Shown one piece after another: positions 1 through 64,000 of a stretch of 64,000 nt of DNA; positions within the stretch are counted from its first letter, which is position 1; the number at the start of each line of letters is the position of its first letter. Made by a program: the position numbers and the translations under genes. The notes below the pieces were generated by a model that was not told the origin of the DNA, did not search any database, and worked only from the letters and a program-made list of their open reading frames with translations. This DNA is from Anagrus nilaparvatae (lineage: Eukaryota > Arthropoda > Insecta > Hymenoptera > Mymaridae): the NCBI GenBank assembly GCA_022575985.1, contig JAKSXM010000107.1:2976001-3040000 (forward strand). The letters are read 5' to 3'.

Positions 1-172
1 GAAAAGACAGATTTTCTTGTAGAAAACACTTGTGATAAAATCACAAGCTGGCTGTAGAGAATCAAGGCAATTTAAATAATAACTTAATTGATTAAATTCA
101 TTTAGAATTTATTGATTGCAAACGAACTATATACATGAGCAAGTAGTTCGCAAGAAATCTCTTAGCCAAGTG

Positions 173-310
173 TTGCTTGAGGCTGGAATCGCTCTCTCTT
201 ATATACGATTCCCCACTCACGCACACTTGCAAAAAGATTTTACTTGCGAATTTCCTTCTAGAACCTTCTGGAATGTTCTATGGTATTATATACATTTACA
301 TAGAATATTC
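173..310 (-). promoter_or_regulatory. Heat-shock-type promoter reading leftwards (HSE, GAGA tract, TATA box)
   Basis: Positions 256-278 hold five alternating inverted TTC/GAA triplets, each separated by exactly 2 nt. This is the arrangement of a heat-shock element bound by HSF trimers. A further GAA-nn-TTC pair lies at 303-310. On the minus strand the HSE is followed by a GAGA-type run (complement of CTCTCTCT, 192-199) and a TATA box, GTATATAAG (206 to 198). Transcription would begin near 170-175, and the minus strand from there to position 1 would be an A-rich leader. The gene itself, perhaps an hsp, would lie left of the window. The plus-strand reading is worse, because the only TATA there sits almost on top of the HSE. 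The motifs are seen directly; the target gene is inferred. Confidence 0.62.
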
Positions 311-972
311 CATTACAATATTTTTTTATATATTACATGAAAGTTTGACTTTCTTTAATTATCTTACTTACTATATTTAAATTTAATTGTTTATCATAAT
401 TTTTTATAATTATTATTAATAAAAGAGTCGTTTTTAATTAATTAAATATATGAAAAGACCGTTATAAGATATTATGTAATATCTCATTTTATACATAATG
501 ATTTGATATAAAACTATTGTGATTGATTAATATATATATTATTAAATTATTTTTAAAAGAATTATTATTAATTAATTATTAATTAATTATGAAAACGACT
601 ATTTTATTTATATTTTTATTTTTTAAATACTTAAAAGCTAATTATTTTATTATTTACAACTATTTACATTTTTTTGGTATATATTATTTTGATTGAATAT
701 AATCAGCTGATAATTAATTAATTAATTAATTTATTATTTAAAATTGAAATTTGAATTTATCAGCTGATTAAATCACTGGATAGTGCTGCCATCATATTTT
801 GCAGAGTTTATATTTTTCCAAAGACGACGGAGACATTAAAGTCTGACATGGTTGGTTGTCCGTACGGAATGCTTATGTGCAGGCGTCTAAGCAAAAATTC
901 ATGCCATACGTGGTTTTCTTATGTTGGAAACTCGCATCGAGTTTCCAACCAAACTTAAAATTTATGGTTTGC
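311..972. other. AT-rich sequence without a recognisable gene
   Basis: This stretch is made of TTAATTAA-like runs and short open frames with no coding character. I see no gene or RNA. It separates the heat-shock-type promoter from the first foldback element. Confidence 0.6.
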
Positions 973-2301
973 ATATGAGTCTTTCTTTGCCAAAACAGCA
1001 ATGGTGGGCAGGTCGGGTCATCGGATCGGCCTCAAATTTTTCCATGTTTTTATAACATAAAGATAGGAAAATCCTGAAATTTTTAGCCTTCTAGGTCTTA
1101 AACAGCCCGAGTTATGGCCAATCAAACTCATTAGGCGGCTCTCGACTAGCGTTAGTGCTTTTCGGGAAAATGGTTAATAATCATAAATATAAGCTTGAAA
1201 AAAAATTCTGAAAGAGTATATATGTTGGGAAACCTTCAGTAAATCCATTTCTCCCATTAGTTTTTCGGAAAAACCCCGGGAAATTCCGGAAAATGGGAAA
1301 ATGCGTTTTAAGAAAAATCGCAATATCTCATTTGCCGCCATTTTTTTTTTGAAAATTTTTTTTTGGCAAAAAAATTAGTTTAGTCCTAAAAAAGTTTTTT
1401 TTTTTGTAAAAAACTAAGGTAACATGTTAAAAACTGTTTTTGATTATTATCATTTTTTGACAAAAAAAATAAATTTCTGTCAATAAAATTAATTTTTTTA
1501 TTGGATAAACGAATAGCCAAGGAAAAAACCCTCGATAATAATCCAAAACTTTTCTTTTTACGATAAAATTTAAGCGAGTTATGCATTTTTCAAGTTATAA
1601 TGTCGTTTTAGAGCCTAAAATTGGAATTAGTATAAAATTGGTAGTTTTTGACAGTATCTTTACTTGTCCATAACTTGGTTAATTTTCATCGAAAATAGTA
1701 ATTTTTTTTTTTATTTAGGACTACTTTTTCCCTGGCTATTCGATTCTGAAAGCAAAAGAGTCAATTATTTTAACCCCTTGCGGAAAATTAAATAAAGAAG
1801 TATTGAAAATGTGAAATTATTCTAAAACAGGCTAAAATCGACCTTAATGGCCGAAATCAAAATTTTTTTTCATACATTTCGATGGGATTTCGGTTGAAAA
1901 AAATTTTCAAAAAAAAATTTTCAAAAAAAAAATGGCGGCAAATGAGATATTGCGATTTTTCTTAAAACGCATTTTCCCATTTTCCGGAATTTCCCGGAGT
2001 TTTTCCGAAAAACTAATAGGAGAAATGGATTTACTGAAGGTTTCCCAACATATATACTCTTTTAGAATTTTTTTTCAAGCTTATATTTATGATTATTAAC
2101 CATTTTTCCGAAAAGCACTAACGCTAGTCGAGAGCCGCCTAATGAGTTTGATTGGCCATAACTCGGGCTGTTTAAGACCTAGAAGGCTAAAAATTTCAGG
2201 ATTTTCCTATCTTTATGTTATAAAAACATGGGAAAAATTTGAGGCCGATCCGATGACCTGACCTGCCCACCATTGCTGTTTTGGCAAAGAAAGACTCATA
2301 T
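973..2301. mobile_element. Foldback/MITE element with ~380-bp inverted arms
   Basis: The left arm (973-1350) and right arm (1921-2301) are near-perfect reverse complements, starting ATATGAGTCTTTCTTTGCC and ending with its complement. The central ~570 bp is AT-rich and non-coding. TA is present just inside both visible ends (TA-TGAGTC ... GACTCA-TA), so a Tc1/mariner-type TA target duplication is possible. TA could equally be part of the terminal repeat. No transposase is visible, so the element would be non-autonomous. Confidence 0.82.
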
Positions 2302-2354
2302 ATTATCCGTAAATATTTGCATATCTTAGGGGTCTAGGCATTTGGTACGTTACA

Positions 2355-2665
2355 CCCTCTATCGTAAGGTAAAATTTTTTTGCCTTCTTGTAAGAATTAT
2401 TTTGCAGAATAATTTTTTTTTGGTATACATGGTTAGGGTTAACTTAAAAAAAAAAGCAATTAACAAATAATAATAATTATTATTTTAATTGAATGAAATA
2501 AGACTCGAAATGAAATCCTTGCAGTATTCACTTCGTTATATTATTAAAATTATGAAATTATCACGATTTTTTTTTAAGTTAACCTTAACCTTTTATACCA
2601 TAAAAAATTTATTCTGCAAAATAATTCTTACAAGAAGGCAAAAAATTGTACCTTGCGATAGAGGG
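2355..2665. repeat. Inverted repeat, ~100-bp arms
   Basis: The left arm, beginning CCCTCTATCG at 2355, pairs with the right arm ending CGATAGAGGG at 2665. The arms stay complementary for about 100 bp through a GTTAACTTAAAAAAA motif, around a ~115-bp spacer. It looks like a small MITE or foldback lying just right of the preceding element. No target duplication was resolved. Confidence 0.7.
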
Positions 2666-3505
2666 ATAGTATGGAAAATGGTAACGAAGTCAAAATTACA
2701 AAAGAAAAAATGTATTTTCAAGAAAATAGGCGGAAAAATAATAGTGAAACTTAAACCTCTTTTTAAAATCGTAAATATAACCAAATAAATTATTATTTTT
2801 CAATCATTTATTTTAAAATAAATGTAACAAAATTTTCCTATTTTTTAATTTAGCTATCATCAAGAATTTGAACGAATTTTTTTCTGATGCCAAAAATGCC
2901 CAAAATATTTTGTAGCTAAAGATTGCAATAAATTTTTAAAGAGCTTAACTTGCGACGAGAAGCTGGCAAAATTTAGGAAAATACACTAAAAAATCAACAA
3001 AAGAGAAAATTGTCATTTGGTGATTTAGCAGTTGGTAAGTAATGAAATTAACATGATTAGAAAGAGTCGATTTGGCTAAATCAGTGTCAGGGGGAGAGGG
3101 GTATTTATTAATACGTAAAATTATTTTTTTAAATTACTAATTATGTTAAGCTCAAAAAGAGAGGTTATTTGTCTAAAATTCTTTTTTAAATTTGTTTCTG
3201 TTTTTATTTCAGTCAGAAACCATAGAAGATTCACAGTGGTGGTCAGTCACTCATCTAATTCGAATTGAAATTACATTGGTTTTATGAAAAATCGAAAAAT
3301 TCGATTTCCAAAGTCTAACAATAATGGTACCAGGAAACGACCAAGAAAAATGGCAGTTGATGAAAAATGAAATGAATTTTTCTTCACGATTTTTGTAGGT
3401 TAAAAAAACTTTACCTTTCTTTTAAAAAATTACAATTCAATAGAAGGTATTATTACTTAATTTGGTTTTGTTTAATTTTTTTTTTTAGTATTTATCGAGC
3501 ATTCC
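2666..3505. other. Non-coding AT-rich interval
   Basis: No open frame of coding character, RNA gene or strong repeat was recognised here. Confidence 0.5.
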
Positions 3506-3653
3506 GTTCAGTTTACGCTAAAAGGGTCTGGCAGAGTTTTTCAATTCCAAATTTCAGAGGAGTTGAACTTGCCAAGTCGTCGTTCAGTTTCCATTAAAAG
3601 GGACTAGCAAAGTTTTTCGAATTCCATATTCCCAAGGTGATAAACCTGCCAAG
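3506..3653. repeat. Two-copy tandem repeat, ~76 bp period
   Basis: The segment starting GTTCAGTTTACGCTAAAAGG at 3506 recurs, diverged, from 3582 (GTTCAGTTTCCATTAAAAGG). Both copies end in CCAAG after a purine-rich stretch. Function is unknown. Confidence 0.6.
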
Positions 3654-4404
3654 ATTGATGAAACTTAAAAATATTAAAATAATTTTGATTTTAAAAATTT
3701 AAAAAGAAGAATACTTAAAAGTATGTAATTTAGTGTTAATAAATTCTGTTTTTATTACAAATTTAAACTTCTTGTGATTTTTTTATCTATTAACTTCTTT
3801 TTAATTTGAAGTATGGCATTGTCCAACTGCACAAACTTGTCCTAAACTTTGAGATAAACGTATGGCCCAATGTTTAGCCCAAACCTATTTTTTTTTTCGT
3901 TGGCGTATACGGCTATGAAAAATATGAAAAATATACAACTAATGCGTGCCTAAGTCGCAAATTTTGCATTTCACAACCCTGAAAAAAATACAAAAAACAC
4001 CTTTGTTTTTTTTCTTTTGGGACTTAGTACCTTATTATTTCATATGGAATTACGAGTTTTAGAACTAGTTTTGTAGAATAGCACGATTGGGACTGCAGAT
4101 TAGTGGCTATTGATAACAAGCAGTTTGATAACTATGTTTAAAATAAAAATTTCATAGCAGTTAAAAAAGTGCGAATAATACGTTTCTGTAATTAATAATC
4201 ATAACTTTACTGGGGATAGAACTAGGCTTCTCTGAAAACTTTGAACGTATTTGCATAATTATAAATTTGCGGTGAAACATGATTTTCTTAAGCAACAAAA
4301 ACAGAAGTAAATACGATACAGGGGGTTGGAGCCTCCCCTCTATTTTTTACTAGCCTTTATATTATATTATGAAGTTATAAACACTGCCGCCACTGTCGCA
4401 TAAG

Positions 4405-4700
4405 ACTTTTAGGCCAATCTGGTACTTTTGGGCCAATCTGTTACTTTTGGGCCAAAGTGGGTCTTTTGGGCTAAAGTGGCCCTGTTTACCTAAAAAATCA
4501 CTGTTGCATAAGTTTACTTATCCAAAATGGTCTTTTTGGGCCAAAGGAGTCCTTTTGGCCTTAACAATCGATGTTTTGTAAGACCGCTTACCTTAAATGG
4601 TCATTTTGAGCCAAAGTGGACCTTTTAATCTGAACAATCGCTGTTTTATAAGAACTCAAAATGTTCTTTTTGGGCCAAACTGGACCCTTAAGCCTTAGCC
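4405..4700. repeat. Degenerate tandem repeat with TTTTGGGCCAAA motif
   Basis: At least four diverged units carry TTTTGGGCCAAA followed by TGG or a similar triplet. The longer units also carry an AACAATCG-TGTT-TAAGA segment, giving a spacing of about 63-70 bp. The array is more GC-rich than its surroundings. There is no coding potential. Confidence 0.65.
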
Positions 4701-5012
4701 GTTGATGTTAAATAGAACACAAGTTTTTTTTTAATTAAAATAACCTTGAAAAAAATATACGTGTCCCAATTTTTGTATAAAAGAGGGATCAAAATTTTAC
4801 ATATTCAAAAAAAAGTGGAGCTTAAAAACTTTCGCTTTCCTTGTGTGACCCTAAAAAATGATTTTTTTGGTTAATTTAGTGTCTTTATAAAAAATATGTT
4901 TTAAATAATTTAAACAGCAGCAGAAATTTTTTTATATAGAATTTTATATCATTAAATAAAAATATTTGATTTCTGAGCTAACAATTATTTGCTTTATTTT
5001 TTCAATAAATTG

Positions 5013-5047
5013 CCCACGTTTCGAAGACCTTCAGTCTTCATTATCAA
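5013..5047 (-). ncRNA. Hammerhead-like motif of Penelope-element type, copy 1
   Basis: The minus strand reads TTGATAAT, a 6-bp stem GAAGAC/GTCTTC closing a TGAAG loop, then GAAACGTGGG. The layout matches the hammerhead order UGAN-A, stem II, GAAA, but the strict CUGANGA box is altered to UUGAUAA. It sits in a repeat shared with 8463-8600 and, inverted, with 49140-49275. Hammerhead motifs are known in Penelope-like element terminal repeats. Activity here is unproven. Confidence 0.5.
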
Positions 5048-5265
5048 AATTTACAATATTTTACAATTTTATAAAAATTTTATACAATTTCATATTTAAA
5101 ATTAACTTTACCTTATTAAATATTTTTAAGTAAAGAATATATAATAAATTATAATATTCTTCGTTTTTTAATAAAAAATAATAATGTAACTTCATCTTTT
5201 ATTTATAAAGAGATTTCCTGTTTCCTCTTTTTATATTGTAATATTTAGGTTATGTATATTTTTAA

Positions 5266-5348
5266 CACATTCGCTGCGGCATGTGCGAAATGCGCCCATG
5301 ATCCCATGTATTTTATATGAAGTCACGTGACCTGCCGCAGCGAATGTG
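5266..5348. mobile_element. 83-bp piggyBac-type MITE with TTAA target duplication
   Basis: TIRs CACATTCGCTGCGGCA and its complement lie immediately inside TTAA at 5262-5265 and 5349-5352. The whole element is 83 bp and can fold into one hairpin. TTAA duplication is the signature of piggyBac transposition. It is far too short to encode anything. Confidence 0.75.
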
Positions 5349-5352
5349 TTAA

Positions 5353-6009
5353 AATGATACTTTTTTTTGTTTATTAAAATTTTAGGGTTTTTGTTGTGTG
5401 TGTCTATCGTAAAAAAAAAAAAAATAATTTTAAATAAATTTAAATATTATAGGCAAAAATATGATCTTTATTTCAAATTTTGTACACACAAAAAATATTA
5501 TGTTTTAGAACAATAGAAAATTTTTACATTATGTAATATAAAATTACAAAAATTTTGCTTAAATCTATTTTACATAGATTTTTTTTACTAAAATTATATG
5601 CCTTTAACTTCCTGCCAAATTGGTAACTTCAGATATATCAAGTTTCATAAAAATATATTTGTGGTTTACAGTGTTTCGATGTATTTATTGTATTTGAAAT
5701 TTTATGAATAAGATTTTAGAAAGAAATTATTGGTTATTGTCAATTCATAAATTTTCAACATAATATTATGATTAATTTTGAGTTATGCACTGTTAGGTTA
5801 CTTTGCTTAAAATTTGCTTAAATCGCATGAGAATTTTATCAAATTACTTGAGAATATAGGCAAAATTCAAACAAGTAGCCACAAAATTCAAACAGATTTC
5901 TTAAATATTCAAGCACAGATATCTGACAGTGTATAGAAAAAATTTTTAAGGTTTCATAAGATAAAACAATAAATTTATAGAATTTTGTAAAAACATGATT
6001 AAACTTAAA
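5353..6009. other. AT-rich flank left of the Penelope insertion
   Basis: No gene was seen. Its last 15 bases (5995-6009) form the left copy of the target-site duplication of the Penelope-like element. Confidence 0.5.
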
Positions 6010-6041
6010 GTTGTTGATACGTCCAAATAAATTATTAAAAT

Positions 6042-6107
6042 TAAGTGATAATACGACCTTGTTGGACCAAGAGCAATAAAAAATACAAATTATTTTTTAC
6101 CGACGTT
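6042..6107. repeat. Inverted copy of the element's own 5' end
   Basis: These 66 bp are the reverse complement of 8272-8337, which encodes the first ~22 residues of the Penelope frame. The copy ends at CCGACGTT, which is also the complement of the AACGTCGG end of the hammerhead-like motif. This suggests a template switch at 8-nt microhomology. Confidence 0.85.
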
Positions 6108-6136
6108 TCGTCATCGAACTGATGACCTTATCAAGG
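6100..6136 (-). ncRNA. Hammerhead-like motif in the Penelope 3' region
   Basis: Minus strand: CCTTGATAAG, stem GTCATC/GATGAC with loop AGTTC, then GAAACGTCGG. Compared with the copies at 5.0, 8.5 and 49.2 kb, stem II has a different sequence but is again perfectly paired. The flanking CCTTGATAA and GAAACGT are unchanged. This covariation supports a selected RNA fold. Confidence 0.55.
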
Positions 6137-6513
6137 AACCTTTATTAAAAAATTCATATATAAATTACAATGATCTATAAAATTAATTAGTTACAAAATT
6201 TATAAGCTTACCAAGTAGGTAGTTATCACATATTTCTAAAATAAGAAATACAGTCAAAAATTAGGTAGTACATTTTATAGTTATAAATATTTAATTATTA
6301 TATTAGTAACATTTTTATATTAATAAAATTTAGATTTATTAAAATTAATTTACAATAGTTGAAAATAATAGATTAATTAAACTGTTACACATTCTGAATG
6401 CTACTGTTTATGAACTATATATATATATGTATATGAGAGAGAAAGAATATTTACAAATAAAATTCATAAATAAATGACATACAAATAACGACTGCTTGAA
6501 AAAAAATATTATT

Positions 6514-8334
6514 TTAAATGATTTGGTTAAGAAGTATTTCATAGGGAGGAGAGAAATTTTTTAGATCGGTTTTTACATTTAATGCATGCTTTTGATGTTT
6601 TTTAATGTAGAACAATTCAACAAGCTCTCTTTTTTTTAAATTGCTTTCTTGGTGTAAAATTTCAAACTCCTCAAAGTTAAAATCATGTTCATAGCCTTGA
6701 TTATTGGTTTCTTTCTTGTGAAGAGAAATCACATTGTAGTTTTTCTCACTTCTACTATAATTTTTTTGGTGTTCTTCAAAAATTCTTGTACTGGCTAATC
6801 TACCTGTTTGGCCTATATATTTACTATCACAATCTTTACAATTAATTAAATAAACTATATTTTTATGTTCTTCTTTTTTAATTTTATCTTTACCTAATTT
6901 AATGAATTTATTAAGTTTGAACGGTATGTGAAAAATAATGTTTAAATCATATCGTTTAATGAAATTTATTATATGATTTGTGATATTTTCATTTACATAT
7001 GGAAGTTTGAAAAGGTTTCTACTATTAAAATTTGTATCAGAATCTGTATTTTGTGAACTATTGAGAGAATTTAAATGAATAAGTCTCTTTTTGATGTGCT
7101 TGGAGATTAAAGATTGAGGATAATTATTCAACAGTAAAATTTCATTAATGTATTTGAGGTTGCTGGGTTGAAATTCTTTATCAGCCAATTTAATAGATTT
7201 GTCAGTAAGATTTTTGATGATTGCTATTTTGTGTTGCATAGGATGATTAGATAAATAATTCAAAACTCTACCTGAATAAGTAGGTTTTCTATACCAATTA
7301 GTTAAGATGTTGCCATAATTATCTCTATGTATCATAAGATCTAGAAAGTTCAATTTTTGATCATTTTCCATTTCCATTGTGAATTTAATTCTAGGATGGA
7401 AACTATTGAAAGTATTTAGGATGGTTTTAATCTTATCTTTAGGAACAATAAGAAAGGTATCATCAACATAACGGCCATAGAATGGAATATTAAAATCAAA
7501 ACTATTTAAAACTGTATTTTCTAAATCATAGAATGATATTTCTCCAAGAATAGGAGAACTTGGGTCGCCCATTGGTAGGCCGTAGATCTGTTTATAGAAT
7601 TTACTATTAAATTTAAAATAAGTAGTGTTGACTAAGATTTCTAGGCCAGAAATGAACTCATTCAATGGAATGTTTGTATACATTCTTATAGCGTCCCACC
7701 TATTTTCAATACTTTTCTTTATCAAATCGAACGGTATGCTAGGATACATGCATACAACATCTAAAGAGATCATTACGTAATTATCCGGAATTTTGATATT
7801 TTTAATTTTGTTGATAAAATCATAACTATTTTTAATGCTTTGAGGAGGTTTTTTTATACTATTAGAGAGAATTTCTTCATAAAGTTGGGAGAAAAAATAT
7901 TTAAATGAGTCAATGCATGAAATAATAAGTCTGAAAGGTAAGTTATCGTCTATAATTATATCATCAGTAATTTTATGAGCTTTAAGAAGACCATATGCTC
8001 TAGCTAAAATACACTCTGATACTACTGAATCTTTAGCTTCAGAATTATTAAGATAACCTTTTTTCTTCCATTTTTTTAGCAAGTTAGAAAATAATTTACG
8101 AAGCATATCAGATGGGTCATCAGTAATATGTGAATAAGTATTTTTATCGGATAGAGCTTTTTCAATACTTAAATTATATTGTTTATTTGTAAGTAACACA
8201 GTACAATTTCCTTTGTCAGCTTTTGAGAAAAAAATATCAGGGTTCTCTTTAAGAAATTTTTTTAATTCATTAACGTCGGTAAAAAATAATTTGTATTTTT
8301 TATTGCTCTTGGTCCAACAAGGTCGTATTATCAC
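6514..8334 (-). CDS. Penelope-like reverse transcriptase with C-terminal GIY-YIG endonuclease
   Basis: The 606-codon frame encodes the replication protein of a Penelope-like element, which copies element RNA at a nick made by its own endonuclease. Order of domains: an N-terminal RT extension (FSKADKGNCTVLL, ~36-48); RT motif A SLDVVCMYPSIP (~190-201) with its catalytic Asp; motif B LPMGDPSSPI (~253-262); motif C YVDD (~289-292); a Cys-rich linker; and a GIY-YIG nuclease beginning VYLINCKDC then KYIGQTGR (~494-512). Complete Penelope proteins are usually longer, around 800 residues, so the N terminus is missing. The frame opens with GTG at the element's truncated end, so the true start is absent. 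No internal stop occurs, so the insertion looks fairly recent. It is probably inactive because of the truncation. Confidence 0.92.
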   Translation of the reverse strand: MIIRPCWTKSNKKYKLFFTDVNELKKFLKENPDIFFSKADKGNCTVLLTNKQYNLSIEKALSDKNTYSHITDDPSDMLRKLFSNLLKKWKKKGYLNNSEAKDSVVSECILARAYGLLKAHKITDDIIIDDNLPFRLIISCIDSFKYFFSQLYEEILSNSIKKPPQSIKNSYDFINKIKNIKIPDNYVMISLDVVCMYPSIPFDLIKKSIENRWDAIRMYTNIPLNEFISGLEILVNTTYFKFNSKFYKQIYGLPMGDPSSPILGEISFYDLENTVLNSFDFNIPFYGRYVDDTFLIVPKDKIKTILNTFNSFHPRIKFTMEMENDQKLNFLDLMIHRDNYGNILTNWYRKPTYSGRVLNYLSNHPMQHKIAIIKNLTDKSIKLADKEFQPSNLKYINEILLLNNYPQSLISKHIKKRLIHLNSLNSSQNTDSDTNFNSRNLFKLPYVNENITNHIINFIKRYDLNIIFHIPFKLNKFIKLGKDKIKKEEHKNIVYLINCKDCDSKYIGQTGRLASTRIFEEHQKNYSRSEKNYNVISLHKKETNNQGYEHDFNFEEFEILHQESNLKKRELVELFYIKKHQKHALNVKTDLKNFSPPYEILLNQII

Positions 8335-8525
8335 TTAATGATTAAACTTAAAAATTTTTTAATATTCAATAAATTAAACATTAAAATTTAGAACTATAAC
8401 ATGTTTCAATTTACAATGCAAAACTATTTAAGATTTGAAAGTATAAATTACATTAAAACTATTATTAAATAAAAATATTTGATTTCTGAGCTAACAATTA
8501 TTTGCTTTATTTTTTCAATAAATTG

Positions 8526-8562
8526 CCCACGTTTCGAAGACCTTCAGTCTTCATTATCAAGG
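8526..8562 (-). ncRNA. Hammerhead-like motif of Penelope-element type, copy 2
   Basis: Minus strand: CCTTGATAAT, stem GAAGAC/GTCTTC with loop TGAAG, then GAAACGTGGG. It lies in a ~135-bp repeat (8463-8600) nearly identical to 4950-5080, just right of the Penelope insertion. Confidence 0.5.
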
Positions 8563-8630
8563 CTAAAAATTTACAATATTTTACAATTTTATAAAAATTT
8601 TTTTACATAATTTAAAATTTAAAATTTAAA

Positions 8631-9665
8631 ACGAGCGGGTATCATTGCGCCGCTTTATGAAATGTGCCGCTTATTTTGTGCCGCTAATTTTTTGCCGCTT
8701 TATAAAGGTGCTAGCACAATGTGAAATTTAATAAAAAATAATAAAATTTTGTTGGTTAGGCAGATTAAATAATAAACAATAAGGAAGGTTATGATAAAAA
8801 AATTAAAAGAAATGTTTACATATAAAAGAACGTATAAAAGTATATTAGGCATAATCTGTTATAAAATTATTATAAGATAAATAATTGGAATGAAAGTAAT
8901 AATTATCAAAAATAAAAAATAAGTGTTGCAGATTATAAAAATAAAAAATTGGATAATTTAATATTTGTTACGTCCAATTAGATAATTTTTAATTAAATTT
9001 TGTTATGACTTTATTGGACAAATAATAAATCTTTTTGATTTATAAATGTTTTAATTACGACGAGACTCCACGGAGAATATCCAGGATATGCACGAGTCCA
9101 CGGAGAATATCCGCGATATTCCCGTTATATTATTTGTATTGGCGCATGGCCGGGGGGGCCTTCGGCCCCCCCTGCCCCATTTGAGTTCTGTGGGTCATAT
9201 TTGGGCTATGTATATTGTGGATATTTACCGTGGATATCGTGGATATTCCGGTGAAAGTAGTCTTTTCGTTTTTAAATAAAAACTTTACTTGTAGTGATCA
9301 ATGAAACCAAACATTTATTAATTTAAGAACGATATCCACGGTGAATTTTCACGATATATATAGTCAAAATATGACCCAGAAACCTCAAATGGGGCTGGGG
9401 GGCCGAAGGCCAAATTTAATAATATTTTACCAGATTATACCTAATACTTTTATACGTTCTTTTTTATGTAAACATTTCTTTAAATTTTTTTCTATATTAT
9501 AACCTTTCTTATTGTTTATTATTTATTCTGCCTTTATACCGACAAAATTTTATTATTATTTTTTTTTAATTTCACATTGTGTTAGCACCTTAATGAAACG
9601 GCAAAAAATTAGCGGCACAAAATAAGCGGCACATTTTATAAAGCGGCGCAATGATACCCGCTCGT
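8631..9665. mobile_element. Palindromic MITE with TIR ACGAGCGGGTATCATTGC
   Basis: Ends at 8631 and 9665 are inverted for well over 100 bp, and the arms continue inward with interruptions to the centre. The left arm carries an extra ~270 bp (about 8880-9146). The centre holds a GC-rich hairpin (GGCCGGGGGGGCCTTCGGCC near 9147) and its partner near 9388-9413. No target duplication is visible and no protein is encoded. The 63-codon frame at 9088-9279 is a by-product of the palindrome. Confidence 0.82.
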
Positions 9666-10431
9666 CTATTTTATCTAATAAAAATTATAATTTGAGATAT
9701 CAGTATTTCATAAAAAAAAGTTAAATACCGTATTTTATAAGAAAAAAAATGTTGCTGTGATTTAATGTTTTTTATTTAACAAATTTTTAGAAAAAAATTT
9801 TCAATAAACTAGGTATTACACTTAAAAAAAAAACAATATTACAGATTTTTTAATTTTTTTGTTTTATTAATATTCAGAAAAAAATTTTGAAAAAATCCAG
9901 TATCAGATCCAAAAAATTGCTATGAATAAGCTTTCTAAAACTAGTACTCTCATAGAAATTAATTAGGTACTACGTCTGAACAAAAAAAAAATTTGGTATT
10001 CTTTGTATTTTTTTGTGAAAAAAATTTTGGGAAAAAAATTTTCAAAAAATTAATTATCAGATTTGAGATATCGAGTAAAAACCATACTTTCAAATATAAG
10101 TACTTTTATGGAAATAAATGAGATATTACACCTAAATTAAAAAAAAAAAAAAGTATTTTGAAATCTCTTGATGAAAAAATTTTTGAAAAAAAAATTAGAT
10201 CTTAATTCCATAATGGTTGTTAAATACCACCGATTGCAAAATTTTCAAATATTAGTACTTTCATGGAATTAAAGGAAGTATTACACTAAAAAAAAAAAAA
10301 ATATTACAGATTTTTTAATTTTTTTGTTTTTTTAATTTTGAGAAAAAAATTTTATAAAAATTAAGTATCAGGTCCAAAAAATTACTATAAACGATATTTC
10401 TAAAACTAGTACTCTCATAGAAATCAATTAG

Positions 10432-12406
10432 CACGGTGCCCCTGAAACAATTTAAATAAAAATTCAAATTACCCCCGAGATTCCAATGAAAATATGTTTT
10501 TTATTTGTTCAGAGTCACAAAAATCAAAAAATTTAAAAAATCCGTCTGGCGCTTTTTTTTTTTTAGCTAAAAACTGTTTCATTTCGATATTATAATAGAA
10601 ATTAATTGGAAAATAATAAACAAGTTTGTATAAAAGCTGTTTTAAGTTATAAAAAATAATTTTTAATGTACAATATGTTTTATAAGATTAAATTTACTAA
10701 AAAAAAATAGTTTTACCAACAAAAAAAAAGACCTAGAAACAACAGGCAGCTCAGGGAAGCCCAGGGCATCACAAAATCGAAATTTTAAGAAAAATTATAA
10801 TTTTAATGTAAAAATTATAATTTTAATGTAAAAATTACACTTTAAATGTAAAAATTATAATTTTAATTTAAAAATTAATTAACTAATTAATTAACGAAAA
10901 TTAATTCATTAACACCAGAGCGGAGAGTTTTGGAAATGAGCAAAAATTAATACATTCCCTTATAGATAAGTGGCTAAAAAGTTCATCCTAATAGTAAAAT
11001 TTCACGCTCTTTCAGAATCTGACATTAGTTTTGATCTACAACCCTTAAATATACACTAAAAAGAGGGGTGAAAGGGATAGATCAGGCATTATTAGGAAAT
11101 GTTTGGAAAAATCAATGAAAAAAGTATCAAATTTTATTGAAAAATGCTTGAACATAATATTTTTTATGTAAATTTAAGTAAACTTTGTATACATTGTGGT
11201 CTCATACATTTTGGTCCTATTTACAACCCTTAAAATGTGCCATGTGGATAAGGGTAGTTAAAAAAAAATTAAAATAAAACTTATTTTTTATAATTAAAAT
11301 TATATTCTTAAGTAAAATTGGCTGCTAATTTCAAATTTAACGTCAGTTTTGTACAAAAACTTTGATGCATTCTTTAAAATAGGGGTGACTTTGACAAATT
11401 TGCCATAAAGCATAACCCTAATACGGCTGCTTTACCCCGTTCAGCCCAATTTTAGAAGGTGTGTCAAAAATTAAAAATTTTGAACAAAACTGACGTTAAA
11501 TTTGAAATTAGCAGCCAATTTTACTTAAGAATATAATTTTAATTATAAAAAATAAGTTTTATTTTAATTTTTTTGTAACTACCCTTATCCACATGGCACA
11601 TTTTAAGGGTTGTAAATAGGACCAAAATGTATGAGACCGCAATGTATACAAAGTTTACTTAAATTTACATAAAAAATATTATGTTCAAGCATTTTTCAAT
11701 AAAATTTGATACTTTTTTCATTGATTTTTCCAAACATTTCCTAATAATGCCTGATCTATCCCTTTCACCCCTCTTTTTAGTGTATATTTAAGGGTTGTAG
11801 ATCAAAAATAATGTCAGATTCTGAAAGAGCGCCAAATTTTACTATTAGGATGAACTTTTTAGCCACTTATCTATAAGGGAATGTATTTATTTTTGCTCAT
11901 TTCCAAAACTCTCCGCCCCGGCGTTAATGAATTAATTTTCGTTAATTAATTAGTTAATTAATTTTTAAATTAAAATTATAATTTTTACATTTAAAGTGTA
12001 ATTTTTACATTAAAATTATAATTTTTACATTAAAATTATAATTTTTCTTAAAATTTCGATTTTGAGATGCCCTGGGCTTCCCTGAGCTGCCTGTTGTTTC
12101 TAGGTCTTTTTTTTGTTGGTAAAACTATTTTTTTTTTAGTAAATTTAATCTTATAAAAGATATTGTACATTAAAAATTATTTTTTATAACTTAAAACAGC
12201 TTTTATACAAACTTGTTTATTATTTTCCAATTAATTTCTATTATAATATCGAAATGAAACAGTTTTTAGCTAAAAAAAAAAAAAAGCGCCAGACGGATTT
12301 TTTAAATTTTTTGATTTTTGTGACTCTGAACAACTAAAAAACAAATTTTTATTGGAATCTCGGGGGTAATTTGAATTTTTATTTAAATTTTTTCAGGGGC
12401 ACCGTG
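10432..12406. mobile_element. Long-armed foldback transposon, 4-bp TTAG duplication, CMC-like ends
   Basis: TIR CACGGTGCCCCTGAAA opens at 10432 and its complement closes at 12406. The arms are about 925 bp each (10432-11357 and 11480-12406) with few differences, around a ~120-bp spacer. TTAG flanks both ends and occurs once in the uninterrupted version of the host repeat, so it is a true target duplication. Ends beginning CAC plus a 3-4-bp duplication resemble the CMC/Chapaev superfamily. There is no coding capacity. Confidence 0.85.
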
Positions 12407-13493
12407 TTAGGTACTACATCCAAAAATAAAAAAAAATTAAGTTTTTTTTTGTATTTTTTGGTGAAAAAAATTTTGAGAAAAGAATTTAAAAAAAATTAGT
12501 TATCAGATTCGAGATATCGAGTAAAAATCGTACTTTCAAATATAAGTACTTTCATGGAAATAAATTAGGTATTACATCCAAATTAAAAAAAAAAAAAAAT
12601 AGTTTGAGATTTTTTGATGAAAAAATTTTGGAAAAAAAAATTAGGTCTTAATTCCAAAATAAAATTTATTAGAAATTATTTGTGAAATATCACCGGTTAC
12701 AATATTTTCAGATATTCGTACTTTCATAGAAAAAAATTAAGTATTACGTCCTAAAATAAAAAAAATTTTGGCATTTTTTGTATTTTTTGGCAACAAAAAT
12801 TTTGAGAAAAAAATTTAAAAAAAATTAAGTATCAGGTCCAAAAAATTGCTATAAACGATATTTCTAAAACTAGTACTTCCACAGAAATAAATTAAGTACT
12901 GCGTCCGTAAAGAAAAAAAAATTGGAATTTTTTGTATTTTTTGGTGAAAAAAATTTTGAGAAAAAAATTTTCAAAAATAAATTATAAGATTTGAGATATA
13001 GAGTAAAAACGATACTTCTAGATATCAGTACTTTTATGGAAAAAAATGAGGTACTACATCCAAAAAGAAAAAAAAATATAGTGTTTTTTTAATTTTTTTA
13101 TGTAAAAAGTTTTGAAAAAAAAAAATTTCGAAAAATTACGTATCAGATGGAGAAATCCTTTACAAACGATAATTTTAGATATTCGTACTTTCATAGGAAA
13201 AAATTAAGTATTACGTCCTAAAATAAAAAAAATTTTGGCGTTTTTTGTATTTTTTGGCGACAAAAATTTTGAGAAAAAAATTTTGAAAAAATTAAGTATC
13301 AGGTCCAAAAAAATGCTATAAACGATATTTCTAAAACTAGTACTTCCACAGAAATAAATTAAGTACTGCATCCGTAAAGAAAAAAAAAATTGGTATTTTT
13401 TGTATTTTTTGGTGAAAAAAATTTTGAGAAAAAAATTTTCAAAAAATTAGTTATCAGATTCGAGATATCGAGTAAAAATCGTACTTTCAAATA

Positions 13494-15307
13494 TGGGCAT
13501 ATCTCACCAAGTGGTTATATTGCATATATGAGGGTTTTAATGAAAATCCAGCTTTCTGTTTAAAAAAAAAATTATTGAAATTTATTTAAATATATTTCTT
13601 CTCAAGCCTCAAGAAATTTTTTTGCCTAATTTCTTTAATTATTATGAAATAACAGCCTTAGAATGATTCGAAACCCTATTATTTTGTTGGTAACCTTGTT
13701 AAGTTTTTTAAATTCTTAACATTACAGTGGGAATGCCGTAAAACCATTTGCCTTTTTATAAATAGATTTTGATAAATTAATAATATATTTAATTTCTTCA
13801 CATAATTAAAACAGTGTGCTCCTTTTCTAAAAAAAATTCTGCCAGCTGAAATATTGGTAACCACATTTTCAAATAAATCCGACCAAAGAAAGTTTCTTTA
13901 GCCACAAATGAATGCCGTGAACAATTTTTACTTCTAACTATTCTCAAAATTCTGTACAATGTTTCACAATTTGAAAGTGATTTGAGAAAAACTGGTGCCT
14001 CCAATAATTTAGTAGATATCGACACCAAAAGAATTTGTTGTCGATGCGTAATTTTGATACTAAAATCACATTTTTTAATGGCACTCGTTCAATTTTTAAA
14101 AAATCTTCGCAAAATCTTTTGTGATTTATGTAAAATGTTATAAGATTTCAGTTAAAAAAAACGGCATAGCTTAATTCAATGCGTTGTATGTATAAACTGC
14201 AGTTTTATATAAACTAATCGTACAATTTCGAAGCGTTGTTTACCAATAACCTAAAAATAACAAACGTGTAAGAATTACGTATATTTCATTCTTATAGTTC
14301 AAAAAAGATGTTTTTGATTTGAATTTAGTGCTTTAAAAAAATAAATAAAATTTTGTAGTTGTAGGTCATACTTTGTGGATCATTAAAATCTATATTTCAA
14401 GAAATATACATTTTGAAAAAAATCAAAAACTCTAAAAAAATGTTTCAAAAATCATAGAAGGCACAACTAATAACTAAATGATTTAATAAATTATAATAAG
14501 ATAATGCGATCATATTTTAACCAGTGGTGGATTCAGAAAAGGGCCTAAAGGGTGTGGCGCTTAAGCAAAATTTTGTATGTTTTCTTATGAAATTTGTATA
14601 AAAAAACAAAATTATGAATAAAAAACATGCATTTTTTGGAGTTCAGGGGAGAAAATCACCCTTACCACCCCCCTTTTGATCCACCCATGATTTTAGCAGT
14701 AGTCAAATAAAAATTAGGTATAGCGATAAAGAATTTTTAAAACAATTATTTAGTATAATAGGAAGTTTAAAGACAAATAATTTAAATGCTTTGAGTGATT
14801 TTTTGAAACAATCAGGAACTTTTCTTACATATTAAAATTTTATAAAACTGCAAAAATAAAAATTTTTTTAAAATAATTTTTTAATAACTAATTTGTTAAC
14901 TATATTTTAGACTTTATGTGAGCAATGAGTTAAAGATTCAGGGAGCTCAGCCTAGCTATACCTATAGCGCAGTCGGTAAAACATTTAATTTTTTGTTTAT
15001 AAAAAAATTAAAAATTTATCTTCTTATTATTGGTTTTTGGACAGAAATAAAATTTATTGTTATATACCTCTACATTTTCCAGTATTTTTGAGAACTAATT
15101 TCATTATTTAGTAATTATAACCTTAAATATATTTTTTAATTTAAGAAGTTCATTTATCAAACGCCGTATCTTAAAATTAAGTTACGCAAAGAAAATCTTA
15201 ATTCTTATTGTTTTATTAAACTTCTGTCCAAATTTCATTATTGTGCTCTCAAAAATAAAATTTATTTTTTAAAATTAGAAATATAACCACTTGGTGAGAT
15301 ATGCCCA
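13494..15307. mobile_element. TA-flanked TIR element inserted in the satellite array
   Basis: TIR TGGGCATATCTCACCAAGTG (continuing to ~27 bp) opens at 13494 and its complement ends at 15307. The interrupted satellite unit contains TATA once at the junction, so the element duplicated TA, as Tc1/mariner-like elements do. Inside are only short minus-strand frames (about 13679-14028) that may be transposase debris. A truncated reverse-orientation relative lies at 47886-47990. Confidence 0.75.
14522..14689. mobile_element. Small MITE-like insertion, imperfect TIRs
   Basis: CAGTGGTGGATTCAGAAAAG at the left is imperfectly complementary to CCCCTTTTGATCCACCCATG at the right, giving a ~168-bp unit. 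It lies within the TA-flanked element. No clear target duplication was found. Confidence 0.4.
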
Positions 15308-15446
15308 TATAAGTACTTTCGTGGAAATAAATGAGGTATTACATCCAAATTAAAAAAAAAAAAAAGTGTTTGAGATTTTTTGATGAAAAAATTTTTGAAA
15401 AAAAAATTAGGTCTTAATTCCATAATGGTTGTGAAATTTCACCGGT

Positions 15447-15455
<9 letters not shown>

Positions 15456-15486
<31 letters not shown>
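15456..15486. repeat. CA microsatellite
   Basis: An uninterrupted ACACAC run near the right end of the Helentron-like copy A. Copy C carries a TACG/CA run at the same place. Confidence 0.9.
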
Positions 15487-15489
<3 letters not shown>

Positions 15490-15604
15490 TTTTTTTAAAA
15501 ACCGGTTTTTTAGCTTCCTGAGGTCCCAAAACGTGCTTATATGCCAAAAAATCAAAAATCAAAATTTCATCTATCACAAAGGTTCCTCTATGAGGAACCA
15601 AAAT

Positions 15605-17276
15605 AAGCAAAATTAAAGTAAGTTGCTAGGATATTGAAACAAGTTGTTTAGATATTATTATTACAAAATATTTAGGTTAATATGCTTTAAAATTCAAGCA
15701 AAACATATTTAAGATTCAAAAAACAATTATTTCATAAAAGTTTCTAAAAAAACAATTCGAGATTTAAAAAAATATTTTTTTAAAATAAAAAAAATTATTA
15801 AGGTTCAAGAAATAGATTTCAGATTTAATTAACTAAAAATTAAAATCAGAAGTTTCAGTACAAACATGTTTACATTTTCAATATAAAACTATTTAAGATT
15901 TTTAAAACATTTTTAAGATTCATGGAAATCTAAATGATTAAGATTAATAAAATCTTAAACATGTTTTAATTTCAAACTTAATTTTTTGAATCTATTTTCT
16001 TATTTAAATCTAAGAAATATTGAAAAAATATTGATTAAAATTTATCCAATACGAATAAAACTTTGAAAACATGTTAAAGATTATTTAAACTTCTAAAAAT
16101 AAATTAAATATCTAAAGCTACTAAATAGAATAAAACAAAATATATTCAAAGTTGCTGTTTTTTTTAAGAACACTTCTCTAAAAAATTTTGTTGTGAAATA
16201 TCAAGAGATAGATTGTTTCCTACACACATAAAAATTTTATTAAAAAACTGCACTTGGAATTACAAAAATAGATCTAAAATAAACTTTTAAATTTAAGATG
16301 ACTAATAATAACTAAATTTGAACCCATTGAAATTAATCTAAGTGTGTTAATAATAGCAATTCTTTAATTGAATATTTTAATTTTTGATCAGGTATTATAA
16401 AAAAATTATTTCAAAATATTTTAAAATAAAAAAATCAAAATTTTGACTGATTTTAGTTTTAAAAGATTGTGTAATTTTTTTACAATATCCTGGATTATTA
16501 TTTTTTTTTTTAAGGATGGTAAGGGAATATGTAGGGTACGTGTATTGAACATCACTCTTAAATACACGTATGTTAGATTTTACACAGCTGCTATTGTGTA
16601 TTGTGTTAGAAAAAATGAAAAATTTTTTTCTAGAATTTTGAGGCATCTTAATCAAAAAATTATTAACTTTTATAAAATTTCTCAAAAATTACAAGATTTT
16701 TACACAAATTTTCAAACAAATATCTTATAAAATTATCCTATAATTGTCTAAATAAATACATGCACACAAAATATTCAATTTAATCCCAATGGAACAAATG
16801 AAAATCTCCCTATAATATAAAATTCTAAATGCATACAAAACATCTGTGTGTAAGTGCGTATATATCATAAAAAACATCCATATGCACCATTATACACTGT
16901 ACATAAATGTCATTCTGTACAAATGAAAAAACTCGTTTAAGATATTAGTAAAATTAACAAAATATTAAAAAACAGATTTTTTCCAATTTGTTTCATTTCT
17001 TAATTTATTACAAAAGGACAAGTTTAAAAAAAATGTAAAACTCCATATATACAAATTTAACTGTACACTCAGAAATATAAAGGAAAAATTGTCTATTGTA
17101 CTTTCATCTTCTTTTTATAAATTACATAATTTCTAGGAAAGCACATACACACGATGCATTTAAAAAAGTTACGCAAGTATAACAATGTATTGTAATAATA
17201 TGACTTTAGAAATTTTAAGATAAAAAAACAATTGCGAAAAAGAATATATATAAAGAAAAATAGCTTTTGATGTTTG
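15605..17276. other. Non-coding AT-rich interval
   Basis: Long A/T runs with short opposite-strand overlapping frames around 16395-16730 that lack coding character. An ATACACGTAT-type inverted pair lies at about 16537-16571. No gene was recognised. Confidence 0.5.
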
Positions 17277-17353
17277 ATGATGATGCCAGCAGGTATTGCT
17301 ACTCTTCTTAAAGCAGATGTCGAAAAATATAAAAATAAAAAAAGATGGACCAG
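17277..17353 (+). CDS. Possible first coding exon of an unidentified gene
   Basis: Three consecutive ATG codons open a 25-codon stretch, MMMPAGIATLLKADVEKYKN then KKRWT. Its balanced amino-acid use is unlike the AT-rich noise around it. It ends at AG|GTGAGAG, a strong splice-donor match, with 2 nt of the next codon left over. An in-frame TGA lies a few codons upstream, so translation would start here. I found no convincing second exon. The peptide (short hydrophobic start, then a basic amphipathic segment) is not one I can name. It could also be chance or a stranded exon. Confidence 0.33.
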
Positions 17354-17993
17354 GTGAGAGAGTGGGAATAATAATAAGGGGACCACCATATACATTTCGA
17401 TAGTTTTCCGATCAAGGCCCACGCGTCACTTACACCTGCTCTTCATCATCATTCTTAAACCCATTTATACCTATTTTTCTCAAAATATATACTTTACGTA
17501 TGTTCAGGAAACTATAGGTAGCTCCCCGTTTTTAAGGTTGAACTCTTTTTTTAAAGGATTGGTTTTGTGTATATTGTCTTTTTTTTTATAAGTTTTAAAT
17601 CTGATCTATTTATAGAGCCTATTTTTTTAGTACATAACAAGATTTTTAGTTTTTACTTTTAAGTTACAAGATTTTTTAGTACTTAACAAGATTTTTTCCA
17701 CTTTTTTACTTTAATATTGGCTTTAAATTTCATTTTCAGTTATTCAAAATTATTAAATATTCAAAATTATTATATTAAGCTTTGAGAGCCTTATTCGTCA
17801 TAAGCAGAAAATTTGATCAAATAGTTAAATCCCCACTTTGCTATTTAATTAATTGAAAAATGATGAGACAGCACTAGATTTACCCAATAGAGCTAACAAA
17901 ATTATTAGAAATATTTATAGACAATATTATAAGTTTTACCAATACGGAAAGACATTAGTCTGTGGTAAAGTGTAAAAAAAAGGTCAAACCTCA
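17354..17993. other. Non-coding interval (intron or intergenic)
   Basis: If the exon at 17277-17353 is real, this would be its intron. No acceptor plus coding exon was recognised before the next mobile element. Confidence 0.4.
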
Positions 17994-19245
17994 AACTAAT
18001 AATGAAAGAGCATGAATCGAGATGGAACTTTTTGCAATCGCCTAAGAAAAACAATGCTAAAAAAGTGATTCAACGGAAAATACTGTAGTATGTATTCCTC
18101 AGACACTCATTTTTTGAAAAGAACTTTTTTTTCTGTTTTAAAAGGATCTAGTAGGTTTTTGGGGCGCTGATCTCGAATATGATATCAAAGGGTATTGTAG
18201 TATGAATAACCACCCTTATTTTCACCCCTTTCACCCAATAGTGACTCATATTTCGAAAAGAACATTCTTTCGTTTTTAAAAAGGTCTACTAGGTTTTTTT
18301 GAGCGCTGATCTCAAATATGATGTCAAAGATGCTATTTTTGGTTTTAAAGTTTGAATAACTATCCTCATATTAACCCATATTACCCTTACATATTCGTTT
18401 GCCCTAAAAAACATTTGTTTCATCTATTTAAAATCATTTAGGACGCTGAACTCAGCCAGATATGATGTTTAAGAAACTAGTACACAATAACAAAACCATA
18501 CCCTAATTCATACACCTACATAATTTAAAAAAATGGTCTATAAAAAAAACGACATATTATGCCTTATACTGACAGAACTTAATGAAGTAATCTATAATAA
18601 AAAAAACGACACGTCTAGTCTTACACCCACCAAACCTAAGGAAGTAATCTAAAATGAAAAAACGAGACGTCAAGCCTTACACCCACAAAACCTAAGAAAG
18701 TAATGTAAAATGAAAAAACGACACGTCAAGCTTTACACCCACAAAACCTAAGGAAGTGGTCGATAATAAAATAAAGCACCGCAAAACCTATATTAGACCA
18801 ATTTAAAACAGAAAAAAACGTTCTTTTCAAAAATTGAGTTCCTGAGGGGCGAAAGGGGTTAAAATAAGGGTGGTTATTCTGTCGAAAACACCTTGAATAG
18901 CATTTTTGGCATCATATAACCATATAATACATTATTAAAAAGTGAAAAAAAAACATTTTTTACTAAATTACTATATTGGGGGTAAAAAGCGTGAAAAATT
19001 GAGGTAAACATCACCCTTTGAAAAACTATAGTATTTTCTGTTGAAACAATTTTTTGACATTGTTTTCCTTAGGCGAATGCTAAAGGTTTTATCTCGATTC
19101 ATGCTCTTTCATTATTAGTTAAAGGTGAATAACTATTTGACTAATACTCAATATTGTTCAACTCTTTCTTTTTTTTACGTCATTTTTATTATTTTTTTAT
19201 TTTTAATACCTGCATTTGTTTTAAAACGGAATAAAAGTAATTAAA
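17994..19245. mobile_element. Foldback element with AACTAATAATGAAAGAGC ends, copy 1
   Basis: AACTAATAATGAAAGAGC at 17994 is inverted at 19120. Similarity to the second copy (30332-36866) continues on the right to about 19245. The interior holds a four- to five-unit tandem repeat of ~60 bp (about 18530-18775; each unit has CACCCACAAAACCTAAGG, then AAAAAACGACACGTCAAG). The arms also repeat a GGTTTTTTTGGGCGCTGATC-like segment. Non-coding. It ends just beyond the 3' side of the ionotropic receptor gene. Confidence 0.75.
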
Positions 19246-19295
19246 AATTTTAATTTATTAATATGAAACAATTTTTTTTTTAAATTCTATTATGT

Positions 19296-21167
19296 TTAAA
19301 CCATACTCCGTGGTTTAACAAAGATTTTATGAATTTTCAGTTTCTTTTTGGTTTTTCGTTTCATCTTCATTGTTATGAATTTGAATAGTTTTTTTATTGT
19401 TGTTTTTAGCAATGGATAATAGAACCAAATGTATTCCAATAGCAAACCAAACAATGAAATACAAATTCCTATAATTATTAGCCACAGTAAAATTATAGGT
19501 AAAGTGTCCTCTTCATCTTTAATTTCTTCAGATGCTGTTTTTTTACTGATTTTGTTAGCGTGGTCATAATCAGATCTCCATTTTACGTCTAGTCCAACTT
19601 CGTGAATTCGTAAATAAATATTTGCAAATTTATTTCTTAATGGAGAATTATGAGGAAACGTAATAATGAGATATGATTGATACAAAATTAAATCAGTTAT
19701 TTTGTATCTAATGCCATCCAAGATATTGTTCTTTCGATAAAGAATTTTTTTAGCATGTCTCTGAAGATGGATAAAAATATGTTTAACAGAAATTCTTTCT
19801 TTCTTATCCGGGAGCCTTGCCAAATCCATTACATTTTTATAAATATCTTTAGTGTTACTTTTGAATATTTTTAAATCTAAAGCAGTATATTTATATATTA
19901 CAGTAAGATTCTTTTTGAATATGTCTTCAAATGATTCAATAGTTGGTATTTCTTGGGTAGAATATTTTAGTGTCGTAACATCAGAAACAAGATCAGAAAT
20001 GAAAAAAAGTGAAACAACAAATAAAGTAAAGAATATTATTTTTGTTCTTAAATTACGACGAGGATCCATGTTTACGCCTAAACCTAACATCATGCTGTAA
20101 ATATTAAACGCTGACCACTCATCTTTTTTTAATTTGAAAATGAAAACAATGAATAAGAATATAAGAATTATTCCAAGCAAGCTTAAAACGGAAACCAAGA
20201 TTTCAGAAGAAAATACCAAATTCTTTTTTCTTAAAATTGGTGTAATCAGAATATATTTAATGGGTTCTACAAAGAATGTATGCAATAGATTGCCGTTCAG
20301 GTAATACTTTATCACACTAACAACTATATCTAGTTTTTTTATAGCAACTTCACCAACAGCTGTATTATTATTTGCCATTGGAATAAACGTCGAAGTTACA
20401 TTTAGAGAATTCGCAAAACATTCGTAAGATTTATACAAAGGTATTAGTAAATATAAATCATATTCCATATAATAATTTATTAAATTATTTTTATAATAAT
20501 CGGGCCAATTAGCTTTATTAACTCCTACCTTCATATTGTAGCCATTGATCTTATCAAATGTATCAGGAAAAATGATAAAAGATGAATCTTTGTTTAAACT
20601 TTTCATAACGACAGATTTTAACAATCGCTTAGAGTAAAAAATAGAAGGATTTTTAGAACCTATTTTATAAAATATGGTAAAGTCATAAAAATTTAAATTA
20701 TTTGCATATTCAAGCAATTTAAAATTTAGTTCTTCAGTTGGAAAGTTTTTCAAATTAACAAAGAGAATTACTTTAGTATTTGTTAAATAAAACAGAGAAT
20801 TTTGAATTAGTTTCAAAGTATTAAAAGATTTTTTATCCAGCTTAATTATGTCACTTTCACTTAGAACAATAATATGCAGAGGTGCAGAAATATTGCGATT
20901 ATACTGAATATTACGATCTTCTGATCTTCTAGGGTTTAGGGGTTTGTTTAGGTCAACGACAGCAGTTGGGACATGATTTATCAAGTACTTATACGTTTTA
21001 AGGTAGCTATTTTTATCAATTAAATCACTTCCATTTTTGTAGTTTGAATATAACGTGATCCTATTTGGTTGTACTTCTTTCAATACTTGATGTAGTATGC
21101 TTTCTACTTCAAACGATTGCACCAAATCCAATAGCGTAATAAAGCAAGTTAAACGGGAAATCTTCAT
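19296..21167 (-). CDS. Divergent insect ionotropic receptor (chemosensory IR)
   Basis: A 623-residue single-exon frame of the variant ionotropic glutamate receptor family, which forms ligand-gated cation channels in dendrites of chemosensory neurons, usually with co-receptor IRs. An ATG at 21167 gives MKISRLTCFITLLDLVQS, a plausible signal peptide; the frame extends eight codons further upstream but without an ATG. The N-terminal half is the extracellular region, with a split ligand-binding lobe around FDKINGYNMKVGV (~205). TM1 is at ~323-346 (VSVLSLLGIILIFLFIVFIF). The pore loop and TM2 run ~350-396 (DEWSAFNIYSMMLGLGV ... FFISDLVSD). The second lobe follows, then TM3 at ~557-584 and a Lys/Arg-rich tail. 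The ligand-binding lobes are too diverged to assign a ligand or a named IR. An AATAAA on the minus strand at 19258-19253 could serve polyadenylation. Intact, no stops. Confidence 0.85.
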   Translation of the reverse strand: MKISRLTCFITLLDLVQSFEVESILHQVLKEVQPNRITLYSNYKNGSDLIDKNSYLKTYKYLINHVPTAVVDLNKPLNPRRSEDRNIQYNRNISAPLHIIVLSESDIIKLDKKSFNTLKLIQNSLFYLTNTKVILFVNLKNFPTEELNFKLLEYANNLNFYDFTIFYKIGSKNPSIFYSKRLLKSVVMKSLNKDSSFIIFPDTFDKINGYNMKVGVNKANWPDYYKNNLINYYMEYDLYLLIPLYKSYECFANSLNVTSTFIPMANNNTAVGEVAIKKLDIVVSVIKYYLNGNLLHTFFVEPIKYILITPILRKKNLVFSSEILVSVLSLLGIILIFLFIVFIFKLKKDEWSAFNIYSMMLGLGVNMDPRRNLRTKIIFFTLFVVSLFFISDLVSDVTTLKYSTQEIPTIESFEDIFKKNLTVIYKYTALDLKIFKSNTKDIYKNVMDLARLPDKKERISVKHIFIHLQRHAKKILYRKNNILDGIRYKITDLILYQSYLIITFPHNSPLRNKFANIYLRIHEVGLDVKWRSDYDHANKISKKTASEEIKDEEDTLPIILLWLIIIGICISLFGLLLEYIWFYYPLLKTTIKKLFKFITMKMKRKTKKKLKIHKIFVKPRSMV

Positions 21168-21678
21168 TTTTAAATCGGTTGCGATGTTCAAAATACCTTA
21201 AAAGGAAAAATTTATATGCGTTGATATTTTGTTTTGATTTTGATATTTATTTAAGGATTCATTCAATTACAATGTAAAAAACAAAAACCCAATGAAAGTA
21301 AAATTATTCGTTTTTTCGTTTTATTTAAATAATAACCAATTACTTAAACCTAAGGAAATTAGCTGACATACATAGCCATACTAACCTGATTGACATGCTG
21401 TAGGTATAATAGTTATAAAGCTCTCATATGATCGATAGGTTGAACATTATATTATTTATATACTTCAATGAGAGCGTTATTTAGCTTCTTGGGATTTGTT
21501 TTGGAAGGGTTTACTGACTACTTGTTTATCACAAACACCCTAGATTCCAAAAGTTACTTTCTAGTATTGCATTTATCTGCGAACTTAAATTATTGTCCAT
21601 GCTTTACTATTTTACTGTAAACACAAATCATTCATCGACCCTAAATTTAAATTATTCTAATTCCCGTTTGACCCTAAA
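21168..21678. other. Upstream region of the receptor gene
   Basis: AT-rich, with no other gene recognised. It presumably holds the promoter, or an upstream non-coding exon, of the minus-strand receptor. No unambiguous TATA or initiator was picked out. Confidence 0.4.
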
Positions 21679-23486
21679 GGACCCCGCACAAATCTTATGG
21701 AAATCGGATCCTGGTCAAATTGACTGAAATTTCGATACGTTATTCCTTGAGTCATTCTGAGTAAATCTTCTCATGGGCACATTGCCCAAAAACGAATATT
21801 TTCGGAGTTATTGGCCCATTTCAATCTCGATTTGTCTTCGAGCCCCGTTTCGAAAACATCTTTGTACCGATAGCTCATAGTAATCTACTTGCCCACAATA
21901 GGCAACTTTTAGTTATTTCTTACGGTTATACCATAATTTGAGGTTGATAACTATAAAACTATTCACTTCTGGGTATTGTGCCCATAAAAACTCTTGTTCC
22001 GAATTACTTAAAAAATATAGCATTATAAAAAAAAGCATATTATAAAAATTAAATAACTTTATGAAAAATAACTTGTTCTGTAAGTCATTTAAAGTAAAAG
22101 TCTCTACGCTTTCAATGTTTATAAATGCATCGCTTTAGATCTATCCTTATGCTACCATAATTAAATCTTATGAACTTATGTGACGAAATATTTTTGACTG
22201 TTTTTTTTTGTTGGAAATCTCTTTTAGAATTAGAAAAACTCCAGTCTACTTTATCTACATGCAAAAGATCAAAAGCACATTTAATACAATTCAGCCATAT
22301 TATTAAAATTAATTTCCCTACAAAAAAGTATTAATTATTACCTAATGCTGTTAGCTCCATAACTTCAAAGAATTGCATTCTAAAGATTTTTAGCATTTCT
22401 AGTTTAAAACATATTGAAACTATATTTAAAAAGACCTACTTTTTTTATTATTACAGACCTTTATTAACTTATAATAGTACATTCTTAAGTGGGTCCATCT
22501 ACTTATATGGATGTGTCACATTCAAAAAATAATGCGGCTAATTTTAGAAAGAGAGAATATGATTTTTTTCCGCCTTTTTATCTTATTCTAATAGTACCTC
22601 ATAGTAGTAGTAAGAAAGAGAAAGTATCAAAAGACAAAAAGCAAATATTTTTTACATGTAATTAAAAGAGATAAAATAAGTTAAGATTTCTATGAGATAG
22701 CAAAAGACGGCAAGCCTGATCAAAATTTCTAGCAGTAGTAATTTTTCACTTATAGGTTCTTATATACCCTGTGATCTCTATAAAATGATGTGTCTATGAG
22801 TGGGTCTAAGAAATGTTTATTTTGGCAGATGCGACGGATTATAGGCCCAAGACGTGTAGCGCGCGTGATAAAAAAACTTTTTCTTAATCTGTTAGGTGAA
22901 AGAACAATGTAGTTAACTTGAAAAAACAGTAAAAAATAATAGGAACTTGTCTATTGTGGGCAACTGGACCACTTTCGGTATAAACGGGGATCAGATTGAT
23001 GTCCAGCGACCCTTAAATCATAAGCATCCGATATAAATCACGGGAAATCATAAAAAATAACCGGAAGTTAACTATTGTGGGCAATTATATTTTTTTCTGT
23101 AAAAAAATACATCATATTCGTGCTCAGCGGCCCTAAAGTGATGCATATTAGATAAGAACAACGGAAAACGACAAAAAAATAGCTAAAAGTTGCCTATTGT
23201 GGGCAGCTGGACAACTTTTGGTACAAATGGACACCATATTCGAGCTGAGTGACTCAAAAAACGTATATAGCTTTTGCGAAATCCCTTTGAACTATCGGTA
23301 CAAAGATGTTTTCGAAACGGGGCTCTAAGACAATTCTAGACTGATATGGGCCAATATCTCCAAAAATATTCGTTTTAGGGCAATGCGTCCATGAGAAGTT
23401 TTACTCAAAATGACTTAAGGAATAACATATCAAAATTTCAGTCAATTTGACCGGGATCCAATTTCCATAAGATTTGTGTGGGGTCC
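21679..23486. mobile_element. Diverged foldback element with internal tandem repeats
   Basis: GGACCCCGCACAAATCTTAT at 21679 pairs with its diverged complement ending at 23486. The arms run to about 21940 and from about 23175 and include GCCCCGTTTCGAAAACATC and its complement. Many substitutions show that it is older than the other palindromes. No protein is encoded, and the 71-codon frame at 23476-23691 straddles its edge. Confidence 0.72.
22944..23270. repeat. Three-unit tandem repeat with CTATTGTGGGCA motif
   Basis: CTATTGTGGGCAACTGGACC at about 22952 recurs, diverged, near 23075 and 23192, a spacing of about 117-128 bp. Each unit also holds a TTCGAGCTGAGTG-like segment and CGGCCCTAAA or a variant. 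The motif recurs inverted in the left arm near 21890-21907, so the units derive from the arm sequence. Confidence 0.65.
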
Positions 23487-23924
23487 GTTTTATTTCTTAA
23501 TGATACATTTATATTCTTATGAATTTAGTACATGGAATCAAAATTATATATATTTTGTTTTATTTTCCAAGATGTTACAAAACGGATTTGTACATGTGGA
23601 CTTGAATAATTTGCATGGAAAATATTATAAACATCCACTGATATATATACTTTCTAAAATACCTTTTAAAACCTACTTGCATATAAAATAACTATTGATT
23701 AATCAAGCAACAAAATATTGATTTTAAGATTGGACTCAATAGTTTTAGTTTATTTCGTGATTCAATAAAACATACACGACTTAATAACACCACACACCTA
23801 ACCTTGTTTTTAATACAAAGGACAAAAATGGTGTCCCGTCCAGGTTAGAGCCTAATGAAATAGAAAAATTATTAAATTTTAAAGGTGAAAAAAAGAAAAA
23901 CCCCTTATAATGTTTTTATGTACC

Positions 23925-25780
23925 TAATTTAAAGTCCGTTATCTCAAAAGATTCTAAAGTCCCATTTGACTCCTGCCCCTCATTCTGTTATCCCCATTTC
24001 CCTCTCGATTTCTAAATCCCGAAGTATTTTTGAATAGTAATTCGAGAGTTCCGAATCTTTTTTTGATCGATAGTTCGTTAATGGCACGGCAACGTTTTTA
24101 GCAAAGTGCGTAAAGCAAAAATAAAACGATCTTGATTTTAAGTATTTAATTTAATTTTTTTTATCTTTCATAAAAAAATATGTTTTTACTTTAAAAGTCA
24201 TTGGAGTTAAAAAAAAAATTTAGCAGAATGTTAAAAAATTTACCAGTTCAATTTTTCTGTTCCATTTCATGTGTAGTTTAAAATATTTCGAATTAAAACT
24301 TATCCTTGAAATATGAAATATTGATTTCAGTAGCTGTGACAAATTAGAATCGATGAGTTCATGACAACTGCATTGATTTTTCTGAAATAATAAATATTGG
24401 AAAAATGTATTATTTTAATTTATTAAAAAAATCTTATCACTTAAACATTAAATATAAAATAATAAAAAATACAACAATCTGATATAATATAAGTTTTATA
24501 GAATATTTTGTAATATAAATTTATAAATATTTGTTAATATAAATTTTGGTAAAAGGTTTTTTATTTTATTGGCAAATATTAAGCTAATTTTTTTGATAAT
24601 ATTATAATAGTCTGCACAAAATGCGTGGTGCCTCTCCCTATATAGAGATGTTCCATGTAACGAAATGGATTTGTATAATTTAAAGTCCGCAATCTCAAAA
24701 TATCCTTAAGTCTCGATTTGACCCCTCCCTCTCTTTCTTTTATCCCCATTTTCCCCTCAATTGCGCTCTCTATAAACTGGTAAAAACTGCATATTACAAA
24801 AATTAGTGATATAATATGAGACCAAAGACAAAAGTGTCTTTGTATGAGACCTACACATTGGAAACCGTAAATTCGATTTTGGGACCCAGAATAGTACTGG
24901 CTTAGGGACTAAGGCGATTTTAAAAAGTATTTTCTGAAAAATGTTTTCAAAATTCGAGAGGTCCGAATCTTTTTTTGATCGATAGTTCATTAATGGCACG
25001 GTCTCATATTTTGTTGGTTTCCGGACTTGGTATAACGGTTCTAAAAATAACCTCGTTGGAATTTTTTGATTCAGGGTACCTGGAGTGGAGATATCCTGGT
25101 GACCGCAAAATACAAGCCTTCAAATTGCCGGGCCATATTTACAAGACGGAACATTAAAAAATTATAACAATACAAAAAACATATAATTTAAGACTTGTAT
25201 TTTCATTTAAAAAAAAAAAATTGAAAATATCTATTAAAATAAAAAAGTTATTCAAAAATTAAAAGTGCGTTTTTTTTAAATAAAAAATCAGAATCGCGCC
25301 TTAATGGCACGGTCTCATATTTTTAACAATGTTTTTAGCAAAGTGCGCAAAGCAAAAATAAAACGATATTGATTTTGAGTATTTAATTTAATTTTTTTTT
25401 ATCTTTCAATAAAAAAATATGTTTTTACTTTGAAAGTCATTGGATTTGATAAAAAATGTTTAAAAATTTACCAGTTCAATTTTTCTGTTATATTTGATGC
25501 TTAGTTTAAAATATTTGGAAATGTAAAAGAAAAACTTATCCTTGAAATATGAAATATTGATTTCAGTAGTTGTGACAAATTAGAATCGATGAATTCATGA
25601 CAACAGCATTGATTTTTCTGAAATTATAAATAATGGAAAAATGTATTATTTTAATTTATTTAAAAAATCTTTTAACTTTAAAATTAAAAATAAAATAATA
25701 AAAAATACAACAATTTGAATTAATATAAATTTTGGTAAAAGATTTTTAATTTTTTTTGCAAATATTAGGCTAATTTTGAG
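23925..25780. repeat. Segmental tandem duplication, two ~0.7-1.1-kb diverged units
   Basis: AATTTAAAGTCCG followed by a C/T-rich CCCC-rich stretch begins both units (about 23928 and 24677). TTTTTTTGATCGATAGTTC then TTAATGGCACGG occurs at 24060 and 24970. GTTTTTAGCAAAGTGCG and the following ~400 bp occur at 24090-24600 and 25330-25770. The copies differ by scattered substitutions and indels. There is no coding frame of quality. Confidence 0.7.
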
Positions 25781-26624
25781 ACTCCCAGATGCTTAAAAAC
25801 AGGTTTCAAAGATAATCACTTTATATATACGTATTGGTAGACGTTACTGGTAAGATCTTTAAATTATTACGGTATGAAGATTCAATGATTTCCCTAAAAA
25901 ATCTCAAAACAATTTATTTTTAATTTGGACGTAATATCTCATTGTTTTCATTGAAGTATAAAATGACAACCGTCAACAAAAAAGTCTTTTTTAATTTCAT
26001 TATTTTTTTATAATTTATAAGATAAATTGAATTTGTTGACCACTTTTCACCCAATATGAATATTTTGTCATTGTTTGAGGAACCATTCTATACCATAAAT
26101 AACTTGGCAGCGTTTTTTAAAATGTGATGATTTTCACGTGAAATATTAAATTAGTTGATTCGGTTAAATAGTTAATTCACATTTATTTGAATTAGAAAAG
26201 CGCATTTAATTTATTTAAATTATTTTACTTATCAAAATTTCCATGATAAAATACGCTGATACATTATCGGCGCTGCAGTTTTTCAAGTTATGTAACAAAT
26301 TGTTCATAACGAATGATATTTTTTTCTTTTAAACTACAATAAAATAAATAAACTAAATTACTTTTTTGTTGATAATTTTCATTTTAAACTCCAGTGAAAA
26401 AAATTTAAGTCTGCATAAAACAAAACAAAAAATTGTATTTTTTTATATTTGTAACAAAAATTTTGAGATGATAAGTAATAACTTAAAATTTGCATGCTTG
26501 AGTGCAAAAAAAGATAATTTTGAATATTACAACAATTTAAATTTTGAGAAACTAAAATTTTAAAAAATTATTAGACACACACAATCCAAGCAGATGGTGA
26601 AAATGAGACAAAATGAAGTGACAC
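25781..26624. other. Non-coding AT-rich interval
   Basis: No gene, RNA or clear element ends. Open frames here are A/T-run artefacts. Confidence 0.5.
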
Positions 26625-26985
26625 TGAATTTCTTTAAACTATAACTCTCGATTATTTATAAAACAGGTATTATACAAAAAAAAAATTAAAAATTGTAGTT
26701 TTTGTTTTTTGACGAAAAAAATTTTGAGACGATAATTTTGACAAATTTAGGTATCAGATACGAAATATCGATGATTCACTAAAACTAATACTTCCATAGA
26801 AAAAAATTAATATTACGTCCAAATTAAAAAAAAAAGTACCTGCAGATATTTTTGACAAAAATTTTGAAAAAAATGCAGGTCCTAATACCACAATAAAACC
26901 GGTTTTATAGCTTCTAAAGGTCTCTGAGGAACCAAAAAGAAAATTTTTAATACAATAATGGTTCCTCTAGAGTCAAGAAATTATA
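26625..26985 (+). mobile_element. Helentron-like element, copy B (old, short)
   Basis: Carries the same satellite-type units (GATATCGATGATTCACTAAA, TATTACGTCCAAATT) and the same right end (ACCGGTTTTATAGCTTC, then GGTCTCTGAGGAACC and GGTTCCTC). The terminal hairpin is eroded. Clearly related to copies A, C and D. Confidence 0.6.
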
Positions 26986-27708
26986 ATAGTTTTTTTAATG
27001 CTTTTACTTAAATAAAATAAAACAAATTGAAATTATTTTTAAATTGAGCTTACCTATAAGCTTTTGTATACTTTTTTGGAATTTTATATGTTTTTTAAAC
27101 TATTTTCTTTTTGAATACTTGGATTTTAAATCAAAATAAAAAAAACCTCCAGCACGTTCAATTGTCAGTTTAATATTAAATTTTTTAGTGGAAACGTTTT
27201 GTGCGTGTTGTTAATGTTGATGGCTTTTAAAAGTCGATGTTTACCATGGCAATACTGAGTCAGACAAGTACGAAACTTAAATTATTATTTTTAACATTAT
27301 TAATAATTTTATTAAATATTTGTGGTATTTTAAATACAGTACAGACATTTAAAAGTTTAGACTTGAACACAAGCAAAATTAGATCGATAAAATTACATAA
27401 GACCCATGACTAATTTGCTAGTACTTGGCCTGCAGACTTATTATCATACCAACATTAATAACTTATTTAAAACTTGCACTGTTTTCTGATATTCTAATCA
27501 TTTAACGTTTATCCCATTTCAATTTATATTAGTTATGCTCAATGACATGTATATTTACTTTTTTGTTATTGACAAATAAAGTTCTTACATATCCATCTTT
27601 CTATCTATCTTATTATTATAGAATTTATTTGTCTAATAGACAAAATACAGTACACTCTTGTTTTATAAAATTAATTAATTAATTTAAATAATATATAAAT
27701 AGTATAAA
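26986..27708. other. Non-coding AT-rich interval
   Basis: Nothing recognised. It ends in TTAATTAATTAATTTAAATA just left of the next TIR element. Confidence 0.45.
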
Positions 27709-28643
27709 TGGGTGCTTTTCACAGGAACGATATACATAGTGTCCCCTTCACTTATATCCTAAACGAAAGCTCTTTTGCACTTTTTTTTCTTTTAATAAGT
27801 TGATAAATAATATTTTTTTAAAGTCACTCTATGCATTATTGGTAAGTTAACGAAAAAATTTTCTGGAGCATATGTGTTCAAAATGTCGCCACCGTCCGCA
27901 GTCCTTTTGCTTAAGTTTAAACTTTGAGTATTAACAAACGGCTTAAAATTTGAACTTAAATTTTTCTGTAGGACGCATATGACGTATTTAGGTCCCAAAA
28001 ACTCATTTTTTTAAACGAAACAAATTTTCATGCAATCCTCTTAGCTTATCGTCACATATATTAGTCTGTCCCTCGATTTTAGCTTTTTTTAAGCTTCCCA
28101 CCTTTTACGGAAGTGCACTCTATATTTATGCACTTGAAAGCACTGCTGTATTTTTTTTCTTACTTAACCACTCATATATAAAGCGTAGAAAACTTAAAAT
28201 TTTAAATATTAAAGCTTTAACTATGAAAATTAAAACTATTAAATTTTTAAAACGCATTTACAAAAAAAAAAATGTCGCCACCGTCCATGTCGTTTTCTTC
28301 AAGTGTATGCCATATAATACTTAATATGTCTTGTTCAGTTATCGGTTTTGATGAAAAAATACGGTACCCCAAAATTGAGAAAATTTGATGACTTCAATAC
28401 GGAGTTATTTCAATAATGTACTCAAAATGTCGCCATTGCCCATGTCGCCACCATCCGCATAAATAAAAAAATCCTATAAGAATAACACGTAGAATTTATT
28501 TTTACATGTGTAGCAGTACCATTGAAAATTTTAGGTTTTTGGACCTTGATAAACATAAAAATACAAAAAAATTAAAAAAAAAAAGATAATTAGTGTTGTG
28601 CCGTAAACAATAAAAAAATATACAGTTCCTGTGAAAACCACCA
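27709..28643. mobile_element. TIR element TGGGTGCTTTTCACAGG, unit 1 of a tandem pair
   Basis: Starts TGGGTGCTTTTCACAGGAAC at 27709 and ends GTTCCTGTGAAAACCACCA at 28643. Internally it carries ATGTCGCCACCGTCC-type motifs at about 27882, 28271 and 28441. No protein is encoded. The outer flanks of the pair (left of 27710 and right of 29732) both read ATAAAT, a possible 6-bp target duplication of the composite. Confidence 0.68.
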
Positions 28644-28652
28644 AAATATATA

Positions 28653-29733
28653 TGGATGCTTTTCACAGGAATAGTTATAGGGTACCTCCCACTAATATCC
28701 AAAACGAAAGCTCTTTTGCACTTTTTTTTCTTTTAAAAAGTTAATAAATAATATTTTTTCAAAGTCCAAATCAACTGCGCATATATTGGTGAGTTAACGA
28801 AAAAAATTTTTGAGCCTATGTGTTCAAAATGTCAAAAACGTCCGCTGTCCTTTTGCTTAACTATAAACTTTGAGAGTTAACATACAGTTTAAAATTTGAA
28901 TTTAAATTTTTCTGTAAGGTGCATATGACGTATTTAGGTCCAGAAAATTCATTTTTTTCAACCAAACAAATTTTTATTTAGCCCTCTTAGCGTATCGTCG
29001 TATTCAGGTCTATCCCTCGGTTTTAGATATTTTTAAGCTTCTCAACATTTTCATAGTGTGCAGTCTATATTTATGCACTTGAAAGCTCTGGCGTATTTTT
29101 TTCCTACTTAAATGCTTATATATGAACCATGAAAAGCTTAAAATTTTGAAAATAAAAGGTTTATCAAAGAAAATTTTTAATTTTAAATTTTTAAAATGCT
29201 CATACAAAATAAAAATGTCAAAAACTTCCAGGTCGTTTTCTCAAAGTTTATGCAATATTTTACTTACTGCATTTTGTTCAGTAACATGCTTTGATGAAAA
29301 AATAAGGCACCCAAATTATGAGAAAATTTTGTGTATTCAATCAAGAGCTATTTAAATATTAGTCTCAAAATGGTGAATGCGATGTCAGTTTAACATCTTA
29401 AAGTCAGATGCAGCCGCATATTAATTAATTAATTAATTAATGATTATCGCCCACGCATAGGCTTGCTCCTCTGTGGGGTACATAATACTATGTACTATAA
29501 CTAAAATACGATAATTAAAAAAAAAAAAAAAAAAATGTCAAAAACGTCCGCATAAATAAAAAATCCCATAAGAATAACATAGGTTTTTAGCTGTACCGAT
29601 AAAAAATTTAGGTATTTGGGTACATAAATTGGACCTTGAAAAACATAAAACTACAAAAAAATTTGAAAAAACAGATAACAAGTGTTTTGCTATAAACAAG
29701 AAAAAAATATAAAGTTCCCGTGAAAAGCACCCA
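28653..29733. mobile_element. TIR element TGGGTGCTTTTCACAGG, unit 2 of a tandem pair
   Basis: Starts TGGATGCTTTTCACAGGAAT at 28653 and ends GTTCCCGTGAAAAGCACCCA at 29733. It is colinear with unit 1 in the same orientation, 9 bp after it. At each place where unit 1 has GTCGCCACC this unit has GTCAAAAAC. It also holds an extra segment around 29390-29530 with a TTAATTAATTAATTAATTAA run and a poly-A. Confidence 0.68.
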
Positions 29734-29929
29734 TAAATAAATAAAATAAATTTTTTAATGTTATTAAAATCAATAGTCAACATCAGTAAATATATTTTTA
29801 GTAAATAAAGTACAGTAAATGATTAATATAGTTGACTTTTTTGCCCATTATTTTTTAAAATAGATATTATTGAGAATCTTTCGACCAAGAGGGCAAATAA
29901 ATGAAAAAAAGATACAAGTTTTCTTTTAT

Positions 29930-30110
29930 ATGTTACGTTTCGCGTGTCTTCCACACGACAATATCTGCAATAATAGGTGAAATGGCAGAGTCCATCGGAG
30001 TTCCAATGATCTGTCTAAATACTTTGTTGTCATAAGTAAAATACAGATTATCAAAAATGAAACCGATGATAAAAACTAATAAGTGATATGGTAAATTTGA
30101 CTTGCAGTGG
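29930..30110 (-). pseudogene. Penelope-like RT fragment
   Basis: Minus-strand translation gives DNLYFTYDNKVFRQIIGTPM, then SAISPIIADIV. This is the RT motif B region of a Penelope-like element, diverged in the GSP triplet. The frame stops right after, at GAAACGTAA. The join lies in a CGTGT-GGAAG-ACACG stem-loop followed by CGAAACGT, resembling the hammerhead-like stem II of this family. Only about 45-50 codons survive. Confidence 0.75.
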
Positions 30111-30120
30111 ATATTATTAA

Positions 30121-30315
30121 ATCTTCTGTTTAGAAAATGTAAATTCTGTCTATAAATTTAAATGCAATATTTGTAATGCATCCTATTCAGGTGAATCTAA
30201 AAGGGCTTTACATTATAGAATAGGAGAACATCAAACTGATAAAGACAATAAAACTAATAAAGTAATTCCTAATCATTGTATAAATGGCCACGACTTTGAC
30301 TTAATAAAAATGTAA
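30121..30315 (+). pseudogene. Penelope-like GIY-YIG endonuclease fragment, opposite orientation
   Basis: Plus-strand translation includes VYKFKCNICNASYSGESKRA, then RIGEHQ and a terminal stop. This is the GIY-YIG nuclease domain, with SYSG in place of the usual YIG. It reads away from the RT fragment at 29930-30110, so the relic is inverted internally. It abuts the foldback at 30332. Confidence 0.75.
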
Positions 30316-31324
30316 TTATTAAATATTATCAAACTAATAATGAAAGAGCATGAATCGAGATTTTTGCATTCGTCTAAGAAAAGCGATTCTGCTAAAAAAG
30401 CGATTCAACGGAATATACTATATTATGTCAAGGGGTAATTTTTACCCCATTTTTGACCTAATATAGAAATTAAGTGAAAAATGTTTTTTTTTTTCACTTT
30501 TTAATAATGCATTTTTATTATATGGGCCACTAAATTCGAATTTGATGTCAAAAATCACATTCAAAATGTTCTAAGGGGTGAATTTGCCTTTTTTTCACCC
30601 AAGATATCCCCAAAACAAACATTAACCATTGGGATACTTTTTTTTGAAAACCAGAGTAACTTGAAGTAACTAGTTAGATTTTTTTGAGTGCTGATCTCAA
30701 AAATGATGTCACAACTGCTACTGAAGGTGTTGCAGTCTCAATAAACACCCTTATTTTAACCCCTTAAACACTAATTTTTCGAAAATAACGTTTTTTCTGT
30801 TTTAAATGGGTCTAGTTGTTTTTTTTTGGACACTGATCACAAATATGATGCCAAAGAGCGTTGCAGCGTGAATAACTATCCTTATTTTTACCCTTTTTAC
30901 GCCTCAGACAATCATATTTCGAAAAGAACATTTTTTTTTTTTAAAGGGTCTTGTAGGTTTTTTTGGGCGCTGATCTCAAATATGATGCCAAAGATGCTAT
31001 TTGGGGTGTTTAAGCCTGAATTAACATCCTCATATTTACCCCTATTACCCTTACATAATTGTTTGCCCTAAAAAACATTTGTTTCTATTTAAAGGCATTT
31101 ACGACGCTGAACTCAGCTAGATATTATGTTTAATAAATTAGCATACAATAACAAAAGCACACCCTAATTCATACACCTACATAATCTAAGGAAATGGTCT
31201 ATAAAAAAAACGGCACGTCAAGCCTTATACCCACAAAACCCAAGGAAGTGGTTTATAATAAAAAAACTACATCTCAAGCCTTACACCCAAAAAACCTAAG
31301 GAAGTAATCTAAAATGAAAAAACT

Positions 31325-31569
31325 TGTTAAAGTATGATTTTAGTATAAAATGTATTAGTATGAGTGAGAAGAGCTCGCGCTCTTTCTTTTCTCCCCTTTT
31401 CTCTTTTATAGGTAGTCGCCCTCGATACGTCAAATACACCACACGTAAGCACGCCGGTATTATGTAAAATATAATTGACTTAATTTTATAATTAATAAAC
31501 TCCATTAATTTTCTTTATTATATTTCACTGTGTATTTATTTTATCATCCTGCTAATTATAAACTTATTA
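31325..31569 (+). repeat. 5' LTR of the copia element
   Basis: 245 bp from TGTTAAAGTATG to AAACTTATTA. The unit contains GAGCTCGCGCTC and a pyrimidine-rich run, with GTAAAATATAATTGAC further in. It provides promoter and polyadenylation functions in this class. It differs from the 3' LTR at two bases (AATACACC/AATAGACC and CTGTGTAT/CTGTTTAT). Confidence 0.93.
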
Positions 31570-31583
31570 GGTTATGTGCCCAT
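31570..31583 (+). promoter_or_regulatory. Primer-binding site for a half tRNA-iMet
   Basis: GGTTATGTGCCCAT begins directly after the LTR. It matches, with one mismatch in the core, the complement of the anticodon-arm end of initiator methionine tRNA. Drosophila copia is known to prime from the 5' half of tRNA-iMet cut in the anticodon loop. Confidence 0.8.
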
Positions 31584-31785
31584 GTTTTTTATGTGAATAA
31601 AAAAGTTTTTTTTGGAGTTGTGAATTTTTCGTTGTATATCCGGTGCGTGCAAGGTACAAGTGTGTGCGTAGTATATAAAAACGAGTAAGCCACGTGTTTG
31701 TAGAAAAGTGTTTCACTAGTTCTTATAAATTTTGGCAGCTTTATTTTTTCTTTAATTGTGTTTTTTGCTGTGAATCAAAAGAAAA

Positions 31786-34700
31786 ATGTCGTCAGAGCAA
31801 AGTTTGAATCATCACGTGTCAAAATTTGATGGTTCAAATGTGCAATTATGGAAGTTTCAGGTTAAAAATTTATTAATTGCAAATGATTTGCTTGACATTG
31901 TTGATGGCACGACAAAAATTCCGGATATTAAAGAAGTGACTGAATATAAGAAATTTATTAAGGACGATGCACGTGCGAAAGTGATATTAACGGGGGCGAT
32001 GTTAGACAAGCAGGCCGCGAAATTTGTCGCGTGTGAATCTGCAAATGCTATATGGACAAAATTTGCGTCGTTATTTGAACAAAAATCGGAAAGCAGTAAA
32101 CTTTCGTTATTGCAAAAATTTCAATGTTTGACAATGTTGCAGACAGAATCCGTGGGTGATTATGTTACGAGAGTGCAAAATATAGCGAGGAGTCTTGCGG
32201 ACATTGGGGAAAAGGTCTCAGATCCCATGATAATGGCAAAAATCCTTGGCGGTTTACCTAGAAAATTTGACAGTCTCGTAGTTGCATGGGATTCAGTTGC
32301 ATCGGAAAATCAAACAATGGACGCATTGGAAGAAAGGCTGATTCGAGAAGAAAGTCGTTTGGCGCAAAAAGAAGAGGAAGTGACGGCGCTGTATTCGTTG
32401 ACAGGAAAAGGCGCGAATAAAAAACGTCATAATCAAAGCAATAAAGAGAACGCAAATCCCAAGAAAAAGTCGTCAATCAATTGTTTCAGATGTAAAGAAA
32501 TCGGACATATTGCGAAAGAATGCGAGCAGTCAAGGAGAGGGAAAAAGGTAGAAGAAGAAAATGTCGCGTTGATAGTGTTAAGTGCTATTAAGAGTGTTGG
32601 TGACGGTGCGCACGGTGGACCCTCAAAAGGGGAGTGGATTATAGATAGTGGGGCATCGCGACACATAACATCTCAACGACATTTTTTCTCCGATCTCGCA
32701 CCGTTGGCAACAAACGGGTATGTAGTTCTTGGTGATAAAACACAGTGCAATATAGAAGGAGTGGGGACTGTTAAAATTTTAAGAAAAGTAGGGAGTGACT
32801 GGTTTCCCGGTGTGTTAAAAAATGTGCTTTATGTACCTAGTTTATTTAAAAATTTATTCTCGGTGGGGGCATGTACCTCAGAAAATAAGAACATTGAAAT
32901 TGTATTTAGTGGAAATCAAGTTTGTATATATAAAAATAATAATGTAGTGATAACAGGTGCAAAACAAAGCAATGACATTTATACTGTTAACATAAAAGCG
33001 TGTTGGGACAGTAAAAAAGACATTGAATTAAATTTAGCAGTTTCCAGCTCAAAGTTATGGCACGAAAGGTTGGGTCACATAAACATGCAGACAATCAGTA
33101 ATCAAGTGAAGGCCGGAAAAATTGAAGGTATCAAACTAGATGGTAGTACTCAATTTGATTGTAAAGCATGTAAAATCGGTAAGGCACATAGATTACCATT
33201 TAAACCAATATATAATGAAAAATTGCATTTCGGAGTGGGAGAATTTTTCCATTCTGATATTTGCGGGCCTTTGTAAGTGACGTCACTGGGTGGCGCACGT
33301 TATTTTGTGACTTTTATTGATGAAGCCTCAAACTATGTTAATATAGAGTTTATGAAATATAAATCTGATATTTATGAAATTTTTCAGAAATTCGAAAGGC
33401 GAATCGCAAATAAGTTTGGCAAACCGATGAAAGTTCTAAGATCTGACAGGGGCACTGAATACAGGGCTGGCGTTATGCAGGAATACATGGCCAAGCATGG
33501 AATTGAACATCAAGTAACAGGGGGCTATGCACCAGAACAAAACGGCAAGGCGGAACGTCAGAACCGGACAATTATGGAAAAGGTCCGTACCATGCTCCAT
33601 GCCAGATCAGTGGACAAATTCTTATGGGCTGAGGCGGTGAACACTGCTGTGTATATTCTCAACAGAGTCACGGGACCAGCAGAGTCAGTAGCAACAGCAT
33701 ATGAGTTATGGATGGGTCGCAAACCTACGGTGTCTCATATCAGGGTGTTTGGGACTGAAGCAGCTGTACACATTCCAAGTATCAAACGGAAAAAATTAGA
33801 TGGTAAAGCAGTAGAGGGTATTCTTGTAGGTTATCAAGGAGATTTGGCGAACTACAGGGTTTATGTTCCTGAAATTAGGGAAGTAGTTGAATCTCATGAC
33901 GTACTATTTCATAGGTTCCTTGAACGAGATGGAGGGGATCAAGCTGACAACCAAGCCTGGATAAGGATTGATGTTCCATCTGAGGAAAAAGAAGTAGGTC
34001 AATCTGGTAACGAAGCTGCTGGTCAAATAGTTGGTACTGGTGCTGCAGGTGTAAGAGCTGTTGGTGACCATGAAACTCAGGATAATGAAGTTCAAGATGC
34101 TGAAGATGCTGAAGATGCTCAAGAAGATATTCAGCAGGAGGGTGAGAAAAATCAGGAGCTCTTAGAGGAACTTAGTTCAATCTGTGATGAGCTGAATGAC
34201 ACAAATGCAGAGGAACTTGTAGAGGAGTTCATGGATGCTCTGCAGTCACCAGACGTTAGGAGAAGTACTAGAGAGAGAAAACCACCCAATTGGCATAAGG
34301 ACTTTGTGATGCCCAAGGACTGAGAAAGAGATTTAGAGGTTAGTTTTGGCTCAGTTAAATTAAATGAACCTAAATCATTTCAGGAAGCAACTAGAGGTTC
34401 AAATCTTGAGAGATGGAAAGGTCCCATAGATGAGGAGTTAGAAGCACACGAGGTCAACAAGACGTGGGAACTGGTTCCTCGACCACCAAACAAACCTGTT
34501 ATAGACTCGAAGTGGATTTTCAAAATTCAGAGTGATAAAAATGGTCAACAAAATCGTCACAAGGCCAGACTATGTGCTAGAGGCTGTTTTCAAGAGTATG
34601 GTATTGATTATTATGAAACTTTTTCACCTGTTGTTAGGTATGACACAATCAGTTTTGGCGCTGGTGGCATGTAACGATTTGGAGATGATACAATTTGATA

Positions 34701-35899
34701 TCAAGACAGCATTTCTATATGGCAGGTTGGAAGAAACTATATATATGAAGGTTCCTGAAGGGGTCAAGGCAGGTCCAAATATGGTGTGTAAGCTCAACAA
34801 GTCATTATATGGTCTAAAGCAGGCCCCACGCTGTTGGAATATCACCTTTACCACATTCCTGAAGAAGTTTGGTTTTCGTTCAAGTATTGCAGACAACTCA
34901 CTATATGTAGCAAAAATAAATAATTGTAAAATCTTGTTATTATTGTTTGTAGATGATGGGCTTCTGATAGCCAAAGATAAATGTATTGTAGATAATATTA
35001 TAAGCGAGATGAGAAATAGTTTTAAAATTGTGGTAACAGAGCCTAGTAAGTTTGTAGGAATGCAAATAGTTAGAGATAGAAGTAAAAATGAATTATGTAT
35101 TTATCAGAAAGATTATATAGATAGTTTAATTGAACGTTTTAGTATGAATGACTGTAAAGGTTGTAGTACTCCTGCTGAAACAGGTTTAGTTTTACGTTCT
35201 TCTAATTTAAACAATGTAGAAAATAATGTATATTCGTATAGAGAACTAGTAGGCTTACTAATGTTTGTATCGATTGTATCTCGTCCAGATATTTCTTATT
35301 CGGTAAATTATTTGAGCAGGTTTTTAAATTGTTTTAATGTAACTCATTGGCGTGCAGCGCGACGCGTTTTAGCATATTTAAAAAGTAGCTCTAATCGTGG
35401 TATTTGTTACAGAGGTAAAAATGTTGAATTAGTAGGGTTCTGTGATTCTGATTATGCGGCAGATCCAGAATTGCGTAGATCAACCTCAGGTTTCGTTTTT
35501 ATGTTAGGAAATGGGCCAATTACTTGGCTTTCCCAGCGACAGCCCCTGGTTACGCTAAGTACCATGGAAGCTGAGTATGTAGCAGCAAGCTTAGCTGCAC
35601 GTGAAACTGTATGGTTGAGAAGATTACTTAGTGATATAGGATCTCGATGTGTCAAAGAGACAGTTCTTAATATTGACAATCAAAGTGCAATAAAATTGAC
35701 TAAAAATCCTGAATTTCACAAACGTAGTAAACACATTGATATCCGCTATCATTTTGTAAGGGAATGCTATGCGAGAAAAGTCATTGAACCTGTATACGTA
35801 TCGAAAGATAAACAGTTGGCAGACGGTTTTACTAAACCACTAAACAGAAAGCTGTTTGAAAGATTTATTGATCAAATTTGTTTAAAGTTGATCAAATAA
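31786..35899 (+). pseudogene. copia gag-pol polyprotein, interrupted
   Basis: In other copia elements a single frame encodes Gag, protease, integrase, RT and RNase H for cytoplasmic reverse transcription in virus-like particles. Seen here: an N-terminal Gag domain (SKFDGSNVQLWKFQVKNLL); zinc knuckle CFRCKEIGHIAKEC (~233-246); protease DSG (~287); the HHCC pre-integrase region; integrase catalytic Asp in HSDICGP (33256), Asp in RSDRGTEY (33445) and Glu in NGKAERQN (33553); the RT LYGLKQAPRCWN block and FVDD (34946-34957); RNase H DSDYA and STMEAEYVA. Lesions: in-frame TAA at 33274-33276 inside the integrase core, TGA at 34321-34323 between integrase and RT, and a one-base frameshift near 34640-34660 in the RT. 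Frames resume cleanly after each. The copy cannot make a full polyprotein. Confidence 0.93.
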
Positions 35900-36085
35900 C
35901 TCAGTTACTATTGTTTATTTAAGTTTCCTTTAAAAGTTTTGTAGTTTGTAATTGAATTATTTGATCAAAGTCATCTGCAACCAAAGAATGAGATAATTAG
36001 AATAATTTTTGTTTAAGTAAATTTTATATGTAACTAATTTTCTTATAAATTTTCTTTTGCTAAAAGATGTAAATAGTATACTAAA

Positions 36086-36095
36086 ATAGGGAGAG
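36086..36095 (+). promoter_or_regulatory. Polypurine tract before the 3' LTR
   Basis: ATAGGGAGAG lies immediately upstream of TGTTAAAG. It is the expected plus-strand primer site for LTR elements. Confidence 0.7.
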
Positions 36096-36340
36096 TGTTA
36101 AAGTATGATTTTAGTATAAAATGTATTAGTATGAGTGAGAAGAGCTCGCGCTCTTTCTTTTCTCCCCTTTTCTCTTTTATAGGTAGTCGCCCTCGATACG
36201 TCAAATAGACCACACGTAAGCACGCCGGTATTATGTAAAATATAATTGACTTAATTTTATAATTAATAAACTCCATTAATTTTCTTTATTATATTTCACT
36301 GTTTATTTATTTTATCATCCTGCTAATTATAAACTTATTA
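36096..36340 (+). repeat. 3' LTR of the copia element
   Basis: 245 bp, identical to the 5' LTR except at two positions, and followed directly by the target duplication AAACT. Confidence 0.93.
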
Positions 36341-36890
36341 AAACTACACGTCAATCATTACAACCACAAAACCTGAAAAATTAATGTATAATAAAAAAAA
36401 AGCGCCGCAAAACCTACTAGACCCTTTTAAAACAGAAAAAAAACGTTTTTTTTTCAAAAATTGAGTTCCTGAAGAGTGGAAGGGGTTAAATAAGGGTGGT
36501 TATTCTGTCAAGAAAACCCTAAATAGCATTTTTGGCATCCTATAACCATAATGCAACATTAAAAAGTGAACAAAAAATTTTTTTACTTAATTGCTACATT
36601 AGGAGGGAAAAACGAGAAAAATTGTGGTAAACATCACCTTTTGAAAAACTGTAGTTATTTTTTGAAACGCTTTTTTGGCATTGGCTTCCTTAAGCGAATG
36701 CAAAAGGTTTTATGTCGATTCATGCTATTTCATTATTAGTTAGAAATGCATAACTATTTACATCCGACTAATACTCAATTTTTATTGTTTAATTCTTGCT
36801 TTTTTTAAAGCCATTTTTATTATTTTTTATACCTGCTCTGTTTCAAAACGGAATAAAAATAATTAAATACCCTGCCAAGTAATTGGCACT

Positions 36891-38384
36891 ATGGTTCCTC
36901 ATTAGCAATAACAAAATGTTGTCAATATTCTATTTTACCTAATAAAAAATTAAAATATTAGAATAATTGTGCCAAATATTCTAAATTTAATAAAGAAAGT
37001 GGATAAACTTTCTCCTGATACCCAAAAAATTTTCAAACATCAATAAAAAGATATTTTAGATATTTTAAAAGAAAATTTTGAAAAAAAATTAGGTATCAGA
37101 TTGTTTTATCCAGTTAAAAAGATAATTCTACATATTAGTACTTTCATGGAAAAAAATGAGGTACTACGTCCAAAAAGAAAAAAAATTATGCTATTTTTTT
37201 AATTATTTTATGTAAAAAATTTAAAAAAAAAAAAATTTCGCAAAATTATGTATCAGATGGAGAAATCCTTTACAAACGATAATTCTAGATATTCGTACTT
37301 TCATAGGAAAAAATTAAGTATTAAGTCCTAAAATAAAAAAAATTTTGGCGGTTTTTGTATTTTTTGGCGACAAAAATTTTGACAAAAAAATTTTGAAAAA
37401 ATTAAGTATCAGGTCCAAAAAATTACTATAAATGATATTTCTAAAACTAGTACTTCCACAGAAATAAATTAAGTACTGCGTCCATAAAGAAAAAAAAAAA
37501 TGGTATTTTTTGTATTTTTTGGTGAAAAAAATTTTGAGAAAAAAATTTTCTATAAATAAATTATAAGATTCGAGATATCGAGTAAAAACGATACTTCTAG
37601 ATATCAGTACTTTCATGGGAAAAAATGAGGTACTACGTCCAAAAAAAAAAAAATTATGGTATTTTTTTAATTATTTTATGTAAAACACTTTTAAAAAAAA
37701 ATTTCGAAAAATTATGTATCAGATGGAGAAATCCTTTACAAACGATAATTCTAGATATTCGTACTTTCATAGGAAAAAATTAAGTATTACGTCCTAAAAT
37801 AAAAAAAATTTTGGCGTTTTTGTATTTTTTGGCGACAAAAATTTTGACAAAAAAATTAAAAAAAAATTAAGTATTAGGTCCAAAAAATTACAATAAACGA
37901 TATTTCTAAAACTAGTACTTCCATGGAAATAAATTAGGTACTACGTCCAAAAAGAAAAAAAAGATTGGTATTTTTTATATTTTTTTGTGAAAAAAATTTT
38001 AGGAAAAAAATTTTCAGAAATTTAAGTATCCGATTCGAGATATCATGTGAAAACCATACTTTCAAATATAAGTACTTTCATGGAAATAAATGAGGTATTA
38101 CATCCAAATTAAAAAAAAAAAAAAGTACCTCGAGCTTTTTTGGTGAAAAAATTTTTGAAACAAAAATTAGGTCTTAATTCCATAATGTTTGTGAAATATC
38201 AGCAATTACATACGTACGTACGTACGAACGTACGTACGTACGTACACACACACATACACACATACAGACTTTTTTTAAAAACCGGTTTTTTAGCTTCCTG
38301 AGGTCTCAAAACGTGCTTATATACCAAAAAATCAAAAAAAAAATTTTGACCGATCACAATGGTTCCTCTATGAGGAACCAAAAT
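36891..38384 (+). mobile_element. Helentron-like satellite-bearing element, copy C (most complete)
   Basis: Begins ATGGTTCCTCATTAG, which mirrors the right-end hairpin. It continues with several ~160-165-bp units (GATATTCGTACTTTCATAGG, TATCAGGTCCAAAAAATTAC, CGATATTTCTAAAACTAGTA), a TACG/CA microsatellite, AAAACCGGTTTTTTAGCTTC and the hairpin GGTTCCTC-TAT-GAGGAACC (38361-38379). Both ends are visible, giving ~1.5 kb. It lies 25 bp right of the split foldback. Confidence 0.68.
38208..38270. repeat. TACG and CA microsatellites
   Basis: Alternating TACG units (one GAACG interruption) pass into CACACA. It is placed exactly as the CA run in copy A. Confidence 0.9.
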
Positions 38385-40679
38385 CAAAAAATGCACTCAA
38401 TAAATTCTAATCAAATTGAGAAACCGAATATGCCAATATTTATCCAGTAATAAACGATAGCGTAAAATAAATAATTTATTTTTACGAAATGATAATCAAT
38501 GTTAAAATCGATATTAAGATCAGCTGGTTGTTAGTTTAGCGGTATTACATATTTGTGACTCTGGGAAATGTTTTACAGTCTACTGAATCTTATACTACCA
38601 AGAAATTTTGGATCTGACAGGTGTCTGTCTCCTAAACTTTGCATTATAGCTAAGACAAAACGGGTGGAACTAAAGTTTTTAAGGTAGGGTGTATTTTAAA
38701 GAAAATAACATTGTATAATGGAAACATGAAAAATTAATTTTTTTCTTAAAATAAAGATGTTACAAATAAAATAAGAATAATAATAACAAGATCGTGCATA
38801 AGATACAAGAACATAAAAGAAAAAAAGAGGATCAATTATCATTTCACGAGCAAGACTTTTTTAAATCTTATTTACTTTTCCTCTATTTTTTTAATGCAAA
38901 GCGAGTAAATTTAATTCATAAGACTTTTTTTCTTTTATAACGTAGCTGAATACTCAGTTTATTCACCAATTACTTTATGAGATCGTAAGCAGATTTCATT
39001 AGAGTTTTTTTATTTTTTTCATTATTTTTATTAAATTTATTCATTATTATAATATTATTTTGCTTTTTCATTAATTTATTGGTTACTAAAAAAAAGCTAA
39101 TAAGCTTACTGATAGTTGTAACTGTAAATTTGATTTTAACGTAGGGCCTATGAAGAAACTTAAAATGACTCTTTATATTGAAAAATAATCGGTCAGAACT
39201 TCAGTAGGATTCAAGAAAGAAAAGTTTTTTTTCTACTGTAGAAAGTAATTAGTCATTCTGAATTTTAACAACTGAACTTTCTATAATAATAGGAATCGAT
39301 TGAAAATTTATATCGAAAGAATTCTTTAAGCCATCTAGTGGTTTTAAATTAATTTATGTATGATGGATTGTTAAGTCTTATTTTAATCAATAATTTTGAT
39401 TGCATCAATAAAACTCAATTAAGGAATTCACTTCATTTTAAAATTCTAAATGACAAATTTTGTTAGCAGAGAAAAATTATGTGCATAAATAAACTATACT
39501 ATTAATAAATATTGATTAAATTGACTAAAAACGAGGACAACATTTTGAATATAAAATTTATACGAAACAATACACAGTTTCTCAATAACTTTTGCATGTT
39601 GTGACATACTTTTTTACTCGAAAAAAATGGCTTTCGTGACATGTTACTTTTTACAATTTTTTAAAACATTTCTACTAGAAGAATTAATCCTCTTGTCAAT
39701 CATGAATTCAAATTTTGAAATGTTTTTGCTGTTGTACAAGATTTTGTGTTTTTATGGTATTTGCCTAACTGGGACAAATTATATTCACTTTTAACCTACA
39801 TAAGCTGAAATATCTCGTACTAGAATTATACTGAATACGTTTAGTATCCATTTCCTATAATAGCTGCCTCTCTTAGGAGACAGAACAATCTTTGAAAGTG
39901 ATTTCATGTATAAGGGAAATTTCATGACAAAAATTACACTAGAGGATCAAGCTTGAAACGTTGTACTTAACAATAGAGGAAATTATTTGTTTGTCAACTT
40001 GGTTAAAGTTAAGAACGTTATGTAATGAATAGAGTGTAACCATTGATGATTCTATCAGGTGTTTCCAAGATGAAACATTGTTTTCAACAACATTTTACTA
40101 TGATTTTTTTAATAATAATATTTTTATCAAATACAAACACTTTATGTTTTTACATTTTAGTGATTAAGGTACTTGAGATTTTGTAAAAAATTTTAAATAT
40201 ACTCTTTTTTTAAATTTTGTTCATAGGGTTACGTAGTATTTAAATAAATATTAGTGAAAACTAGTATATTTTAATAAATATTATTTATAAATATTCAATT
40301 TAAATACACTATTTAATTGAAAACTCACTCTAGAAAATTGTTCTTCTTCGTTAATAATAGATTTTTCTACAATTTTTATAATGTTTACAGTTTCGTTCAA
40401 ATTTATTAATATAAATATTGAAATTATTTATATATTGAAAAATAAACGTTACTTCAGTAATTGGTTAAAAAATCTTGTTTTTTGAAACATTCAAATTATG
40501 GGTATGTGATTACTTGATCCAAGAAGTCGGATCAGTCTCGGGGTTTTTGCTTCATCTTGGGTTGAGATTAATAAAAAAGAAAGTTTTAAAGATCTGCAGA
40601 TACGGTTTTGAATCTAAATTTTTTCTAGCTTTATAGGATTCTTTAAAAATGAATGTTTTTTAATTTTTTGGTCATTATA
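38385..40679. other. Non-coding interval
   Basis: 2.3 kb of AT-rich sequence without a supported gene. Frames are short and run through A/T tracts. Confidence 0.5.
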
Positions 40680-40953
40680 CACTGAAAAAAATTCCGCTAG
40701 CCACAAGCGAAATATCTTCGCAAACATTTGCAAATGACTCGAAACGTAAAGAAAATAAAAAATTACATTTGTTTTTTAAAAAAATTTCTCAAATCTCATT
40801 CTACAGATATATGCATATCCCAAGTATGCAGGAAAAACATTATTTTTTAATTTTCTTTACATCTTAAGTAATTTGCAATCGTTTGACAAGATAAATATTT
40901 CCGCTAGCTACAAGCGGAATTATGCTTGCCGCAAGCGGATTTTTTTTTCAGTG
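40680..40953. mobile_element. Tc1/mariner-type MITE, TA flanked
   Basis: TIR CACTGAAAAAAATTCCGCT at 40680, complement ending at 40953. TA lies on each side (40678-40679 and 40954-40955). Inside the right end a second CCGCTAGCTACAAGCGGAAT palindrome is present. 274 bp, no coding. Confidence 0.78.
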
Positions 40954-40969
40954 TAAGTAATGAGTTATA

Positions 40970-41340
40970 ATTTTTGTTCCTCATATACAGGAATCATTGT
41001 GATAGGTGAAATTTTGATTTTTTTGCAGTTAAGCACTTTTTGAGACCCCAATAAGCTGGAAACCGGTGTTTTAACAAATTGTGTAAACGGTGTTTTTTTA
41101 CAAACATGTTATTAACACCTAATTTTTGTATTAAAAATTTTTTCTTTAAAAAATCTTAAAAAACTTTTTTCTTTTTAATTTGAATGTAATTTCTAATTAA
41201 TTTATACTAGTTATAGAAATACCGTCTTTGCTTTATCTGATATTTATTTTTTTGAAAATTTTAACATAAAATATTTTGCATTAATAATTATAAAAAAACG
41301 CTTCTTTTTTAGATGTAGTACCAAATTTTTTTCTTTGACA
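40970..41340 (-). mobile_element. Helentron-like element, copy D (inverted, decayed)
   Basis: Read on the minus strand it matches the right end of copies A and C: GTTCCTCATATACAGGAATC is the eroded hairpin, then the complement of ATTTCACCTATCACAATG, then AAACCGGTTTCCAGCTTATT. Satellite-type units continue to about 41340. Confidence 0.58.
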
Positions 41341-41539
41341 GTTATAATTTCATAAATAATTTTCTTACTCAGGTTAGATATCCAATTTTTTGGAAATTAT
41401 TTCCCCAAATCATTTGCATTTTTTACTATTTTTTCTCTAATAAAAAATTATTTAAATTTTCTTATAAAATTAATTCTTGAAAAGAATTATTTTTAATAAG
41501 AAATTTAACGCACATAACGGAACAAACAAAATATTAATC

Positions 41540-41620
41540 GGTCTATTTCGGCTTTTGCTGAAATTAGTGTGAGCCATCATCAGTGTAATGCACTAATTTC
41601 CGCGTAATTACAGATAAACC
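41540..41620 (-). ncRNA. Hammerhead ribozyme, type III, minus strand
   Basis: Minus-strand fold: stem III GGTTTAT (41620-41614) with ATAGACC (41546-41540), 7 bp with one G-U; cleavage position C17 at 41613; stem I TGTAAT/ATTACA (41612-41607 with 41589-41584), perfect; core CTGATGA (41583-41577); stem II GGCT/AGCC (41575-41572 with 41553-41550); GAAA (41549-41546), the last A pairing across stem III. One extra U lies between CTGATGA and stem II. Loop I GAAATTAGTG (41600-41591) and loop II CACTAATTTC (41569-41560) are perfectly complementary over 10 nt. All invariant hammerhead residues are present. A transcript should self-cleave after 41613 (minus). A poly-A run follows on the plus strand at 41619-41640. 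Confidence 0.88.
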
Positions 41621-41858
41621 AAAAAAAAAAAAAAAAAAAATTGATGTTAGGGTTTATACATACCAAAAAAGACAAACTAAACATGTGCAACTGAGACTTT
41701 TGTCTTCTATGGACACACATATTGAACTAATACAATTAAAAGATTTCCCCCTCTCGGGAAGAATCTTTTCGTTGTTTTAGGAGAAAGATGACAAAGAAAC
41801 TTTCTAGATTAGGCCAGTGAATTGAGCTATGGCCGTTTTAATTAATATTATTCAAAAT

Positions 41859-42566
41859 TAAACAATAATATTTATAATCGACCTTTTTACGAGTACATAG
41901 TATTAAATGAATTTACAAATTCATCGCCCACGCTTTTTATATGCGGATGCTCATCGTCATCTCTTTTTTTATTAAGGCATACAAAGCGGCATAAAAAGGT
42001 CGATTATAAATATTATTGTTTAAGAATTACAAACGAGTAATAAAAAAATTATTAATTTTCATATATAGAGCTTGGACCTAATAACGCTCTGAGTTATAAC
42101 ATTCAACTCGCATTTCAATAAATATATATATATAACATCATTTCTTATATACAGAACAGATGGCTAAAGCAATGTGAGTCGTCCTCACAAGTGCTAAAAT
42201 CGCCATTTGTTAACTATATACAAAAAATAAGGACGTGTTTACATCAGCGTCTGTAGCACATACCACACTAACACACACAGCTACACTGATGAGATCTATG
42301 TGTTAGTGTTGATCGAAACGCTAGGTACCTTCAGTACCGACATTTAAAATCCGCGTAAATTCAAATTTTTAAATAAGTTTAAAAATTCATCTAATGTCGC
42401 CGCTTTGTATGCCTTAATAAAAAAAGAGATGACGATAAGCATCCGCATATAAAATGCGTGGGCGATGAATTTGTAAATTCATTTAATACTATGTACTCGT
42501 AAAAAGGTCGATTATAAATATTATTGTTTAAGAATTACAAACGAGTAATAAAAAAATTATTAATTA
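41859..42566. repeat. Foldback with 132-bp inverted arms and 66-bp direct repeats around a ribozyme
   Basis: The arms 41859-41990 and 42399-42530 are near-perfect complements (GCCGCTTTGTATGCC at the inner edge). A 66-bp direct repeat starting AAAAAGGTCGATTATAAA lies at 41993-42058 and 42501-42566. The plus-strand hammerhead at 42246-42322 sits in the unique centre. A separate 25-bp direct repeat, AAATTTTCTTATAAAATTAA and 5 more bases, lies outside at 41454-41478 and 42635-42659. The relative of that flank at 50.5 kb lacks the whole insert. Confidence 0.72.
42246..42322 (+). ncRNA. Hammerhead ribozyme, type III, plus strand
   Basis: Fold: stem III AGCGT (42246-42250) with ACGCT (42318-42322), 5 bp; cleavage position C17 at 42251; stem I TGTAGC/GCTACA (42252-42257 with 42280-42285), 6 bp perfect; core CTGATGA (42286-42292); stem II GATC/GATC (42293-42296 with 42311-42314); GAAA (42315-42318). 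Loop I CACTAACACA (42266-42275) is perfectly complementary to loop II TGTGTTAGTG (42299-42308), giving a 10-bp kissing interaction. Every core nucleotide of the hammerhead consensus is present. Predicted product: self-cleavage after 42251. A 5-bp hairpin GGTACCTTCAGTACC follows at 42324-42338. Active or not, the chance match is remote. Confidence 0.92.
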
Positions 42567-45500
42567 TTCAAAATTATTTAAAATTTTGAAAAAATTGTAT
42601 TTTAAAAATACAATTCACGTTCCTATGAATTATTAAATTTTCTTATAAAATTAATTCTTTTGTGAGCAAATACGACAAATTTTTAAAAATAAACATATTT
42701 ATAGAATCCTAAAACCAAGGAAATTTCAGATCCAAAACTATACCTCAAAGCATCTGAAACCTTTCGGGGTTACTTGAAACTTGATTCAGCCCGACCCAAA
42801 AAAAGACCTAAATGCCGGGTTGGGTATTTGAAACAAAATTTTGTTTAAAAATAATTTTTTCGTATTAGGCAATTAGAAATTCTGCTTATATAGATGAATG
42901 AAAATAATATGCTGATAAAACTCTTCAATTTTCCTCAGTTTACTTTATTTCTTTGAGATGCTTTCATATCGAGTTATTTTCTATAAATAGCCATTTATAA
43001 TCTTAAGAAAATTGCAAATGAAAGCATTTAATCTTTTTTAGCCTTTTTCTTATTACTCATTTTTGAAAGTATAAATATTTGATAGTACTTATTGGTTTAC
43101 AAAAACATGGCCACTTAATAATTTAACAGGAGTTTTATTGAAGCATTTTTTTTGTCTAGAAAATTTTGTAAAAAATCATCTACAAAAAAAAGGAAAAATA
43201 AAACTAAGCCAATTAAGAAGCTTGAAAAATTAAAAACCCAGTAAAATAGAAATTTTTTAATCAAGAACAGAGATAATGTGCTATTATAAAATTGAAAGCT
43301 TCTAGGATCTTAGCATGGATCTTAGCGAGGATGAATTAGCAAAAAGAAAATAATATTTTTTCTTTTTCCTTAAATACACTTTTGTTTGCCTAAAAAATGA
43401 AGACTACCCTTAGATAATGGAAATAAGTAAACAAGTACCACAATCTTACTATAATTTCACGCGGCTGTAATTTTCCAATTACTTAAAATTTATATTTATT
43501 CATTTCTCTTATTTATTTCTTAAGTTTTTTAACTCCTAACTTGAATACTAAATACGATACAAAAAAAGATAATTGCCTTAATTGTTCATTTTACAAGATT
43601 TTGTAAAATAATTACTTAAGTTATATTATAAATAAAAATAATTTTGTATTTAAACTGCTTAACAGTGTCTTAAATTTCATAAAATTTAAGTTTATTATAA
43701 TGGCCAAAAACGATTATATTAGAAAACTCTCTAATGCTGGAGTTTATAATTTTGAAACATTCAAAAAAGCAATTCATCAATTTACTATAACCGACCACAT
43801 ACGATTTTGAAATGGACCTAAAACTGCTAAAAAAGAAAATTTTAAGTCTGTTTAATATAAAATTAAAGAGCAGGCATGAAACTCATTTTAAAACTCTTAA
43901 ATAAATGAAATTACTCACGAAAGAAAGAAGATGAAAAAATCAAATCTCATTTGCAAACCTGATGCGATTACATTTTATCAGAGAATCTCAGGTTCGAAAT
44001 GCTTATAAATTTAACAAGGGGTTCGGATTTATGATCTCTGACAGAAAAATACAATGACTTGAAGAAACAAAGTCGTATAAAAACTTCCAAGTTACCGACA
44101 CTTCTTTATTTCTTCATATAAATTTTTTCTGTCTTCGTTTTCCTCGTAAAAAAAAACTCTAAGGAACTTCACTTTCTTGTTTGTTCATTTTTTCACGCTG
44201 TTTCTTTTATTTCTTTTACAATAGCAGCAGAATAAAAGTTGATGACAATCCGCGAAGCCAGCGAAGAACATCTCTCAGGTCACCAAGAGTGTAAGTAATA
44301 AAATAAAGCACATATAGAAAAAAATATGTAACAATAAAAGTCGAATATAGAAGTTCTAGAGCATAAGAAAAAAAGGAAACGAAAAAACTATATAAAATAA
44401 TTTTTATTTTTTTATAATTATGCTCTATGACTTTTGTCATTTATGCTTCAGACATTTTACTAAAAAAATAAATTTATGTAAAAAATTTACACTGTTTTCA
44501 AAAAAATAAAAAATGTTTATAATACTTTTCAACAATAATTATTTTTTCTTAAGATTTTTCCTCAGTAAATTGCTATTTTAATTAAAATTTATTTTTGAAA
44601 TATAAAAGATTTTGTTTTAGCATGATGATTAAATAAATGAAACCTTGCATCCATTCTCGAAACAAATTTAAAATAAAGTTCATTAAAATTTATAATTTTA
44701 AGCTGTAATGCGAGAAGCCATATCATAAATTTAATATTTCCAGATTTTATTTAAGATGGTCGATTTATTTACAGAAAAAAGGTTTAAAAAATAATTCTAC
44801 ACGAGCACTAAATGAAAAACTTTTTTTTCTATATGATTTAACCTGTTGAAAGGCCACTTTGAAATAAGTTTATCCACTCACAATGCCACAGGGTGGATAA
44901 ATCAATTGTTTTGGTAGCATAAAAGCAAACTGGAACTTTTTAAGACAGCTAAAACTGCTTACAAAGTTTGTTAATGCAAATGAAATGATTTATTTAATTT
45001 GTAGGATATGGACTTGAGATATTCAGATTATAAACTATAAACTGATTTTTAACTAGAAGAGCTCCCGAGAAAAATAGAAGATTAAATAAAATAGCTTATT
45101 ATAATTATAATTTTTAATAAGATTTTTGTTTTAAAAATAATTTTGTAAAAATCTACGAAAGCTTGTAATTATAGATGCAGACTCTTTATTACCAGAACAC
45201 AATAGCTTTGTTTCTAACTTTTTATAGCTAACAAATCTAAAAAAAAAATTAAAAAATAAAGTTTCGCAAAAGTCAATATTTTGAAACTGTGAAAAAGTAA
45301 TTTTGGGTGCACCTCAATATAGAAAGTAAACAGTACAAATACCAGCAAAGAACAGCACTCATAATTTTATATTAACTTACTGCAGGATAATATAAAAATA
45401 AAAATTTTAATTTCAGTAAAGGATAAAAATGTAATATTTCAATATTCTTGACGTTATTGTATCTAAGGACAATAGAACTTTTGAGAAAATAAGCTTTCTA

Positions 45501-45726
45501 TTGAAAACTACCCTGCCAGCATCGTATAATTCTATGTCACATTGAAAAAATATACATTTTCATTTAGCTTATTCGTTTGGTAATAAATCGTATAAGAAAA
45601 TCTTCAGTTAATATACGAATATAATTGGAAGAAAGTTTAGACAATCGCGGGGGTTGACGTTTCAATTTCCTGTTCGTACTATCCACGTTTTGTATATCCG
45701 TTGATGGGCCTTCATTATCTTTTCAG
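42567..45726. other. Non-coding interval upstream of the cuticle-protein relic
   Basis: 3.1 kb, AT-rich. A 36-codon frame at about 43700-43810 (MAKNDYIRKLSNAGVYNFET then a tail) has fair composition but no family match, splice context or neighbours to support it. Nothing else was recognised. Confidence 0.45.
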
Positions 45727-46216
45727 TCTTTTGGCTATTGCTTTCGCAGCACCAAAACCAGCTTTGGTAATTACTCTTCATGGTACAACTATAACTACAA
45801 GTTACACTCATCAATCACAAACTGTTGTTTCTCCAGCAAGTAATAATTTATATTATTAATATTTTTGAGCAATAAAAATTAAATTTTTTTTTTCTTTTTA
45901 TAATTTACTTGTAAGAAACTTGATTGTTACAATTATTTATTTGTATAATAGATTAGACTTGTAAAAAAATTTATAATGATTTTAAAAAATTCTTCTACAT
46001 TAAATTTTTTTTTTCTTTATTATCATCAAACTGTTCAATTAAATTAGTTAGTAAAATTAATCCTAAATTTCATAAAATTGAAAATAAATTTTTTGAATGT
46101 TTTTAGAACCAGTTTCTTACACAGTGCATTTTGCACCAATTTCTAGAACATTAAATACTTATTATTAAGCACCAATTGTTAGAAGTTATGCTGCCCAACT
46201 TGTTTATGTTCGTTGA
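45727..46216 (+). pseudogene. Insect cuticular-protein-like gene, decayed
   Basis: Two exons are readable. Exon 2 (45727-45839) follows a TTTTCAG acceptor and encodes the rest of a signal peptide and a mature start, LLAIAFAAPKPALV, then SYTHQSQTVVSPA. It ends at A|GTAATA. Exon 3 (46107-46216) follows TTTTTAG and continues in frame with PVSYTVHFAPISRTLNTYY. A TAA at 46166-46168 then cuts the frame, although the typical Ala/Pro/Val-rich ending (APIVRSYAAQLVYVR then TGA, 46214-46216) follows in the same frame. Such short, low-complexity secreted proteins with SY, PV and AP repeats are structural parts of insect cuticle. I found no first exon with an ATG. The premature stop and missing exon suggest a dead copy. 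It could instead be a truncated functional variant. Confidence 0.6.
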
Positions 46217-46646
46217 ATAAATGTTAATACTTAAAATATTAATTATTTTAATTGCTCTATAACCTTATGTGAAGTAAGATCGATTTATAACTGCAAAAAC
46301 GTAGAGTGCAACTGGGTTATATTTGTAACCCAGCCATTGTATAAAAGGTCTTTCAGAAAAATAAAAAATATTGAATTATTTAATATAATTTAAAGTTTAA
46401 AGTAATTAATTTCTTAGCAGTGTCGAAAACCACCACCTCAACCTTACATTAAATTTTAAAATTAAAAAAGAAAATTTGACAAAAACAACTGTTTTTAATG
46501 AGTAAAATTAGTTTATTCTAAAAAAATAAGTAAAGTTTAATACACAAGAGTTAAATACGTACAATATTGAAATAATTAATAATAAATAATTTTAAAAACC
46601 TTCAGAAATTATTTCTCAAGTTCATGGCGCCAAATATTAAAAGTTT
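46217..46646. other. Intergenic stretch
   Basis: No gene. It lies between the 3' ends of the plus-strand cuticle relic and the minus-strand small peptide gene. Confidence 0.5.
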
Positions 46647-47061
46647 TCAACCATGCTTGATTTTATTAACAACATCCTTGCCAAGATTATAAATTTCTGC
46701 GCCTGCCTTAGCTCCTTTCTATAATAAATAAAAGTTAAATAAATCAATATTAATGCCATTTCTACACCAGGTTAAAAGTCGATATTAAACATAGTGTAGA
46801 ATTGTAAGTTTTATAGTGAATTTGGACTCTTAACTAAACTATAACACTTATTATCCTAGACTAGATTTAAAACGTCTTTTAATCTGGTGTAGAAAGGGCT
46901 TAAGATAAAGGTATTAATTGTCGTAAAATATTTTGCACTTACAATAATATTTCCGATAGAAATTTTTCTGTCATCAGCAAGTTTATTTTCAGGAATTTCA
47001 ATAGTGCTAGCAAAAGCCAACATTAGAATGACAAAAAGCAAGAAAACGAAGTAAATTTCAT
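46647..47061 (-). pseudogene. Small secreted cationic peptide gene, two exons, frame lesion in the signal region
   Basis: Exon 1 (47061-46943) opens with AAAATGAAATTTACTTCG, a good start context. It has a hydrophobic signal-like stretch and an acidic pro-type segment, and stops at ATT|GTAAGTG, a strong donor. Exon 2 (46718-46647) follows TTTATTATAG and encodes a 23-residue Lys-rich, Gly/Ala-containing segment predicted to be an amphipathic helix. It ends in Gly before TGA, a typical amidation signal. The plan (signal, short pro-region, basic helix, terminal Gly) fits insect antimicrobial or venom peptides; the class is inferred. The ATG frame hits a stop after 12 codons, while the peptide frame runs one base out of step. 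One T-run length change near 47045 would explain this. It is either a sequencing or assembly slip or a true pseudogene. Confidence 0.5.
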
Positions 47062-47402
47062 TTTAAATACAATTATGTAATTTGGAAATTTAATAAAATT
47101 TTAAAATAAGTAGACTTACTATATTTAACAATCAGAAACTAATATCATTGTCTATCAAGTTTACCGAATTTTATACATTTCTTCATTTTCTTATCAAGTA
47201 GGAAAATAACTTGAAAGGCTAAGCCTACGCGAAGGACGAACTTAGAGAGAATTCTAGCCAACTTACACTGTCAGTAGTACGGGGAAGCAGTTATCCCATT
47301 TGGGTAAGAATCTTCCTCCAAATTAGTTTAAAATCTCTCTTATATTTTTGGAGCACTGCTATCTCAAAGTAAGAAAAATACCTTCAAAAATACCTTCCGC
47401 CG

Positions 47403-47932
47403 ATGAAGAAAATTGCAGTTTTTACTACTCTTATTCTATTACTCAAAATTTGAGGAAGATTCTTCCCCAAAATAAGAAATATTAAATTTTAAAAGCTTGA
47501 GAACTTTGCCTACTGCTCTCGGTGTACATAGGATTAAGAATTCGAGAGAGAAAAATCCTAATTAGTTATATTTAGTTTCAAATTAATAAATTATTATTGG
47601 TTATTCAAAAATAAATGTCCATTTATTTCAGCTTGAAAGTTTTAGCAAGTTTTATTCCTATGGAAATCTGCAAAAAAAGGCTAAATTTTATAACGCTACA
47701 TTTTATTGCTTACTCTTTTTCATTGGCTCAAAAAATGTTCTTGATTTTGTTTTTTTTTTCTTTTTAACAAGATTAATCTTTTTATTTTTTTATCGTTTTT
47801 ATTTCAGAAAAAAATTCGGTTGCCACTACCAGCATTCCTTATGGCAGCCAAATTTTTGGTTCTCTCTTTAAAGTGATTGCGAATGAATTAGGCAAACAAA
47901 ATTTCTTGAGGCTTGAGAAGAAATATATTTAA
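47403..47932 (+). CDS. Candidate second small secreted peptide gene (weak)
   Basis: An ATG at 47403 gives MKKIAVFTTLILLLKI then a stop (47451), an ideal signal-peptide start without a visible donor. At 47808, after a TTTTTATTTCAG acceptor, a 40-codon frame begins with a Ser/Thr-rich segment. It passes into GSQIFGSLFKVIANELGKQ, a possible amphipathic helix with a Gly-Lys, and stops at 47930-47932. The final ~13 codons overlap a transposon fragment shared with 13560-13640. It lies head to head with the gene at 46647-47061. The two parts have not been shown to be joined. Family unknown. Confidence 0.25.
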
Positions 47933-47990
47933 ATAAATTTCAATAATTTATTTTTAAAACAGAAAGCTGGATTTTCATTAAAACCCTCGT
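47886..47990. mobile_element. Fragment of the TA-flanked element of 13494-15307
   Basis: AATTAGGCAAACAAAATTTC, then GAGAAGAAATATATTTAAAT, then CAGAAAGCTGGATTTTCATT, matches the complement of 13520-13640 and stops inside the terminal repeat (CAATATAA). A truncated relic. Confidence 0.7.
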
Positions 47991-49180
47991 GTATGCAATA
48001 TAAGCATCAAAATAATCATCAAAATTCAGCAAAATTAAAAATATTTTACTATATAATATACCTATCAATAAGAAAATCGTTAAATTTTTCTCATATTTTA
48101 TTAAAAATTAAAAAAAAAAACCTCGTTCAGTTCTGTACGCTTGTTATGAAAACCAAATAACAAATTACAAGTTGTATTTGTAATTTTTTTCGCATAAAAA
48201 ATGTGATTATATATTTTTGAAATGACAAAAGTTTTATGCGCGTCAACTTGAAGCTCTTAAGAATCTTGCCATAATAATACCCAGCAGTACTTTTTCGACT
48301 TTTTCGTCTCTGCATTTCGTATTTAAAAAAATTAAATAAGAGAGATTCATTAAACTTATAAATTTCATTACTATAATTACTGCTGCAGAAAAATTAATTT
48401 TATACAATTACAAGAAAAAACGAATAATTGACAGATTTTAATTGTACAAAATGCTTACAAAGCGTATTTAATTATTTGCTGATCAAATAAGATAAAAATG
48501 AGGATCAGATTCGCTAGAAAATAATCAAGGATTTTATTTTAATTAATGCCACACGCTTCAAGTGTAAAAGACTTTCATCCTTTGATACCAACAAAATAAT
48601 TTTTACACTTTTATCTTCTATTTTCAACTATCTGTACTGTACACTAAAAGACGCATCTGATTTATTTGCTTAATTTTAGTATACTTTTAGGTTGTATAAA
48701 CTACTTTCCTAGCATGAATGGACGAGTCTCACGAAAATATCTAAAAAACAACTTGCAATATTGTCCAACGATTTCAGCAAAGAAGTAAAGACACAGACAA
48801 AAACATTACAACATTTTAGACACTTTTATTAAACTTTTAGTCGAAGATTTGATAGCATTACAAACTTAAAAATATTTAATATAACCACAAGAAAAAAGAA
48901 TAAAATCTTATATGAATTTACTTTTATCCTCTTCATTGAATCCTTCTTTTTCAAAATAACTTGAGAAATTTACCATTGAAAGAGTAAAAATTGCTGGAAA
49001 GAATAGTAAAAATTTATAAAAATTCTTATCGATGTCACTTAAATTATTTTTATTTTTAACAAAACTTAACCTTTAATTTTATAGCAAGTACTGCAGTATT
49101 TAAATTGCATTTTTGTGAACGGATTTGTATACAAATAAAAATTGATATTATATATTCTTTACTTAAAAATATTTAATAAA
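47991..49180. other. Non-coding interval
   Basis: AT-rich, no supported gene. Confidence 0.45.
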
Positions 49181-49217
49181 CCTTGATAATGAAGACTGAA
49201 GGTCTTCGAAACGTGGG
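49181..49217 (+). ncRNA. Hammerhead-like motif of Penelope-element type, copy 3
   Basis: CCTTGATAAT, stem GAAGAC/GTCTTC around TGAAG, then GAAACGTGGG. It is in a repeat of ~130 bp that is the reverse complement of those at 5.0 and 8.5 kb. Upstream, TATTCTTTACTTAAAAATAT also recurs inverted at 5116-5150. Confidence 0.5.
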
Positions 49218-49550
49218 CAATTTATTGAAAAAATAAAGCAAATAATTGTTAGCTCAAAAATCAAATATTTTCATATAATGATGAAGAAGTTAGCATGATT
49301 TATTTTTTTAAAATACTTTTAATGGTCTTTTTCTTTTAAAAAAAGGCATAAAATTTCGACCCTTGGAACAAGTGGAAGAACTAAGAAATGAGCTATTTTG
49401 AAGTATCCATAGCAACATTCCTATAAATAAAATAATTAATAAATAACAGAGCAGCGAGCATTTATTTGATACCAAAGAAATGTTTCCTTTTAATTTTTCA
49501 TTTTTTTTATTTTTTTGAAGTCCTTGAATTAATTTTTTCTAAAAAAAAAT

Positions 49551-49751
49551 TCAACAAATTTTATTTTTTATATTATTAAATTCTGAAATTTTTTTTACTT
49601 GATTATTTCTTGCTCTAATTATTTGTTCTTCTGCCAAATTTACTATTTTATATTTAATGCTATTAATTTCTTGAACGAAGTCATTGTTGGAAAATTTTGA
49701 TGTTATACTTTCTGCAGAAAATGTATCAGAATTATAATTTTCTACAGCCAT
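49551..49751 (-). CDS. Hypothetical 66-residue coiled-coil-like protein (weak)
   Basis: A single ATG-initiated frame with more balanced composition than the background. Acidic/polar N-terminal half (MAVENYNSDTFSAESITSKF), then a helical stretch with heptad-like spacing (VQEINSIKYKIVNLAEEQII), a basic end and a terminal Cys. There is no signal or membrane segment and no family I recognise. It could be a small real gene, a stranded exon or chance. It overlaps no identified transposon. Confidence 0.25.
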   Translation of the reverse strand: MAVENYNSDTFSAESITSKFSNNDFVQEINSIKYKIVNLAEEQIIRARNNQVKKISEFNNIKNKIC

Positions 49752-49853
49752 AATGAAATAATACTATTTGAGAAAAATGGCTATCTATAGGAACCAACTT
49801 CAGTTTTAATTAGCTTTAAGGTTCCGTTTCTTTTTCTTTCTGTTTGCTCTTAA

Positions 49854-50367
49854 GGTGGCTCACGGAGTTTATAAAAAACGAATGATATGAACTAAAATTT
49901 ACTGGAGATGAAGATAATTAAAAAACAAATCCATTGATCCCAAACAATACCCAGGTTCCCGATTAATTAAGAAAGAAATAAGCAACTGAAAATTTTTAAG
50001 GTTAAACAGGCGTTCTTATGGGAGTTGATATTGTTTGACTTCGTACTAATTCAATAACGAATCTTTCTAGATAAAATTGTACACACGTGTTATTTAACAA
50101 AAATAGAAACTTTTCCAAGAAAAAAATACAATAGTTGCCGATCAAATTATAAACACATAATTTTAGTCGTGGGCCCCTTTCAATAAAATGTTTTGTATTT
50201 AAAAAATTTTGTTTACACCACACTCATTATATAAGAAAATGCTTTATTATTAATAATTACTTCTAAATATTCAAATATCCATAAAATAATTAATAAAATT
50301 TAATGAATTAGTTATGCCCCCCTCTGATGTCACACTAAAATATACGGACCTAAAACTGGGAGCCACC
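49854..50367. mobile_element. piggyBac-like non-autonomous element, TTAA flanked
   Basis: GGTGGCTC at 49854 and GAGCCACC ending at 50367, each bordered by TTAA (49850-49853 and 50368-50371). A weaker match continues inward (ACGGAGTTT against AAACTGGG). 514 bp. The 73-codon minus frame inside is not convincing. Confidence 0.6.
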
Positions 50368-50371
50368 TTAA

Positions 50372-53300
50372 TCTGGAATAATTTTTTAATATTTTTCAAT
50401 AAAAAGCAATAAATTATGATGTCAATAAAATTGGTTACTTCATTTGTCTAGGTAGTTTAATAATTCATAGGAATTTATAAATTAATTAAAAAAGGTATTA
50501 TTAAAAATAATTCTTTTCAAGAATTAATTTTATAAGAAAATTTAAATAATTTTTTATTGAAAATCTTTTTTTTTTGATGATCAATTGTATTAAGTCGTGA
50601 ACGTTACTAAGAATTTGCTGAACATGAAGCCGAATTTCGGGGAGGAGAGCTCCAAAATAATTACCGATTTCCCTAAAATAATCGTTCGTTTTAAAAAAAT
50701 TTTTTTATAAATTTAAATTCAAAAAAAAATTTTAAATAAATGTAAATATTTAGTCGTGAACCTAATTTCGTGTTACAGAATTCTCAAATTTAGGGCTATA
50801 CGCCCCGAAAAATCGGAGTGAAGCAAACTGAGGATTTGGAGCTTTGACCCACTACCCAAGTGGTCAGAAAACCAAAAAGATTTTCAGGGTACATTATTAG
50901 AAATAAATATGTTAACAAATAATTTAAATCTGGGGCGTTTATTTCAAATGAGATATCCATTAAAATAGAGAAAAGATACGACTGAGATTATCTGCTTGAT
51001 ATTTTGTAAAAATTTCAAAATTGAAAATTGCTCATTTTTGGACAAAAATTGGTACTCGGTTCACTGGTTGTATAGAAGAGAATTTAAGATAAAAAATTAA
51101 AAAAATAAAATATTTATAAAAGGCAAGTACAGAGTTTTTAGAAATTTGAAGCTTGTAGACAATTTTTAAGACTTATAAAACCCATTTTCGTCAAAAATTG
51201 CAATTTTGGAGGTGTTTAAAAAATTGATCCTTTTGGGCCTAAAATAGCTATTTGGTTAATGAATTATAACTATGAAAGAATCATCGATAAAAAGTTTTGA
51301 TTTAAGAGGCTTTAAAGGTGACTTTCACACCAAAAAATTGTTATCAACAAAAAGTTTTTAAGTAACTTGTGATGTTACAGCAAAATTACCAAAAAACTCT
51401 ATTTATAAGCATTGTGTCCTGTGCTTCTATGCCTGGAAGGCCCGTTGTAATAAATGGAGTTTATGGGGGTTATTTTGTCAAATATATTTAAGTTATTCAT
51501 AACAATAAATTGTAATTTGGCTTCAGGTTCGGTGAGATACAATTTACAAACCTACTGATTACCTTCCCTAATTCTGGTTGTCGATTTCGGTCACCATAAC
51601 ACCTCATTATTGGTGTTTTTTTAGGTCAACCTTAGTGTTCTAATTATTATTAACATATTTTTACGTCTTATTTAGACATTAATATTGAAATCAGAACTTT
51701 CAAAATCGCAAAATTAAAGAATTACTAAAACTTTTATCTAAGATGATCAGCTACGCTTTACCCGTCTTTGACGGTATCTAGTATAATTATTTAAACTATT
51801 ATAATAAATTATCTTATTTTAAAGTAAGTAAATCTTAATTTAATATAATCCAATTAGGGAGACCTTAACCACTTTCTTTTACCACGAACAAATTATATCG
51901 TATATACTATATCAAAACAAAAGCAATGTTTAGCACACATGATAAGGAAATAGAAATTTAAAAAGAGTGACTTTGTGACTTTTGAAGTGACTTGAAACTC
52001 AAATAACATATCAAGTGTTGCAAAATGCATTGTTCTATGTTGAAATGCATCAAGAAGTGCTTAAGTAAATGTCAGAGCGCACGTATAAACCGAAAACTAA
52101 ACCTTGAAAGTTATATCATATTATGCTAGAATAAATATTTATTCACGAGAGTTGTTGCACGTTATGTGACTAAAATTTTTAAAATTTTATGTTCTATTAT
52201 TACCTAATCCCTAATTTAATAAAGTTTTTTATTCAATGAATAAATAATTCAAATTTTTGATATTTATTATTAAATTTTCTGTAATTAATAAAATTTATTT
52301 CCCTGAATTATATTTGTTTATCTCTCACTATAATTATGAATTACTTAATGCATAATAATAATTTAATAAGTAATAATACCTCATAATAACTAGCATTTTG
52401 GCCTGAGTTTTCCCGGGCTATTGCCTGTTGTAGCTTATTAGTGAAATAGCTTCGAAAATATCTTTACTATAACTTTTTATTTTAATCATAATGCCCGGTA
52501 TTAAGAATAAATTTGTTACCCTTTGTTTACTTTTAGCTAATATGTAAATTAGATACATAGCCTCCCCGGCTCGTTACTCATGCCCCGGCCCCTGCCAATG
52601 AGGCTTAGCTCGCCTGGACCCCTCCAGCTTGAACGATTCTGGAGAAAAGTTGTCATTTGTTACCATTTTTTATTTACAACATTTTACTTTGCATTTATAC
52701 AATGGCACTTTGCTTCCCTGGACCACATATTCTACGATTCTCCCAGAAAATAATTGTATGCGCTACATCAAATTGTTTTATATTTATTTAACTTTCACAC
52801 TCCCTTTTTCTACTTAAAAAGCTTTACATGTTTGCATAAAGGGTCCTGCAGGTAAAGCGTAGAAAAATCGAAAAAAATACAGAAGAAGGCTTTCAGGATA
52901 TAAAACCAAGAAGAAGTATATAAGAAGAAAAAAGTGCCAAAGGCATAAAAAAGTAAAGTTATATACCAATCAACATTTCTCTGAACATTGAAACCCTTTC
53001 ATAAGTTTTCTTGATCCTTTTGTTTCCTGTCTCGCCATAAATATTTTACGTTTCATGCAGTGTGTGCATAAAAATATGAAGCATATTTTACAACTTTTTT
53101 TAGGTTAGATAAGAATCATGCCAAGATTTATGAAATGAAAATTTTAAATATTTTATCTATCTTCTAAACTATTTTATTCAAATTTTTGTATTTATTTAAA
53201 TTATTTTGTGAGTCAAGAAATTATTTGGTGCTTCTTCGTTTTTGCTGTAATGCAAATTCTGTAATGCTGTACTCGCACCTACCCCTAGAATAAGTAAAAT

Positions 53301-53641
53301 CCTTAAAATTTTTAACAAATTTTCAAAATTATTAAAAATTTTTTTAGCTAATTTTTTTTTTTTTTTTGCATTTTTCCTACCCAAAACTTATTGTTAACTT
53401 CATTTTAAGTGTTTTTAAGCAATTTCCAGCAAAAATTTTAGCGATTTGGTGGGGGGGAAAAACGAAGAAGATCCAATTATTTATGTAAGTTACATTAAAA
53501 ACAGAAAGCAAGCATAATTCTTAAAATATTAATTCTAGTTTTAAAAAATTATTGGTTTTCCTCATTTAAATATCTTAATATTTTGAATTTTCACTGCCAA
53601 ATGTTTAAATTGCCATATTGCACGAAAATCAATAAATTGTA
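50372..53641. other. Non-coding interval with one GC-rich pocket
   Basis: The left part holds an inverted relative (about 50495-50565) of the repeat that flanks the hammerhead insertion at 41.45 kb. At 52555-52640 a pocket far richer in C and G than its surroundings (CTCATGCCCCGGCCCCTGCC) opens a 58-codon ATG frame ending near 52753 that I cannot assign. No other gene or RNA was recognised. Confidence 0.45.
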
Positions 53642-53758
53642 GGGTAGATGCACCAGTGAATGGCCGGCGCCAGTGAATGACCAATACCATGTATTTCTTA
53701 TGGAAAACGAGTGGTCATTTACTAGATTGTAACCGGTCATTCACTGGTGAATCTACCC
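53642..53758. mobile_element. Short MITE, TA flanked
   Basis: GGGTAGATGCACCAGTGAAT at 53642 and its near-complement ending CTACCC at 53758, with TA on both sides. 117 bp, hairpin-forming. Confidence 0.7.
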
Positions 53759-53760
53759 TA

Positions 53761-54888
53761 AAGTATAAAAAATAAAAATGGAAATGATGTAGATGTGACG
53801 CATATTTTACTCAATAAACTGATTCTCATTTACTAAACTGCTATTTTTCAAGATTAAAAAATGTTTATTGACTTTATGTATATATATAATTAAAAACAAA
53901 ATTACTGCTGAAATATTTAAAAATAAATAAGTAAAAAATAAAAGAGCTTAAGTCTTTAAAATTATTATTATCTTAAATTCAATTCTGTTATTATTTTATT
54001 TTAAAACAGAGACATTTTTTATTACTGATTTTGTAAATATTTTAAATTTATTTATAAATTATTTTTATTAACGATATTGATGAACAAGCGAATACTTTGA
54101 TTCTAAAAACTCACATTTGATAATAGGGCTAGTGATCTATTTTTAGAAATACTTTCAGAGAAAAATACTTTGAAACCGTTTCGAAGAACTGACCATGTAT
54201 TTCACTCTCACTCCATTTAAACTTCGCCATTAATTAAGATTTTTTTGGAGATTTTAAATTCTGATTATAAATATTCTCTATAAGCAGAGAACTTTCTAAG
54301 GTGAGATAAAAGTACAATGACGGTTCTGATTTATGAGTTTTTACTAATTAATTATCACAAGCACCTTATACATAAATTTTTTGTACTAATGTGTAGTTCC
54401 TTCTGAGAATTGTCATTATCAATAAAACTCCTCCTTCGGTTAATTAATCTTACCAATTTTATAGAAACTATGGATAGATTGCATTTCAGTCCCTCGAGAT
54501 AGAAATAGATAGTTTGTCTTTGTATTCTAAAGTCAATACACCGTAAATTATCGGAAAGATAAGAGATATTACAAGCAAGTCGATCGAAAATGCTCTACTT
54601 TTTTTAATAATGAAAACGCCTCTTGGTAAAACTAAATCTCTTGAGTCAATGGCATTCTGTGTAGCAATACAAGAGAATCTCTTTCATCGAGGTATTGCTG
54701 AGCTTTAAGAGCTTTCTGGTATCGAGCGGTCTTTAAGAAGATAATGAAAAAAATTGTGCTTCTTGGTTGTTACTGCATGTCGGAGTCTAATGTGCGAAAA
54801 TTCATTTGGTTAAAGAATTTTTTCTTTTTTAGAAGAGTACTTGCAATTTTATTTTAGATTATCTATAGCAATTAATAAAGTGGTTAAA
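53761..54888. other. Non-coding interval
   Basis: AT-rich sequence, with no gene recognised. Confidence 0.45.
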
Positions 54889-55776
54889 GGGCAATTCCAT
54901 GGATAAATAGTAAAAAAAGTCGGTAGAGGTTTTAAAAATAAATTTTTTTGTTCAAACATGTTAAAATTAGATGATTCCCCAAATCTGAATGATATTTATG
55001 CATTTTTAAGTATTTTATGCCAGTTCAAAGTTGTTTGGTAAATACTAACCTCTGAGCCACCGTTTTTAAAGTTCTTAATAAAACCATTAAAAAACCTTAA
55101 AAGAAAAAAAAGGAAAGGGTTTTCGATGTAAAATTTGATTTAAAAAAACCGAATTTTTAGTCAGATTTTGACCAATGGGCGTCATTTCGCAAAAAAATCC
55201 AAAATTTGTAAATTTTAACGCAAAACTTTAATTGTAAATACCCAAAAAGCTTGCAACTATAAGACAAAATATTTTTTTTCTAAAAAACCCTCCAAAAGTG
55301 ATCAGGTTTAACATATAAAAATTTCCCTGGAGTAGTTTTTGTTATAAGAGAGTAAAACAAATTTTTGTGAATTTTCAATTTTTTTCAGTTTTGACTTATT
55401 ATCTATTTTGCTGATTTCTCATGTAACCAAATGAAAATCTGACAAAAAATTTTAATTCTACTGGAAATTTTACTAGGGTATTTAAAATTTAGAGTTAAAA
55501 TATACAAATTTTGAATTTTTCCACGAATCGATTCCCATTGGTCAAAATTTGAGTGAAAATTCGGTATTTTAATCAAATTTTACATCGAAAACCCTTTTCT
55601 TTTTTTAACGTTCTTTTAATGATTTTATAACGAACTTTGAAATGGCATAAAATCCTTAAAAATTCATAAAAAACCTTCAGATCCAGGGAAATATCCAATT
55701 TAAACATGTTTTAACAAAAAAATTTATTTTTAAGACCTCGACTTACTTTTTGTGCTATTTATCCATCGAATTACAC
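54889..55776. mobile_element. Palindromic foldback, GGGCAATTCCATGGAT ends (old copy)
   Basis: Diverged relative of the element at 56980-58533. Starts GGGCAATTCCATGGATAAAT; the right end reads ATCCATCGAATTACAC. It shares AAATTTGATT then CGAATTTT, and GTTTTGACTTATTATC. The arms contain many mismatches. No coding. Confidence 0.72.
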
Positions 55777-56975
55777 TAAAACTACTTTAATGGATAATAA
55801 GAAATAGTAAATAGTTAGCCAAAAAGATTTAAGCAACTAAACGCCTTTCCTGCAAATAAATCTCAAGTTTACATTTTTTGTTACATTCTAAATTTTAAGT
55901 AGAAAGCTTATTCAATCGTTTAAATGTAGACAAAAAAACTACAATAAGCTTTTTATTCCTTTAACGAAGTATATAACTTTCATAAATTCCTTTTTTTTAT
56001 TTTTACATAATTATTATTAAATTTAAACTGCAAATCAGAAAAAATATTTAGGTATATTTTTATAAAAAAAAAAAAAATATTTCGCAACAATAGACAGAGT
56101 ATATATTTCAGAAAGATGAATGCTAACATAAAATTGTATAAAAGAAGATCCCTTTCAGTAGCTTTTACTGATTGAGAACGTGTGTGTTTGTGTGTAATCC
56201 CTTGTGATGACGATTTGTGTTCAATAGCGTTCAATAGACCCTGCAGTATTTCATAGTTTAAAATCTATGTGCTGTACTATATAAACCCTGCAGATAACAA
56301 AAAAAGTGATATTTATTTGGTAAAGAAATTACTTAAATATTTATTTAAATCAAAATATAAATAAAAAAAGGGCGATAAAAAAGATTAACTAATTTAAAAA
56401 AAAATAACTAATTGGTGTTAAACGAAACTCTAAGATTTGCATTGATTTAAGGACTTTGAATTGATTCTTTACGATTCTCTTGGCTCGATTAACTTGAAAA
56501 TTTGAGTATCTAATAATCAATAGTTTTTTTTCATCTTTAAATAAAACTTTTTCAATAATATGCTGTGCACTTTGCCTTGTTACGAGTACAAGGCTATGGA
56601 AATAAAATATTCTCACGAAATTATTGTGGGAGTATAGACAAAAATGCTGAGGTATTTGTAAACGTAGCCAAACTTTTTACAATGGGATTGTTTTACGTAC
56701 AGAGAACTAACATTACGATAAGGACAATTATTTTTTTTAAACTTTAGCGTTTTCAAGATTTTAATGACAACTATACTGCGAATATTCTTATTCAAAAATA
56801 GATAGATAGTAATTGTTTTTTTACGCAATAAATAAAGTTCAAGAAACTAGTTCTAGAATAGTTATAGGAATAATTTCACCGTATTTCCTAAATGATACTG
56901 TCAGGAAGCTTTGCTTGAACTTAGGAGGTACCAAAAAAAATTTAAGAAGCAAAACCTCAAAAAATAAAGTTATTT
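55777..56975. other. Non-coding interval
   Basis: Several 60-85-codon frames on both strands overlap one another and lack coding character. No gene was recognised. Confidence 0.45.
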
Positions 56976-56979
56976 AATA

Positions 56980-58533
56980 GGGTAATTCCATGGATAAAAC
57001 GCACAAAATGATATGCCAGGTCTCAAAAATAGAAAATTTGTTTTTTTTCCGATAAAACAACTTAAAAATAGATGATTCCCCGAATTTGAAGGTTTTCTAT
57101 AAATTTTGAAGGGTGCTATGCTGATTTAAAGTTTTTTGGTCAAATTTCTCTCCTCAGCCACCATTTTTGAAAATCACGTAAAAAAGCTCCGGAAAACGTT
57201 AAATAAAGAAAAAAAAGTAGGTTTTCGATGTAAAATTTGATGAAAAATTCGAATTTTCAGTCAGATTTTTCCTACTCTATGTCAATTCGCGGGAAAATTC
57301 AAATTTGTGTTAAACTTAAAGTGAAAATAACTCAAAAGTTTCCCGCTAAAAAAAAAAATTTTTTTTCTCAAAATCTTCAAAAATTGCAAATATTTTCCTT
57401 AAAAAAATTTCCCGAGAGTAATTTTTGTTTTAAGCGAGTAATAACGATTTTCGTTTTTTTCAATTTTGACTTGTTACTTATTTTGCTGATTTCTCGCTAA
57501 GTCACGTGACCAAATGAAAATCTGACCAAAAATTTGAATTCTGCGGGAAATTTTACAAAGGTATAGTAATTTTGGTATCCTTTGAATGATACATCTCAAT
57601 TTGACAATTTAATTAAAATGGTTTATTAAAATATAGAAAAAATGAAAATTTATAAGATGGATAAGATGGGATTTTCTTGATTTTTTTACATTTTTAGGCT
57701 AAAAATCATGTAAAATCTAAAAATAAAATTACTTCTTTTGGAAAAAACAAAAGTTATGTCTATTATTAATAAAAAATAATTTTTTTTTAAGTTTAGATTT
57801 TATTTTCTATTAAAATGTCTATAAATAGTTAGAAATGTACCCAAAAATCAAGAAAATCCCATTTTATAAATTTTCATTTTTTCTATATTTTAATAAACCA
57901 TTTTAATTAAATTGTCAAATTGAGATGTAACATTCAAAGGATACTATAATAAAATTACTATACCTTTGTAAAATTTCCCGCAGAATTCAAATTTTTGGTC
58001 AGATTTTCATTTGGTCACGTGACTTAGCGGGAAATCAGCAAAATAAGTAACAAGTCAAAATTGAAAAAAAACGAAAATCGGTATTACTCGCTTAAAACAA
58101 AAATTACTCTCGGGAAATTTTTTTCAGGAAAATATATGTAATTTTTGAAGATTTTGAGAAAAAAAAATTTTTTTTTTAGCGGGAAACTTTTGAGTTATTT
58201 TCACTTAAAGTTTAACACAAATTTGAATTTTCCCGCGAATTGACATTGAGTAGGAAAAATCTGACTGAAAATTTGAATTTTACATCGAAAACCTACTTTT
58301 TTTTCTTTTTTTAACGTTTTCTGGAGCTTTTTTACGGGATTTTTAAAAATGGTGGCTGAGGAGAGAAATTTGACCAAAAAACTTTAAATCAGCATAGCAC
58401 CCTTCAAAATTTATAGAAAACCTTCAAATTCGGGGAATCATCTATTTTTAAGTTGTTTTATCGAAAAAAAAACAAAGTTCCTATTTTTGAGACCTGGCAT
58501 ATCATTTTGTGCGTTTTATCCATGGAATTACCC
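56980..58533. mobile_element. Near-perfect 1.55-kb palindrome, GGGTAATTCCATGGAT ends
   Basis: TIR GGGTAATTCCATGGATAAAA at 56980 with complement ending at 58533. Complementarity extends through arms of ~700 bp each to a ~150-bp centre around 57700-57850. AATA borders both ends (56976-56979 and 58534-58537), a likely 4-bp target duplication. High arm identity implies recent origin or ongoing arm correction. Non-coding. Confidence 0.88.
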
Positions 58534-58537
58534 AATA

Positions 58538-59015
58538 ATAAAAAAATATCCTACATTTTTTAATTTTTAATTTCTACTTTTTTAAAAGTAGAAAATGGAA
58601 TAAATTAAGCCAATGCACGAATTAGTTGGTGAAACGAATTAAAAAAAACTTTACTTTACAACTTGTTCTCGATTTATATGAAATAAAATATGAAATAAAA
58701 TAGAAAAAAGATAAATTGTGTAACCAATTGTAATTAAAGGTTCTCAACTTTATTTCTACTCTACAATAGCGAATATTCTAAATTGAATGCAACTAAATAG
58801 TAAAAAATTATTTACTAATTGTAAGTGAATTTTGAAATTAAATAATTAGTAAGATTAATTATCGCTCTCAGATTTCTCTTCTTGAAATCTGTTTGAATTT
58901 TCAAACACAAATGATTATTAACAAGCAAAAAACAGAAATTGTATAATAATTTTCTTTTTGTAAAATCAAGATTAAAAAGAAAAAAAATATAAAAGAAAAA
59001 GATTTTCTTATTTAC
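58538..59015. other. Interval left of the chemoreceptor-like exons
   Basis: The minus strand may hold further exons of the fragment at 59016-59678 (an acceptor-like TTCAAACAG precedes an open stretch near 58900). I could not join any in frame. Confidence 0.35.
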
Positions 59016-59678
59016 TTTTTCCAAGTAATATGCAATATCATCAAAATTACGTTTAAGCGTAGCAAACTCCCCCCTCTCAAGTATCACGAATCTGTATTAG
59101 GTTTTAAATAAAAATTCATATTACTTTTTACAGTGAATATTTTTTTAATTTCATCTATTTGGCTCAATATAAAAACAAGAGAATAGAATGAGAATTAATC
59201 TTCCCGTGGCGCCCTAAAATAACAAAATATTACTGGACGGTGTGTATTTTTACCTTTTCAATATCAACGGGGTTCTCCGTCGTCTGATTTCAGTATAAAT
59301 TTAAATATCATCTGGGCTACCCAGTGAACCAAGAAAAATTTCAAGAGAAACTTAAATGAATAAAAATACTACTTTTTTATTGTTGAATCGAGTAATTTAA
59401 ATTGAACTTTCTTTGCTGTTGTTGACGCTTTTATTTTATTCATTCGATTCTCATATTGAATAAAACACAGACACATTATATTCTTAAAACTTTTGTTTTC
59501 CTTCAAAAATTAAATATGTGATTCCTATGTCTGTACTAACAAAATATTCGAAAGTGTAGAATAAATAAGTAAAATATTTTTTATCAATAAAACCAATAAA
59601 AAATATACACATCGAAAGTAATAAAAAAAGATTTAAAAAAGCAGCAGAATATTTTTTAACAAATTTATTTATATCCAT
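59016..59678 (-). pseudogene. Chemoreceptor-like gene fragment, copy 1
   Basis: Exon a (59678-59491) begins with ATG and encodes two hydrophobic helices, AAFLNLFLLLSMCIFFIGF and YFTYLFYTFEYFVSTDIGIT, ending YLIFEGKQK. Exon b (59091-59016), after a CTAATACAG acceptor, continues in frame with FVILERGEFATLKRNFDDIA then YYLEK and a GTAAAT donor. A pair of membrane helices followed by a basic intracellular loop with an R-EF--L pattern resembles the start of insect odorant or gustatory receptors. That assignment is inferred from pattern only. The donor after exon a is weak (GTTTTAAG). No later transmembrane exons were found, so this is probably a partial gene. Confidence 0.4.
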
Positions 59679-62100
59679 AAAAAAGGCATTTAATCACAGT
59701 GTACATATCGCAGGAATTTCTGGAGTTATTAAAAATGTAATTCTGTACAAAAGTTTAATATTAACATGGAACATGTTCATTAGATGGGGTATTTGAAAAA
59801 GTCTGGCTAAGTAGGGGGGTGGCGGTGAAATGGACTTAGGATATTTTCGATTTAGGGACCTTTGGTGCAGAAGTACCTAGTGACCATTGGTGCAGAATTT
59901 TTAAAGAATTTATTGTAAAAATGAATAAAAAATAAATTCATATTATTTAAAAAACAATACTAATTTGAAAATTTAATTAATTTTGTTTACTTTGAAATGT
60001 AAGCAGCATGATTCCAATAGTAAAAATTTAAATACAAATATTTGGATACAAATATTGAAATTATGAACAGAATAGGTACTTTATTGTTAGTTTTATAAGT
60101 AAAGTTCCATGCTCGTTGGTTGTGTAGTTAAACAATCCGGTTATAAATTTTTTTTTCCGTAAAGCTAATATTTGGGAATCCAATATAACGGGCCAAAAGA
60201 CAAAAGTAAAAGATTAAAATGTACTTAGTTATAGGGTTTTTGGTGTTAAAATTTTTATTATTTGAAACAGTTTTCGGGAATCTAATAATGCTCAATATTT
60301 CTCAAGTGCATGAATCATAAGTATTTAAATATTTTTATTCGGCAGTATAAATTTTTAGAATTCTTTTCACCCTTCCTTTTTAGAGTGGTTAAAATTTGTT
60401 TCAAGGCCTGCTTCAGGACTTGTTTTTTATACTGCTGCATTGATCACAATTACACAGCAAATATTTTCTTATCATTAAAATTTGATATCATCATTTACAT
60501 GCATTCAACTCAATGACAAATAATAAAATAGAATTTTTTAGTTCTGAAAAGCATAGAAAATACAAATGATATTAAATTCAATGCTGATAAATAAAACATG
60601 TGCATTATGAAAGCTGGCCTTTTATGAAAGAATTAAATAGAACACAAAAGCTTATGTTTTAGATGTTTTTTAATTATCTAAAAAAAAAAATGTTTTTTAA
60701 CCTAAATAAAACATGGAATGATTGTAATAAAAGAAGAAAGCATTATTGCCATCAACTAAATGTATGTCAAAGTACAACAAGAAATCTTTTGTAGCTATTG
60801 TTTGTATGTTTTGAAAGTGCATTTTATTATCGTATATTTTTATTCTACAAAATTTAGAATTATTTTAGGCAAACAAAGCGATTTAACAGTGTAACTCTAA
60901 TCCGTTTGCAAAATGTACAAGCAAATTTTCGTTAATTTAATTTAAAACAAAGCTTATAAAAAAATATGAAAAAGTTGAATAAATTTGCATAATAAAGTAA
61001 AGAAAACGATGTTTTACGCTCTGTTATTTTGAAGTGATCTCCTGAAGGCGTCAAGTACTAAAAATTGACTAAAAAGCTTTCTAAAGATTTCTTAGCTCAA
61101 GAATTTTGGACTGCTTTCAAGCTGTAATGATTATTATTATCTGATTACTTCTAAAATGTAAGTACACTTAAATTTGATGTTAATAATTTTGCAAAATTAT
61201 GATTATTATGTTGTTTCTCAAAAGTCTTGCCAAACTTTACGTGTACAAAAAATTTATAGCAAGAACTTACATCATAAACATTACGGCCTTTTGGAAATTA
61301 TCTGTTTAAACTGTCAAATTTTTAGCTTATAAAGCTTTTTTTTTTAAGAAAAGATTTTATCTGTAGGAGAGCTTTTTCTGTTACTGTAACCTCATGAACC
61401 TGCTTAACTGATAGTTTAGGACTAATTATAGGACTAGTTAATACTGCTGAGATTTTTAAGTACAAATAGATAATCTTCATCTTTTTGGTTATTTGTTAAT
61501 AAATTACCACTTATTATAGAATATTCTTTACCAACAAGACCATTAGGAAATAAACGCAGATCAAAATGTTTTATTTTCGATGGGTTTTTAAACAAACGTT
61601 TATATTATTTGTATTGACTTCAGTTGGCGAATTACTTTTTCCAAGGATTTTTTATTTAATTTCAGCAACTACTGATTTGTTATTCAAGAAACAATAATTT
61701 AAAAATATGTATTTATGAGTTTCAAAATAATATTTATGAAAGAAAACTCAATTTATAGCACTGATTTGTTTCTTTTTTCTTGAAAATACTAATTTTTTAT
61801 TTAGAACTATTCACATCTTAAATCGTTGCGTTGGCGTATACTGCAATTGAGCCATGTATGCCATTCGGAGTGCATTTCCAAAAATACTATTTAGCTCTTC
61901 AGTCTTTAGCAGGAAAAATTTGAATTTAAACTTATTTGGCAACAGATACAGATTAAAAAGCTAAAATTTAGTTAGATAATACATGCGACAAAAAAGTGTA
62001 CTTGAATTTTAAACTACGAAAAATATTTATTTCTCTTGTATATCATAAATCTTGTACAATTTTATATAAATAAAAATAAAAATCAATCAATCAATAAAAA
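59679..62100. other. Spacer between the duplicated chemoreceptor-like copies
   Basis: 2.4 kb of AT-rich sequence without a supported gene. Confidence 0.45.
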
Positions 62101-62126
62101 GAAAAAAAGACTATTTCCTTGTTTAC

Positions 62127-62880
62127 CTTTTCTAGGTAATATGCAAAATTATCAAGATTACGTTTAAGCGCAGTGAACTCCTTCCTTTCAAGTATCATAA
62201 ATCTGTATTAGGTTTCCAATAAAAATTCATATTAATTTTTACAGTAAACTTTTTTTTCCAATTTCATATATTTGATTTGCGAAAAAGATGAAACACAATA
62301 AAGCCACTTTTTAATAATTTTTTTTGCATGTAAAATAAAAAAATTCCATGAACGTAACTCAATATAGAAACAAGTGGAATAGAATTGGGAATTATTCTTC
62401 CCGAGATTCTTCCTGTGACGTCCTGCAAAAAAAAAGAAATAAAAATAATTATACTACTGGACGTTGTATTTTTACCTTTTCATTATGAATGGGGTGCTCT
62501 GTCGTCTGATTTCAATATAAATTTAAATAGCATCTGGGCTACCCAGTGGACCGAGGAATATTTCAAGAGAAACTTAAATGAATACAAATACTACTTTTTT
62601 TATCGTTGAATCGCGTAATTTAAATTGAACTTTTTTGCTGTTGTTGACGCTTTTATTTTATTCATTCGATTTTCGTTGATGTTGCTAAAACTTTTGTTTT
62701 CCTTCAACAATTAAATATGTGATTCTTATGTCTCTGCAAATAAAATAAACGAAAGTGTAGAATAAATAAGTAATATATTTTTTTATCGATAAAAACTAAT
62801 AAAAAAGACACATAGCGAAAGTAATAAAAAAGATTATACAAAAGTTAATCTCATAAAAATAGCAATAGAATATTTTGCTA
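62127..62880 (-). pseudogene. Chemoreceptor-like gene fragment, copy 2 (degenerate)
   Basis: Colinear with copy 1 over ~780 bp. Exon b (62202-62127) has the same length, the same acceptor and donor places, and codes FMILERKEFTALKRNLDNFA then YYLEK, differing from copy 1 by mostly conservative changes. The exon a region (about 62880-62692) keeps DIRITYLIVEGKQK but has an in-frame TAG and shifted codons in the first helix. Conservation of exon b against noise elsewhere supports that both were once coding. This copy is broken. Confidence 0.42.
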
Positions 62881-64000
62881 AAAAATATAAAATAAAAATC
62901 TATTTTCCTTCATTAAAAGAACATGAAGTTTACAAAGTAAAATTTTCTTTAGTGTTTATAATGACGTTGTTTATTTGGTCCTTTTTACATAAACCCTTTT
63001 GTTAATTTTGACGTGTCCAAGAGATTCAAAGTGATGCATAAAATTTTCGTAAACTTTATGTGCAATAAATCGTTTTAATTAACATATTTTAATTACCTAA
63101 TATTGCCCAAAAATGTCAATTTTACATGTTTCTAAAGTAACTAAATTATATCCCTCTTCTAATTTTAGTTACTAAAATAACAGGTAAAATTTTTGAGCAG
63201 TTACTTTTTGCGATCTTAGTTATCAAGAAAACATCTTTTTTAATGAAATCTAACTTAACTGAGTAATTTGCACATTTTAAGTGGTTTTTTTTGCATTCAA
63301 AGATTTTTTTTAGTAGAAAAATCTTATTTCTAGAGAAAGTTATTTGATAAAGGCCATGGATATACGGGTAAATGGAGATGTGGATAGATATTTTTTTTTT
63401 TTAGAAGAATATCGTACATGATTGTCCTGAAGATTACACAAAAATTTAGAAGTACATTAGAAGATTTAATAAGCTGCTTATGCATATTTAAAATATTTAT
63501 AATAAATAAAAATTTTGATCTATAACAAAGTTTTAAATGAAAATTGTAAATCTGAAAAAAAGATAGAAGTTTATGATGTAGGGAACACAGTTCATAAGGG
63601 GAAGGCGCTTTAAAATTGATTTGGAAATTGGAGAGAGAGTTATTTATTTATAAAATTATTAGTAAGTACGACGTGTAAAACTAGAGAAGGGATAAAATTT
63701 ATAAGACATTTGAATCGAGGTTATCTAATTCTAAGAGATGTTGGTGTAAGTTACACTTGAAGTATTCGATTAAGCTTGACAGACGTCTTTCTTCAGGAAG
63801 GGGTCTCCAAAATCCAGATCATGAATATTAAGAAAAAGAAATTGTAAATATGATTTGTGGATGCATTCACCACTTAAACGAAGGCGATATTTTGGTCGAA
63901 GATTTCTTGAGGGAATGTAAATTTTAAAAACTTATTTTATAAAGATTTTATCACTTTTTGGAAATGATCTATTTAAACTTCCAAATTCTGAGCTAATAAT
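62881..64000. other. Right end of the window, no supported gene
   Basis: AT-rich. A plus-strand open stretch near 63850-63925 (CGCIHHLNEGDILVEDFL) has fair composition but no start, splice context or family match. Confidence 0.4.

Follow-up and report, generated by a model that had tools for sequence, protein, structure and literature searches.

Background

Metazoan non-LTR retrozymes consist of units of 150 - 450 bp which carry type I hammerhead ribozymes and for which circular RNAs have been shown, and Penelope-like elements (PLEs) have been proposed as a strong candidate for mobilising the retrozymes of animals (PMC7229834; this paper, PMC4918200, PMC7936874, PMC3088659, PMC7761336 and PMC3846280 are cited from extracts). 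Termite and fly genomes have been found to contain pseudoknotted type III hammerheads, as have delta-like agents of toad and of termite (PMC7936874), and insect elements with type III hammerheads have been mentioned as work in preparation (PMC7761336). Perreault et al. 2011 considered that pairing of loop I with the loop of stem II, or with a flank, is likely in some 40% of hammerheads (PMC3088659). A purified lizard PLE has been found to cleave and extend both DNA strands, with a preference for AT-rich DNA; it is predicted to be a dimer and has two internal start sites, the interval between them being the 30 - 40-bp tail (PMC11167929), a tail that PLEs carry optionally on one of their inverted pLTRs (PMC3846280). 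Mutation of the hammerhead did not alter insertion by the single PLE assayed in vitro, and sequencing reads neither started nor stopped at its cleavage site (PMC11167929).

The locus described here lies in a 64-kb stretch of the genome of Anagrus nilaparvatae (the window), and the genome of 489 Mb in 393 contigs was searched for its relatives. Four families of hammerhead-bearing units, A, B, C and D, are dealt with, all of them with hammerheads of type III. They are like the metazoan retrozymes in being short AT-rich tandem units with no LTR, PBS or PPT, in having, in family A, target duplications of more than 4 bp and in coexisting with PLEs, but unlike them in the type of hammerhead, in a loop pairing of 10 - 13 nt, in units of ~390 - 545 bp and, in family A, in a PLE-like tail on one arm and signs of a multi-unit template (PMC7229834, in extract). 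Since the hammerheads are type III and not type I, the term used is retrozyme-like, and membership of the metazoan retrozymes is not claimed. The plant LTR retrozymes are likewise non-autonomous and carry type III hammerheads, but here there are no LTRs, the duplications are of 13 - 15 nt rather than 4 bp and the arrays are two-armed and divergent (PMC4918200). The hammerheads of PMC7936874 are also type III, occur in insect genomes and have a loop II that forms Watson-Crick pairs with a loop of helix I; in that extract, however, the contact is a short GCCR/YGGC one made by an internal loop within a more extended helix I and the motifs are isolated, whereas here apical loops match over 10 - 13 nt in multicopy tandem units. 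The pseudoknot lengths given by Perreault et al. 2011, as far as the extract extends, are 4, 5 and 6 bp (PMC3088659). Family A resembles the PLEs, as far as the sources extend, in its tandem and inverted-arm insertions, AT-rich targets, internal start, target duplications and hammerhead motif and in a 30 - 40-bp tail that is optionally present on one inverted arm (PMC11167929, PMC3846280), but differs in that no open reading frame of at least 75 aa overlaps the A insertion and in that its hammerhead is of type III and has a long pairing between the loops.

Loop pseudoknots, pseudoknotted type III hammerheads and type I animal retrozymes with PLEs as the suspected movers were thus already known. 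The new points are a loop helix of 10 - 13 nt, the presence of type III hammerheads in retrozyme-like arrays of an animal and an insertion mark in common with PLEs; searches of open-licence PMC papers yielded no report of loop helices so long, nor of animal retrozymes with hammerheads of type III. The shared mark, namely one tail per two-armed insertion, duplications of ~13 bp and mirrored unit order, can be counted and makes the proposed role of PLEs in moving animal retrozymes directly testable; it points to both DNA strands priming on one RNA hairpin. The loop helix provides a simple natural case of compensatory evolution in a ribozyme tertiary contact.

The family A hammerhead

The original prediction was of a complete type III hammerhead on the plus strand with an invariant core, a cleavage-site C at 42251 and stems III, I and II of 5, 6 and 4 bp. 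Both the sequence and a descriptor scan of the two strands of the whole 64-kb window confirmed the ribozyme, and the scan confirmed the stem lengths (Table 1). Three stems surround CUGAUGA and GAAA, cleavage is predicted after H17 and stem III is open-ended, as befits type III, and loops I and II comprise 22 and 14 nt. As judged from its sequence, family A RNA should cleave itself after 42251. The Rfam Hammerhead_3 model matched at 33.0 bits, with E 8.4e-5 for a 1.6-kb query, and so fell short of the 48.5 bits set as its gathering score; no Rfam match listed for the window attains a gathering score. A genome search with RF00008 listed no match at E<=10, a result that is uninformative because 68 of 40,753 candidates were scored. 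The descriptor matched twice in the window, both times with stems of at least 5/6/4 bp; 300 dinucleotide-matched random 64-kb windows together gave 21 matches at the loose threshold, 2 of them with stems of that length. A strong hairpin at 42160 - 42206 (+), with outer arms ATGGC...GCCAT and inner arms GTGAG...CTCAC, lies upstream of the hammerhead in the A unit and was seen in other A copies as well.

Table 1. Positions in the window of the hammerheads, the nested insertions that carry them and the Penelope-like element
Feature	Position	Strand	Remarks
Type III hammerhead ribozyme, family A	42246-42322	+	Predicted cleavage 42251|42252; sequence, descriptor scan, Rfam
Family A stem III, AGCGU/ACGCU	42246-42250/42318-42322	+	5 bp; C17 = 42251
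Family A stem I	42252-42257/42280-42285	+	6 bp
Family A stem II	42293-42296/42311-42314	+	4 bp
Family A core, CUGAUGA and GAAA	42286-42292 and 42315-42318	+	Intact
Family A loop I strand of 11-nt loop-loop pairing	42265-42275	+	
Family A loop II strand of 11-nt loop-loop pairing	42299-42309	+	
Whole family A insertion	41861-42562		Left arm 41861-41990, right arm 41992-42562
Left arm, inverted, without tail	41861-41990	-	Outer end at unit position ~29
One full 508-bp family A unit (right arm)	41992-42499	+	
Partial second unit ending right arm	42500-42562	+	Includes tail hairpin 42534-42549
Target site duplication, left copy	41847-41860	+	14 nt
Target site duplication, right copy	42563-42576	+	14 nt
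Second type III hammerhead, family B	41538-41622	-	Predicted cleavage 41613|41612
Family B loop I strand of 13-nt pairing	41591-41603	-	
Family B loop II strand	41557-41569	-	One mismatch in window copy
Older family B copy, left of A insertion	41439-41846	-	
Older family B copy, right of A insertion	42577-42660	-	
Penelope-like element, two-armed, one-tail	6010-8337	-	RT and weak GIY-YIG match, ORF 6514-8334
Target duplications of Penelope-like element	8338-8352 and 5995-6009		15 nt

Units, arms and ends of the family A insertions

The 37-nt catalytic half of the A hammerhead occurs 378 times in exact form in the genome, and its reversed control not at all. The copies form tandem arrays of ~0.5-kb units which, being short, non-coding, low in GC and provided with hammerheads, have the anatomy of retrozymes. 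In the two-armed layout a block of minus units is followed by a block of plus units, and the 12 distinct insertions at the loci examined were divided equally between 6 two-armed and 6 one-armed ones; one array, C79, has 21 plus and then 12 minus motif copies over some 17 kb. It had been thought that the hammerhead in the window sat at the centre of a small foldback element, but it lies in one arm of a two-armed insertion, with no palindrome centre there, and it is the two arms that give the appearance of a foldback. Nor does the minus-strand neighbour form part of the same element: the hammerhead at 41538 - 41622 belongs to an older family B copy that A interrupts. The join of flank to flank across the A insertion (the empty site) is spanned by 14 B rows from 9 distinct places at 90 - 97%, and A was therefore inserted into an older copy of B.

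A viroid-like or delta-like agent with hammerheads of both polarities in one RNA was considered and rejected because the two hammerheads belong to different nested elements, the minus one being that of B; the descriptor scan found no hammerhead on the minus strand of the A unit. The A arm sequence had no match in viral contigs. Among at least 120 loci with a loose type III pattern in those contigs, the descriptor retained 2, with loop matches of 3 and 4 nt.

The outer ends of the two-armed insertions are 3' ends of units and fall at unit position ~24 - 37 or ~63 - 70, with a small hairpin between these, and they lie far from the cleavage site at unit 260/261; the inner junction of the arms varies between insertions. 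Both ends could be read for 13 two-armed insertions among the matches listed, which are not a random sample. The tail hairpin of ~35 - 40 nt was on exactly one arm in 12 of the 13; the other, C62b, has a tail on neither arm, a truncated right arm and no duplication. Twelve of 12 one-tailed has a probability of 2^-12 if the ends are independent and even. Exact target duplications of 13 - 15 nt flank 10 of the 13, that of C196c is of 13 nt with one mismatch and that of C95a, read by eye, is an ambiguous run of T. One-armed copies end at unit 32, 67, 70, 72 and 75, with L138 ending at 143. A tail of 30 - 40 bp on one of two inverted arms is a published feature of PLEs, and therefore PLE machinery most likely moves family A; the link extends to family A only.

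The window contains a PLE with the same outline. Its ORF on the minus strand matches RVT_1 (E 9.3e-6) and GIY-YIG (E 0.005), both below the Pfam gathering scores, and it has inverted arms at 6040 - 6107 and 8272 - 8339 with ~30 nt extra on one of them, a tail that differs in sequence from that of family A. When the PLE 3' end was used to search the genome, with the best 40 of 91 candidates scored, 42 rows were obtained, and all 10 divergent pairs among the matches listed end once at 134 - 145 and once at 164 - 175 of the query, one end of each pair having the extra stretch and the other lacking it. A hammerhead-like motif, TTGATAAGGTCATC...GATGACGAAACGTC, was seen by eye near the 3' end of the PLE in the window; the positions that we take to be C3 and G8 read U and A, possibly a compensated core.

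Pairing between loop I and loop II

Loops I and II of the A hammerhead had been described as exact complements over 10 nt, forming an unusual kissing helix. Exact complements they are, but over 11 nt, and since loop pseudoknots as such are common among hammerheads (PMC3088659), it is only the length of 10 - 13 nt that is unusual. Shuffled A loops attain an 11-nt match in 261 of 200,000 trials, loop I of A being low in complexity, and shuffled B loops attain a 10-nt match in 10 of 200,000. Taken alone the loop match is good but not overwhelming evidence; the case is carried by its recurrence in other families and by covariation. Matches of 11 nt in A, 13 in B, 12 in C and 10 - 11 in D occur in unrelated sequences, one architecture recurring with four unrelated pairs of loops.

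An alignment of 27 distinct B hammerheads has a loop helix of 13 pairs with 97.4% of cells paired; 2 of the 29 distinct sequences, one of 88 nt with an 8-nt insertion and one of 81 nt with a changed loop II, were omitted because the columns had to stay in register. In 5 rows the G-C pairs at loop-helix positions 20-62 and 21-61 are replaced, both partners together, by A-U (GG/CC to AA/TT), a double change which, as these rows are related, may be one event, and there is a compensatory change at stem II pair 46-71 in one row. The A alignment of 9 distinct rows omits two sequences, namely the copy in the window (77 nt, with 3 nt inserted in loop I) and L216, a divergent relative which has a stem I of UAUGG/CCAUA and a 9-nt loop match. 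Among the aligned rows two pairs of stem I, 8-36 and 10-34, have both partners changed, G-U intermediates occurring at the first of them, and the loop-helix pairs change on one side only. The covariation score was attained by 0 of 500 shuffles for B and by 1 of 500 for A, whilst two of the five measures of covariation were not above the shuffles, these being the count of pairs changed on both sides (attained by 53/500 for B and 177/500 for A) and that of further pair types (343/500 for B and 497/500 for A). The question raised with the original prediction, whether genomic relatives would show compensatory or random changes, has thus been answered in favour of compensation in stem I of A and in the loop helix of B.

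Families B, C and D and further hammerheads

The B copy in the window has loops that match over 10 nt, and 13 nt match in most of the B copies aligned. At the three B loci read for a tail asymmetry the ends were ill-defined, and none is claimed for that family. Family C consists of tandem units of 390 bp whose loops, in the copies read, match over 12 nt, or over 8 - 9 nt in two divergent copies, and in family D the match is 10 - 11 nt in four copies and 6 in a fifth. Outside family A, the core pattern was found 154 times as against 12 for the reversed control, many of the 154 being short and type I-like.

Family C was found at L182, L186, L187, L189, L194, L196, L203 and L206-L210. Its arrays are one-armed; of the 10 distinct ones, 8 have their 3' end at unit 171 - 186 (core = 1), whereas L181 and L193 end earlier. 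No target duplication was visible at the family C arrays read, and it may be, on the evidence of these sequences, that family C uses another insertion route. At L185 (C1:20644567) there is another type III-like hammerhead, whose loops match over 7 nt and whose stem III, judged by eye, contains a single mismatch; a core string resembling it is listed at C195:10951601.

Unit variation and the form of the template

Unit length is private to each A insertion (503, 504, 506 or 516). The numbers of unit rows that follow include repeat reads of one unit, as loci overlap. Young arrays are almost uniform: the 18 rows of C333, from both arms, contain 2 distinct units that are one indel apart, the 6 rows of C95a, also from both arms, are all alike, and so are the 2 rows of C317, from the left arm only; such uniform arrays do not discriminate between forms of the template. 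Two arrays are variable, with 3 distinct units in 10 rows of C196a and 4 in 4 rows of C196b. In C196a (L139-L143, C196:11112037-11116378) one hammerhead base, followed from the outer end of each arm towards the junction, is G, G, C in the left arm and G, G, C, C, G, G in the right one, the variant C being a stem III mismatch that some units carry and others do not. In C196b three variants are each common to 2 of the 5 units compared and always have equal rank in the two arms. As the variants are mirrored in both variable arrays, a single multi-unit RNA, in linear or circular form, probably served as template for the two arms, although later gene conversion between the arms may be another source of mirrored variants. 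A monomeric circle cannot produce units that differ and are mirrored between arms, whereas a multimeric circle or a linear multimer can, and a monomeric circle is not required as template. If the templates were multi-unit, not every hammerhead had cut. The suggestion that A is a mobile self-cleaving RNA akin to retrozymes fits its anatomy, with tandem units, target duplications, an empty site and 378 exact copies of the catalytic half, but the two arrays that permit a test give no support to the canonical route through a monomeric circle.

Proposed cycle and alternative explanations

We regard family A as probably a retrozyme-like, non-autonomous retroelement that PLE machinery moves through a cycle of the following kind. 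An A array would be transcribed, and the type III hammerheads would trim the transcript, not necessarily to monomers. The PLE reverse transcriptase-endonuclease, probably as a dimer, would bind the tail hairpin of a multi-unit RNA and make staggered cuts ~13 bp apart in AT-rich DNA. Both cut strands would then prime reverse transcription, one on each side of the same hairpin, and both copies would extend upstream on the same RNA for a variable distance, giving two divergent tandem arms with a variable inner junction. The loop I-loop II helix of 10 - 13 bp, which exceeds the contacts described in the papers cited, would keep stems I and II together as their tertiary contact. Partial cleavage, hairpin binding and two-strand priming would between them explain the arms, the tails, the starts remote from the cleavage site and the mirrored order. 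The purpose of cleavage appears to be the weakest step, because the lizard PLE inserts in vitro without it (PMC11167929). A reading that extends to the whole class, in which a freely compensating loop helix of about a full turn (10 - 13 bp) stands in place of the usual short loop contact and is perhaps both the lock of the active ribozyme and the rod of the RNA at rest, and in which a PLE dimer on one hairpin lets two reverse transcriptases, one for each cut DNA strand and starting on opposite sides of the hairpin, copy the same multi-unit RNA, is offered more tentatively, the chances being somewhat against it.

In the canonical retrozyme route the transcript would be cut to monomers, these would be ligated into circles of ~0.5 kb and the PLE enzyme would roll round one of them. 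Circular RNA intermediates have been published for other retrozymes (PMC7229834), and the units of C95a and, bar one indel, of both arms of C333 are as uniform as a monomer circle would make them, but the mirrored differences in C196a and C196b are beyond such a template and make the route unlikely for family A. A second alternative concerns the loops, whose complementarity might be mainly an off-switch, with the core buried in a rod and the active hammerhead a transient form with little or no loop helix. When pseudoknots are left out, the fold predicted as best for each of A, B, C and D is indeed an inactive rod, at -19.3 kcal/mol as against -11.3 for the hammerhead without its loop helix in A and -25.2 as against -7.6 in B, the 503-nt unit folded as a circle reaches -110.2 as against -81.5 +/- 5.4 for 60 mononucleotide shuffles, and a switch of this kind would explain uncut internal hammerheads in multi-unit templates. 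That it is the main role of the pairing is nevertheless doubtful, for stem I of A covaries although its strands are unpaired in the rod, stems I and II of A together with the loop helix (-11.3 and -14.3, before any pseudoknot penalty) are on paper at least equally stable, and stem I exceeds stem II by two pairs in both A and B, a property linked to type III pseudoknots (PMC3088659, in extract). The most likely role of the loop helix is to clamp stems I and II; the same helix may also close the inactive rod, and as the two readings are not exclusive both may be true.

Growth at the level of DNA, whether through unequal crossing-over in a satellite or through the activity of a foldback DNA transposon, would make the ribozyme incidental. 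Long arrays such as the C79 one do exist, and homogenisation likewise yields identical units, but the target duplications, the empty site, the fixed outer ends with variable inner junctions and the PLE-like asymmetry of the tails render such an origin highly improbable, and the foldback transposon in particular was rejected on account of the outer ends, inner junctions and tails. The remaining possibility, that AT-rich repeats have produced the hammerhead match by chance, could appeal to the Rfam score below the gathering cut-off and to the RF00008 search of the genome with nothing listed, but in the face of the compensatory changes, of four sequence-unrelated families with one architecture and of the excess of core patterns over the reversed control, many short type I-like matches included, its likelihood is close to nil. 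It is the PLE-driven cycle acting on a multi-unit RNA that we prefer for family A.

Other features of the window

A Copia-type LTR element at 31774 - 35899 (+) has gag, integrase and reverse transcriptase domains spread over three open frames, and lies in a stretch whose GC, at 0.38, is above that of the rest of the window. An ORF of 633 aa at 19296 - 21197 (-) has a weak likeness to ligand-gated ion channels (E 0.021) and is perhaps an arthropod ionotropic receptor; a protein search gave 3 relatives. A satellite-like unit of ~155 bp is present in two arrays, at 12407 - 13494 and 37117 - 38168. Adjoining the PLE is a 107-nt inverted repeat (8631 - 8737 and 9559 - 9665, 93% complementary) which flanks a core of 821 bp holding further nested inverted repeats, possibly a foldback or MITE-like element.
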